Below are positions 1 through 38,948 of a stretch of 38,948 nucleotides of DNA, one piece after another. A program made the position numbers and the translations under genes. The notes below the pieces were generated by a model, which saw only the letters and a list, made by a program, of their open reading frames with translations, had not been told where the DNA came from and made no database searches. The DNA lies in contig CADDYX010000005.1 in assembly GCA_902810735.1 (NCBI GenBank), positions 1 through 38,948 of the forward strand. Direction: 5' to 3'. The stretch is from Verrucomicrobiota bacterium (GTDB taxonomy: Bacteria; Verrucomicrobiota; Verrucomicrobiia; Chthoniobacterales; UBA10450). How positions within the stretch are numbered: position 1 is the stretch's first letter; every line of letters begins with the position of its first letter.

Positions 1-964
1 CAGCCGCGGCGGTCAGCGCCGCATCGGGCGAAAGACCGTGCGTTTTCGGACGGACGTAGGTGACCGCGAGCACCTCCGGGTTGGTCGTTTTCCAGTCGTG
101 GTTCGGCGTCACCCAATCGAAGCTCACGTCGGCATCGGTCAGCACGATGTCTTTGTTGTCTACGATATCGTAGAAGTAGACCTGAATCTTCACCTTGGTG
201 TGGTCGATGATTTCGTTCGGCCGCACCTTGATCGACACGCGCAGCGTCAGGTTCGTCTCCGCGTCGGGATCCTCGTTCTGCGTGATCGATGCGTCGGTAA
301 TTCCGAAGCTCGAGCCGTAAGGAATTCCGTCGGAATCGTCACGCGCACCCGCATCGAGCGGTGAAACGCCGGCGAGCCCCGGCCCGGCAGCGACGGTCGA
401 CGCGGCAGCAGGCGCCGGTACGCCCATTTTCAGCTTCATGTCAGCCAACTCGTAAAGCGCGCCCGCCGATGGGCCGATCTCCTGGATCTTGCGCCACGCT
501 TCGTTCGAGCGGTCAAACGACTGGATCGATTCGTAAATCATCGCCATTTCGGCGAGCACGTTCGCGTTCTTCGGATCGCGCTGCGATGCTTCCTGCAAAC
601 GTGCGAGCGCCGTTGCGGTATCGCCCCGCTCGCGCATCGCCGTCGCCTCCTTGAGCAAACGATCGGCAGTCGATAGGGCGGCCGCGCTCGGCGTTCTCTG
701 GGTCGTCGCCGCGGGCGCTGCCGAAGCGACGGCAGCGGCACTCGGGTTCGTCGCCGCGGCGGGCGGCGGAGAAGCTTTCGTTTTCGCTGCGGGAGCCGTC
801 GTGATCGTCGGATGGCGAAGCGCATAAGCAGCGCGCGCCTTGTTCGCGTAATAGAAACCGACAGCCGCAATTTCGACGGCACCAAAGAGCGCAACCAGCC
901 CGATTGCGATCGCAAAAATGCGATCGGGTCGCTGCGGGCCGAGTGGCATGGCTGGAACAGTCAT
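1..964 (-). CDS. membrane-anchored TPR-like protein (3' end beyond left edge)
   Basis: A minus-strand open frame runs from an ATG at 964 to the window edge without a stop, so 321 codons are visible and the C-terminus is missing. Residues about 16-37 form one hydrophobic membrane segment after a short basic start, which suggests an inner-membrane anchor with the rest outside. An Ala/Pro/Thr-rich linker follows (about 50-95), then about 80 residues of helical, TPR-like sequence (pattern ALARLQEASQRDPKNANVL). The last visible part is richer in beta-type sequence with many charged residues. The ATG directly abuts the TAA of the ACT-domain gene (TAAATG), so the two are probably co-translated. A second ATG five codons downstream is possible. 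I do not recognise a specific family; a scaffold or envelope-assembly role is only a guess. Confidence 0.75.
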   Translation of the reverse strand, partial: MTVPAMPLGPQRPDRIFAIAIGLVALFGAVEIAAVGFYYANKARAAYALRHPTITTAPAAKTKASPPPAAATNPSAAAVASAAPAATTQRTPSAAALSTADRLLKEATAMRERGDTATALARLQEASQRDPKNANVLAEMAMIYESIQSFDRSNEAWRKIQEIGPSAGALYELADMKLKMGVPAPAAASTVAAGPGLAGVSPLDAGARDDSDGIPYGSSFGITDASITQNEDPDAETNLTLRVSIKVRPNEIIDHTKVKIQVYFYDIVDNKDIVLTDADVSFDWVTPNHDWKTTNPEVLAVTYVRPKTHGLSPDAALTAAA

Positions 965-1435
965 TTAGCGCGAGAGATCGGTCTGGCTCAAAAGCCGGAA
1001 GCCTTCACCCTGGAGGACGGATGAGGCGCATTCCGCGTCGTCGACGTGGACGGCGAGCGCGGCGTAGCCGCGCGGCCGGGTGAGGAGCGGATAACTAAAA
1101 TGCACATTCACCTCCGCCATCAGGAGTGCGGCGAGCAGCTTCACCAGTTCGGTCGCTACTTCGCGAAGCTCCACCACCAGCATCGAGCAGACGCCAAACG
1201 CAACATCGTTTTTGCGAAAAACCTCCTCCACCTGCTCGGGGTCGCTGACCACAATCCGCGCGATCGCCGAATCGGTCGTCTCCGAAACGCTCAACGCGAT
1301 CACGTGCGTGCCATGGGTATGGAGCAGCTTCACGATCTCGAGCAACGCGCCGACCTTGCTCGGCAGAAAAACCGAGAACTGCTTCACGGCCGGTCCGTGA
1401 ATTCCAGATGTCGTTTCCGGTAAATCGAGAGCCAT
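965..1435 (-). CDS. stand-alone ACT-domain protein
   Basis: This encodes 156 residues with two consecutive ACT-like beta-alpha-beta-beta-alpha-beta units and no catalytic domain. The first starts near residue 18 (QFSVFLPSKVGALLEIVKLL), and its G-A-L-L-E-I segment is the usual ligand-binding turn. The second follows at about 80-150. ACT domains bind amino acids or other small ligands; two-ACT proteins without an enzyme are usually presumed regulatory. The open frame extends upstream to 1810, but that extension lies antisense to lysS and has no ACT similarity, so the ATG at 1435 (MALDLPETT) is preferred. No strong Shine-Dalgarno sequence is seen. The gene immediately precedes the membrane TPR gene and is divergent from lysS. 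Ligand and target cannot be read from the sequence. Confidence 0.8.
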   Translation of the reverse strand: MALDLPETTSGIHGPAVKQFSVFLPSKVGALLEIVKLLHTHGTHVIALSVSETTDSAIARIVVSDPEQVEEVFRKNDVAFGVCSMLVVELREVATELVKLLAALLMAEVNVHFSYPLLTRPRGYAALAVHVDDAECASSVLQGEGFRLLSQTDLSR

Positions 1436-1478
1436 GCAGGCAGGGTGGCGGCGGCGCCGGCAGGGCGGTCGCTGCCAG

Positions 1479-1508
1479 ACTATGTTATTGCGGCTGTTTT
1501 TTTTGCAA
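1479..1508 (-). promoter_or_regulatory. weak candidate promoter for the ACT/TPR gene pair
   Basis: On the minus strand a TTGCAA (1508-1503) and a CATAGT (1484-1479) are spaced 18 bases apart, each matching the sigma-70 boxes at four of six positions. They lie in the 180-base divergent gap between the ACT gene and lysS, 44 bases upstream of the ACT start. An A8 run on the minus strand (1504-1497) overlaps the -35 box by two bases and runs into the spacer. This is consensus matching by eye only. Confidence 0.25.
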
Positions 1509-1615
1509 ACGAATACTCGGCGCTCCCGCCGTGGACGGTGATTAGTTCGCTGTTGGACTGCTGACCGATTCGCGCTGTTCATTTTTTCGCGCCGTTTTAG
1601 AGTCGCTCCCGCCCG

Positions 1616-3064
1616 ATGGAACAGGAAAACGAGCTGATTGCGCTGCGCCGCCAGAAGCTCGACGCGCTGCGGCAGCTCGGCGTCTCTCCGTTCGGCCGCG
1701 CCTACGAAACATCCGGCACGATCGCGGAAGTACGCGCGCAATTCACTGAAGGCGCGACCTTCCGCATCGCCGGCCGGGTGACCGCGCATCGCGACATGGG
1801 CAAAAGCCATTTCGTCGATGTTCGCGATTCAACCGGGCGGATGCAGGTGTACGTGCAGGCAAAGGAGGTCGGCTCCGATGCGATGGCAGTTTTCGCGCTG
1901 GTCGACCTCGGTGATTTCGTCGGTGTCGAAGGCACGTGCTTCGTTACGAAAACGGGCGAGCCAACCTTGAAGGTGCAGAAGTTCGAGCTGCTCGCGAAAG
2001 CGCTCCGGCCGTTGCCGGAGAAGTGGCACGGCCTGCAGGATGTTGAAGCGCGTTACCGACATCGCTACCTCGATCTGCTGTCGAACGACGCATCGCGCGC
2101 CGTGTTCGAGAAGCGCATCGCGGTCATCCGCGAGATTCGCCGTTTCCTGGAAGCGCAGGGTTTTGTCGAAGTCGAGACGCCGATGCTGCAAACGGTCGCC
2201 GGCGGCGCGGCAGCGGAGCCGTTTCGCACTCATCATAAAGCGCTCGGGCTCGATCTGTATCTGCGCATCGCGCCGGAGCTTTACCTCAAGCGCCTGCTCG
2301 TCGGCGGATTCAACAAGGTGTTCGAGCTGAACCGGAACTTCCGGAACGAAGGCATCTCGCGGCGGCACAATCCGGAGTTCACGATGCTGGAAGCGTACTG
2401 GGCGTACGCCGATTTCGCCAAGATGGCGAACCTGGTCGAGGAGATGATCTGCCATCTGGCGCAGACGGTTTGCGGTTCGCTCGAGATTGAACACCGCGAC
2501 GCTGAAGGCAACGTAACGCGCAAGATCGATCTCTCTCGCCCGTGGCGGCGCGTCCGTTATCGCGATCTGCTGACGCAGATCGATCCGCAGTGGTTCGATT
2601 ATTCGCCGGAACGACGCCGCGAGCGCTGCCGCGAGTTAAACGTCGAGATCAGTCCCGAGATGGCGGATTACGAGGTGACGCAGCAGGTGTTCGAGAAGCT
2701 GGTCGAGGAGAAGACATTCGATCCGCTGTTCGTCACCCATTGCCCAAAAGAACTGGTGCCGCTGGCGAAACAAAACATCGACGACGATTCGCTGGTCGAC
2801 GTTTACGAGCTGATCATCAACGGCCAGGAAATTTCGCCTGGTTACTCGGAGCTGAACGATCCACTCGTGCAGCGCCAGCGCCTGCTCGACCAGGTCGGCC
2901 AGGAAACGCAGAATCTCGACGAAGAGTTCCTGCTTGCGCTCGAGCACGGGATGCCGCCAGCGGGCGGCATCGGCGTCGGCATCGACCGGCTGACGATGTT
3001 GCTCACCGGCGCAGAATCCATTCGCGACGTGATTCTGTTTCCGTTGCTGAAGCCAAAACGCTAG
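1616..3064 (+). CDS. lysS: lysine--tRNA ligase, class II
   Basis: This encodes 482 residues, close to the usual bacterial length of about 490-505. It charges tRNA-Lys with lysine in the cytoplasm. The N-terminal half carries the OB-fold anticodon-binding domain (about 45-145). The catalytic domain shows class II motif 1 around FVEVETPMLQ, motif 2 as FRNEGISRRHNPEFTMLE, and motif 3 as GIGVGIDRLTMLLTG near the C-terminus, which carries the conserved arginine. The ATG at 1616 gives the standard N-terminus; upstream is a 180-base divergent gap with no clear Shine-Dalgarno sequence. fabI follows 52 bases downstream on the same strand. A tRNA-Lys gene lies 22 kb away in the same window, with no evidence of linkage. 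Confident assignment. Confidence 0.97.
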   Translation: MEQENELIALRRQKLDALRQLGVSPFGRAYETSGTIAEVRAQFTEGATFRIAGRVTAHRDMGKSHFVDVRDSTGRMQVYVQAKEVGSDAMAVFALVDLGDFVGVEGTCFVTKTGEPTLKVQKFELLAKALRPLPEKWHGLQDVEARYRHRYLDLLSNDASRAVFEKRIAVIREIRRFLEAQGFVEVETPMLQTVAGGAAAEPFRTHHKALGLDLYLRIAPELYLKRLLVGGFNKVFELNRNFRNEGISRRHNPEFTMLEAYWAYADFAKMANLVEEMICHLAQTVCGSLEIEHRDAEGNVTRKIDLSRPWRRVRYRDLLTQIDPQWFDYSPERRRERCRELNVEISPEMADYEVTQQVFEKLVEEKTFDPLFVTHCPKELVPLAKQNIDDDSLVDVYELIINGQEISPGYSELNDPLVQRQRLLDQVGQETQNLDEEFLLALEHGMPPAGGIGVGIDRLTMLLTGAESIRDVILFPLLKPKR

Positions 3065-3071
3065 CGGCTCG

Positions 3072-3094
3072 CGCGGCGCAGTTGCTTCGCCGCG
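3072..3094 (+). other. perfect 7-bp hairpin between lysS and fabI
   Basis: CGCGGCG (3072-3078) and CGCCGCG (3088-3094) form a perfect seven-base-pair stem with a nine-base loop, just after the lysS stop. There is no following T run, so it is not a classical intrinsic terminator. It could attenuate or protect the lysS end, or be chance in GC-rich DNA. Confidence 0.3.
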
Positions 3095-3116
3095 ACTACG
3101 GCGCGTATGCTTCGCG

Positions 3117-3893
3117 ATGCAGCCGCAGGTTCTTGCCGGAAAAGTTGGTGTCGTCTTCGGAGTCGCGAACAAGCGCAGCATCGCCTGGGCAATCGCGCAG
3201 GCGTGGGCAGCGGCCGGCGCGCGACTTGTTTTTAATTACCAAGGCGAGCGGCTGAAGGAGAACGTCGAGGAGCTGGTCGGCGAATTTGGCCAAAGCACGG
3301 CGCTTTATCCATGCGACGTCTCGAGTGATAGCGACATTGCGGCGTTTTTCGAGAAGCTGCGCGGCGAGACGGATCGCCTCGACCTGATGCTGCATTCGGT
3401 TGCGTTCGCGCCGAAAGAAGCGCTCGAGGGCGATTTCGTGAGCACGACGCGCGAGGCGTTTCGCACCGCTCATGACATTAGCGCGTACTCGCTCGTTGCA
3501 CTCGCGCGCGAGGCGGCGCCGCTGATGACGAACGGCGGCAGCATTCTGGCGATGACTTACTACGGCGCGGAGAAGGTCGTGCCGCACTACAATGTGATGG
3601 GCGTGGCGAAGGCATCGCTCGAGGCCAGCACGCGTTATCTCGCCTACGATCTCGGACCGAAGAAGATTCGCGTGAATTGCATCTCTGCCGGGCCGGTCAA
3701 CACGCTGGCGGCTCGCGGCATCAGCGGTTTTATGGCGATGATGAAGCATTACCAGGAACGTGCGCCGCTGAAGCGCAGTTGCGATCCAGCCGAGCTTGGA
3801 GCGACCGGCGTGTTCCTCGCGAGCGACGGCGGAGCCGCAATCACCGGACAGGTCATTTACGTCGACGGCGGTTATCAGATCATGGGGATGTGA
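3117..3893 (+). CDS. fabI: enoyl-[acyl-carrier-protein] reductase (NADH), FabI type
   Basis: This encodes 258 residues, the normal FabI length. It catalyses the last reduction of each fatty-acid elongation round, enoyl-ACP to acyl-ACP, and is the family targeted by triclosan. It is an atypical short-chain dehydrogenase: the N-terminus has the FabI nucleotide-binding stretch GVANKRSIAWAIAQ. The catalytic region has Tyr148 (TYYGAEKVVPHY), Tyr158 and Lys165 in the Y-x6-K arrangement typical of FabI (NVMGVAKASLEA). The C-terminus has GQVIYVDGGYQIMGM. The ATG at 3117 sits 52 bases after lysS. A small ABM-like gene starts five bases after the stop, so fabI probably leads or belongs to a run that continues to 5585. 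Confidence 0.96.
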   Translation: MQPQVLAGKVGVVFGVANKRSIAWAIAQAWAAAGARLVFNYQGERLKENVEELVGEFGQSTALYPCDVSSDSDIAAFFEKLRGETDRLDLMLHSVAFAPKEALEGDFVSTTREAFRTAHDISAYSLVALAREAAPLMTNGGSILAMTYYGAEKVVPHYNVMGVAKASLEASTRYLAYDLGPKKIRVNCISAGPVNTLAARGISGFMAMMKHYQERAPLKRSCDPAELGATGVFLASDGGAAITGQVIYVDGGYQIMGM

Positions 3894-3897
3894 TCGA

Positions 3898-4209
3898 ATG
3901 ATTGCGCGAATCTGGCACGGCTGGACGAAGGCAAATGACGCGCCGGCGTACGAAGAGATGCTGCGCAGCGAAATCCTGCCGGGAATCGAACGCCGAAACA
4001 TTCCCGGATATCGCGGCGCGGAGTTGTTTGTGCGCGACGGCGGCGCTGAAGTAGAATTCGTCACTCTGCTGCGGTTTGAAAACATGGCCGCTGTCGCGGC
4101 ATTCGCCGGCGCCGACGAAACCAAACCGGTGATCTATCCGAAGGCCGAACCGCTGCTGACGCGAATGGACGAGCGTTCCCGACATTACCGCGTCGTCGCG
4201 CTCGCCTGA
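3898..4209 (+). CDS. small ABM-like (antibiotic biosynthesis monooxygenase fold) protein
   Basis: This encodes 103 residues in a single ferredoxin-like alpha/beta domain. It opens with IARIWHGWT and continues through a helix with DAPAYEEMLRSEILPGI. A strand follows with GYRGAELFVRDGG, then EFVTLLRFENMAAVAAFAG, and it ends with conserved charged residues. This is the pattern of the dimeric alpha-beta barrel ABM superfamily, whose members range from monooxygenases to heme- or quinone-related enzymes; no substrate can be named. The ATG at 3898 follows the fabI stop by four bases and has a GGGGAT motif about nine bases upstream. The FAD oxidase gene starts two bases after its stop, so the three genes are probably co-transcribed. 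Confidence 0.75.
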   Translation: MIARIWHGWTKANDAPAYEEMLRSEILPGIERRNIPGYRGAELFVRDGGAEVEFVTLLRFENMAAVAAFAGADETKPVIYPKAEPLLTRMDERSRHYRVVALA

Positions 4210-4211
4210 CG

Positions 4212-5585
4212 ATGGCGCTCGCCGACGAATTGCGGCGTTTGCTCGCAGACGAGATCGTCGCCGATGACGCGGAGACGCTCGCCGCGCATTCCGGCGATAA
4301 GTGGTTTGCGGCCGAACAACCGGAGGTCGTCGTTTTCGCCGAGAGGACGGAGCAGGTGCGTGCGCTGCTGCGCTTCGCGAACGAGCACCATGTCGCGGTG
4401 ACGGCTCGCGGTGCCGGCTACGGTTATGTCGGTGGTTGCGTCCCGGTGCGCCGCGGGATTGCGCTCTCGCTCGCGCGGATGAATCGCATCCGCGAGATCA
4501 ACTTCGCCGACGCGGTCGCGATCGTGGAGCCGGGCGTAATCACCGGGCAATTGCAGCGCGCCGTGCGAAAGCAAAAGCTGTTTTATCCGCCTGACCCAGC
4601 CAGCCTGGAGAACTGCACGATCGGCGGCAACGTGGCTACGAATGCCGGCGGGCCGCGGTGTTTGAAGTACGGCGTAACGCGAAATTACGTGGTCGGACTG
4701 GAGATTGTGCTCGCGAACGGCGACCTCCTGCGCACCGGCGGTCGCGTTCACAAAAACAAAACCGGTTTCGACCTGACCGGGTTGTTTGTCGGCTCGGAAG
4801 GAATGCTCGGCGTCGTGACGGAAATTACCGTCCGCCTAATTCCTCACCCGCCGGCGCGGGCAACGCTTTCCGCTGCGTTCGACACGATGCAGGAAGCGGC
4901 GGCGGCGGTGCAGGAAATTTTCGCGCGCGGCTTTCTGCCGTCATCGCTCGAGATCGCTGATCACTTCGTGCTCGAAGCTGCGCGGCGTGACGTCGGCACG
5001 GCGTCGGTGCCGGCCGGCAACGCGCATCTGCTCGTCGATGTCGATGGCCAGCTGGAGAGCGTCAGAGTCGAGATCGAATTGCTGCGCGAAATCGTGGAGG
5101 CGCGCCGCCCAAACTACGTCGAAGTCGCGACGGAAGAAGCTGATTGCGAGAAGCTGTGGGCGCTGCGCCGGCAGTTCAGCAACTCGCTTCGCGCAACCGG
5201 CCTGACCAAGCTGAACCAGGACATCGTCGTGCCGCGCAGCCATCTCGTGGATCTCGTCGAATTCGCGGAACATCTTCGCGCGAAATACGGATTTCCCGTC
5301 GCGACATTCGGCCATGCCGGCGACGGCAACATTCACGTCAACATCATGGCCGATCGGTACAACCGCGAGGCTGCGGTGCGCGAGCAGGTGGAACACGCGC
5401 TCGACGATTTGTTTCAACAGGTGCTCGCGTGGGGTGGAGTGATCACCGGTGAGCACGGAATCGGATTGGCGAAAAAGCGGTGGTGGCCGCAGGCGACAAG
5501 CGATGTCTCGCGCGAGCTGCATCGCGCGCTGAAACGCACGCTCGATCCGAATGGGATTCTCAATCCCGGTAAGTTTCTGGATTAG
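4212..5585 (+). CDS. FAD-linked oxidase, GlcD / D-lactate dehydrogenase type
   Basis: This encodes 457 residues, typical of GlcD-type FAD enzymes that oxidise 2-hydroxy acids such as glycolate or D-lactate. The PCMH-type FAD-binding domain spans about 35-215 with GAGYGYVGG, the adenine-binding stretch GGNVATNAGGPRCLKYGV, and VGSEGMLGVVTEITV. The C-terminal cap has the family signatures FGHAGDGNIHVNIM and GEHGIGLAKKRW, which contribute the substrate-site histidines. No GlcE or GlcF partner or Fe-S subunit lies next to it, so the electron acceptor is unknown. The ATG at 4212 is two bases after the ABM gene. The stop overlaps the stop of the convergent EEP gene by four bases. The exact substrate is not determinable here, so no symbol is given. 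Confidence 0.88.
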   Translation: MALADELRRLLADEIVADDAETLAAHSGDKWFAAEQPEVVVFAERTEQVRALLRFANEHHVAVTARGAGYGYVGGCVPVRRGIALSLARMNRIREINFADAVAIVEPGVITGQLQRAVRKQKLFYPPDPASLENCTIGGNVATNAGGPRCLKYGVTRNYVVGLEIVLANGDLLRTGGRVHKNKTGFDLTGLFVGSEGMLGVVTEITVRLIPHPPARATLSAAFDTMQEAAAAVQEIFARGFLPSSLEIADHFVLEAARRDVGTASVPAGNAHLLVDVDGQLESVRVEIELLREIVEARRPNYVEVATEEADCEKLWALRRQFSNSLRATGLTKLNQDIVVPRSHLVDLVEFAEHLRAKYGFPVATFGHAGDGNIHVNIMADRYNREAAVREQVEHALDDLFQQVLAWGGVITGEHGIGLAKKRWWPQATSDVSRELHRALKRTLDPNGILNPGKFLD

Positions 5586-6490
5586 CGCGACGACACTGCG
5601 AACGAGAGCGTCGCGTTGACCGGGCGGTGATCGCTTGATTGCGGCGCCGTTTCGCTGACCCACGCGCGCACCAGTGTTGCGCCGCGAAAGAAGATATGAT
5701 CGAAGCACGCGGGCGGAAACCGCTGGTCCGGCGGCAGCGTGATGCGGCTTGCGGCGGGGACATTCTGCCACGCCCAGGAAAATCCAGCGTTCGTCAGCGT
5801 CGGCACGGTCTTCTCGCCCGCAAAACGCCGATCGTCAGGCGCGGTGTTGAAGTCGCCGCCGACAACGCACGCGATTTGGCCCATCTTTCCGTACGCCGCT
5901 GTCATGGCGCTGATGTGCGAAGTGAGCTGGCGGAGAGACTCCTCGCGAAGGCGCATGTTCTCGTGAATTTCGCCGCGGTTGCTTTTCAGATGCAGCGCAT
6001 AAACCAGCAGCACCTTGCCGGGCGCGACATCGTAGGCAGCGAAGGCGAACCCGCGCGGCGGCGTGATTGGGTCGCCCGATTTCCACAACTCTGCCCACGC
6101 GCTAATCGGCTGCAGCCGGCTGGCGATTGCGACCTGCTGCGCCTCGTGCTGGCCTTCGCGCGGCGGAAAGTTCGAACAGACGTCGACTTTGAACCCCCGC
6201 AGCGGCTGCACGGCGAGCTCGGCGTTGTGCCAATCGCGAACCTCTTCCATTGCGACGACGTCTGAGGAAAACTGCGCAATATCACGATGCACTTCGCGGA
6301 CCTGGCGCTTCTCCTCGGCGGCCGAAGCATTTGGTCGCCGACCGGGAAACCACTGGATGTTCCAGAACGTGACGGTGATCGATGGCTGCGGCTGGCCGGC
6401 CGGCGGAGCGGCATTGTTCGGCGACTGCGCAGCAGCGATGGTTGCGCTCGCGGCGATCACGATCGCGAGCGCGCGTCCGCTGCACTTCAT
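5582..6490 (-). CDS. secreted endonuclease/exonuclease/phosphatase (EEP) family protein
   Basis: This encodes 302 residues with an N-terminal signal peptide (about 1-22, cleavage likely near AAAQS), so it acts outside the cytoplasmic membrane. The EEP fold is marked by TFWNIQWFPG (Asn44), MEEVRDW with the metal-binding glutamate near residue 82, GGDFNTAP about two thirds along, and SSDHRPVNATL near the end with the catalytic Asp-His pair. This family includes DNase I-like nucleases, sphingomyelinases and sugar or lipid phosphatases; substrate is not predictable here. I chose the ATG at 6490; a TTG one codon upstream is also in frame. It starts 16 bases after the exosortase stop on the same strand and probably belongs to that operon. 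Its 3' end overlaps the convergent FAD oxidase by four bases. Confidence 0.85.
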   Translation of the reverse strand: MKCSGRALAIVIAASATIAAAQSPNNAAPPAGQPQPSITVTFWNIQWFPGRRPNASAAEEKRQVREVHRDIAQFSSDVVAMEEVRDWHNAELAVQPLRGFKVDVCSNFPPREGQHEAQQVAIASRLQPISAWAELWKSGDPITPPRGFAFAAYDVAPGKVLLVYALHLKSNRGEIHENMRLREESLRQLTSHISAMTAAYGKMGQIACVVGGDFNTAPDDRRFAGEKTVPTLTNAGFSWAWQNVPAASRITLPPDQRFPPACFDHIFFRGATLVRAWVSETAPQSSDHRPVNATLSFAVSSR

Positions 6491-6506
6491 CAATGACAGA
6501 CGCCGC

Positions 6507-8069
6507 TCAACCCGGCTTCACGATGCGGCTGAGCTGCTCTCGCGCGGCTGCTTCGGCGGCAGCATCATCGTTGTAACCCCACGCCACAATTTCGAGCATC
6601 TGAGTCCCGACATCGCGCTTGCCTTGCTTGACCGCCTCCAGTCGCCCGGCAGCGGTCCAGTTTTCCGTATCCGACGCTGATTGCCGCTGCACCGTTCCAT
6701 CCCAGTAGCAGTAAAACACGTGCAGCGTTTCACCGTGGCTCTCGAAGACGTAGGATCGGATCGGTAACGCGACACCGTTCACCATCAACACGCGATTGTG
6801 AGCGCCGCCGCGTTGCGACATGCCGCTGGCCGGAAGACAAACATCCGGCCGGTGGTTCTTCACGAACAATCCGGCGGTCCGACCGGGCAACCAGCGGAAG
6901 AAATACATCGTCCAATCGTGGCCATCCGCGGCTGTCCAGGTGCCACCGCCGCCCTCGTTGTAACGCAAGAGCTCCTGTGCCGATTCGGCGACCGGGATGA
7001 CTTTCCATGCGTTCGCGTTGGTCGGCCATTGAACGCGCCATGGCTGCAATCGCGCGGTCGCCGCTTCGTGCATGCCATACCAAATCTGCGTTGCGCCTTC
7101 AGCAGAAATTGCGATTGCGAGCAGCGCGATGCTGAGTAGTCGCGGAATGCGGAATGGCGCCAGCCGATGCGGCTGTTCTGCATGGATATCTGGCGACAGA
7201 TTGCGCCGCAGAAACATGCTGATTGCCCAGAGCCCAAACAGACATGCGACGAGGATCGTCATGCCGGCGGGATCGTGCCAGCTCTTGATGGCTTGCGAGC
7301 CGTGCTCCGCACCCAGCCAAACGAGCAGGAAGGTGCGCGCGAGGTTGCAGAAAAACGCGAGGAATGCGCCGGCCACTACCAGCACGATGCGGCGCAGCAG
7401 GTCGAAGTTGTAAAATTCGCCGAGGAACAGCGAGACCATGAGCGTCGCCTGTAAGGAGCGAATACCGGTGCACGCTTCATCGATTCCGACGAACCCGGAG
7501 CCGACCTCGATGACATTGCCGAGCTGAACCGCCGGAATGCCGATCAGGTTCAGGATTTCGACATTCATTCGCGCGTCGACGCGCATCAGCCCCTGAATCA
7601 CGAACTGTTCGAGCTGGGTCGGCCACGGGACTGCGACCAGAAAAAACAGAATCGGGAATGCAAGGTGGCGCAGCCAGCGCGGGCCGCCGCACAAGTAGAC
7701 GGCGCCAGACGTGACCGCGACCGCGGACGCCGCCATGATCCAGCTCATCAACCGCCAGTCAGGATTCGCCTCCTGAATCACCCGCACTGGCAGCAACAAA
7801 AGCGCGGCGCCGAGCATCAGCGCGATCGCGGCGCCACGACGCTTCGGGCGGATCGGCGCGGGCGCGGTTTGCACCCGCAGCCAGAACAGATAGACAGCCA
7901 GGAACGGGACCGTCCAGCCGTAGCCGTATTGCGGATTAACGCTCCACTCGAGGCGCAGCCGCGCAATCAGCTCCAGCCAGACGAGCGCGACCGCAGCAAC
8001 GCCGAGCCAATCCACGGAATGCGCAGCTTTCGCTTCGGAGACCGGTTGGGTGAGGGTTGCCGCGTTCAT
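6507..8069 (-). CDS. exosortase fused to a C-terminal EpsI domain
   Basis: This encodes 520 residues. The N-terminal half (about 20-290) is an integral membrane exosortase with about eight hydrophobic segments. It carries the catalytic triad: Cys200 in EACTGIRSL, Arg245 in NLARTFLLVW and His265 in SWHDPAGM. After a linker and one more membrane segment (about 308-325) comes an EpsI-type extracytoplasmic domain with VKNHRPDVCLPASGM (Cys411). Exosortases cleave and anchor PEP-CTERM-like sorting tails, usually in species with exopolysaccharide loci; EpsI fusions are known, for example in the XrtD class. No protein in this window ends in a recognisable PEP-CTERM tail. The frame is open upstream with an ATG at 8129 and a GTG at 8168; I prefer MNAATLTQP at 8069, just before the first membrane region. 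It is divergent from a membrane TPR gene. Confidence 0.92.
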   Translation of the reverse strand: MNAATLTQPVSEAKAAHSVDWLGVAAVALVWLELIARLRLEWSVNPQYGYGWTVPFLAVYLFWLRVQTAPAPIRPKRRGAAIALMLGAALLLLPVRVIQEANPDWRLMSWIMAASAVAVTSGAVYLCGGPRWLRHLAFPILFFLVAVPWPTQLEQFVIQGLMRVDARMNVEILNLIGIPAVQLGNVIEVGSGFVGIDEACTGIRSLQATLMVSLFLGEFYNFDLLRRIVLVVAGAFLAFFCNLARTFLLVWLGAEHGSQAIKSWHDPAGMTILVACLFGLWAISMFLRRNLSPDIHAEQPHRLAPFRIPRLLSIALLAIAISAEGATQIWYGMHEAATARLQPWRVQWPTNANAWKVIPVAESAQELLRYNEGGGGTWTAADGHDWTMYFFRWLPGRTAGLFVKNHRPDVCLPASGMSQRGGAHNRVLMVNGVALPIRSYVFESHGETLHVFYCYWDGTVQRQSASDTENWTAAGRLEAVKQGKRDVGTQMLEIVAWGYNDDAAAEAAAREQLSRIVKPG

Positions 8070-8203
8070 CTGCGCAAAGAACCGTCGAAATGAGCAGAAT
8101 ACGAGCCCGCGCAGCACCGGCGCGGACATTGCTGTAGGTTGTACCGCAGCAGCCAACCGCTGGCACACGTCACGGAGCCGCGATAGCGTAACACTTCATC
8201 ACT

Positions 8204-9910
8204 GTGCAGAATCCACACGAAAAAATCGAGCGCTCGCTGCTGAAGGTCATCGGCTGGACCGTGGCCGTGATCCTGGTGCTCACGTTTGGCGGCATTTTTG
8301 GCTACCGCGCATTTTCTTCCTGGCAGCAACGCCGTCTCGTCGCGCAGGGAAACGCATTCGTGCAGCAGAACGATCTCAAGCGGGCGAACCTGAACGGCCG
8401 CCGGATTGTGCAGCTCAATCCTGAAAATCCGGATGGCTACCGCATCCTAGCCCGCGTCGCGGAAAAAACGGGCTCGCCCTCGGCGATCGATTTGCGGCGG
8501 CACGTGATGGAGATCGGTCGCGCGACCGACGAAGACCTTATCCTGCTGGCGCGTGACGCGACGCGATTTGACGATCCATCTACCGCCGAGAGTGCGATCA
8601 GTAAGCTTTCACCCGCAGCACATAACCGGGCGGATTTCCATGCATTGCTGGCAGAGATCGCCTACGCGCGACGCGACGGCAACGAAATGGAGCGCGAGCT
8701 CTCGGAAGCGCTGCGACTCGATCCGGCCAACAAAGATTACACCGTGCGGCTGGCGGCGTTGCAACTGAACGCGAGCGATTTCGAAATGAGCGAGCGCGGG
8801 CGCCAGACGTTGCTCGAGCTGCAGAAGGATCCCGAGACGCGCCGCGAGGCGACACGGCATCTGGCTGAAAACGCGATTCGGCGGAAGGATTTCACCACCG
8901 GCGCGAAATTCGCGAAGCAGCTCGACAGTTTCCCTGAGCGCACCTTCAGCGACCGGTTGCTTCTCCTGAGCGCGCTAAAAGGCGTCGACGACCCGGGTTA
9001 TGCGCAGCTGCTGCAGGACTTGGAGACGTCAGCGTTACAGGATCCGGAATCGATGGCTGCGCTCATCACCTGGATGAATGGCAACGCCATGTCGCAGCAT
9101 GCGATTGCCTGGAGCGCGAAGCTTCCGCCGCAGGCCATCAACGACAAACTGGTCGCGATCGCATTGTCGGACTCGTATATCGCCGCGCAAGACTGGGCCG
9201 GCCTGCAGCGCCTCACCAAAACCGGGAACTGGGGCAACGTCGATTTCCTGCGTAGCGCGCTCGCTGCGCGAGCTCTCCGGGAACTCGGCAATCAGCCCGA
9301 TTCCACCGCAAAATGGGCCGAGGCGGTAAACAAGGTCAGCGGCAACACGCGCCACACGCTGCTGCTCGCCGACACCGTCGGGAAATGGAATTGGCGCAAG
9401 GAAGCCATCGATCTGCTGTGGCTCGCGGCGGATGATCCGCTCAAAGGCGACGAAGCGTTGCAGACGCTCTACGCGTATTTCGCGAAGAACGGCGACACGC
9501 AAAATTTGTATCGCGTGCTTCTGCATCGCAACGCGCGGCATCCCGAAGACGCCAATGTCAAAAACAATCTCGCCGCGCTCTCGCTGCTGTTGAACATGAA
9601 TCGCGAACGCGGGTGGCAGCTCGCGCAGGAAGTTTACCAGCAGGACCCGCATAATGCCGCGTACGCGTCGACTTACGCATTCGCGCTTTACACCAAAGGT
9701 GAAAACAAAAAGGCGCTTCAGGCGATGGAGACGTTAACCGATCAGCAGCGGCGCCAGCCGGAAATCGCGGCGTACTACGGCATCATTCTTGCGGCAAATG
9801 GTGACAATGCACGCGCCGCGGAATTTCTCGATCTCGCGCAATCGGCGACGCTGTTGCCCGAAGAGAAAGAGCTCGTCCAGCGAGCCCGGCGGTCGATCGC
9901 GCAGGGCTGA
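8204..9910 (+). CDS. membrane-anchored TPR repeat protein
   Basis: This encodes 568 residues starting at a GTG (8204). A single membrane segment lies at about 16-36 (VIGWTVAVILVLTFGGIFGY), followed by a long all-helical region. TPR-like units are visible, for example around ALRLDPANKDYTVRLAALQL and YQQDPHNAAYASTYAFALY. The protein ends in a helical tail. Such proteins act as protein-protein scaffolds; long TPR proteins are regular members of exosortase/EPS gene sets (the PrsT group), but I cannot place it in a named family. It is divergent from the exosortase gene with 134 bases between the two starts, which suggests a shared control region. No Shine-Dalgarno motif precedes the GTG and no ATG nearby fits better. 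The intergenic end at 9911-10009 has only weak hairpins. Confidence 0.82.
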   Translation: MQNPHEKIERSLLKVIGWTVAVILVLTFGGIFGYRAFSSWQQRRLVAQGNAFVQQNDLKRANLNGRRIVQLNPENPDGYRILARVAEKTGSPSAIDLRRHVMEIGRATDEDLILLARDATRFDDPSTAESAISKLSPAAHNRADFHALLAEIAYARRDGNEMERELSEALRLDPANKDYTVRLAALQLNASDFEMSERGRQTLLELQKDPETRREATRHLAENAIRRKDFTTGAKFAKQLDSFPERTFSDRLLLLSALKGVDDPGYAQLLQDLETSALQDPESMAALITWMNGNAMSQHAIAWSAKLPPQAINDKLVAIALSDSYIAAQDWAGLQRLTKTGNWGNVDFLRSALAARALRELGNQPDSTAKWAEAVNKVSGNTRHTLLLADTVGKWNWRKEAIDLLWLAADDPLKGDEALQTLYAYFAKNGDTQNLYRVLLHRNARHPEDANVKNNLAALSLLLNMNRERGWQLAQEVYQQDPHNAAYASTYAFALYTKGENKKALQAMETLTDQQRRQPEIAAYYGIILAANGDNARAAEFLDLAQSATLLPEEKELVQRARRSIAQG

Positions 9911-9979
9911 TTTCTGCCGCCGATCTACGCGCGGAAGTTGCGGCGGAACCGATTACTTTTTTAGACGCGTTCATACGGC

Positions 9980-10000
9980 GCGCGCCGCTCTTAGGCGCGC
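9980..10000 (+). promoter_or_regulatory. perfect 7-bp hairpin directly upstream of a start codon
   Basis: GCGCGCC (9980-9986) and GGCGCGC (9994-10000) form a perfect stem with a seven-base loop. It ends nine bases before the ATG at 10010 of the double-psi-barrel-like gene, where a ribosome-binding site would lie. It could reduce initiation of that gene or be a remnant 3' structure of the TPR gene. There is no T run directly behind it. A T6 run at 9957-9962 follows another weak 6-bp stem (9917-9922 with 9941-9946). Confidence 0.3.
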
Positions 10001-10009
10001 TTGTCACGA

Positions 10010-10873
10010 ATGAAACCCGGGACGATCACACACACCATCGCGGTCTTGCTTTCATCGCTCTCCGCGCTGTTTACACACAGCGCGCCGGCTGCGTTGACGG
10101 ACGTGAACACGAAGGTGACGAAGAAGTCCGGAGAGAAGGAGCGCGGCAACCTGCTCACGATCGATCCGTACGCCTTTGCGCCGCAATCCGATCCGCCGAA
10201 ACCGGCAGCGGCGGCGGAGCGTTTCCCGTGGAAGAAAGAAATCGTGACGACGGTATTCTGGATCGGCGAGAAGCCGACCGCGAACAACCCGGTCCCGAAC
10301 AAATCAAGCTCGTGGGACAAGACGTGGACGCAGAGCTACGGAGGATTCGATAATCCCGACCCGGCGACGCGGAGCAATTTTATCCCGGTCAAATTCACGC
10401 CGAAACAAAATCCGTTCTATTGTGCGCTGCCTTACAACGACAAGGCAAAGGAGGGCCACCGGCCGGAAGCGCCGAGCGTGGTGCCGTGGTTCAAACAGGC
10501 GTATCAAGGGCCGGCCGTCTCGGTATGCAAAGGGCGCTGGGTTGCGATCCGCAAAGGCGACCGCGTCGCGTACGCGCAGTGGGAAGATGCCGGGCCATTC
10601 CGCACCGATCACTGGCAGTATGTCTTTGGAAACGAGCGGCCGAAGCCGAACCTGAACAAAGGCGCGGGCCTCGATGTTTCACCGGCAGTGCGCGATTACC
10701 TCGGGATGAAAGACACCGATGTGACCGACTGGAAGTTCGTCGAATTCAGCGAAGTGCCTCGCGGTCCATGGGCGCGGCTCGGCGATAACAACACGTTCGT
10801 GCAGAACAAGCGCAAAGCCTCCACCGCGTTGGTGGAAGGCGCGAAGCCGGGCGGCATCACGATCGTTCCGTAG
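10010..10873 (+). CDS. exported protein with double-psi beta-barrel-like region
   Basis: This encodes 287 residues. The N-terminus (about 1-28, TIAVLLSSLSALFTHSAPAA) looks like a signal peptide, so the protein is probably periplasmic or secreted. The central and C-terminal part (about 78-255) shows FYCALPYND, KGRWVAIRKGDRVAYAQWED, GPFRTDHWQYVFG, GAGLDVSPAVRDYLG and VEFSEVPRGPW. The G-[AL]-D-[VL]-S-P motif and the paired beta strands resemble RlpA/expansin-type double-psi barrels, some of which bind or cut cell-wall glycans. Two cysteines (138 and 173) could form a disulfide. The catalytic Asp of known RlpA or EG45 enzymes cannot be assigned with confidence. The ATG at 10010 is preferred over the upstream in-frame TTG at 10001. 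It is convergent with the histidine kinase, with 11 bases between stops. Confidence 0.7.
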   Translation: MKPGTITHTIAVLLSSLSALFTHSAPAALTDVNTKVTKKSGEKERGNLLTIDPYAFAPQSDPPKPAAAAERFPWKKEIVTTVFWIGEKPTANNPVPNKSSSWDKTWTQSYGGFDNPDPATRSNFIPVKFTPKQNPFYCALPYNDKAKEGHRPEAPSVVPWFKQAYQGPAVSVCKGRWVAIRKGDRVAYAQWEDAGPFRTDHWQYVFGNERPKPNLNKGAGLDVSPAVRDYLGMKDTDVTDWKFVEFSEVPRGPWARLGDNNTFVQNKRKASTALVEGAKPGGITIVP

Positions 10874-10884
10874 CAACTGCGGCG

Positions 10885-12429
10885 CTAAAACAGCTGCGGG
10901 TGTTCCTCTTCCGGCTGCGGAGGCCCGATCAACGAGCGGATCTTTGCGACGAGGTCGCGAAAATCGTACGGCTTCTGGATCGTATCGATCACACCGGCGG
11001 CGATGATTTCGGAGCGTATCGCCGGTTCGATGTAGCCACTCGCGACGATCGCGCGCACGGCCGGTCGCGTTTCCTTCATTTTCAAAAACACCGCGCGGCC
11101 GTCGAGCTTCGGCAGACCGAGATCACAGACCACCAGGCCGATTTCGTCGCGATGCCGCTCGAAGATTTCCACCGCTTCGATGCCGTCGCTCGCCGTCAAC
11201 ACGCGATAGCCTTCCGCCTCGAGGAATGTCACACCGAGCTCGCGCAACATTTCTTCATCTTCGACGAGTAAAATCAGCTGCGGCGCGCGCGTTGAAGCGC
11301 CGGCGCCGGTCTCGGGTGCCGCAATGCCGCCGGCGGCAGTGCGATCCAGCGGCAGGTAGAGCGTGAAAGTTGAGCCGGCCCCGGGCTCGCTCTCAACGTC
11401 GACAAAGCCGCGGTGGTGATTCACGACGCCGTAAACGACAGCGAGACCGAGCCCGGTGCCTTTGCCCCGTTCCTTCGTCGTAAAAAACGGCTCGAAAATG
11501 TGCGCTTTGACCTCGCGCGACATTCCGCCTCCGCTGTCGTGGATGCGGATGGCTGCATAATCCTTCGGCTCACTGCCGGTAAAATGTTGCGACACCTCGG
11601 CGGCGGGAGCGACCCGCGTCGCGATTGAGATGCTGCCACCGCCTGGCATGGCGTCGCGCGCATTGACGCACAGGTTCAGCAGCACCTGCTGGATTTGGCT
11701 GCGATCGCCCAAGAGCTCCGGCAGGTTCGGATGGAGCGCGAATTCGAAACTAATCGTCTTCGGCAGGGTCGCCTGCAGCATGCCGGCGGTCTCGAGCAGA
11801 AGCGCGTTCAGATCGAACGGCGTAAATTGCGGCTCGGTTTGCTGTGCCGCGGTGAGCAGTTGCTGAACGAGCGTGGCACCGCGTCCGACTGCCTCCTTCA
11901 ACGCCGTTACCGCTTTCGGGAGTTCTTCCGGCCGCGAAGTGGCGAGCTCTAGCCGGTTCGCGCAGCCGAGAATGATGGCGAGGATGTTGTTGAAATCGTG
12001 CGCAATTCCGCCCGCCAGCGTGCCGAGGCTTTCCATTTTCTGGCCCTGGACCAGTTGTTCCTCGAGGCGCTTGCGTTTTGTGTCGTTAAAAAAATACGCG
12101 TGCAGCTCCGTCAGCTCGTTTTCCGAGGTAAAAACTCCGACGATCCGCGCGACGACATACACGCGTTCCCCATCCGGCCGCTGCATCTCGAGCTCGTGCC
12201 GGTCGAGCGTCCGCTGCTCGCGAATGTGCTCCAGGAGTTCGGCCCCGTCTTTGCGGCTCCGCAGCAGCGAAAGAATGTTGGTCGCCCGCGCTTCGTCTGT
12301 AGACGCGAACCCAAACATATCGGCGAACGCTCGGTTGCAGGTCACGATTTCGCCGGTCGGACGCGTGACCACGTTCCCGGTTAACCCTTCGGCGGCTGGC
12401 GGCGACGCGACGGAGGCGCTGTTTTCCAT
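10885..12429 (-). CDS. soluble hybrid histidine kinase (PAS-HisKA-HATPase-REC)
   Basis: This encodes 514 residues without membrane segments. A PAS-like sensor covers about 15-120 ([16 protein letters not shown]). The dimerisation domain has the phospho-acceptor His144 in [10 protein letters not shown], the class typical of NtrB-like or hybrid kinases. The ATPase domain has the N box around [10 protein letters not shown] (Asn252/Asn256), the G1 box DSGGGM and [15 protein letters not shown]-terminal receiver domain (about 384-502) has the phospho-acceptor Asp436 in VVCDLGLPK and Lys486 in IQKPY. No DNA-binding output domain is present and no response regulator gene is nearby, so the phosphorelay partner is unknown. 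The ATG at 12429 lies three bases after the stop of the upstream small membrane protein, so the two genes are coupled. The signal is not inferable; cytosolic sensing is likely. Confidence 0.94.
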
Positions 12430-12432
12430 TGA

Positions 12433-12693
12433 CTAGGGCGTGGCCGCCGCGCTGGGCGTGTTTTCCTGCTGCGCGCGCGGTGCCGGCGAGTTTGAAAGCA
12501 GGTAGAAGTAACCGACTATCGCGCCGGCGATGACAAGAAAGAGAAACAGAAAGGCGATCGCACGCGCGGTGCTTCGACGGCTGCTGGCCTGCTGCCACGC
12601 CGCGCGTTTTGCCATCAGCTCGATCTCGAGCAAACGCGCGAGCTTCTCCGGGTCGGTTTCCGACGGTTCGAACTTGCCGCCACGGTCGTCCAT
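12433..12693 (-). CDS. small single-pass membrane protein
   Basis: This encodes 86 residues. A charged, helical N-terminal part (about 1-43, with PEKLARLLEIELMAKRAAW) precedes one strong membrane segment (about 46-67, AIAFLFLFLVIAGAIVGYF). A short Pro/Ala-rich tail follows. The ATG at 12693 precedes the hybrid histidine kinase gene, whose start is three bases past this stop, so they are probably one transcript. It might recruit the soluble kinase to the membrane, but that is only suggested by gene order. The divergent CPBP gene starts 42 bases away. I do not recognise a family. Confidence 0.72.
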   Translation of the reverse strand: MDDRGGKFEPSETDPEKLARLLEIELMAKRAAWQQASSRRSTARAIAFLFLFLVIAGAIVGYFYLLSNSPAPRAQQENTPSAAATP

Positions 12694-12734
12694 CGCTCAG
12701 AAGCTATCGTAGCCGTTTGCGCCAAACACCCAAA

Positions 12735-13415
12735 ATGGATTCTGCTGCTGGACGAAAACTTCGCGCCTACGCCGGGCCGATGATCGCCTTTGTTCTGCTG
12801 CTCGCGCTCGGCGGCATTTTGAAACATCGCGGCGCGGGGGTCTGGCTGCGTGCTCCGGAATACTGGATTTACCCGCTGCAGACGCTCGTTTGCGCCGCGC
12901 TGCTGTGGGTCTGGCGCGGCGAGTACGACCTCTCGCTTCCACGGCGTCCGCTTTTCGCGACCTCTGTCGCTATTCTCGTCTTCGTGATCTGGATTGCGCC
13001 GCAGGCGTTTTTCGGATTCGCGCCACGCGTAGACGGGTTCAATCCGCTCGTTTTCGGAGGCGAGCCGGTGCTGTTTTGGTTCGAACTGATTTTTCGCTTC
13101 GCACGCCTCGTCGCGGTGGTGCCGCTTGTGGAAGAGATCTTCTGGCGCGGCTTTCTCCTGCGTTATCTCATTGACGAGAACTTCGCGCGCGTGCCGGTTG
13201 GCGCTTTCAGCTGGTTTTCGTTCGCCGCCGTGACGCTCGCGTTCATGTTCACGCACGCGATGCCCGACTGGCCGGCAGCGCTCGTTTGTGGCGCGGTTTA
13301 CAACCTGGTCGCGTATCGGACGAGGAGCCTTGCGTCATGCGTCATGGCCCACGCGATCACAAATTTGCTGCTTGGCATCTGGATCACTCACACCCGGCAG
13401 TGGGGATTCTGGTGA
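12735..13415 (+). CDS. CPBP-family intramembrane protease (CAAX-protease-like)
   Basis: This encodes 226 residues with about six hydrophobic segments. The CPBP/ABI (type II CAAX prenyl endopeptidase) motifs are present: Glu133-Glu134 with Arg138 in VEEIFWRGFLLR, His174 in FTHAMPDW, and His206 with Asn210 in MAHAITNLLLG. The RVDGFNP stretch (98-104) and short length recall the exosortase-associated group labelled CAAX prenyl protease-related protein (TIGR03008). That fits the exosortase 4.7 kb away, but I assign the subgroup from memory only. The frame is open back to 12609, but that would overlap the divergent small membrane gene and lacks family similarity, so the ATG at 12735 (MDSAAGRK) is chosen. 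Substrate unknown. Confidence 0.85.
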   Translation: MDSAAGRKLRAYAGPMIAFVLLLALGGILKHRGAGVWLRAPEYWIYPLQTLVCAALLWVWRGEYDLSLPRRPLFATSVAILVFVIWIAPQAFFGFAPRVDGFNPLVFGGEPVLFWFELIFRFARLVAVVPLVEEIFWRGFLLRYLIDENFARVPVGAFSWFSFAAVTLAFMFTHAMPDWPAALVCGAVYNLVAYRTRSLASCVMAHAITNLLLGIWITHTRQWGFW

Positions 13416-13469
13416 ACGCAGCGGCGCGCGAGCGTTGGTGGCACCGCTCCTGCTTCGTACTGCCGCGCA

Positions 13470-13637
13470 ATGATGCAGGCAACATTCTTTCAGAAGGTAA
13501 TTATCTGCATGATCGCCGGGTTCCTCGCCGCCTCCCTTGTCGAGTGGGGAAAAATGTTCGTCACTGGCGCCGATGACGCACTGAACAAGGGCTACAAGAG
13601 CACTGTTCCGGCCGATCTGCTGCAACGCCGCCGGTAG
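13470..13637 (+). CDS. possible small membrane peptide (55 aa)
   Basis: An ATG-ATG start at 13470 opens 55 codons to a TAG at 13637. Residues about 9-25 (KVIICMIAGFLAASLVE) form a plausible membrane segment, followed by a charged tail ending in RRR. Third codon positions are mostly G or C, like real genes here. It fills the 276-base gap between the CPBP protease and nadE, on the same strand. There is no clear Shine-Dalgarno motif and no known family, so it may be spurious. Confidence 0.42.
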   Translation: MMQATFFQKVIICMIAGFLAASLVEWGKMFVTGADDALNKGYKSTVPADLLQRRR

Positions 13638-13691
13638 TTCGCTGCCGAAGGCGTTTGCCGCCGTCGCGCCCGCACATAATCTGCGGAGGCG

Positions 13692-15323
13692 ATGAAAATC
13701 GGTTTTGCGCAGATTAACCCGACAGTCGGTGATCTGACGGGCAACTTCGACAAAATCGCGGCTGCTTATGATCGTCTGGCGGCGGCTGGCGCCGAACTGG
13801 TAATCACGCCAGAGCTCGCGCTTACCGGTTATCCGCCACAGGACCTCGTGTTTAAGTCGCGGTTCGTTCCGCAGAATCTCGAGCTGCTCGACCGCTTGCA
13901 CGAACGAGTCGGAGACGCGGCGCTGCTCGTCGGTTTCGTCGACCGAAACACGGGCCGCGGGAAGCCGTTCCACAACGCGGCCGCCCTGCTCCAACGCGGC
14001 GCGGCGGTGCAGAAAAAGCACAAAACGCTGCTGCCGACCTACGACGTGTTCGATGAAGACCGTTACTTCGAACCGGACTGTGATCCGCATCCCCTGGAAT
14101 TCCGTGGCCGCAAGCTCGGCGTGACGATCTGCGAAGATATTTGGACGGAACACTACCTGCCGCGGCCGTTTTACAACGCCGACCCGGTGCAGGCACTCGT
14201 CGAACAAGGCGCGGAGCTGATTGTAAACCTGAGCGCATCGCCATTCAGCCTCGGCAAGCCCGGTGTGCGCCGCGAAATGCTCCGTTCGCTCGCGAAAACC
14301 CACCGCCGCGCGATCTGCTACTGCAACGCGGTCGGCGGGAACGACCAGCTGATATTCGACGGAAACTCGCTTGCGGTGAATGCAGCCGGTGACCTCATCG
14401 CGCAGCTCGCCGGATTCAGCGAAGCCGAAGCGGTCGTCGAGACTTGCTCGACAGCCGGCATTCGATATGCCGCTGACGACTCGATCGCGGAGCTGTTTGC
14501 GGCGCTATCGCTCGGCGTTCGCGATTATCTTTACAAGTGTAACTTCAAGTCCGCCGTGCTCGGTTTGAGCGGCGGAATCGACTCCGCGGTCGTCGCAGCG
14601 ATCGCGGTCGATGCTCTCGGTGCCGAAAACGTGCTCGGCGCGTCGATGCCGAGTCCGTACTCGTCGCGCGGCAGTATCGACGATGCGCTGGCGCTGGCGC
14701 GAAATCTCGGGATCAAATGTCTCGAAATTCCGATCGGCGCCGCGTTCGAAACGTTCAAGGCGCAATTCCAAAATATCTTCGCCGGTCTGCCGGAGGATAC
14801 CACCGAGGAGAACATGCAATCGCGATTGCGCGGCATGGTGCTGATGGCGCTCTCGAACAAATTCGGGCATCTCCTCCTCACGACCGGAAACAAGAGCGAG
14901 CTGGCGGTTGGTTACTGTACGATCTACGGCGACATGGCCGGCGGGCTGGCGGTGATCAGCGACGTGCCGAAGACGCTGGTCTATCAGCTGGCGCGCTGGA
15001 TCAACCGCGAGCGCGAGATCATTCCGCGAGCGACGATCGATAAACCGCCGAGCGCGGAGTTAAAGCCCGATCAAAAAGATCAGGATACGCTGCCGCCGTA
15101 CGACGTGCTCGACGAGATTCTGCGGCTTTATGTCGAGGAGAACCTGAGCGCGCGCGAAATCGCGGAGCAGGGGTTCGAGGAGAAAACCGTGCGCTGGGTG
15201 CAACGCCGCGTCGATTTGAACGAATACAAACGCGAGCAGGCTGCGCCGGGCATCAAAGTGACCAGCCGCGCGTTTGGTGTCGGCCGACGAATGCCGATCG
15301 CGCAACAGTATCGCGACGCCTAA
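13692..15323 (+). CDS. nadE: glutamine-dependent NAD+ synthetase
   Basis: This encodes 543 residues, the two-domain glutamine-hydrolysing form. It makes NAD+ from nicotinate adenine dinucleotide, ATP and glutamine in the cytoplasm. The N-terminal nitrilase-like amidase domain has the Glu-Lys-Cys triad: Glu41 (VITPELALTGYPP), Lys111 (HKTLLPTYDVFDE) and Cys147 (VTICEDIW). The C-terminal synthetase domain has the PP-loop SGGIDSA at 293-299, then TGNKSELAVGYCTIYGDMAGG and the KPPSAELKPDQKDQDTLPPY segment. The ATG at 13692 is preceded by GGAGG only two bases away, which is unusually close. The stop at 15323 is seven bases from that of the convergent exported beta-sandwich gene. Confidence 0.96.
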   Translation: MKIGFAQINPTVGDLTGNFDKIAAAYDRLAAAGAELVITPELALTGYPPQDLVFKSRFVPQNLELLDRLHERVGDAALLVGFVDRNTGRGKPFHNAAALLQRGAAVQKKHKTLLPTYDVFDEDRYFEPDCDPHPLEFRGRKLGVTICEDIWTEHYLPRPFYNADPVQALVEQGAELIVNLSASPFSLGKPGVRREMLRSLAKTHRRAICYCNAVGGNDQLIFDGNSLAVNAAGDLIAQLAGFSEAEAVVETCSTAGIRYAADDSIAELFAALSLGVRDYLYKCNFKSAVLGLSGGIDSAVVAAIAVDALGAENVLGASMPSPYSSRGSIDDALALARNLGIKCLEIPIGAAFETFKAQFQNIFAGLPEDTTEENMQSRLRGMVLMALSNKFGHLLLTTGNKSELAVGYCTIYGDMAGGLAVISDVPKTLVYQLARWINREREIIPRATIDKPPSAELKPDQKDQDTLPPYDVLDEILRLYVEENLSAREIAEQGFEEKTVRWVQRRVDLNEYKREQAAPGIKVTSRAFGVGRRMPIAQQYRDA

Positions 15324-15330
15324 CTCCGCG

Positions 15331-15915
15331 TCAGGGATTCGTAATCTCGATTTCCCAGCAACAAACGCCGAGGACCCGCGCGTCGTTGCCCTGATTGACG
15401 GATTTCGGCGACGTCGCTTTCGGCGTGTTGAGCTGCAGTTTCAAAACGCCGTTGCCTGATTTGACGACGTCGGCTGGGACGGTCGCGCGGAAATCGGCGA
15501 GCGAGCCGACTTGCCAATCCGCGATCTTGTGACCGTTCGCGAGCAGCTCGACCGGCTGCTGCGGGAACGAAGGCGGATTGATCATCGCAGACATTTTGAA
15601 TCGCACGTTCAGGGCAGAGCCGGCGGAAGAGACCGGAAACGAAAGTGTTGCGCTGTTGCCGAGCGACCAGGTGAAATTCGGTTCTGTGTCACCCCAGCCG
15701 GAGACGCGAAATTTCTCCGATCCGCCGCCCTGCCCGAAGTGGATCGTTTTGCCGACGACGTCGCGGACCGCCGCCGGCGCCGACGCTGCAGGAGGCGATT
15801 GAGCGCCGACGTGTAACGGAAGGTAAACTGCAGCGATCAGCGACGCGGCCGTCGTTTTGCCGCAGACACGAAAAATGAGATGACGCACGGAGCAACAAAT
15901 CTGGCAGCGCGCCAT
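15331..15915 (-). CDS. exported beta-sandwich-like protein, second copy
   Basis: This encodes 194 residues with a long basic, cysteine-rich N-region and a hydrophobic stretch (about 22-38) that looks like a signal peptide ending near VGAQS. The mature part is beta-rich. It is clearly homologous to the protein at 17098-17700: shared positions include HFGQGGGSEKF, SGW, FTWSLGNSATL, AMINPPSFPQQPVELL, DWQVG, RATVP, TSPKSVNQGNDARVLGV and the closing WEIEI. The pattern recalls the extracytoplasmic beta-sandwich domain attached to some membrane glycosyltransferases (I think of the DUF7024 type), possibly sugar-binding. The ATG at 15915 is chosen; a TTG two codons upstream is also open. It follows a PIG-V-like gene by 34 bases on the same strand. 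Function inferred from neighbours only. Confidence 0.75.
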   Translation of the reverse strand: MARCQICCSVRHLIFRVCGKTTAASLIAAVYLPLHVGAQSPPAASAPAAVRDVVGKTIHFGQGGGSEKFRVSGWGDTEPNFTWSLGNSATLSFPVSSAGSALNVRFKMSAMINPPSFPQQPVELLANGHKIADWQVGSLADFRATVPADVVKSGNGVLKLQLNTPKATSPKSVNQGNDARVLGVCCWEIEITNP

Positions 15916-15949
15916 TGGCAAGACAGATTTCGCTCGCGCGCCGCCGCCG

Positions 15950-17101
15950 CTACGTCATCCAGTAGCCGTTCGCGTAGAGAACAGTGCAGATTGTAAGCAG
16001 CGCGATCGAGGCCGAGAGCAGCGATTCGTAAAGCCACTCAAAGCGCGTCGTCAACAGCGCCATCACCAGGAAGAGCGGAAAGAGGACGCTCACGTTGCGA
16101 GTAATCGCTTCCAGGCTGTTGGACGAGATGTAAACGAGCAGGAAGACGGCGGCGTAAACCTGGTAGCTTGGCCGAACCCGAAACATCAACCCGACGATCC
16201 AGAGCGCGGCCGATGCGACGACGGTGCCAAAAAAAAGCCAGCGATAAAACTGCGGGTAGTGATCCCAGCCCGAGAGCGCGACTACCGGAGAAGTCAGTTT
16301 TCTACCCCACACCGCGGTGGCGTGAAAGAAGGCGAGCGGATCGTGAAAGCGCAGTTGGCCGTAGAGCATGAACAGCCCGAACCCCGCCGGCACAAGCGCG
16401 AACAACAGGATGCGCGGGTGAAACAGTTTCCGCAGGTTCAGTCGCTGGCCGTGTTCCGGCTGCAGGTACTCGACTAACAACGGTAACGCGATGAGCAGCC
16501 CAACCTGCCGCGTTGCGGAAGCGCAGCCGCCGAGCACACATGCAATCAGCCATCGTTGTTTTCGCGCCGCCAGAAATGCGCCGAGCACAAGCATCAGGAA
16601 TGTCGATTCGGTGTAAACGCTCGAGAAGAAGAACGCGACCGGACTGAACATGAGGAACAGCACGGCGCGTCGCGGGACCCGTCGGTCGTTCGAGTCGAGT
16701 TTCACCAGCTGGTAAAATAAAAGGCCCGCTGCGCAAAGGCAGGCATTGGCCGTGATCACACCAGCGAGCGGCGCATTCCGGACGATGTGATTGAGCAGTC
16801 GCACGAGCAGCGGGAAGAAGGGAAAAAACCCCATGCGCGATTGGTGTTCGGTGGAGAAATCGTAGCCGCCCCGAACGATGCTGAGGTACCAACCCGAATC
16901 CCACTGCGTCAGGACAGCCATCAGACCGCCGGGGTGCCAGAAATTGCCGCGGACGATCACCGTTTTCGAGAAAAGCATCAGCGCGAAGATCAGCAGTCGC
17001 GACGTCGCGAACATCGCGACGACCCAGAGCCACTCAACGCGCACGCGCGGCAGCGGACGCTCGCCCTGATGGGTGGCGCTGACGTCGTCGGCTGATCTCA
17101 T
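15950..17101 (-). CDS. PIG-V-like GT-C mannosyltransferase, copy 1
   Basis: This encodes 383 residues with about ten hydrophobic segments. The first extracytoplasmic loop has TQWDSGWYLSIVRGGY with the acidic residue Asp68, followed by GFFPFFPLLVR. This is the signature arrangement of PIG-V/GPI mannosyltransferase-2-like GT-C enzymes, which move a sugar (mannose in the eukaryotic family) from a polyprenyl-phosphate donor on the outer face of the membrane. Later features include SPVAFFFSSVYTESTFLML. It ends in ANGYWMT, exactly as copy 2 does. Its ATG (17101-17099) overlaps the TGA of the upstream beta-sandwich gene (ATGA), so translation is coupled. The acceptor is unknown; a surface glycan or exported protein is plausible. 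Compared with copy 2, it lacks one residue inside the WD motif loop. Confidence 0.87.
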   Translation of the reverse strand: MRSADDVSATHQGERPLPRVRVEWLWVVAMFATSRLLIFALMLFSKTVIVRGNFWHPGGLMAVLTQWDSGWYLSIVRGGYDFSTEHQSRMGFFPFFPLLVRLLNHIVRNAPLAGVITANACLCAAGLLFYQLVKLDSNDRRVPRRAVLFLMFSPVAFFFSSVYTESTFLMLVLGAFLAARKQRWLIACVLGGCASATRQVGLLIALPLLVEYLQPEHGQRLNLRKLFHPRILLFALVPAGFGLFMLYGQLRFHDPLAFFHATAVWGRKLTSPVVALSGWDHYPQFYRWLFFGTVVASAALWIVGLMFRVRPSYQVYAAVFLLVYISSNSLEAITRNVSVLFPLFLVMALLTTRFEWLYESLLSASIALLTICTVLYANGYWMT

Positions 17102-17700
17102 TGATCGCGCGGCGGCTCCGGCGAGCGGTCGATCACCAGCTCGTACACTTTCATGCCGAGACGACGATCATCACGGCCTTGACCCACTTCGGCCGGAGAA
17201 ATCGGCCGGCCAATGTGGAACTCAAATCGCACAATGCTCTCGTCCGGGTTCTGCATAAACTGCGGCGGAATTGTCGCGTTGTAGAATTTCGTCTGCGCGA
17301 TTTGCCAGTGCGCGAGCACCTTGAAATTCCCCGGCCGGCCAAATGGCTCGACGATCCGCACCTCGACCGGCTGAGCCGGCAATTTCGGCGGATCGACCAT
17401 TGCGCCCGCCTTGACGTGTAGAAATACCGGCGTCCGTGAAAAGCGAAGCCGACAGCCGAGCGATGCGACTGGACCGTCAGTCCAGGTGAACTCCTGTTCC
17501 ATCGCCGACCAGCCTTCGATCTCGAAGCGTTCCGCTTCCCCGCCGAGTCCGAACAGCACACGCTCGCCGTATTCATAAACGTGGGTGCGGGGCCGCGCTT
17601 CCGCGCTGCGCCGTTCGTTGTCCTTCCCGCACGCGCTGAAAAGCACCGGCGCCGCCGCGAGCAACAGAGGTGAAGCGAATCGAGCAAAGCGCGGCAGCAT
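17098..17700 (-). CDS. exported beta-sandwich-like lipoprotein, first copy
   Basis: This encodes 200 residues. The N-terminus (LLLAAAPVLFSACGKD) is a lipoprotein-like signal with Cys24; Phe at -3 is a less usual lipobox residue. The mature domain (about 45-195) matches the protein at 15331-15915: VLFGLGGEAERFEIEGW, EFTWTDGPVASL, AMVDPPKLPAQPVEV, HWQIAQ, NATIP, ISPAEVGQGRDDRRLGM and YELVID. The fold looks like an all-beta sandwich with possible carbohydrate-binding or partner role. The ATG at 17700 lies three bases after the stop of GT-C copy 2, and the stop overlaps the start of GT-C copy 1 by four bases, so all are one operon. Function is unknown; co-occurrence with GT-C enzymes is the main clue. 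Confidence 0.78.
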   Translation of the reverse strand: MLPRFARFASPLLLAAAPVLFSACGKDNERRSAEARPRTHVYEYGERVLFGLGGEAERFEIEGWSAMEQEFTWTDGPVASLGCRLRFSRTPVFLHVKAGAMVDPPKLPAQPVEVRIVEPFGRPGNFKVLAHWQIAQTKFYNATIPPQFMQNPDESIVRFEFHIGRPISPAEVGQGRDDRRLGMKVYELVIDRSPEPPRDQ

Positions 17701-17703
17701 TGC

Positions 17704-18969
17704 TCAGGTCATCCAATAACCGTTCGCGGACATGATCGTGAGCAAACCGAGGAGGCAGACCGAGCAGCCGAGCAGCGGTTCGTAACTCCACCTGAACTTC
17801 GCCGCGAGGAGCCCGAGCACGATGAACAGCGGGAACTCAACGCTGACGTACCTCGGAAACGCTTCGAATGTTGCCGAGCAGAGGTAGAGAAACGTCAGCG
17901 ATGCCGCAAATATGAGGTAGCTGGCACGAAGGCGAAATCCGACGCCGAGCAACAACAACAGCAGGGTGATCACGACCGTGCCGGAGAACAGAAGGTAGTA
18001 GAACGTCGTATACGTGCGCAGGAACGAGAGCGTGTGCAGGGGAGAGGTGAACGAACGGCCGAATACTTTCGCGGCATGGCTGAAAGCAAGCGCATCGTGG
18101 AACGCGACGAAGTCGTAAGCCATGTACAATCCGAGGCCGAGCGGCACCAGAGCAAGCAGCAGAATTCGGCGCTCGAGCAGCGCGGCGAGAGTACGGTCGG
18201 ACAACCACCAGTGCCTCAGGTATTCGAACGCCAATGGCAGCACGATGAGCACGCCCGGAGGGCGGGACGCGGCGAGAAGCATTCCCGCCAAACACGCGGC
18301 GAGCCATCGTCCTTTGCGCGCCGCAAAGAACGCGATCGTCGCCAGCATGAAGAAGGTCGATTCGGTGTAGGCGTTCGAATAGAAGAAGGCGACCGGGTTG
18401 AACAGGAACAGCATGACCGCAGCGCGGCTGACGCGCGGGTCTTTGTAATCGAGCCGCACCAGTGCGTTGAGGAAGAGCGCGGCGGTAAGCAGCGAAAGAT
18501 GTGAGACGACGAGCGCCGCGATCCGCAGATCGCGAAAAACGATCGAGAAGAGTTTGATCAGCAGCGGGTAGAGCGGAAAAAATCCGTGCGGCAGATGATC
18601 GCCGGCCGCGATGTGGTACCCGTGCCGCGCAATCTGGATGTACCAGAGCTCGCCGTCCCACTGCGTGAGGACGCTGACGAGTCCGCCCGGATGCCACCAC
18701 GCCGCATGCACCATCACCATTCGCGAGAGCACGATGATGGCGAAAATGATCAGCCGTGATGCAACAAATCCGGCGAATACAACTGCGGCGCCGTTGAAAA
18801 ACTGGCGCTGCTCCTCCTGCCGGACCCAATGACCGAGCCGGTTCTCGAACAACGCAAGGACGCGCGCGAGCGCGGCAGCAATGCGCGACGGCAGCAACGC
18901 CGCTGGCCAATTCGGCTGCGCGCTCTGCGGCCTTCGGGTTGCGGAGCTCGAGAAATGAGGAGAATCCAT
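17704..18969 (-). CDS. PIG-V-like GT-C mannosyltransferase, copy 2
   Basis: This encodes 421 residues from the ATG at 18969. About 55 mostly polar residues precede the first membrane segment. About ten membrane segments follow. The GT-C motif is TQWDGELWYIQIARHGY (Asp105) followed by HGFFPLYPLLIK, then NPVAFFYSNAYTESTFFML, all aligning with copy 1 at 15950-17101. The C-terminus is again ANGYWMT. Family knowledge predicts transfer of mannose or a related sugar from a polyprenyl-phosphate donor. The frame stays open to an ATG at 19038 and a TTG at 19077, adding an Arg-rich stretch; I could not decide firmly. It is the first gene of the minus-strand run down to 15331 and is divergent from a DPM1-like GT2 at 19134 that could supply the donor. 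Confidence 0.85.
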   Translation of the reverse strand: MDSPHFSSSATRRPQSAQPNWPAALLPSRIAAALARVLALFENRLGHWVRQEEQRQFFNGAAVVFAGFVASRLIIFAIIVLSRMVMVHAAWWHPGGLVSVLTQWDGELWYIQIARHGYHIAAGDHLPHGFFPLYPLLIKLFSIVFRDLRIAALVVSHLSLLTAALFLNALVRLDYKDPRVSRAAVMLFLFNPVAFFYSNAYTESTFFMLATIAFFAARKGRWLAACLAGMLLAASRPPGVLIVLPLAFEYLRHWWLSDRTLAALLERRILLLALVPLGLGLYMAYDFVAFHDALAFSHAAKVFGRSFTSPLHTLSFLRTYTTFYYLLFSGTVVITLLLLLLGVGFRLRASYLIFAASLTFLYLCSATFEAFPRYVSVEFPLFIVLGLLAAKFRWSYEPLLGCSVCLLGLLTIMSANGYWMT

Positions 18970-19133
18970 CGTCTTGCGCGACCGCGGGCGCCGCGACGAC
19001 AATCGCCGCAGGTCGTTTGAGCGCGCGATGGTACGCATAACGGTGCAGCCACGCAACTGCGCGCTGCTCGCGACCAAATTGCCAGTTGAGCCGCACCCAA
19101 AGTATGTGCTAACGGGGTAGGCTTCTCCTCAGC

Positions 19134-19892
19134 ATGTCCGCGGATATGGCTCACTCTCCATCGCCCGATCTTTCGCAGCTCTCGCTCGCGATCGTTTGTC
19201 CGATGGCCAATGAAGGTGAGCGCGCGATTGACTTCGTGGATCAGGTGCTCGCGCAATGCCGGCAGTTCAAGCGCCGCACGTTTCTCGTCATTCTCGACCG
19301 CGCGAACAAGGACAACACGCTCGAGTTGATGAACGAGCACGCGAAAACGACGCCAGATCTGCACGTCATCTGGGCGCCGGAGAATCGCGGGCCGGTCGAC
19401 GCGTATGTGCGCGGTTATCGTGAAGCACTTGCGCTGCAGCCGGATTGGATCCTCGAGATCGACGCTGGATTCAGCCATCAGCCCTCAGACATTCCCGTTC
19501 TGTTCCGCAAGATGCAGGAGGGCTACGACTGCGTTTTCGGCAGCCGGTTCGTCGAGGGCGGCTCGATCAAGGATAGTTCGCGCAAGCGTTACTGGATCAG
19601 CTGGGGCGGCACTTTGCTCACGAATCTGCTGCTCGGCACCAGGCTGCATGACATGACGAGCGGATTCCAGCTCTTCACGCGAAACGCGCTCCAAATGATC
19701 GTGGACCGTGGAATTCAATCGCGCGGCCCGTTTTTCCAGACGGAAATGAAAACGTACGCGCGGCGGCTGAGGATCACCGAAGCGCCGATTCATTACCGGG
19801 CGGCAAGTCATAACGTCGGCGGCAAACAGATCAAAGACGCGTTCAAGAACCTCTGGCGCCTGTTCGGCATGCGCCTCGCCGGGCGCGTCTGA
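19134..19892 (+). CDS. GT2 glycosyltransferase, DPM1-like (polyprenyl-phosphate sugar synthase candidate)
   Basis: This encodes 252 residues with a GT-A fold and no membrane anchor. It opens with SLAIVCPMANEGERAIDFVDQV; later features are NRGPVDAYVRGYREAL, the DXD-type region EIDAGFSHQP, VFGSRFVEGGSI and the DMTSGFQLF acceptor-side motif. This order matches dolichol-phosphate mannose synthase DPM1. The second acidic position of the usual DAD motif is glycine (D-A-G), which also occurs in some bacterial relatives. The predicted role is transfer of a sugar from a nucleotide donor to polyprenyl phosphate on the cytoplasmic face, feeding GT-C enzymes. The divergent neighbours are exactly such GT-Cs. 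The ATG at 19134 has no Shine-Dalgarno sequence. The RGP-like gene follows 26 bases after the stop. Confidence 0.82.
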   Translation: MSADMAHSPSPDLSQLSLAIVCPMANEGERAIDFVDQVLAQCRQFKRRTFLVILDRANKDNTLELMNEHAKTTPDLHVIWAPENRGPVDAYVRGYREALALQPDWILEIDAGFSHQPSDIPVLFRKMQEGYDCVFGSRFVEGGSIKDSSRKRYWISWGGTLLTNLLLGTRLHDMTSGFQLFTRNALQMIVDRGIQSRGPFFQTEMKTYARRLRITEAPIHYRAASHNVGGKQIKDAFKNLWRLFGMRLAGRV

Positions 19893-19918
19893 CGCGGTCC
19901 TGCTACCGCAACAAAATC

Positions 19919-21055
19919 ATGAAGCCAACCAAGACCTGTATTGTTCTCACCACGATCAACGCCGGCGGAATTCTCGACGGCTACTGCAAACAAGCGGAAC
20001 AGGAAGGCGTTCGCGAGCAGCTCGAGATCATTGTGATTCCGGACCGGAAGACGCCTGGGGAGCTCTTCACAAAGTGCGATGCAGTGCGCAGGCAGGGATT
20101 CAAAGTCGCGTGTCCGAGCGTCGAAGAGCAGGACGAGTATCTAAAGCGCTTCGGCAACATGGCGCAGTTGGTGCCCTACAATTCCGATAACCGCCGCAAC
20201 ATCGGCTATCTCATGTCGCTAGAGACGGATTGCGAGGTTTTGCTTTCCATCGACGACGACAACTACGCGATTGGCGAGACGTACGGAACGTCGGCGATCG
20301 TATGTCAGGACAACGTGACGCTGCCCGCCGTTCACAGCAGCAACGGCTGGTTCAACTTCTGTGACATGCTCGAGCTCGAGCCGAACTACCGCGTCTTCCC
20401 TCGCGGTTTTCCGTATCACAAACGGACTGACACTCCGCAGCTGACCTACAAGGAAGAAACCGGCCGCGTTCGCATGAATGTCGGATTGTGGCTGCAGGAG
20501 CCGGACCTGGATGCGATCACCTGGCTCGCCGCGCCGGTCCGAGCGCGATCGTTCAAGCCGTACAACGGCGGCTCGATTTTACTCGGTGACGACGCGTGGA
20601 GCCCAATCAATACCCAGAACACCGCACTCCATCGCGATGTGACGGTGACGTATTATTTTGTGCGCATGGGCTATCCGCTCGCTGGCCTGCCGATTGACCG
20701 CTACGGCGACATTTTCAGCGGATATCTCTCGCAGGCGTGCGTCCGCCACATGGGCGACCGGATTCGGGTCGGCACGCCGGTCGCGGATCACAGAAGAAAC
20801 GCACACAACTACATGCGCGACCTCGCCGGCGAGCTGGCCTGCGTAATGGTGCTCGAGCCGATCCTCGAGTGGTTGCCGGAGGCGAAGCTGGAAGGCAGCA
20901 ATTACGGCGACGTTTATCTGTCGCTAGCAGACGCGATCGAGCAGGAAGTCGTCCGCTTTACCGGCCAGATCTGGAACGACGCGACGCGCGGGTATTTCCA
21001 CCAGATGGCGTACTGCATGCGCCAGTGGGTGAAGGCCTGCCGGCTGATCGGCTAG
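19919..21055 (+). CDS. reversibly glycosylated polypeptide (GT75)-like protein
   Basis: This encodes 378 residues, soluble. The order of motifs follows plant reversibly glycosylated polypeptides / UDP-arabinopyranose mutases. NIGYLMSLE leads into the acidic LSIDDDNYAIGE (like IDDDCF in plants). FPRGFPY follows, then VGLWLQEPDLDA (like GLWLNIPDYDA), NTALHRDV and a DRYGDIFSGYLSQACVRHMG block like GRYDDMWAGWCIKVICDHL. A C-terminal helical part follows. Plant enzymes interconvert UDP-arabinopyranose and UDP-arabinofuranose and self-glycosylate; bacterial relatives exist but their substrates are poorly known. I assign the family with fair confidence, not the reaction. It lies between a DPM1-like GT2 and a GDP-mannose 3,5-epimerase, 26 and 129 bases away, in a probable operon for nucleotide-sugar handling. 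Confidence 0.72.
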   Translation: MKPTKTCIVLTTINAGGILDGYCKQAEQEGVREQLEIIVIPDRKTPGELFTKCDAVRRQGFKVACPSVEEQDEYLKRFGNMAQLVPYNSDNRRNIGYLMSLETDCEVLLSIDDDNYAIGETYGTSAIVCQDNVTLPAVHSSNGWFNFCDMLELEPNYRVFPRGFPYHKRTDTPQLTYKEETGRVRMNVGLWLQEPDLDAITWLAAPVRARSFKPYNGGSILLGDDAWSPINTQNTALHRDVTVTYYFVRMGYPLAGLPIDRYGDIFSGYLSQACVRHMGDRIRVGTPVADHRRNAHNYMRDLAGELACVMVLEPILEWLPEAKLEGSNYGDVYLSLADAIEQEVVRFTGQIWNDATRGYFHQMAYCMRQWVKACRLIG

Positions 21056-21184
21056 TTTTACTTTTTGCAAATCGCGCCGGGCTGGCCATATTCGGCGCTC
21101 CGCGGAATTTGGGGAGTTGCCGATGCAGCTACGGTTCCGCGCCCGTTGGGGAACGCCGTCGGGTCGATGGCAGCGGTAACTATT

Positions 21185-22168
21185 ATGAGCGACAAAGTTG
21201 TTGTTTGCGGCGGCGGCGGATTCATCGGCGGCCATTTGGTGGCCGATCTGCGGCGTCAGGGGAAAAGCGTTCGCGCCGCAGATGTGAAGCCGCTCTCCGA
21301 GTGGTACCAGCGGTTCGACGATGTCGAGAACCTGCAGCTCGATCTTGATCTGCGTGAGTCCTGCGAGGAGGCGGTAGACGGGATGGCGGAAATTTACAAC
21401 CTCGCCGCTGACATGGGCGGGATGGGCTTCATCGAAAACAACAAGGCGCTCTGCATGATCACGGTGCTGATCAACACGCACCTGTTGCTCGCGGTCAAAG
21501 AGCGAAAGATCGATCGCTACTTCTACGCGTCGTCGGCGTGTGTCTATAACGCAGAGAAGCAGACCTCGCCCGACGTCGTCGCGCTGCGAGAAGAGGACGC
21601 CTACCCCGCGCTCGCCGAAGACGGCTACGGCTGGGAAAAACTGTTCAGCGAACGCATGTGCCGGCATTTCCGGGAAGACTTCGGAGTGCCGACACGCGTC
21701 GCGCGTTATCACAACGTCTACGGTCCGTTCGGCACGTTCGAGGGCGGTCGGGAGAAAGCTCCTGCCGCGATATGCCGCAAAGTCATTCAGGCGAAGCTGT
21801 CAGGAAGCCACGAGATCGAAATTTGGGGGGACGGTCACCAGACGCGCAGCTTTATGTACATCGACGACTGTGTGAAAGGCACGCAGATGATCATGCACAG
21901 CGACATTCTGGAGCCGATCAATCTCGGCAGTAGCGAGCTCGTCACGATTAATCAGCTGGTCGACATCGTGGAGCAGATCGCGGGTGTGAAATTAAAGCGC
22001 AATTACAACCTGTCGGCGCCAAAGGGAGTGAATGGCCGCAACAGCGACAACACGATGATCAAGCGGCTGCTGAATTGGGAGCCGTCCATTCGTCTGCGCG
22101 ACGGGCTCGAGAAGACGTATCGCTGGATTTACGATCAGATGTCGCAGCGCGTGCCGCACGCGGCATAG
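21185..22168 (+). CDS. GDP-mannose 3,5-epimerase-like extended SDR
   Basis: This encodes 327 residues. The Rossmann motif is VVCGGGGFIGGHLVADL. The active-site layout matches plant GDP-mannose 3,5-epimerase: ADMGGMGFIENN, Cys119 in YASSACVYN, Tyr148 and Lys152 in YGWEK, HNVYGPFGTFEGGREKAPAA with Lys191, WGDGHQTRSF and VNGRNSDNT. That enzyme converts GDP-D-mannose to GDP-L-galactose and GDP-L-gulose with a tightly bound NAD. The similarity is extensive enough that a simple UDP-glucose 4-epimerase is unlikely, though product balance cannot be predicted. The ATG at 21185 is chosen; the frame is open to a TTG at 21065, but the extra 40 residues do not resemble the family. The gene ends one base before the stop of the convergent half-GT4 gene. 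Confidence 0.9.
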   Translation: MSDKVVVCGGGGFIGGHLVADLRRQGKSVRAADVKPLSEWYQRFDDVENLQLDLDLRESCEEAVDGMAEIYNLAADMGGMGFIENNKALCMITVLINTHLLLAVKERKIDRYFYASSACVYNAEKQTSPDVVALREEDAYPALAEDGYGWEKLFSERMCRHFREDFGVPTRVARYHNVYGPFGTFEGGREKAPAAICRKVIQAKLSGSHEIEIWGDGHQTRSFMYIDDCVKGTQMIMHSDILEPINLGSSELVTINQLVDIVEQIAGVKLKRNYNLSAPKGVNGRNSDNTMIKRLLNWEPSIRLRDGLEKTYRWIYDQMSQRVPHAA

Positions 22169-22169
22169 A

Positions 22170-22985
22170 TCAGCCGGCCAATCGCGTCGACGCGGCCGCG
22201 TTGCCGAGGAGTTCCGTGATCATCTCCGCGCAGGCGCGGTGACGCTGTTGTGCGACGGGGCCGCTCATCGGCACGTGCGCGAGCCGTTCACCAAGGCGTG
22301 CCGCGAGCAGTAGTTTGGCCCGCCGCAGTCGCATCGGCTCAACGAGAGCTGTCACTCTGGTCAGCTCCGCAACGTACTCTCGTGGTTCGGCCGAATCCGG
22401 AGGCGGCAGCCTGAATACCGGGACAGAGGTGCAGCGGCGGATCGCTGCGGCGTCTTCCTCGCTGTGAACGATCAACGCAAGAGCATTTGCTGTGGCAACC
22501 TCGGTCAGCGGAAAGTCGTCCACGACCTGATGAAGCGGTAATTTTCCCGCCCAGATCGCTGCCGCGGCTTCGGCACCGATGTTGCCGTAACACCGCTGCA
22601 TCAGCGTGATGTATCCCTCGCGATCGCCGAGACGATCTTTGTAGATCTTCTCGATGAGAGAATGGACCCTGTGATTGTGAAGCACGATGATGCCGGGCTT
22701 CGCGCGGCTAAGAAACAGCGTGTGCAGGTGGAACTTTGGGTCGTCGCCAATCTCGTAAAAGGCGACATCGCATTCGCCTATCGCTCGAAAGATCTCGTGC
22801 GGCACGCCGCCCGGTCTACAGCGATAGCGCTGATCCGTTGCGACGCACAGGAATCCGGAATCGACTTCAGCGAAATAGGAGACGTCAAACTCCCGTTCGA
22901 TTTCCTGATGTAGTCGCGCCGTGTACTCGGGGATCTCTGTCGGTTCCGGAGGTAGAGGCGCAAACCACGCGATCTTGCGCCTCAT
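22170..22985 (-). CDS. half-length GT4-like protein (N-terminal domain only)
   Basis: This encodes 271 residues. It resembles the acceptor-side N-terminal domain of GT4 (GT-B) glycosyltransferases: KIAWFAPLPPEPTEIPEYTARL at the start, CDVAFYEIGDDPKFH, PGIIVLHNHRVHSL and LIVHSEEDAAAI. The donor-binding C-terminal domain, with its E-x7-E motif, is absent. A roughly 80-residue helical tail takes its place. It may work with a separate donor-domain protein, be a non-catalytic partner, or be a decayed gene; the frame is intact and its start overlaps the stop of the full GT4 gene by four bases (ATGA), which argues against decay. This is the last gene of the minus-strand operon starting at 25501. Confidence 0.72.
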   Translation of the reverse strand: MRRKIAWFAPLPPEPTEIPEYTARLHQEIEREFDVSYFAEVDSGFLCVATDQRYRCRPGGVPHEIFRAIGECDVAFYEIGDDPKFHLHTLFLSRAKPGIIVLHNHRVHSLIEKIYKDRLGDREGYITLMQRCYGNIGAEAAAAIWAGKLPLHQVVDDFPLTEVATANALALIVHSEEDAAAIRRCTSVPVFRLPPPDSAEPREYVAELTRVTALVEPMRLRRAKLLLAARLGERLAHVPMSGPVAQQRHRACAEMITELLGNAAASTRLAG

Positions 22986-24028
22986 GCCGTCAGTTCTTGG
23001 ACTACTGCCTCCCAGCTGATGTTCATCGCACGATATTTTTCGTATCCCATCTGGCCCATCGTCGCTGCGCGTCTCCTATCTGAGAGGATGTAATCGAGAG
23101 CTTCAGCCACCGCACCGGCTTCCGGCTCCGCCACCAGTCCAGTCGTTTCCGGCGCAACGAATTCGAGCGGCCCTCCCGAATCCTTGCACGTAATCACCGC
23201 CTTACGTGAAAGCATCGCTTCGAGAGTCACGTATCCGTAGTCCTCGTCGTAAGGCAGATACATGACCGCAAGCGCACGCGCATACAGCGACAGCTTCTCT
23301 TCTTCAGATACCCGCCCGGTAAAGATTACGCGGCTCGCCAGTCCCAGTGCTTCGATCTGCGACTCCATCTCAGCGAAGTACTGCGCGTCTTCGCTTTCGC
23401 CGCAGATGACCAGACGCGCGCTCTCATCCGCGCGACCGAGCGCCTGGATTGCGAGCAGTTGTCGCTTGGAGCGATTAATCCGGCTCGGAAAGAGCACGAA
23501 GTCCTCGGCCGCCGCGCAATAGAACTTCTCCGCGTTGAGCGGCGGATGGTAGAGCGGTGTTGATCTGATGCCGAGAAAGCGTTGCAAACGCGAACTGACG
23601 TTGTTCGAGTTTGTGTAAACGCGCTTTGCTTCCGGGATCGCTTTGCGGTCGGCGGCGTAAATTGCGGTGCGTATCTCCTGGCCATTCGGATACACGATCA
23701 TGTCTCCTAGTTCATGATCCCACTGCTCGTAGGCGGTCCGGTGCTGATGCAGGATCCAAAGCACCTTGTTCGGGTGCGGCATCAGGTAGGCTGGAAATTT
23801 GAGGCCGATCATCAGGTCGATGCGACGGCCATTCGCTTCCGAAACGTCGAGAAGCCGACATGCCGCCATCGCGTCGAGGATGCTCTCCGGCGGATACCAC
23901 TTGTATGGGATTCTGACGATTTCCGCGCGGTGACCGGCTTCAATCAGCGCCGCGCAGAGGTTGTCTGCGTGCACCTCCGCGCCGCCGTGTACAAAGGGGA
24001 CCTGCGTCGTGGCAATGACGATGTGCAT
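22982..24028 (-). CDS. GT4-family glycosyltransferase
   Basis: This encodes 348 residues with a full GT-B fold. The N-terminal domain has IVIATTQVPFVHGGAEVHADNL with the glycine-rich acceptor loop, then LWILHQHRTAYEQWD. The C-terminal donor domain has DFVLFPSRINRSKRQLLAIQAL, RVIFTGRVSEEEKLSLYARA, and the retaining GT4 motif EDYGYVTLEAML with the two spaced glutamates. It likely adds a sugar to a lipid-linked or surface glycan on the cytoplasmic side; donor and acceptor are not predictable. The ATG at 24028 is three bases past the methyltransferase stop, and its stop overlaps the half-GT4 start, so the three genes form one operon. Confidence 0.9.
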   Translation of the reverse strand: MHIVIATTQVPFVHGGAEVHADNLCAALIEAGHRAEIVRIPYKWYPPESILDAMAACRLLDVSEANGRRIDLMIGLKFPAYLMPHPNKVLWILHQHRTAYEQWDHELGDMIVYPNGQEIRTAIYAADRKAIPEAKRVYTNSNNVSSRLQRFLGIRSTPLYHPPLNAEKFYCAAAEDFVLFPSRINRSKRQLLAIQALGRADESARLVICGESEDAQYFAEMESQIEALGLASRVIFTGRVSEEEKLSLYARALAVMYLPYDEDYGYVTLEAMLSRKAVITCKDSGGPLEFVAPETTGLVAEPEAGAVAEALDYILSDRRRAATMGQMGYEKYRAMNISWEAVVQELTA

Positions 24029-24031
24029 TGC

Positions 24032-25501
24032 TCACTTCACGGCGATGACCGCATAATCCTGCGGGCCGTAGAAGAATTCGTTGAACCGCCGGGTCAAGTC
24101 GTCGTTGTCGGTGTCGATCTCTAATGCTTCCGCGGAATTCAAAGGCAGAACGGTTACTTCGCGGAACCCGGCGTTTGCCACAAGGAACTCGGTGGAATCA
24201 GCCGGCAACGGTCGCCGGTGTGTATAGTCGCGGTAAAAATAATGTGCGCCGACCTGGATATTCGCCGGGTTTGGCGTTTCGAATATGAGCAGACCGCCGG
24301 GGCGGAGAGCGCGCCAGCTTTGTTGCACCAGCTCCATCAGTTGAGCGAAGGGGAGGTGCTCAATCAAGTGGAAGGCTGTGATCGCGCCGAGGCTTTCCGG
24401 TGGCGAATGAGTGACGTACTCGAGCGCGTCACCGGCTGTGACGCGGAGTTGTTGCTCGGTGCAAAGCTGCACCATCAGCTGGTTCAAGTCGACGCCGTGC
24501 GCGGTTAGATGTGATTCCTGCAAAAGCTCGAGCCATTCTCCGCGTCCACAGCCGAGATCGAGCACCGGTCGCTCTTCCGAACCCGCCTCTGCCTTCAGAA
24601 TGTATGGAACATAAACTTCGAGGCGGCATTTTACCTCGTCGCGTGGCCCGCGAAACCGATCCTCGAACGCGACGTAGAACGCATCCAGCGAACGCGCGTG
24701 CGCCTCGTCGACGGCTTGACGTGCAGTGGTTTTCCGCGAGGCGCCGCGTTCCGGCGAGATCGAGCGAAGAAGATCAGCGTAGATCGTGATCTGCGACTTC
24801 AGAAACGCGCTATCGCGCAGATGCCTCTCTTCGGTCCGCGCTAAATCGGCGCGCGCTGCGGCCGTCGCATCCTCGATGCGTTGCAGCGCAGCTTCGTACT
24901 GGCGTTGACGGTCGTCGGTCTGAGCGGATAGCGAATCGAGGCGCTCTACCCGGCTCTCCACCTGCGCCTGTCGCGCCTGCAAGGTCCGGAGGTCGTCGGC
25001 CTCCGATGCTGCCTCGGCGGTGAGGCGGCTGAGTTCCTGTTCCAGACCTGTCGCGTGTTCAATCGTCTGTGCGATCGCTCGTGTAGCGGTGTCGCGTGAG
25101 CTTGCGACGATTTCCAGCCAGCGCGTTTGCACCTTCAGATGCTCGTAGAGCAAGCTCGCATGGTTGTGCATCTGCTCGATCCGTTTCGCGAGCTGCGATA
25201 CCAGATCCAAAATCGTCTGGTCGTATTTGCCCTGCTTTCGAAACAGCCGACGCAGAAACTTCGGAATGTGCCGATCGACGTGAACCGCTTTCTCGGCGGC
25301 CGCAATTAACTCGGAAACCCGCTGCGACTTCAGCGACTTTGGCGCGAGGTGATCGACGCCGGGCACCGGTGGTAAGCTCGACGGCGGCTCTGGTAATAGC
25401 TCCGGCGTGCCGTTCGACACGCGAAGAGTCCCTCCAGCCGACGCAGCCCGGATCCGTTCGACCAGGTCCTGAACCTCTACATCGATCTCGTTCGCGTCCA
25501 T
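24032..25501 (-). CDS. coiled-coil plus class I SAM-dependent methyltransferase
   Basis: This encodes 489 residues. After a Pro-rich leader (about 30-55) a long heptad-rich helical region spans about 95-248 (for example LRTLQARQAQVESRVERLDS), likely a coiled coil. A helical linker (262-301, DAFYVAFEDRFRG) leads to a Rossmann methyltransferase domain. That domain has motif I VLDLGCGRGEW (313-323), the acidic motif II GVDLN, AFHLIEHLPF, and LRPGGLLIFETPNP. Coiled-coil methyltransferases of this sort occur in polysaccharide loci; in WbdD a methyltransferase and a coiled coil together set O-antigen length. Here the coil is N-terminal and no kinase domain is seen, so the comparison is only an analogy. 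The ATG at 25501 (MDANEID) is preferred over upstream frame to 25582, close to tRNA-Lys. It leads the operon to 22170. Confidence 0.85.
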   Translation of the reverse strand: MDANEIDVEVQDLVERIRAASAGGTLRVSNGTPELLPEPPSSLPPVPGVDHLAPKSLKSQRVSELIAAAEKAVHVDRHIPKFLRRLFRKQGKYDQTILDLVSQLAKRIEQMHNHASLLYEHLKVQTRWLEIVASSRDTATRAIAQTIEHATGLEQELSRLTAEAASEADDLRTLQARQAQVESRVERLDSLSAQTDDRQRQYEAALQRIEDATAAARADLARTEERHLRDSAFLKSQITIYADLLRSISPERGASRKTTARQAVDEAHARSLDAFYVAFEDRFRGPRDEVKCRLEVYVPYILKAEAGSEERPVLDLGCGRGEWLELLQESHLTAHGVDLNQLMVQLCTEQQLRVTAGDALEYVTHSPPESLGAITAFHLIEHLPFAQLMELVQQSWRALRPGGLLIFETPNPANIQVGAHYFYRDYTHRRPLPADSTEFLVANAGFREVTVLPLNSAEALEIDTDNDDLTRRFNEFFYGPQDYAVIAVK

Positions 25502-25577
25502 TCCGCAATCGCCGCCTAACCGGCAGCCAACGCGAGGGAGGACTTCAGGCCGCGCGCCACTCCGTCCAGTGCGGCTC

Positions 25578-25650
25578 TGCACCGTGTAGGAATCGAACCT
25601 ACAACCCAGTGATTAAGAGTCACTTGCTCTGCCAATTGAGCTAACGGTGC
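25578..25650 (-). tRNA. tRNA-Lys (anticodon CTT)
   Basis: The minus strand folds into a full cloverleaf: acceptor stem GCACCGT with ACGGTGC, D arm GCTC/GAGC, anticodon stem AGTGA/TCACT with loop CTCTTAA, and T arm GTAGG/CCTAC with loop TTCGATT. The loop gives anticodon CTT, so it reads the lysine codon AAG. The discriminator is A at 25578 and the CCA is not encoded. Length is 73 bases. It sits between the GYF/bPH gene and the coiled-coil methyltransferase, with no obvious terminator. The long frame crossing it is an artefact. Confidence 0.97.
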
Positions 25651-25748
25651 GTCGCGCGCGTCCGCGGGCGGAGTCCGGAAATTACGCATGCCGATTGCTT
25701 GCACAACGCCCAACTTATATTCCGCGGAGTCGGCCGGATGCGAGCGTT

Positions 25749-26486
25749 TCATTGGGTTCCGGTGGTGTTCGTTTGCAGCTGCTGAACGGCGTTTCGAAAC
25801 TCGATTGGATGCGCGATTGTCGGGAACGGTTCTTCAGAGCCGCCGGTGCCGCGGATCACCACCGTGCCGTAATCGAGCAGGCGGCCGAGAAAGCTCTGGT
25901 GCACGCCGACCGATTCGATTTTCCAGACGAACATCTCGAGCGTCTGCCGCTCCAACGCTCCGGTCTTGATCAGGACGCGGCGGTCAGTCACCACAAGCTC
26001 GCTCGTTGAAAACAGCACCGCGGGAGGCAAGAGGATAAACATCGGCAGCGGCAGCGCGAACCATCCAAGCTGCGATGCGGTAAACGCCTGGACCGCGATC
26101 CCGAACGGGATTGCGACAAATAGAAAGACGAGGAACGCGGCGAAAGCGTAGCGCGCAAAAACGATCCAGTGCACCGCGGTTTTGTAATAGACCGTCTCGT
26201 TCGCGGTGATCGTCGCACGCGCATACGCGCCTAACGAGTCGTGGCTCACGCGCGGGTGATCAGGCTGATTTGGCGATGGTTGAGGAGCTGACGAAACAGG
26301 CGGCACAGGCGCCGGCAAATCCGCGAGCTCGTTGACGTTCAACTCGCGCAGCGCTTTCCATTCACCGTCCGCCGCCGGGGCGGCGAGATCGGTTTCCTGA
26401 AGAACACCGTCAGCAATCATGCGCTGCACCTGCTCACGCGCGAACGGTCCGCGCTTGGTTCCGTTCAGGTAAACGTAAACCTCCAT
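25749..26486 (-). CDS. GYF_2 plus bacterial PH-domain (bPH) membrane protein
   Basis: This encodes 245 residues. Residues about 1-55 form a GYF_2-type domain (VYVYLNGTKRGPFAREQVQRMI, then GEWKALREL). A Pro/Ser-rich linker (55-80) follows. Two membrane segments lie at about 107-132 and 138-160. The C-terminal part (about 160-235) resembles a bPH_2 domain, with ELVVTDRRVLIKTGALERQTLEM and LLDYGTVVIRGTGG. GYF domains bind proline-rich peptides; bPH domains often sit in membrane proteins of unknown role. So it may link a partner protein to the membrane. The start is eight bases after the Hsp33 stop on the same strand. No enzymatic motif is seen. Confidence 0.8.
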   Translation of the reverse strand: MEVYVYLNGTKRGPFAREQVQRMIADGVLQETDLAAPAADGEWKALRELNVNELADLPAPVPPVSSAPQPSPNQPDHPRVSHDSLGAYARATITANETVYYKTAVHWIVFARYAFAAFLVFLFVAIPFGIAVQAFTASQLGWFALPLPMFILLPPAVLFSTSELVVTDRRVLIKTGALERQTLEMFVWKIESVGVHQSFLGRLLDYGTVVIRGTGGSEEPFPTIAHPIEFRNAVQQLQTNTTGTQ

Positions 26487-26494
26487 CGTGCGAG

Positions 26495-27307
26495 CTATCG
26501 CTGCTCGGCGTGCGGCGTCTCGGCGAGGTACGCCTCGAGTGCTTCGCGCGTGATCGTGTGCCGGGCGCCGCAGCGCGGGCAGCTGATCTTCAACAGATCG
26601 TCGTCGCCGAACAATCCAGCCGCATCACTGCGCATGATCGGCGCGAGAATTGAGAACATTCGCTCCTGCGAACATCCACAGCTCCACCGATAGATGCGCT
26701 GCTCGAGCAGACTGAGCGTCTGCGTTTGATCGACGGTGCGAATCTGCTCGTCGTCGAGATTGTAGAGCCAGGCGAGATCGCAGCCTGGCTGTGCCGAGAC
26801 CATCACGAAATCCTCCGGCCCGTAGCGGAAATAGCGTGCCGGCCGCTGTTCGCTGCGCTCGTAAAACTGCTCGACGATTCCGAACGGCTCCGAGCCCTCA
26901 AACTGGATTGCGCTCCTTCGCGATTCGCCGCGCTCGCGCACGAGATCGGCGTAGAAGAGATTTCGGCCGTCCTCTTTCACATTCTCGGTGAAGAGCTGAC
27001 CGACGATGATCCCGCGGCGGTTATCACCCGTCACGAACATGTTCATCAGCGGCTCCTGCAAATGGATGGTCCACGCCCAGGCCTCGTTCCAAGGACGCGA
27101 TGCGCAGTGCAGCGTCAGCGCAGCCAGCGTTTCCTTCAGCAAAGCATCATGCGGCGGCGCGTGCTGGTAGCCGTGCTGCCCCTGGTGCAGATAATAATCG
27201 ACATACAGCTCGCCAAAATCGGCGCGAGCGAGCAGAGCGTTACGCTCACGAACGAAATAGGTCCGGACCTCCAGCCCGTCGGCCGCATTTGGATCTCCCT
27301 TGTCCAT
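26495..27307 (-). CDS. hslO: Hsp33-family redox-regulated chaperone
   Basis: This encodes 270 residues, near the usual 280-295. Hsp33 is a cytoplasmic holdase switched on by oxidation of a zinc centre. The four zinc cysteines are here: Cys210 and Cys212 (SCGCSQERM) and Cys243 and Cys246 (SCPRCGARH). The 31-residue spacing between the pairs equals that of the E. coli protein. The N-terminal holdase domain has NEAWAWTIHLQEPLMNMFVTG and NLFYADLVRERGESR. The frame stays open upstream to 28522, antisense to the amidohydrolase; that part has no Hsp33 similarity, so the ATG at 27307 (MDKGDPN) is the start. It is divergent from the amidohydrolase with 75 bases between starts, and upstream of the GYF/bPH gene. 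Confidence 0.9.
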   Translation of the reverse strand: MDKGDPNAADGLEVRTYFVRERNALLARADFGELYVDYYLHQGQHGYQHAPPHDALLKETLAALTLHCASRPWNEAWAWTIHLQEPLMNMFVTGDNRRGIIVGQLFTENVKEDGRNLFYADLVRERGESRRSAIQFEGSEPFGIVEQFYERSEQRPARYFRYGPEDFVMVSAQPGCDLAWLYNLDDEQIRTVDQTQTLSLLEQRIYRWSCGCSQERMFSILAPIMRSDAAGLFGDDDLLKISCPRCGARHTITREALEAYLAETPHAEQR

Positions 27308-27382
27308 CTGAAAATTTAGACGCTCGCGCGAAAATGTCCGCCGCTTTTCACCGCCTCGACAGCAGATTACAGTCGATCCGAT

Positions 27383-28696
27383 TTGCATCTGAGGACGAAA
27401 ACGGTACTTGCGGCGCTGATCACGTTGATGAGCCTGACGATCTCCGCATTGGCCGAATCGCAGCCGATTCTGCTGCGTCCGGCGGCGGTGTTTGACGGAC
27501 AGGAAGTGCATTCCGGTTGGGCAGTGCTGGTGAACGGCAACAAAATCACTGCTGCCGGCCCGGCGGCAGAGGTGAACGCGACGCCGAACGCGCGCACGAT
27601 CGATCTGGCCGGAGCGACGTTGCTGCCGGGCCTGATCGAAGGCCATTCGCATCTGCTGCTCCACGCCTACAACGAAACGACGTGGAACGACCAGGTGACG
27701 AACGAATCGCAGGCGTTGCGTGTCGCGCGCGCGACCGTTCACGCGCAGCGGACCTTGCTCGCCGGCTTTACGACCGCGCGCGATCTCGGCACCGAAGGCG
27801 CCGGATTCGCTGATGTCGGATTGAAGCAGGCGATCGAGCAGGGGATCATTCCCGGTCCGCGGCTGATCGTCGTCACCCGCGCGCTCGTCGCGAAGGGAAG
27901 CTACGGGCCGAAACTCTCGCCCGACCTCGATGTGCCGCAAGGCGCCCAGGAGGTGAGCGGCGTCGACGAATGCGTGCGCGGCGCGCGTGAGCAGATCGGC
28001 AAAGGCGCCGACTGGGTGAAAGTGTATGCCGATTACCGCTGGGGAAAAGACGAGCCGTCGCGCCCGACCTTTTCGCAGGAGGAGATCGCTGCGATTGTCA
28101 ATGCCGCGCACTCCGCCGGCCGGCCGGTCGCTTCGCATGCAACGACCGCTGAGGGAATTCGCCGGTCGGTGCTCGCCGGCGTCGACACGATCGAGCACGG
28201 CGACAGCGGAACTGCGGAAGTATTCGCATTGATGAAGCAGCGCGGCGTGCCGCTTTGTCCAACCGTTGCGGCGAGTGACGCGATCGCGCAGTATCGCGGC
28301 TGGAAAAAGGGAAGCGAGCCGGAGCCGGATCGGATCAAAGAGAAGCACGCCAGCATGGCAGCGGCGCGAAAAGCCGGTGTCAGCTTTGCTTTTGGAGGCG
28401 ATGTCGGCGTTTTTCCGCACGGCGAAAACGCGCGCGAGATGGAGTTGCTCGTGCACGAATACGGGTTCAATCCCGTGGAAGTGTTGCGGCAAGCGACGAG
28501 CGGGAACGCCGCGATTTTTCACCTCGCAGATCGTGGCAGCGTGCGTGCGGGTTTGCTCGCTGACGTGATCGCAGTAGCGGGCGATCCGACGCAGGATATT
28601 TCAGCGGTACGCGCTGTTCAGTTTGTGATGAAGAACGGCGCGATCGTGAAGCAACCAATGACACCAGGAGAAAGCACATCGAATGTTACCCACTAG
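27383..28696 (+). CDS. exported metal-dependent amidohydrolase
   Basis: This encodes 437 residues starting at a TTG (27383), giving a good signal peptide (about 1-24, RTKTVLAALITLMSLTISALA). The next ATG would remove its basic region, so the TTG is chosen. The amidohydrolase metal sites are visible: His88 and His90 in GLIEGHSH, the likely bridging Lys213 in WVKVYADY, His252 in VASHATTAEG, His272 in IEHGDSG and Asp340 in FGGDVGVF. Such exported enzymes of the imidazolonepropionase/prolidase-like group hydrolyse amides or dipeptides; substrate unknown. The 3' end overlaps the Tat-SDR gene by 14 bases, so the two are coupled. It opens the run of six genes to 34439. Confidence 0.88.
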   Translation: MHLRTKTVLAALITLMSLTISALAESQPILLRPAAVFDGQEVHSGWAVLVNGNKITAAGPAAEVNATPNARTIDLAGATLLPGLIEGHSHLLLHAYNETTWNDQVTNESQALRVARATVHAQRTLLAGFTTARDLGTEGAGFADVGLKQAIEQGIIPGPRLIVVTRALVAKGSYGPKLSPDLDVPQGAQEVSGVDECVRGAREQIGKGADWVKVYADYRWGKDEPSRPTFSQEEIAAIVNAAHSAGRPVASHATTAEGIRRSVLAGVDTIEHGDSGTAEVFALMKQRGVPLCPTVAASDAIAQYRGWKKGSEPEPDRIKEKHASMAAARKAGVSFAFGGDVGVFPHGENAREMELLVHEYGFNPVEVLRQATSGNAAIFHLADRGSVRAGLLADVIAVAGDPTQDISAVRAVQFVMKNGAIVKQPMTPGESTSNVTH

Positions 28697-29831
28697 ACGG
28701 CAGTTCATTAAATCATCGGCAATCGTGAGCGGCGCGCTCGCGAGCGGCGCGTTTCGCGCAGAGCGGACATTTGCCGCTGAATCCAAGCCAAAACCGATGC
28801 GGCTCCTCATTCTCGGCGGCACCGGATTTACCGGCCCGTACCAGGTGCGGTACGCCGTGGCACGCGGCCACAAAGTCACCGTTTTCAATCGCGGTAAAAC
28901 GCATCACGGTGAGCTGCCGGAAGGCGTCGAGCAGTTGGTTGGCGATCGCGCGGGCCAGCTCGATGCGCTGAAAGGGCGGCAGTGGGACGTTGTAATCGAT
29001 AATCCGACGATGCTGCCGGCCTGGGTGCGCGATGCGGCGCAGATCCTCAAGGGAAACGTCGAGCGTTACGTGTTCATCTCGACGATTTCTGTTTACGCCG
29101 ACAACAGCAAACCGGACATGGACGAGACCGGCGCGCTCGCGAAATACGATGGCGCCGATCCGATGAAAGAGACTCGCGACAGCGTGATCGCATCCGGGTT
29201 CAAACTCTACGGGCCGCTCAAAGCGCTCTCAGAACAGGAAACCGAGAAATGGTTTCCCAAGCAATCGCTGATCATTCGGCCGGGTTTGATTGTCGGTCCC
29301 GGCGATGAATCGGACCGCTTCACCTATTGGCCGGTGCGGGTCGATCGAGGTGGTGAAGTTCTCGCGCCGGGCGAACCGTCCGATCCGGTGCAGTTCATCG
29401 ATGCGCGCGATCTCGCGGAATGGACGATTCGCATGGCGGAAAATCGCGAGACTGGTACCTACAATGCGACCGGCCCTGACAAGCAGCTGGGGATCGGCGA
29501 CATGCTCGGTACGATGAAGACCGCGCTCGATTCGAAAGCGACGTTCACGTGGGTGCCCGCCGATTTTCTCGAACAACAAAAAGTCTCGCCCTGGTCGGAC
29601 ATGCCGGTGTGGATTCCGCCACACGGCGAGGAAGCGGGAATCGGGCGAACGAACATCAAGCGCGCTCTGGCGAAAGGTCTCACTTTCCGGCCGCTCACCG
29701 ACACCACGCGCGACACGCTGAAGTGGTTTAAATCGCTACCGCCCGAGCGACAGGCGCAGATGCACGCGGGCTTGCCGCCGCAGCGCGAAGCGGAGGTGCT
29801 CGCGGCGTGGCACGCGAAGCAAAAGAAATAG
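28683..29831 (+). CDS. Tat-exported NAD-dependent epimerase/dehydratase-like protein
   Basis: This encodes 382 residues. The N-terminus has a twin-arginine signal (TRRQFIKSSAIVSGALASG), so it should be exported folded with its cofactor. The Rossmann motif follows as LLILGGTGFTGPYQ (41-54). FISTISVYAD and YGPLK give a plausible SDR Ser-Tyr-Lys set. The NAD site and substrate pocket fit the extended SDR class, but the substrate is unknown. A GGAG lies about 12 bases upstream of the ATG at 28683, inside the amidohydrolase gene. The aspartyl protease gene starts four bases after its stop. A nucleotide-cofactor enzyme outside the cytoplasm is unusual but known in this kind of bacterium. Confidence 0.82.
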   Translation: MLPTRRQFIKSSAIVSGALASGAFRAERTFAAESKPKPMRLLILGGTGFTGPYQVRYAVARGHKVTVFNRGKTHHGELPEGVEQLVGDRAGQLDALKGRQWDVVIDNPTMLPAWVRDAAQILKGNVERYVFISTISVYADNSKPDMDETGALAKYDGADPMKETRDSVIASGFKLYGPLKALSEQETEKWFPKQSLIIRPGLIVGPGDESDRFTYWPVRVDRGGEVLAPGEPSDPVQFIDARDLAEWTIRMAENRETGTYNATGPDKQLGIGDMLGTMKTALDSKATFTWVPADFLEQQKVSPWSDMPVWIPPHGEEAGIGRTNIKRALAKGLTFRPLTDTTRDTLKWFKSLPPERQAQMHAGLPPQREAEVLAAWHAKQKK

Positions 29832-29835
29832 CGGC

Positions 29836-30714
29836 GTGGCGCGACGCCAGAGTATCTGCGTAGCGGCATTGATCGCGCTCGGCGCGTCGGCGTGTTTCGC
29901 GAATCAGGAGCGGGATGCGGAGGTGGACGTTCCATTCACGCTGGTCGATCACCTCGCGATTGTGCCGGTCCGGATCAACGGCTCACGCGAGCTCGCGTTC
30001 GTTCTCGACACCGGCGCAGCGCGGATGGTGATCGACGAAAAAACCGGCGCCGAGATCGGACTGAAACAGGCGGAGAGCGACACGATCGGCGGAGCAGGCG
30101 CGGGACGCGTGCCGGTGCATCACGTTCACAATGTCACGGTCGATGTCCGCGGTGTGTCGTTGAACGGGTGTGACTTTGTCGCGACGGATCTCTCGCACGT
30201 GGCCGAGATCATCGGGCACCGCGTCGACGGCATTCTCGGCTATCAATTTTTCAAACAGCGGGCTGTGACGATCGATTACGCGAAGGAGCGGATCGTCATC
30301 CGCGATTCAAACGAAACTGCGCATGATCTCGGCACGGAGCTCCCGATTCGAATCGAGAAAGGATGGCCATTGCTCCGCGCGACTTTGCAAGTCCGCGGAT
30401 TGCCCGAAACGACCGACGAATTCCTGATCGATTCCGGTTCGAACGACGCGGTCGATCATCCGATCGCCGCCAAAGCAGCGGACCGGAATGCAGTGGACAG
30501 CGGCAACGGCCTCGGTGCTCCTGTTGGAGGGTTTCTCGCCACTGCCGAAACACTCACGGTCGGGCCGTTTCGGCTGCGCAATCTTGCGCTCGGCTCCGGC
30601 GGCGCAACCGAGCAGACGAGCAAGCTGATCGGCGGTGCAGTCCTCAGCAGGTTTGTGGTCACATTCGATTATCCGCACTCGCGCATTTTTCTGATGCAGC
30701 AGCCGCTCCGGTAA
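29836..30714 (+). CDS. exported retropepsin-like aspartyl protease with two active-site motifs
   Basis: This encodes 292 residues starting at GTG (29836). A signal peptide is likely (about 1-23, SICVAALIALGASACFA). Two clan-AA motifs are seen: LAFVLDTGAARMVID with Asp58, and DEFLIDSGSNDAVD with Asp199. Most bacterial retropepsin-like proteins have one motif and dimerise; two here suggest a single-chain pseudo-dimer, as in pepsins. The matching VDGILGYQFF and LIGGAVLSRFVVTFDY flap-distal segments support a duplicated fold. Substrate unknown. It begins four bases after the Tat-SDR stop, and its TAA overlaps the next ATG by one base (TAATG), so it is in the same operon. Confidence 0.82.
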   Translation: MARRQSICVAALIALGASACFANQERDAEVDVPFTLVDHLAIVPVRINGSRELAFVLDTGAARMVIDEKTGAEIGLKQAESDTIGGAGAGRVPVHHVHNVTVDVRGVSLNGCDFVATDLSHVAEIIGHRVDGILGYQFFKQRAVTIDYAKERIVIRDSNETAHDLGTELPIRIEKGWPLLRATLQVRGLPETTDEFLIDSGSNDAVDHPIAAKAADRNAVDSGNGLGAPVGGFLATAETLTVGPFRLRNLALGSGGATEQTSKLIGGAVLSRFVVTFDYPHSRIFLMQQPLR

Positions 30715-32027
30715 TGCGCCGGCTCTTGAACAGCTTCGGCCGCCGCATTGTCGATGTGCGGCCGCATGAAGTGCGCGCGATGTGGCTCGCCTTTCTTTTC
30801 CATTTCGTCGTGCTTGCCGGTTATTACGTCATCCGTCCCATCCGGGATGAAATCGGAGCGGATCGCGGCGTTGAGAAGCTGCCCTGGATGTACACCGGCA
30901 CGCTGGTCGGCATGCTCGTCGCCAACGCACTCTATGGCGCAATCGTCGCGCGCATGTCGCGTCGGCGGTTTCTTCCGATCGCGTATCGCTTCGCCATCGC
31001 GAACCTCTTCGTTTTTTTCCTGCTCATGCGCTTGATGCCGCCGGCTCAGGCGCGCTCAGTTCTCGCGCCGTGCTTCTTCGTCTGGGTAAGCGTCTTCAAT
31101 CTTTTCGCGACGACGATGTTCTGGTCGTTCATGGCCGACCTGTTTACCCCCGAGCAAGGCAAGCGCCTTTTTGGGTTAATCGCAGTCGGCGGGTCGTTAG
31201 GCGGAATCCTCGGTGGTCTCGTTACCAGTTCGCTGGCTGGCAAGCTCAGCACCGGCGTTTTCCTGCTGATCTCCGCCGCGTTGATCGAAATCGCGGCGCA
31301 ATCAGTTCGTTTTTTCCCTTCGGACTTTCGCAAGCATAACGGCAACGCCGCGGCGGAAGAGCCGATCGGCGGCAGGTTCTGGGAAGGAGCCGTTCATATC
31401 GCGCGCTCGCCGTACCTCTTCGGCCTCGTTTTGTTCATCATCATTTACACGGTGACGAATACCTGGGCTTATTTTCAGCAGGCGGATCTAACGCAGCATC
31501 AGTTGCAGGACCGCGCTGCTCGCACGTCGTTCCTCGCCAACATCGACATCGCGGTGAACGCGATCACGGTGCTGATTCAGCTCTTCCTTACCGGGCGGTT
31601 GCTAAAGTGGCTTGGCGTCGGCGTCACTCTGTTACTCATGCCGCTGCTGAGCGGCGTCGGCTTTATCGCGCTTGGGTTTGCGCCCCTCCTGGCTGTTCTC
31701 GCGACTTTCCAGATTTTGCGTCGCGCGGCTGGGTTCGCGCTCCTGCGGCCGGCGCGCGAAATACTGTTCACGGTTTTGCGGCGCGAAGACAAATACAAGG
31801 CGAAGAGCCTGATCGATACCTTTGGTTATCGGCTTGGAGATCAGGTCGGCGCGTGGTCCTACGGCGGTTTGCACGAGCTGGGCCTTGGTCTCAGCGCAAC
31901 GAGCTACCTCGCGGTTCCTCTGGTCGCGTTCTGGTGCGGACTGAGCTTGTGGCTCGGCCGCCGACAGTCGGCGATGGCGGATCAGCGCTCCGGGCTTAAA
32001 ACAGAACGAGTAGCCGCGTCGAGTTGA
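30714..32027 (+). CDS. NTP/NDP-exchange (TLC-like) or MFS-type transporter
   Basis: This encodes 437 residues with about eleven to twelve membrane segments. The start has YYVIRPIRDEIGADRGVEKLPWMYTG, the arginine-rich loop typical of ATP/ADP translocase (TLC) relatives. Later come FNLFATTMFWSFMADLFT and GKRLFGLIAVGGSLGGILGG, a transporter-like motif. Relatives of this kind exist in free-living bacteria; their substrates are uncertain and need not be nucleotides. The ATG at 30714 is chosen; the frame is open to 30363 but that lies inside the protease gene. It overlaps that gene by one base and is followed by the SGNH gene after 28 bases. I cannot exclude another MFS solute. Confidence 0.78.
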   Translation: MRRLLNSFGRRIVDVRPHEVRAMWLAFLFHFVVLAGYYVIRPIRDEIGADRGVEKLPWMYTGTLVGMLVANALYGAIVARMSRRRFLPIAYRFAIANLFVFFLLMRLMPPAQARSVLAPCFFVWVSVFNLFATTMFWSFMADLFTPEQGKRLFGLIAVGGSLGGILGGLVTSSLAGKLSTGVFLLISAALIEIAAQSVRFFPSDFRKHNGNAAAEEPIGGRFWEGAVHIARSPYLFGLVLFIIIYTVTNTWAYFQQADLTQHQLQDRAARTSFLANIDIAVNAITVLIQLFLTGRLLKWLGVGVTLLLMPLLSGVGFIALGFAPLLAVLATFQILRRAAGFALLRPAREILFTVLRREDKYKAKSLIDTFGYRLGDQVGAWSYGGLHELGLGLSATSYLAVPLVAFWCGLSLWLGRRQSAMADQRSGLKTERVAASS

Positions 32028-32055
32028 CGCCGAAGCGTTCTCCGCGCGCACAGTC

Positions 32056-33036
32056 ATGCGGCCTCGTCGCGAAACTCTGCGGCTCCTGCTCTTCTGCGCG
32101 ATTGTTATCGCGGCGGCTGCGGTGGTCGTGCGGCCTTTCGCGGCGAAAAACGAATCCTTCGACGTCGCCCGGTTCGCGCGAATCCAGCAGCGGCAGCCGG
32201 ACTTCGTCTTTGTCGGCGATTCGCTACTCGGCTACTCGGTTGACCAACCGACGCTCGAATCCGAGCTGCACGGCAGAAAAGCAGAACTGCTATGGCACGG
32301 CGGAGCAGCTTCCGCGGCCTGGTATCTCTATTTGAAGAACTTCGTGGCCGGCGCAGGAGTTCATCCGCGGCGCGTCTTCATGTTCATCCACGATGACGTG
32401 CTAACCGATCCGCAGTTTCGCACGACCGGAAAATATGCGCAGTCGCTGCAACGACTCGCGCGCGGCGATGAACCGCTCGTCCGCCAGCTCACGGAAGAAA
32501 ACCGCGAGCGACGCTGGTGGCTCGCCCGGCTGATCTTTGCGCTGTTTCCGGCGGATAAAAACCGTGCGCATTACCAACAGAAGATCGACGGCTGGGTGCG
32601 CCGCGCGGTCGCTATTCACCGCCGTGCCGCGCGACAGCTCGAAAGGGAAGCGAACGACGTATTCGATCTGCCGAACGTGCGGCCGGATCAGCCGATCGTC
32701 ACGACCGAAGAACGAAAGCCGTTCGATGTCGCGGTCGAACGAAGCTTTCTGCCGCACATCCTCGAGATCGCGCACGCCGGCGGATATCCGATCTCATTCG
32801 TCAGGCCGAAGAAGCGTCCCGGACCGTACGCTAATTTTGATGATACCGCGGCGATGCAGGCCTACTACGGTGCGCTACGCAAATATGTGGAAGCGCGCGG
32901 GTGCGATCTGGTCGACTTGACGCATGATCCCGCGATCACCGCCGACATGTTCTCGGATGCCGTGCATATCGGCCCGTGGGCTACTCGCGCGTTCACCAAG
33001 CACCTGGTCGAGCAGCTGGGAGAGCGACTGCGATGA
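32056..33036 (+). CDS. SGNH-like membrane-anchored protein paired with MBOAT
   Basis: This encodes 326 residues. A membrane anchor or uncleaved signal lies at about 8-27. The GDS motif is FVFVGDSLLGYS with Ser56, and the C-terminal MFSDAVHIG gives Asp301 and His304, so a Ser-Asp-His triad is plausible. SGNH proteins next to an MBOAT gene usually move acyl groups onto exported glycans or cell-wall polymers. The ATG at 32056 follows the transporter by 28 bases; the stop overlaps the MBOAT start by four bases (ATGA). The acceptor cannot be told from sequence. The middle is helical with many Arg and Trp residues. Confidence 0.82.
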   Translation: MRPRRETLRLLLFCAIVIAAAAVVVRPFAAKNESFDVARFARIQQRQPDFVFVGDSLLGYSVDQPTLESELHGRKAELLWHGGAASAAWYLYLKNFVAGAGVHPRRVFMFIHDDVLTDPQFRTTGKYAQSLQRLARGDEPLVRQLTEENRERRWWLARLIFALFPADKNRAHYQQKIDGWVRRAVAIHRRAARQLEREANDVFDLPNVRPDQPIVTTEERKPFDVAVERSFLPHILEIAHAGGYPISFVRPKKRPGPYANFDDTAAMQAYYGALRKYVEARGCDLVDLTHDPAITADMFSDAVHIGPWATRAFTKHLVEQLGERLR

Positions 33037-34439
33037 TTTTCCATTCGATCGAATACATCGCGTTCTTCGCACTTGTCCTCGCCGTCTACTGGCAGCTTCC
33101 GCGCGCGGCACAAAATCTCTTTATCGTGGCCGCGAGCTACGTCTTCTACGGGTGGGAACACCCCTGGTTTCTCATTCCGCTCGCCGTCTCGACTGTCGTT
33201 GACTTTAGCTGCGGCCTGGCGATGGAGCGCTTCCCGACGCGCCGTCGTCTCTTCCTGATCGTCAGTATCGCGGTCAGCGTCGCGCTGCTCGGCACTTTCA
33301 AATACTACGCGTTCGCCCTTGAGAATGTGAACGCGCTCCTTTCCGTGGGACACATTCCACCGCTGCGCGACATGTGGCGACTCGCGCTCCCGGTTGGCCT
33401 TTCGTTCTATACCTTCCAGTCCATCGGCTACATCGTCGATGTCTACCGCGGCAAAGTGCGCGCGGAGCGCGATTTCATCGAGTACGCGCTCTACGTTTCC
33501 TTTTTCCCGCAGCTGGTTGCCGGCCCGATCGAGCGCGCCGGTCACATGCTGCCGCAATATCGCACGCCGCGAACGTTTGATCCGGGTGCGTGGCGCGATG
33601 CGCTTACCCTGATGCTTTGGGGATTTTTCAAAAAGCTCGTCATTGCCGACCAAACCGCGATCGTGGCGAACAAAGTCTTTTCGCTCAGTGAGCCGAGTTT
33701 TCCGGTGCTCTGGGCCGGTGTGTTCGCGTTCGCGATTCAGATCTACGCGGACTTTTCCGGCTACACCGACATTGCCCGCGCGAGCGCGCGGCTCCTCGGG
33801 ATCGAGCTGATGGAAAACTTTCGCCAGCCATACCTCGCCAGTTCGCCCTCAGATTTTTGGCGGCGGTGGCACATCTCGCTGTCGACGTGGCTGCGCGATT
33901 TCATTTACATTCCGCTGGGCGGCTCGCGCTGCGGCACGGTGCGCAATTCCTTCAACCTGCTGGCGACATTTACCTTGAGCGGGCTGTGGCACGGTGCCTC
34001 GTGGAATTACGTGCTGTGGGGGATTTACTGGGGTTTGCTGATCCTTGCGGAGCGGTTTTTCTCCTGGTTGCGTTTCGGGAAAGGGCTTCCGCTGGCGGTA
34101 AGAATCGGCTTTACGTTTCTGCTAACGTGCGCGGGCTGGCTTTTGTTCCGTGAACGAAGCCTGCCCCAGCTAATTCGTGACCTGAATCAGTCGCCGTTCA
34201 CAGCGCCGGGCACGCAATGGCAGGTTGGCATTTACCTTTCCGTGCTCTGTTTGTTCTATGCCGCGCCAATCGTCGTGCAGATGGTAATCGACGGGCGCGA
34301 GCGCTCGTGGCCCGCTGCAGCGAAGCTGAACCGGACGCGATTGTTCGTCGCTCAAACCGCGCTGGCGAGTTTGCTCCTGGCCGGAATCGTGATTGGCCGG
34401 AGCGTAGTAGCGTCGGACTTTATCTACTTTCAGTTCTAA
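33033..34439 (+). CDS. MBOAT-family membrane O-acyltransferase
   Basis: This encodes 468 residues with about ten membrane segments. The MBOAT core is clear: PVGLSFYTFQSIGYIVDVYRG, FFPQLVAGPIERA, IYADFSGYTDIARASARLLG, the SPSDFWRRWHISLSTWLRDF block (His280) and the catalytic His320 in LSGLWHGASWNYVLWG. It resembles the AlgI/DltB-type O-acyltransferases, which move an acyl group from the cytosol to an exported polymer, with an SGNH partner finishing the transfer. The ATG at 33033 overlaps the SGNH stop, and GGGAGAG lies about eight bases upstream, a better than average Shine-Dalgarno sequence here. It is the last of the six plus-strand genes, convergent with tRNA-Val. Confidence 0.95.
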   Translation: MIFHSIEYIAFFALVLAVYWQLPRAAQNLFIVAASYVFYGWEHPWFLIPLAVSTVVDFSCGLAMERFPTRRRLFLIVSIAVSVALLGTFKYYAFALENVNALLSVGHIPPLRDMWRLALPVGLSFYTFQSIGYIVDVYRGKVRAERDFIEYALYVSFFPQLVAGPIERAGHMLPQYRTPRTFDPGAWRDALTLMLWGFFKKLVIADQTAIVANKVFSLSEPSFPVLWAGVFAFAIQIYADFSGYTDIARASARLLGIELMENFRQPYLASSPSDFWRRWHISLSTWLRDFIYIPLGGSRCGTVRNSFNLLATFTLSGLWHGASWNYVLWGIYWGLLILAERFFSWLRFGKGLPLAVRIGFTFLLTCAGWLLFRERSLPQLIRDLNQSPFTAPGTQWQVGIYLSVLCLFYAAPIVVQMVIDGRERSWPAAAKLNRTRLFVAQTALASLLLAGIVIGRSVVASDFIYFQF

Positions 34440-34456
34440 CGTAACTGACAGAAGTA

Positions 34457-34528
34457 TGGGCGGTGAGGGTTTCGAACCCCCGACCTACTGGGTGTAAACC
34501 AGCCGCTCTACCGCTGAGCTAACCGCCC
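34457..34528 (-). tRNA. tRNA-Val (anticodon TAC)
   Basis: The minus strand forms a cloverleaf: acceptor GGGCGGT with ACCGCCC, D stem GCTC/GAGC, anticodon stem GCTGG/CCAGT with loop TTTACAC, T stem GGGGG/CCCTC with loop TTCGAAA. The loop gives TAC, which reads valine GTA codons. Discriminator A is at 34457; the CCA is not encoded. Length is 72 bases, with one G-T pair each in the anticodon and T stems. No clear terminator or promoter could be picked in the flanks (34440-34456 and 34529-34631). Confidence 0.96.
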
Positions 34529-34631
34529 GTTCGCCTGCACGTCCACTACACGATCGTCAAATCGGCTGCAACCGCTCGCCCAACCAAAACGCTTGTTGCA
34601 CTTACTCGCCAACTAACCTATCTACTCGGCC

Positions 34632-35045
34632 ATGGACCTATCTCTTGAAAGACTGAAAGAAGCAGTTTCAATCCGCGAACAAATCTCCGCTCTGGAGCGG
34701 CGACTCGCTTCGCTCTTCGGATCCGGTAGTTCCGGCAGCTCCGGTTCCGCGACGCGATCCGCTGGCTCCGGTACATCCGGACGTGGCGGCCCCGGGCGTC
34801 GTCGCGGTCCGATGTCCGCCGCAACTCGCGCGAAGCTTGCGGAAGCCGCACGCAGACGCTGGGCGGCGCGTCGTTCCGGTGGCGGAGGAGGAATTGGCAC
34901 GGGTAGTGGCAGCGCAACCAGCAGCAGCAGTAGCGCGAGCAAGAGCGGCAAACGTTCTGGTGGTATCACCCCGGAAGGTCGTCGCCGCCTCTCGCAGATG
35001 ATGAAGGCGCGTTGGGCCGCCCGTAAGCGCGCCGGTAGTAAGTAA
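34632..35045 (+). CDS. small basic protein with duplicated Arg/Ala-rich motif
   Basis: This encodes 137 residues, very basic. A helical start (LERLKEAVSIREQISALERR, 5-24) is followed by a Gly/Ser-rich linker. The block MSAATRAKLAEAARRRWAAR (61-80) comes next, then a second Gly/Ser linker, and ITPEGRRRLSQMMKARWAAR (112-131). The two blocks share the K/R-L-x-x-x-x-x-x-R-W-A-A-R core and look like a duplicated nucleic-acid-binding helix, as in histone-like or NUMOD-type segments. So DNA or RNA binding is a reasonable guess, not proven. The ATG at 34632 lacks a Shine-Dalgarno motif. It is flanked by tRNA-Val and by convergent aldo/keto reductases whose stop is one base away. Confidence 0.75.
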   Translation: MDLSLERLKEAVSIREQISALERRLASLFGSGSSGSSGSATRSAGSGTSGRGGPGRRRGPMSAATRAKLAEAARRRWAARRSGGGGGIGTGSGSATSSSSSASKSGKRSGGITPEGRRRLSQMMKARWAARKRAGSK

Positions 35046-35046
35046 C

Positions 35047-36032
<986 letters not shown>

Positions 36033-36036
<4 letters not shown>

Positions 36037-36932
36037 GTTTGTCCGATCCAGGTAGACGGTGCGAGCTCCTCCCAACGCTCACGAATCGCGTTATAGTCGC
36101 TCTCCGGAAGCCTGCCAGCCGCCAGCATCCGCGCATTCTCCTGCCACCGGTGTGGTTTAGTTGTGCCGACAATCGCGACGTGCACGCCCGGAACGCTGAG
36201 CGTGAAGCGCAGCGCATGTGCGATGCTTCGTTCGAGGTCACCGCTGGCGATGAATGGGTAATTGAGCTTTCGCAGCCGTTCCCAGTAAGTGTGCTGGTAG
36301 GAATCAATGGGTTTGTGGCCCGATTTCCACGCTGCGTTCGCGATTGGCCGCTTCGCGATCACGCCCAGCCCTCGCTCGTGTGCTGCTGGTATGGTCAGCT
36401 CGATCGCCTCCTGATCGGCGATATTGACCGACGTCTGCAATGCATCGAACGCGCCGCATTCCACCGCAAATTTTGCAGCCACACTGTCGCCGCTGTATCC
36501 GATGTAGCGCGCGTAGCCGCGATCCCGCGCCGTTTGCAACGCCGCGATTGCCTCACCGGCGCGCAAGACGGCCTCCGAGCAGCTATGCAGTTGGATCAGG
36601 TCCAGCCGGTCAGTTTTTAAGCGGCGCAAACTACGCTCGATGCTTTCGAGCAACGATCCTCGCGACCAGTCCTCCGTCCCGACACCGCGTGGATGACCGC
36701 ATTTCGTGAAGAGGTAGTAATCCGAACGTCGATGGCTGATGGCAGCGCCGATCAATTCTTCGCTGCCTTCATAGCACTCGGCGGTGTCCACGACATTGAG
36801 CCCGGCGTCGAGCGCGCGGTTGAGCAATTCTTCGACCGTCGCAGGCGTCGCTCCTTCGTAGCCGATCTCCGAGCCGCCGAAGCCGAGCACCGACACCTGC
36901 ATGTCAGTTTTTCCAAACTGCCGTTTTTCCAT
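36033..36932 (-). CDS. second aldo/keto reductase
   Basis: This encodes 299 residues. It shares the TIM-barrel fold and tetrad (Asp49 and Tyr54 in [10 protein letters not shown], Lys77 in FTKCGH, His116 in IQLHSCSE) with the downstream AKR, but the two are only distantly related and belong to different AKR subgroups. The stretch [19 protein letters not shown] marks the cofactor end. The ATG at 36932 is 10 bases after the purM stop, with GGTAA nearby. Its stop overlaps the next AKR start. Role unknown; co-transcription with purine genes is likely but the connection is unclear. Confidence 0.9.
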
Positions 36933-36942
36933 CGTGTTACCG

Positions 36943-37956
36943 TCAAAAAACCAGCTGCGTTTTGCCGGTTCCGCGTTCGATTCTGCCGATCCGGAATGCT
37001 TTCAGCCGCTGCGCGACATCGGCGGCATCGCGCGATGAAACAATCGCAGCCATCCCGATGCCCATGTTGAACACCTGGAACATCTCCTCGCGGTCAATAC
37101 CGCCGCGTTCCTGCAGGATTCTGAAAATTGCAGGCACTCGCCAGCTGGTTGTGTCGATCACAGCGTCGCAATGCTCGGGCAGGACGCGCGGAAGGTTATC
37201 GAGCAATCCGCCGCCGGTGATGTGCGCCAGGCCATGAAGTTTGCCGCTTGGGATTTGCGCCAGCGCCGGCTGATAATTGCGATGCTCGCGAAGCAATTCC
37301 GCACCTAACGAGTTGCGCAGACCCGCAACGTGCGAGCTCGGCTTCAGCTTCATTTGCCCGAAGAACACCTTTCGCGCGAGCGAGTAGCCGTTCGTGTGCA
37401 TTCCGTTTGATGCAAGGCCGAGGACCACATCGCCCGGTGTGATGCGGCTTCCGTCGATCATCTTTCGCCGATCGACTACTCCGACAATGCATCCGGCGAG
37501 ATCGTACTCGCCGCGTTGATACATGCCGGGCATCTGCGCGGTCTCGCCACCGATCAGCGCGCAACCGGCGGCGCGACACGCGCGCGAGAACCCGCGCAGT
37601 AATTGCTTGAACACGGAAACATCGAGCGACTCAGCGCCGATGTAATCTAAAAAGAAAAGCGGCCGCGCGCCGACCACCGCGATGTCGTTGACGCAGTGAT
37701 TCACCAAATCGGCTCCTACGGTGTCGTGCTTGTTCATTGCGAAGGCGATCTTCAACTTTGTGCCGACGCCATCGACGCTCGCCACCAGGACGGGCTCGCG
37801 CATTCCGCGAAAGTCCGGCGCAAACAAACCGCCGAAACCGCCGATCTTACCGAGCACCTCTGGCCCGTGGGTTTGCCGAACGAGCTGCTGAATGCCGCGC
37901 TTCACGCGATTGCCGAGGTCCACGTCCACCCCGGCGCGCGCGTAAGCTTTCTTCAT
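36943..37956 (-). CDS. purM: phosphoribosylformylglycinamidine cyclo-ligase (AIR synthetase)
   Basis: This encodes 337 residues, the usual length of about 345. It closes the imidazole ring of AIR using ATP in step five of purine synthesis. The N-terminal part has PVLVASVDGVGTKLKIAF and DLVNHCVNDIAVVGARPLFF. GGETAQMPGMYQRGEYDLAG is the family signature, and GLASNGMHTNGYSLARKV and HITGGGLLDNLPRVLP mark the C-terminal half. The ATG at 37956 follows the purF stop by 19 bases. AKR2 starts 10 bases past its stop. Function is confident. Confidence 0.97.
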   Translation of the reverse strand: MKKAYARAGVDVDLGNRVKRGIQQLVRQTHGPEVLGKIGGFGGLFAPDFRGMREPVLVASVDGVGTKLKIAFAMNKHDTVGADLVNHCVNDIAVVGARPLFFLDYIGAESLDVSVFKQLLRGFSRACRAAGCALIGGETAQMPGMYQRGEYDLAGCIVGVVDRRKMIDGSRITPGDVVLGLASNGMHTNGYSLARKVFFGQMKLKPSSHVAGLRNSLGAELLREHRNYQPALAQIPSGKLHGLAHITGGGLLDNLPRVLPEHCDAVIDTTSWRVPAIFRILQERGGIDREEMFQVFNMGIGMAAIVSSRDAADVAQRLKAFRIGRIERGTGKTQLVF

Positions 37957-37975
37957 CGTTGCGGAACGAAGCGCG

Positions 37976-38948
37976 TTACTTCAGGTCCGCAAACAATTCC
38001 GGATGCTGCTCCTCCGCCGCAAGCGCCCGCGAACGTCCCTCGCGTCGTTCCATGATGAATTTATCGAGCTCGGGATCGACCGGCAGCGGATAATCGCCGG
38101 TGAAGCAGGCGAGGCAAAAATGGTTCAATGGTTTTCCCGTCGCGCGGACCATCCCGTCCACGTCCAGATAACCGAGGCTGTCGACTCCCAGATATTCGCA
38201 GATCTGCTGGTGCGACATTTTGTTCGCGATCAATTTGTCGGGGTCGGGAAAATCGATGCCGTAATGGCAGGCGAACCGGTGCGGCGGACAGCTCACGCGC
38301 ATGTGCACTTCGGTCGCTCCTGCTTCACGGAGATTCACCACCCGCGCGCGCGCTGTCGTTCCGCGAACGATCGAATCATCGACAACCACCACGCGTTTTC
38401 CAGCCACAGCTTCCTTGATGAGATTCAGCTTCACGCGCACATCGAAGTCGCGGATCAGCTGGCTCGGCTGGAGAAATGTCCGTCCGATGTAGTGGTTGCG
38501 CACAAAGGCGTGCTCGTACGGGATGTTCAGCTCCTGGGCAAAGCCGAGTGCGGCGTAGTTCCCCGAGTCCGGCACCGGCACCACGATGTCGGCTTCGACC
38601 GGAAAACGCCGCGCCAGTTCGCGTCCCATCTCAGTGCGCACCTTCGCGACATTTACGCCACCCATGATGCTGTCGGGCCGGGCGAAGTAGACGTATTCGA
38701 ACACGCAGAACGCCGGCGACTCCGGCTTGAACGGCCATTCGGATCGCATGCCGCTTTCGTTGATGATCAGCACCTCGCCCGGTTTCACTTCACGGATGTA
38801 TTCAGCGTGGATGAGATCGAATGCGCAGGTCTCGGACGCCACGACGTACGCGCCGTCCAATTTGCCGAGGACGAGCGGACGGAATCCAAGCGGATCGCGC
38901 ACGGCGATAATTTCGCGCTCACTCATGATCACGAGCGAGAACGCGCCC
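37976..38948 (-). CDS. purF: amidophosphoribosyltransferase (5' end beyond right edge)
   Basis: About 323 codons are visible; the N-terminal Ntn glutaminase part and start lie beyond the edge, and the in-frame ATGs near 38932 are internal. PurF makes 5-phosphoribosylamine from PRPP and glutamine, the committed step of purine synthesis. Seen here are IIAVRDPLGFRPL, the PRPP loop VVVVDDSIVRGTT, and CVFEYVYFARPDS. Cysteines in SCPPHRFACHYGIDF and NHFCLACFTGDYP match the four Fe-S ligands of the Bacillus-type enzyme, so this is the cluster-containing form. purM follows 19 bases downstream in the same operon. Confidence 0.96.
   Translation of the reverse strand, partial: GAFSLVIMSEREIIAVRDPLGFRPLVLGKLDGAYVVASETCAFDLIHAEYIREVKPGEVLIINESGMRSEWPFKPESPAFCVFEYVYFARPDSIMGGVNVAKVRTEMGRELARRFPVEADIVVPVPDSGNYAALGFAQELNIPYEHAFVRNHYIGRTFLQPSQLIRDFDVRVKLNLIKEAVAGKRVVVVDDSIVRGTTARARVVNLREAGATEVHMRVSCPPHRFACHYGIDFPDPDKLIANKMSHQQICEYLGVDSLGYLDVDGMVRATGKPLNHFCLACFTGDYPLPVDPELDKFIMERREGRSRALAAEEQHPELFADLK

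Follow-up and report, generated by a model that had tools for sequence, protein, structure and literature searches.

A clade of EpsI-fused exosortases in Chthoniobacterales and its candidate non-PEP sorting tail, encoded away from the enzyme

Exosortases are membrane enzymes believed to cleave secreted proteins and to direct their sorting through a C-terminal tag. For the PEP-CTERM/EpsH system, the relevant sections of Haft et al. 2006 (PMC1569441) describe a multi-pass exosortase with Cys, Arg and His residues and secreted proteins whose tails consist of a motif, a transmembrane (TM) helix and a basic stretch. Some of the systems include a TPR protein (PrsT), and the C-terminal fusion of the enzyme to an EpsI-like region had already been recorded there. 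According to the same sections, the EpsI domain is of no known function.

The enzyme analysed here and its candidate targets resemble this scheme. The window, by which we mean the whole 38,948-nucleotide stretch of DNA that was analysed, is the entire contig C5 of a soil bacterium's assembly of 310 contigs (3.01 Mb, 96% complete). Its exosortase is best read as a member of a separate group of EpsI-fused exosortases found in Chthoniobacterales, here called clade I. Based on the comparison of genomes, clade-I exosortases probably pair with a non-PEP sorting signal of their own, a rule to which there are exceptions.

The exosortase/EpsI-like fusion and its surroundings

The enzyme is encoded on the minus strand and is 520 residues long when read from its ATG. 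A GTG at 8168 is an alternative start that would give a 553-residue reading; Met-Asn-Ala at the ATG of the shorter form was also read in 5 of 15 orthologs aligned with the window protein. The features of the gene are:

6507..8069, minus strand: exosortase/EpsI-like fusion (open reading frame, Pfam/NCBIfam profiles, ortholog alignment)
7215..7997, minus strand: exosortase domain PF09721 (E 1.0e-46, 159.6 bits)
7470..7472, minus strand: codon of C200, the proposed nucleophile (EACTG), invariant in 16/16; position counted from the ATG at 8069
7335..7337, minus strand: codon of R245 (NLxRT), invariant in 16/16
7275..7277, minus strand: codon of H265 (WHDPAG), invariant in 16/16
6822..6854, minus strand: EpsI motif HRPDVCLPASG, residues 406-416 (alignment)
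6510..7049, minus strand: EpsI-like C-terminal domain, about residues 341-520 (profiles below cut-offs; predicted PsbP/DcrB/Eag-like fold)

A previous reading of this DNA from its sequence only had named Cys200, Arg245, His265 and HRPDVCLPASG as present, and the alignment bore this out; the view in that reading that the enzyme looks active fits the findings. All three residues were unchanged in the window enzyme and its 15 orthologs, which are 49-67% identical to it (alignment A2, covering 16 of the 19 proteins that make up clade I in the tree below), as was H406-R-P-D-x-C-L-P-A-x-G416, with S415 nearly so.

The protein was accepted by Pfam PF09721 (157.4 bits, cut-off 25.7) and scored 52.5 bits against signature TIGR04178 (cut-off 23), while its NCBIfam TIGR02602 score of 107.1 bits was only just over the cut-off of 105.55. 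The EpsI part fell under both curated cut-offs (TIGR02914, 16.2 vs 42.8; PF11984, 18.5 vs 26.1), and we therefore use the name EpsI-like, given on motif and position only. Subtyping with the TIGRFAM exosortase models, as the sequence-only reading had proposed, was carried out but did not settle the subtype. None of the NCBIfam subtype models that matched (XrtA, B, C, D, J, M, N, O, R, T, V, W, X and cyanoexosortases A-C) reached its cut-off, and the top score was 122.2 bits vs a cut-off of 400 for XrtD (TIGR04152), which aligned with residues 75-519 of the 553-residue reading.

A tree of 75 exosortases contained four supported clades, with some rows outside them on long branches. Clade I (19 rows, support 100/100) included the window enzyme, clades II and IV had 7 and 9 rows, respectively (each 100/100), and clade III had 15 rows at 100/99 or 17 rows at 98/97. 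Clade III includes a second exosortase/EpsI fusion of the same genome, on contig C176, that is 39% identical to the window enzyme.

In the predicted structure of the window enzyme (pLDDT 78.2), residues 21-288 held nine helices of at least 17 residues, forming a multi-helix membrane domain. The predicted model had no PDB match at E<=0.001, and a second structure comparison returned no coherent list of folds for the membrane half, although this half may have a known fold. Near the top of the PDB comparison, most entries were of one fold family and matched the C-terminal region, from about residue 341 or 370 to residue 520; those listed were LpqN, DcrB, PsbP and two Eag chaperones, SciW and EagT6. 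Foldseek probabilities for this part were mostly 0.96-1.00, yet E-values ran from 0.0025 to about 0.1, and VIA-align gave Z 7.1-10.1 at rmsd 3.9-5.7 (DcrB, SciW, PsbP, LpqN, EagT6); only DcrB (Z 10.1) stands clear, because unrelated chains on other parts of the model reach Z 7.6-7.7. The titles of some SciW entries in the PDB describe a complex with an effector transmembrane domain. From the predicted model we infer that the EpsI-like domain may hold the TM helix of a tail, a shared fold in itself showing no function. The match offers a concrete hypothesis for a domain to which PMC1569441, in the sections cited above, gives no function.

The genes next to the enzyme are:

8204..9910, plus strand: TPR protein of 568 residues, divergent partner of the exosortase gene, with an N-terminal membrane anchor read from sequence (Pfam TPR)
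5582..6493, minus strand: secreted-looking endonuclease/exonuclease/phosphatase-family protein, the next gene on the same strand as the exosortase, without a sorting tail (PF03372, 64.6 bits)
10001..10873, plus strand: secreted-looking protein of 290 residues past the TPR gene, with a relative in 7/7 other subclade-Ia loci

A relative of the TPR gene lay within 89 bp of the exosortase gene, frame to frame, in 17 of the 19 clade-I loci, and the TPR protein may be an adaptor. It was not seen at the remaining two loci (L090, L068); since the genomes concerned (G018, G012) keep both enzyme and tail, the TPR partner may not be strictly required. A 1147-residue open frame in locus L086, considered as a fusion, was rejected because its coordinates indicate that it runs antisense through the TPR gene.

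The seven other subclade-Ia loci had neighbours in common with the window as far as their contigs reached, and in each a relative of the endonuclease/exonuclease/phosphatase-family gene adjoined the exosortase. The 290-residue protein had no Pfam match at E<=0.001. Further along the window (15331-19077, minus strand), two PIG-V/mannosyltransferase-like membrane proteins (PF04188) alternate with two open reading frames (ORFs) of about 200 residues; in L084 and L096 the two pairs find their matches in one and the same set of genes, a possible tandem duplication.

Candidate sorting tails

According to the sequence-only reading, no PEP-CTERM-like tail is encoded near the enzyme and its targets must lie elsewhere. 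Searches of the window agreed with the first statement: a genome-wide PF07589 search (E<=10) found no PEP-CTERM tail there, its sole match being on another contig, the tail profile described below had no window match at E<=1e-5, and a motif-based scan of ORF ends gave no candidate. Hydropathy scanning of the window ORF ends returned three ends of membrane proteins without a basic tail and one 88-residue frame antisense to a gene; in this GC-rich DNA such scans, filtered only loosely for proline, yielded numerous short or antisense frames, and we did not rely on them by themselves. The hunt for targets in the genome was by profile searches, by which tails unlike the profiles used could be missed.

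The single PEP-CTERM tail of the genome is on contig C176, in the second gene downstream of the clade-III exosortase. It scored over the cut-off for PF07589 (22 vs 20.7) and just under it for TIGR02595 (15.3 vs 16). At this locus (L003, G000:C176, 920-5224) the exosortase/EpsI fusion, a TPR gene and the PEP-CTERM protein follow in a row.

We took from relatives 60 stretches around exosortases with open frames of at least 515 residues and scanned their ORF ends. Two clade-I loci, L073 and L079, encoded secreted-looking proteins with PIPEA-type tails. A first profile, built from these two tails, which lie near two orthologs (genomes G010 and G020), was searched against 58 genomes. It picked out two proteins on contig C13 of the genome that holds the window, at E 5.7e-10 and 1.2e-8, as well as a tail in G018 (E 2e-11), a genome of 30 contigs whose sole PF09721 match is a clade-I enzyme. 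A 17-row profile (A3), made from tails of clade-I genomes only, gave two matches in the window's own genome, the best at E 1.8e-20; tails of G001, G003, G008, G009, G011, G015, G022 and G029, and some clade-I tails (e.g., of G028 and G035), were left out of it. The genome-wide tail search that the sequence-only reading had called for thus returned candidates, and its placing of the targets elsewhere fits with two candidates on C13 that share a non-PEP tail and one PEP-CTERM protein on C176. The two candidate targets, identified by the tail profile, are:

C13 26185-26955, plus strand: tailed protein
C13 3612-4313, plus strand: tailed protein

Their C-terminal ends are GVTPVPEMSALFPILGLMVAVGSTHILRRRRMARVSA and EIPPVPEMNALLPVIGLLAAIAMADALRRRRLARS. 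Both proteins end in a tripartite tail, made up of the motif, a TM helix and a basic cluster (the profile match stops 1-3 residues short of the C-terminus), of the type P[VI]PE-M-S-A-L-F-P-I, transmembrane helix, RRRR. Their N-termini, read by eye, look like typical signal peptides, and the mature parts match no known family. The first belongs to a conserved group (10 aligned, of which three are from genomes without a clade-I enzyme). No PDB entry resembled the predicted model of the C13 protein P0002 (pLDDT 62.9) in a meaningful way; the best match had E 0.01 and a TM-score of about 0.2. Elsewhere the part before the tail can be of another kind: the tailed protein of G018 (L156 9991-10686, minus strand) has a Ser/Ala-rich low-complexity mature part rather than the conserved one, and in G067 (L258 8848-9543, plus strand) the region preceding the tail also looks different. 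The 10 ORFs scanned around the C13 genes were mostly housekeeping-like, with one exostosin-type glycosyltransferase and no polysaccharide cluster seen among them.

Neither PF07589 nor TIGR02595 matched the C13 tails at E<=10 in the genome search, and none of 10 tail proteins had an NCBIfam or Pfam family over cut-off, HMMER filters being able to drop weak matches to short models. The border with PEP-CTERM is not sharp, because TIGR02595 also picks up two weaker tails of the C13 type (G034:C173, G058:C74), at scores near its cut-off. The name of VPEID-CTERM (TIGR04161) suggests a related Val-Pro-Glu signature; this model had no match over its cut-off of 33 bits in any of six genomes, and the C13 proteins were not among its weak matches. 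Literature searches by topic and by motif letters revealed nothing, among the matches listed, on a tail of P[VI]PE...SALFPI type. The tail is new in the sense of being absent from the literature searches made or from Pfam/NCBIfam matches over cut-off.

The stretches also showed which tails lie beside which enzymes. In clade II, a gene with an F/LTPVPE(I/M/V)NPA-type tail, followed by a helix and a basic end, was within 308 bp of the enzyme at six of seven loci (L100, L103, L104, L107, L110 and L122; L104 and L107 have two such genes). In clade IV, a gene on the opposite strand with a VP(V/I)PE(M/V)SAL-type tail, again with helix and basic end, was within 57 bp at seven of nine (L098, L111, L112, L114, L115, L117 and L118). 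PEP tails were on the stretch at 7 of 17 clade-III loci and PIPEA-type tails at 2 of 19 clade-I loci; the other 17 clade-I loci showed no target on stretches of 6.5 to 38.9 kb, several locus stretches being short contigs.

Distribution of enzyme and tail, and alternative readings

Across 83 genomes of the family, a clade-I enzyme was found in 25 and a clade-I tail in 34; 21 genomes carried the two together, 4 had an enzyme without the tail, 13 a tail without the enzyme, and 45 neither. The tail was thus present in 21/25 genomes with the enzyme vs 13/58 without it (Fisher p 2.5e-7 over the 83 genomes, with relatedness ignored; the co-occurrences are not independent events because most of the genomes are fragmented, related assemblies). 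At E<=1e-5 tailed genomes had one or two tails, and four at most (G002). By genus, the counts were:

g3: 3 both, 1 enzyme only, 3 neither
g7: 6 both, 1 tail only, 1 neither
g10: 3 both, 1 tail only (motif lost), 1 neither
g14: 5 both, 1 enzyme only
g6: 1 enzyme only, 3 neither
g4: 8 tail only, 3 neither
g5: 34 neither, 1 enzyme only
seven one-genome genera: 4 both, 3 tail only

A clade-I enzyme was the sole PF09721 match in five genomes (G018, G027, G034, G058 and G059), four of which had the tail.

The enzyme count used E<=1e-150, so broken clade-I copies were missed by it. A search of the 13 tail-only genomes and two controls with the window protein recovered a clade-I gene in three frame-broken pieces in G011, where the tail is present, and a C-terminal remnant in G009. 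Tails with an intact motif and no clade-I enzyme occurred in genus g4 (8 of 11 genomes), G008 and G069, the latter two 85 and 88% complete. Other exosortases are present in some of the g4 genomes and may act on the intact tails there; no exosortase at all was found in the g4 genomes G063 and G064. The enzyme occurred without a tail in G027, G071, G017 and G103 (89, 66, 73 and 68% complete). These enzyme-only and tail-only genomes imply that the pairing is not exclusive, or that the assemblies are too gappy to tell.

Pro-Glu was kept in 33/33 tails of clade-I genomes (among them G028:C41, a tail beside a clade-IV enzyme) and in 12/12 tails of other tail genomes, and was in register in 0/4 tails of G001 and G009, which have two tail-like ORFs each; the count covers 49 of the 51 tail matches, G058:C74 and G059:C131 not being included. 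The helix and basic end of these four ORFs still match, and the ORFs are also short (96-179 residues). No exosortase match was found in G001. The G009 remnant corresponds to residues 265-523 of a congener's exosortase, and is thus without the Cys (209) and Arg (254) while keeping the His (274) and the EpsI motif. The locus itself (L255, G009:C58:214000-230000, 6136-9886) is decaying, with a nearby TPR gene split over two frames. No other observation hints as strongly that Pro-Glu is important to the clade-I enzyme as this loss of the motif, which was seen in two genomes only.

These distributions bear on whether the window exosortase instead acts on PEP-CTERM proteins, with the P[VI]PE tails being mere membrane anchors or belonging to another enzyme. 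Such a reading would account for the one PEP-CTERM protein in the genome, for G027, where a clade-I exosortase only is accompanied by 7 PEP-CTERM matches and no clade-I tail, for the g4 tails without a clade-I enzyme and for the two weaker tails that TIGR02595 reaches. We consider it unlikely, however. The sole PF07589 match is placed downstream of the other exosortase, G018 has the tail alongside a clade-I enzyme alone and gives no match to PF07589 at E<=0.05, Pro-Glu has gone from all four tails in two genomes without an intact enzyme, and comparable non-PEP tails lie directly beside clade II and IV enzymes.

The same adjacent pairs in clades II and IV, in which the type of tail follows the clade of the enzyme, argue against the idea that both types of tail are common to the genome's two exosortases and that the differences between clades are drift without specificity; so does G018, where one enzyme and one tail type were found and no sharing is needed. 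The elements common to the tails (Pro-Glu, TM helix and basic end) and the genomes with a tail and no matching clade speak in favor of sharing, which we judge to be rather improbable. That the window enzyme is a relic without substrate, as the lack of a nearby target and the truncation of a related gene in G009 might suggest, is very hard to reconcile with catalytic and EpsI motif residues that are invariant in 16/16 proteins at 49-67% identity and with the candidate targets in the genome.

Proposed pairing and comparison with described systems

The most likely explanation is a clade-I exosortase with its own non-PEP signal. Its substrates would be one or a few secreted proteins whose genes lie elsewhere in the genome, and the enzyme would recognise them by P[VI]PE(M/A/L)SALFPI, the transmembrane helix and RRRR. 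These proteins would be exported by their signal peptides and then held by the C-terminal helix, C200 would attack at or near Pro-Glu to cut the tail, and the cut protein would be passed to a surface acceptor. The steps of export, holding, attack and transfer are adopted from the family scheme as it is outlined in PMC1569441.

A wider reading, which we offer tentatively as a possibility, is that soil Verrucomicrobiota run parallel, mutually specific exosortase channels. The fused clades would each read their own tail dialect (PVPEMSALFPI, FTPVPEINPA, VPVPEMSAL or PEP), and the fused PsbP/DcrB/Eag-like EpsI domain could be a chaperone-like receptor of the tail's TM helix that helps to set the choice of tail. 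Enzyme clades with distinct tails, several of them per genome in some relatives, are a natural test set for how exosortases read tails. PEP-CTERM models are the usual means of counting the targets of exosortases; the models tried here miss likely targets, and an apparently orphan enzyme consequently has candidates after all.

Set against the PEP-CTERM/EpsH system, the tail in the window's genome differs in being of the P[VI]PE(M/A/L)SALFPI type and not Pro-Glu-Pro. XrtD, which is specific for VPLPA-CTERM, is the top-scoring subtype model for the window protein; the score is, however, far under 400 and the two C13 tails do not read VPLPA. Rhombosortase and GlyGly-CTERM (PMC3237569) involve an enzyme family unrelated to exosortase. 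The likeness, from what that paper reports on the pair, is in a tripartite tail and an enzyme paired by co-occurrence, with enzyme and target mostly adjacent when there is one target.

Follow-up and report, generated by a model that had tools for sequence, protein, structure and literature searches.

Two polytopic GT-C glycosyltransferases and two small exported proteins alternate on the minus strand of the window, the 38,948-nucleotide stretch of DNA analysed here. The small proteins may well be split-off, glycan-binding accessory modules that aid the PIG-V-like GT-Cs. This reading builds on the observed homology and order of the genes, the predicted fold and export of the small proteins, the conserved linkage of the two gene types and the fusion of the same domain to glycan enzymes, from which we infer the binding, the complex, the sugar and the acceptor. 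The pairing of GT-C and small genes is above chance, yet local to the lineage of the host, a member of the phylum Verrucomicrobiota from soil.

Gene content of the locus

Taken together, the genes of the window look like a surface-glycan locus from a bacterium of Chthoniobacterales type. The four genes of the module follow one another on the minus strand in the order GT-C2, small1, GT-C1, small2, all at the coordinates first assigned to them, and adjoin three putative sugar-donor genes on the plus strand:

17704..19077, minus strand: GT-C2, PIG-V-like polytopic glycosyltransferase with about eight transmembrane segments (approximate, hydrophobicity-based count; PF04188, 41.9 bits)
17098..17700, minus strand: small1, putative lipoprotein (LFSAC) with one predicted jelly-roll beta-sandwich domain, remote DUF7024 relative
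15950..17101, minus strand: GT-C1, PIG-V-like polytopic glycosyltransferase with about seven transmembrane segments (counted likewise; PF04188, 38.1 bits)
15331..15921, minus strand: small2, exported protein without a lipobox, one predicted jelly-roll beta-sandwich domain
19134..19892, plus strand: DPM1-like polyprenyl-phosphate glycosyltransferase (GT2; Glycos_transf_2, 1.3e-19; PDB 5mlz, 4e-12)
19919..21055, plus strand: RGP-family protein (GT75-like, reversibly glycosylated polypeptide; PF03214, 1.4e-11)
21065..22168, plus strand: GDP-mannose 3,5-epimerase homologue (PDB 2c59, 3e-90)

The preliminary description had stressed the tight coupling of the module, which is real at two junctions: a 3-base gap separates GT-C2 from small1 (17701-17703), and small1 overlaps GT-C1 in an ATGA (17098-17101). 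The third junction, between GT-C1 and small2, is a gap of about 28 bases.

The DPM1-like gene and GT-C2 point away from each other across 56 bases, and the product of the former matches a dolichol-P-mannose synthase (PDB 5mlz). The enzyme is probably the supplier of the donor lipid, and its position beside the module supports a polyprenyl-phosphate donor for the GT-Cs. Judged by its sequence, the epimerase homologue would probably contribute GDP-L-Gal or L-Gul. The label of mannosyltransferase originally given to the GT-Cs is thus unproven, since the neighbouring epimerase gene offers L-Gal or L-Gul as alternatives. A role in LPS synthesis was proposed for the first bacterial GDP-mannose 3,5-epimerase to be characterised, that of Methylacidiphilum (PMC6678494). 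GT4 and methyltransferase genes lie further along the locus.

Orthologues of these neighbours recur in related genomes. All three (DPM1-like, RGP and epimerase) are near the module in G002. The DPM1-like orthologue is also beside the module in G035 and G028, the latter locus having an epimerase orthologue as well, with both the GT2 and epimerase genes present as fragments. RGP and epimerase orthologues in G014 lie beside a lone small gene.

The paired glycosyltransferases

GT-C1 and GT-C2 are homologous, as first proposed: they share 48% identity over 358 residues in pairwise alignment (E 2e-99), the WD, FFP and YTESTF-ML motifs and an identical ANGYWMT end. Both score above the Pfam cutoff of 22.4 bits for the PIG-V family (PF04188). 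They differ from it in being bacterial and shorter and in matching the profile partially (positions 53-218 of 443). The aspartate of a TQWD motif that follows the first hydrophobic segment (D68) is invariant in all nine clade members of alignment A6, in keeping with the acidic residue that the PIG-V family conserves in the first extracytoplasmic loop. The first ~90 residues of GT-C2 are poorly conserved, so translation may in fact begin at an ATG further in. A sequence search of the PDB gave no match to either GT-C. Both enzymes probably carry out sugar transfer on the outside of the cell membrane.

The small exported proteins and their domain family

Homology also extends to the small proteins, which align with 30% identity over 148 columns (E 3e-26) and have in common the FG-GG, FTW, PP..P.QPVE and D-x-R-x-LG patterns. 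Each carries a signal sequence, consistent with the export proposed initially. The lipoprotein nature proposed for small1 agrees with its signal sequence, which ends in a lipobox-like LFSAC; small2 has no lipobox. A lipobox-type cysteine is present in 18 of the 21 stand-alone or tandem homologues of the small proteins.

The proposed beta-sandwich was recovered with confidence by AlphaFold2, run on a 10-sequence alignment, as a jelly roll in both small2 (pLDDT 92.4, pTM 0.86) and small1 (pLDDT 88.6, pTM 0.85). Foldseek searches of the PDB matched the small2 model to CBM36, CBM35 and BcsB, and the small1 model to CBM16, CBM36, BcsB, MAM and other jelly rolls. Lectins and Cry domains were also among the matches to the two models (E ~1e-4 to 1e-5, TM ~0.4-0.5). 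These matches are generic, MAM and Cry domains being found too, and therefore the fold alone is no proof of sugar binding. Neither protein matched a Pfam or NCBIfam model and hence neither falls by sequence in a known CBM family. A PDB sequence search found no credible match to the small domain, and phage records yielded no relative. Taken as modelled, the small proteins are probably exported, carbohydrate-binding-like modules that would bind glycans.

From profile comparisons we classify the small domain as remotely related to Pfam DUF7024 (PF22895), a domain type found at the C-terminus of OpgB/MdoB-like phosphoglycerol transferases. Direct detection of DUF7024 in this genome was expected and not obtained by profile search; the window proteins missed the cutoff and gave no match at E values up to 10. 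The model matched weakly in 3 of 19 small-protein homologues (best E 0.003). An hhalign comparison of the small family with two L166 domains that exceed the DUF7024 cutoff returned a 98.3% probability (E 2e-14) over 129 columns, and the OpgB/MdoB C-terminal region of NCBIfam falls on the same L166 stretch. The likeness to DUF7024 includes length, the motif order G[FW]S..E, W[ST].G..A, SP..LG.S.D.R.LG and the C-terminal placement of the small domain in periplasm-facing glycan enzymes. In contrast, the window proteins are stand-alone and exported, and because they score below the DUF7024 model we filed them as relatives, not members.

The same domain is C-terminal in two further, larger proteins of this genome. 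In related genomes, it forms the C-terminus of long multi-TM proteins, two of them with DUF6311, and occurs once with Acyl_transf_3 and once with a Sulfatase-fold domain. We also identified it in GT2 and GT4 proteins, some of them apparently cytosolic; thus, the domain is not exclusively periplasmic. Its C-terminal position in so many glycan enzymes makes it a widely used accessory module, of which the stand-alone small proteins are probably a detached version.

Conservation and history of the pairing

We surveyed 83 genomes of the host's GTDB family (MAGs with short contigs, genes predicted with a simple ORF caller). The GT-C clade of the window is sharply delimited, its members scoring 507-625 bits against the clade profile and the next genes below 224, and it is confined to two genera. 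A small gene directly adjoins 10 of the 12 clade GT-Cs, counting one GT-C cut by a contig end. Of the other two, one shares its contig with a small gene ~5 kb distant, and one, which has an in-frame TGA, is located on a short contig. A small gene also adjoins three PIG-V-like genes that are more distantly related and all belong to the second genus. The remaining 25 distant PIG-V-like genes of the family have no adjacent small gene (0/25), nor do the clade-like GT-Cs of G214, G455 and G494 outside the family. A profile scan of genome contigs identified six loci, in Chthoniobacterales/Spartobacteria MAGs, which are the sole relatives with a name that emerged. Across the 25 distant loci no alternative exported partner is common. 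The PIG-V-like locus L157 has an exported partner of a different sequence.

Viewed from the small genes, 11 of the 21 stand-alone or tandem copies are beside a PIG-V-like gene and 10 are in other glycan loci, several of these with orthologues of the window methyltransferase and GT4 close by. The partnership suggested by the preliminary description is therefore supported as a linkage across two genera but not as a dedicated one: about half of the stand-alone family members are without a PIG-V-like neighbour, the domain occurs fused to many different kinds of enzyme, and PIG-V-like enzymes beyond the two genera lack the small gene.

The trees give the pairs, first described as a duplicated module, a deeper history than a recent duplication of a two-gene unit would. 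GT-C2 clusters with a GT-C of G002, from another genus (99/97), and small1 with the small partner of that GT-C (96/82). Similarly, the G035 and G028 GT-Cs cluster (99/99), and so do the small proteins paired with them (98/91). Small1 and small2 fall in separate small-protein clades; small2 is most similar (53%) to a copy without a PIG-V-like neighbour. Each window gene is closer to relatives in other genomes than to its partner copy, which rules out a simple, recent tandem copy. Thus, although both gene types are homologous, the two window units are, on these trees, old, diverged and partly reassembled. Pairwise distances among GT-Cs and among their small partners correlate (r = 0.37, with a permutation p = 0.0045 based on 11 pairs), and do so for the 8 clade pairs alone (r = 0.40, p = 0.04). 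G002 also carries two near-identical copies at contig ends (L067 4316-4969, L068 476-1138).

Proposed function and alternative explanations

The partnering of a GT-C with an exported, beta-rich protein had seemed to be without precedent; the literature supplies precedents, separate and fused. Gpi14-Pbn1 (PIG-M/PIG-X) is a complex of a GT-C catalytic subunit and a partner whose lumenal domain is beta-rich, and Gpi18-Pga1, the GPI mannosyltransferase II of the PIG-V type, also has a separate partner (PMC12653191). These GPI mannosyltransferases I and II differ from the window pairs in being eukaryotic and in having a partner anchored by a TM helix, which we do not claim to be related in sequence to the small protein. 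The EmbC and EmbB arabinosyltransferases resemble the pairs in joining a GT-C that uses a polyprenyl-phosphate donor to an outer-face beta-sandwich CBM. Their CBM binds the acceptor and is required for activity, and tryptophan substitutions in the CBM of EmbC lowered both acceptor binding and activity (PMC3044687). However, these enzymes are mycobacterial and their lectin-like CBM is fused at the C-terminus, whereas the window proteins are separate, mostly lipid-anchored in their family and paired with PIG-V-like GT-Cs. The cellulose synthase BcsA-BcsB also couples a membrane glycosyltransferase to a periplasmic partner with CBM-like jelly rolls; in contrast to the GT-Cs, BcsA is a processive GT2 that uses UDP-Glc, and BcsB is far larger than the small proteins and TM-anchored.

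In the proposed mechanism, the DPM1-like enzyme would load a sugar (mannose, or the L-Gal or L-Gul derived from the epimerase reaction) onto polyprenyl phosphate. The GT-C would then transfer the sugar to a growing surface glycan on the outer side of the inner membrane, and the tethered beta-sandwich could keep that glycan, as acceptor or product, close to the GT-C, as the fused CBM of EmbC does. Such an arrangement suggests that bacterial GT-Cs can recruit a separate lipoprotein in place of the fused domain of other enzymes, and it assigns the uncharacterised DUF7024-related domain a likely role as a glycan-binding accessory module. Should the pair prove to be a true complex, it would provide a small soluble handle on acceptor recognition by GT-Cs and would model, in bacteria, the helper subunits of GPI mannosyltransferases, which are poorly understood. 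Counting against an accessory role are the 10 small proteins that have no adjacent PIG-V-like gene and the majority of PIG-V-like enzymes that have no small neighbour.

The main rival explanation, possible though on balance unlikely, is that the small proteins bind or anchor surface polysaccharide independently of the GT-Cs (they might retain the completed polymer at the outer membrane, for instance, or present it for export) and neighbour them through a shared locus only. The lipobox of most small copies is consistent with an anchor of this kind. So is the half of the stand-alone copies that lies in glycan loci without PIG-V-like genes, as well as the orthologues of the window methyltransferase and GT4 that lie near a small gene in G006, G009, G014 and G038. 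However, a small gene tightly follows its GT gene (3-base gap or overlap) in the adjoining clade pairs and the three distant ones, the pairs diverge in correlated fashion, and the domain is fused to glycan enzymes, all of which speak against this rival.

A more specific version of the accessory reading is quite doubtful. Each GT-C and its downstream lipoprotein would form a dedicated two-subunit glycosyltransferase, with a lipid-anchored, carbohydrate-binding subunit functionally analogous to PIG-X/Pbn1 or Pga1 and a polyprenyl-phosphate donor of the L-galactose or L-gulose type, which the epimerase and the DPM1-like enzyme would make.

It is improbable that the small lipoprotein is instead an acceptor substrate glycosylated by the GT-C. 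The model for such a reaction is provided by the Pmt enzymes of actinobacteria, which glycosylate lipoproteins. In favour, the small protein is exported and encoded next to the GT-C, and in some homologues the lipobox is followed by a Ser/Thr/Pro-rich linker; but the linker of small1 is short and not Ser/Thr-rich, and the enzyme fusions in relatives fit an enzyme module better than a substrate. We consider it similarly remote that the pairs are functionless hitchhikers on tandem duplication and shuffling in gene-rich glycan loci: their restriction to two genera and the near-identical contig-end copies of G002, a sign of ongoing duplication, would fit, but gene order is kept between genera despite GT-C pairs that are only ~45-52% identical, and the correlated divergence of the partners and the translational-coupling geometry of their junctions point the other way.

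Glycan-related contexts of the small-protein domain

DUF7024-type domains, of which the module's exported small proteins carry a remote relative, look like general accessories of glycan enzymes because the small-protein domain or a DUF7024 relative is found in these fusions at loci in related genomes:

L156, 4557-6638: fusion with acyltransferase-3
L165, 617-2818: fusion with a sulfatase-fold protein
L166, 9211-11514: tandem domains in a secreted protein, with an MBOAT-like gene adjoining

Large multi-TM proteins are also encoded close to stand-alone small genes:

L070, 1496-4192: large multi-TM protein
L072, 5463-7775: large multi-TM protein

The C-terminal domains of both proteins are without a Pfam match; they resemble other beta domains and have a D-P-R motif at the end.

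In another family of the same order, a PIG-V-like GT gene and the gene for an exported 192-aa protein overlap by 4 bp (L157, 5504-7308). The exported protein differs in sequence from the small proteins and is beta-rich by appearance, and the pair is adjoined by a 710-aa multi-TM protein bearing the small-protein domain. The L157 pair is possibly an independent version of the GT/exported-protein pairing.

In genome G002, a small gene is represented by two almost identical 5' halves, located at contig ends that face each other (L067, 4316-4969; L068, 476-1138). Their sequences part ways after about 90 codons, reflecting either tandem duplication in the recent past or a repeat array within which the assembly broke. 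An in-frame TGA interrupts a GT-C gene of the window clade in genome G021 (L154, 2046-3410), which is either broken or misassembled.

Other genes of the window

Beside the module lie genes for an RGP-family (GT75-like) protein and then a GDP-mannose 3,5-epimerase homologue (19919-22168), both kept alongside it in related genomes. Together they may provide a bacterial route to a glycan with L-galactose or L-gulose, perhaps as furanose. The window also encodes:

6507-8168: 553-aa protein with an exosortase EpsH domain
24032-25582: predicted coiled-coil region followed by a methyltransferase domain
26495-28522: 675-aa protein whose sole recognised part is an Hsp33-like C-terminal zinc region

The methyltransferase/coiled-coil protein recalls WbdD-type chain terminators, and its orthologues are encoded near small genes in several genomes.
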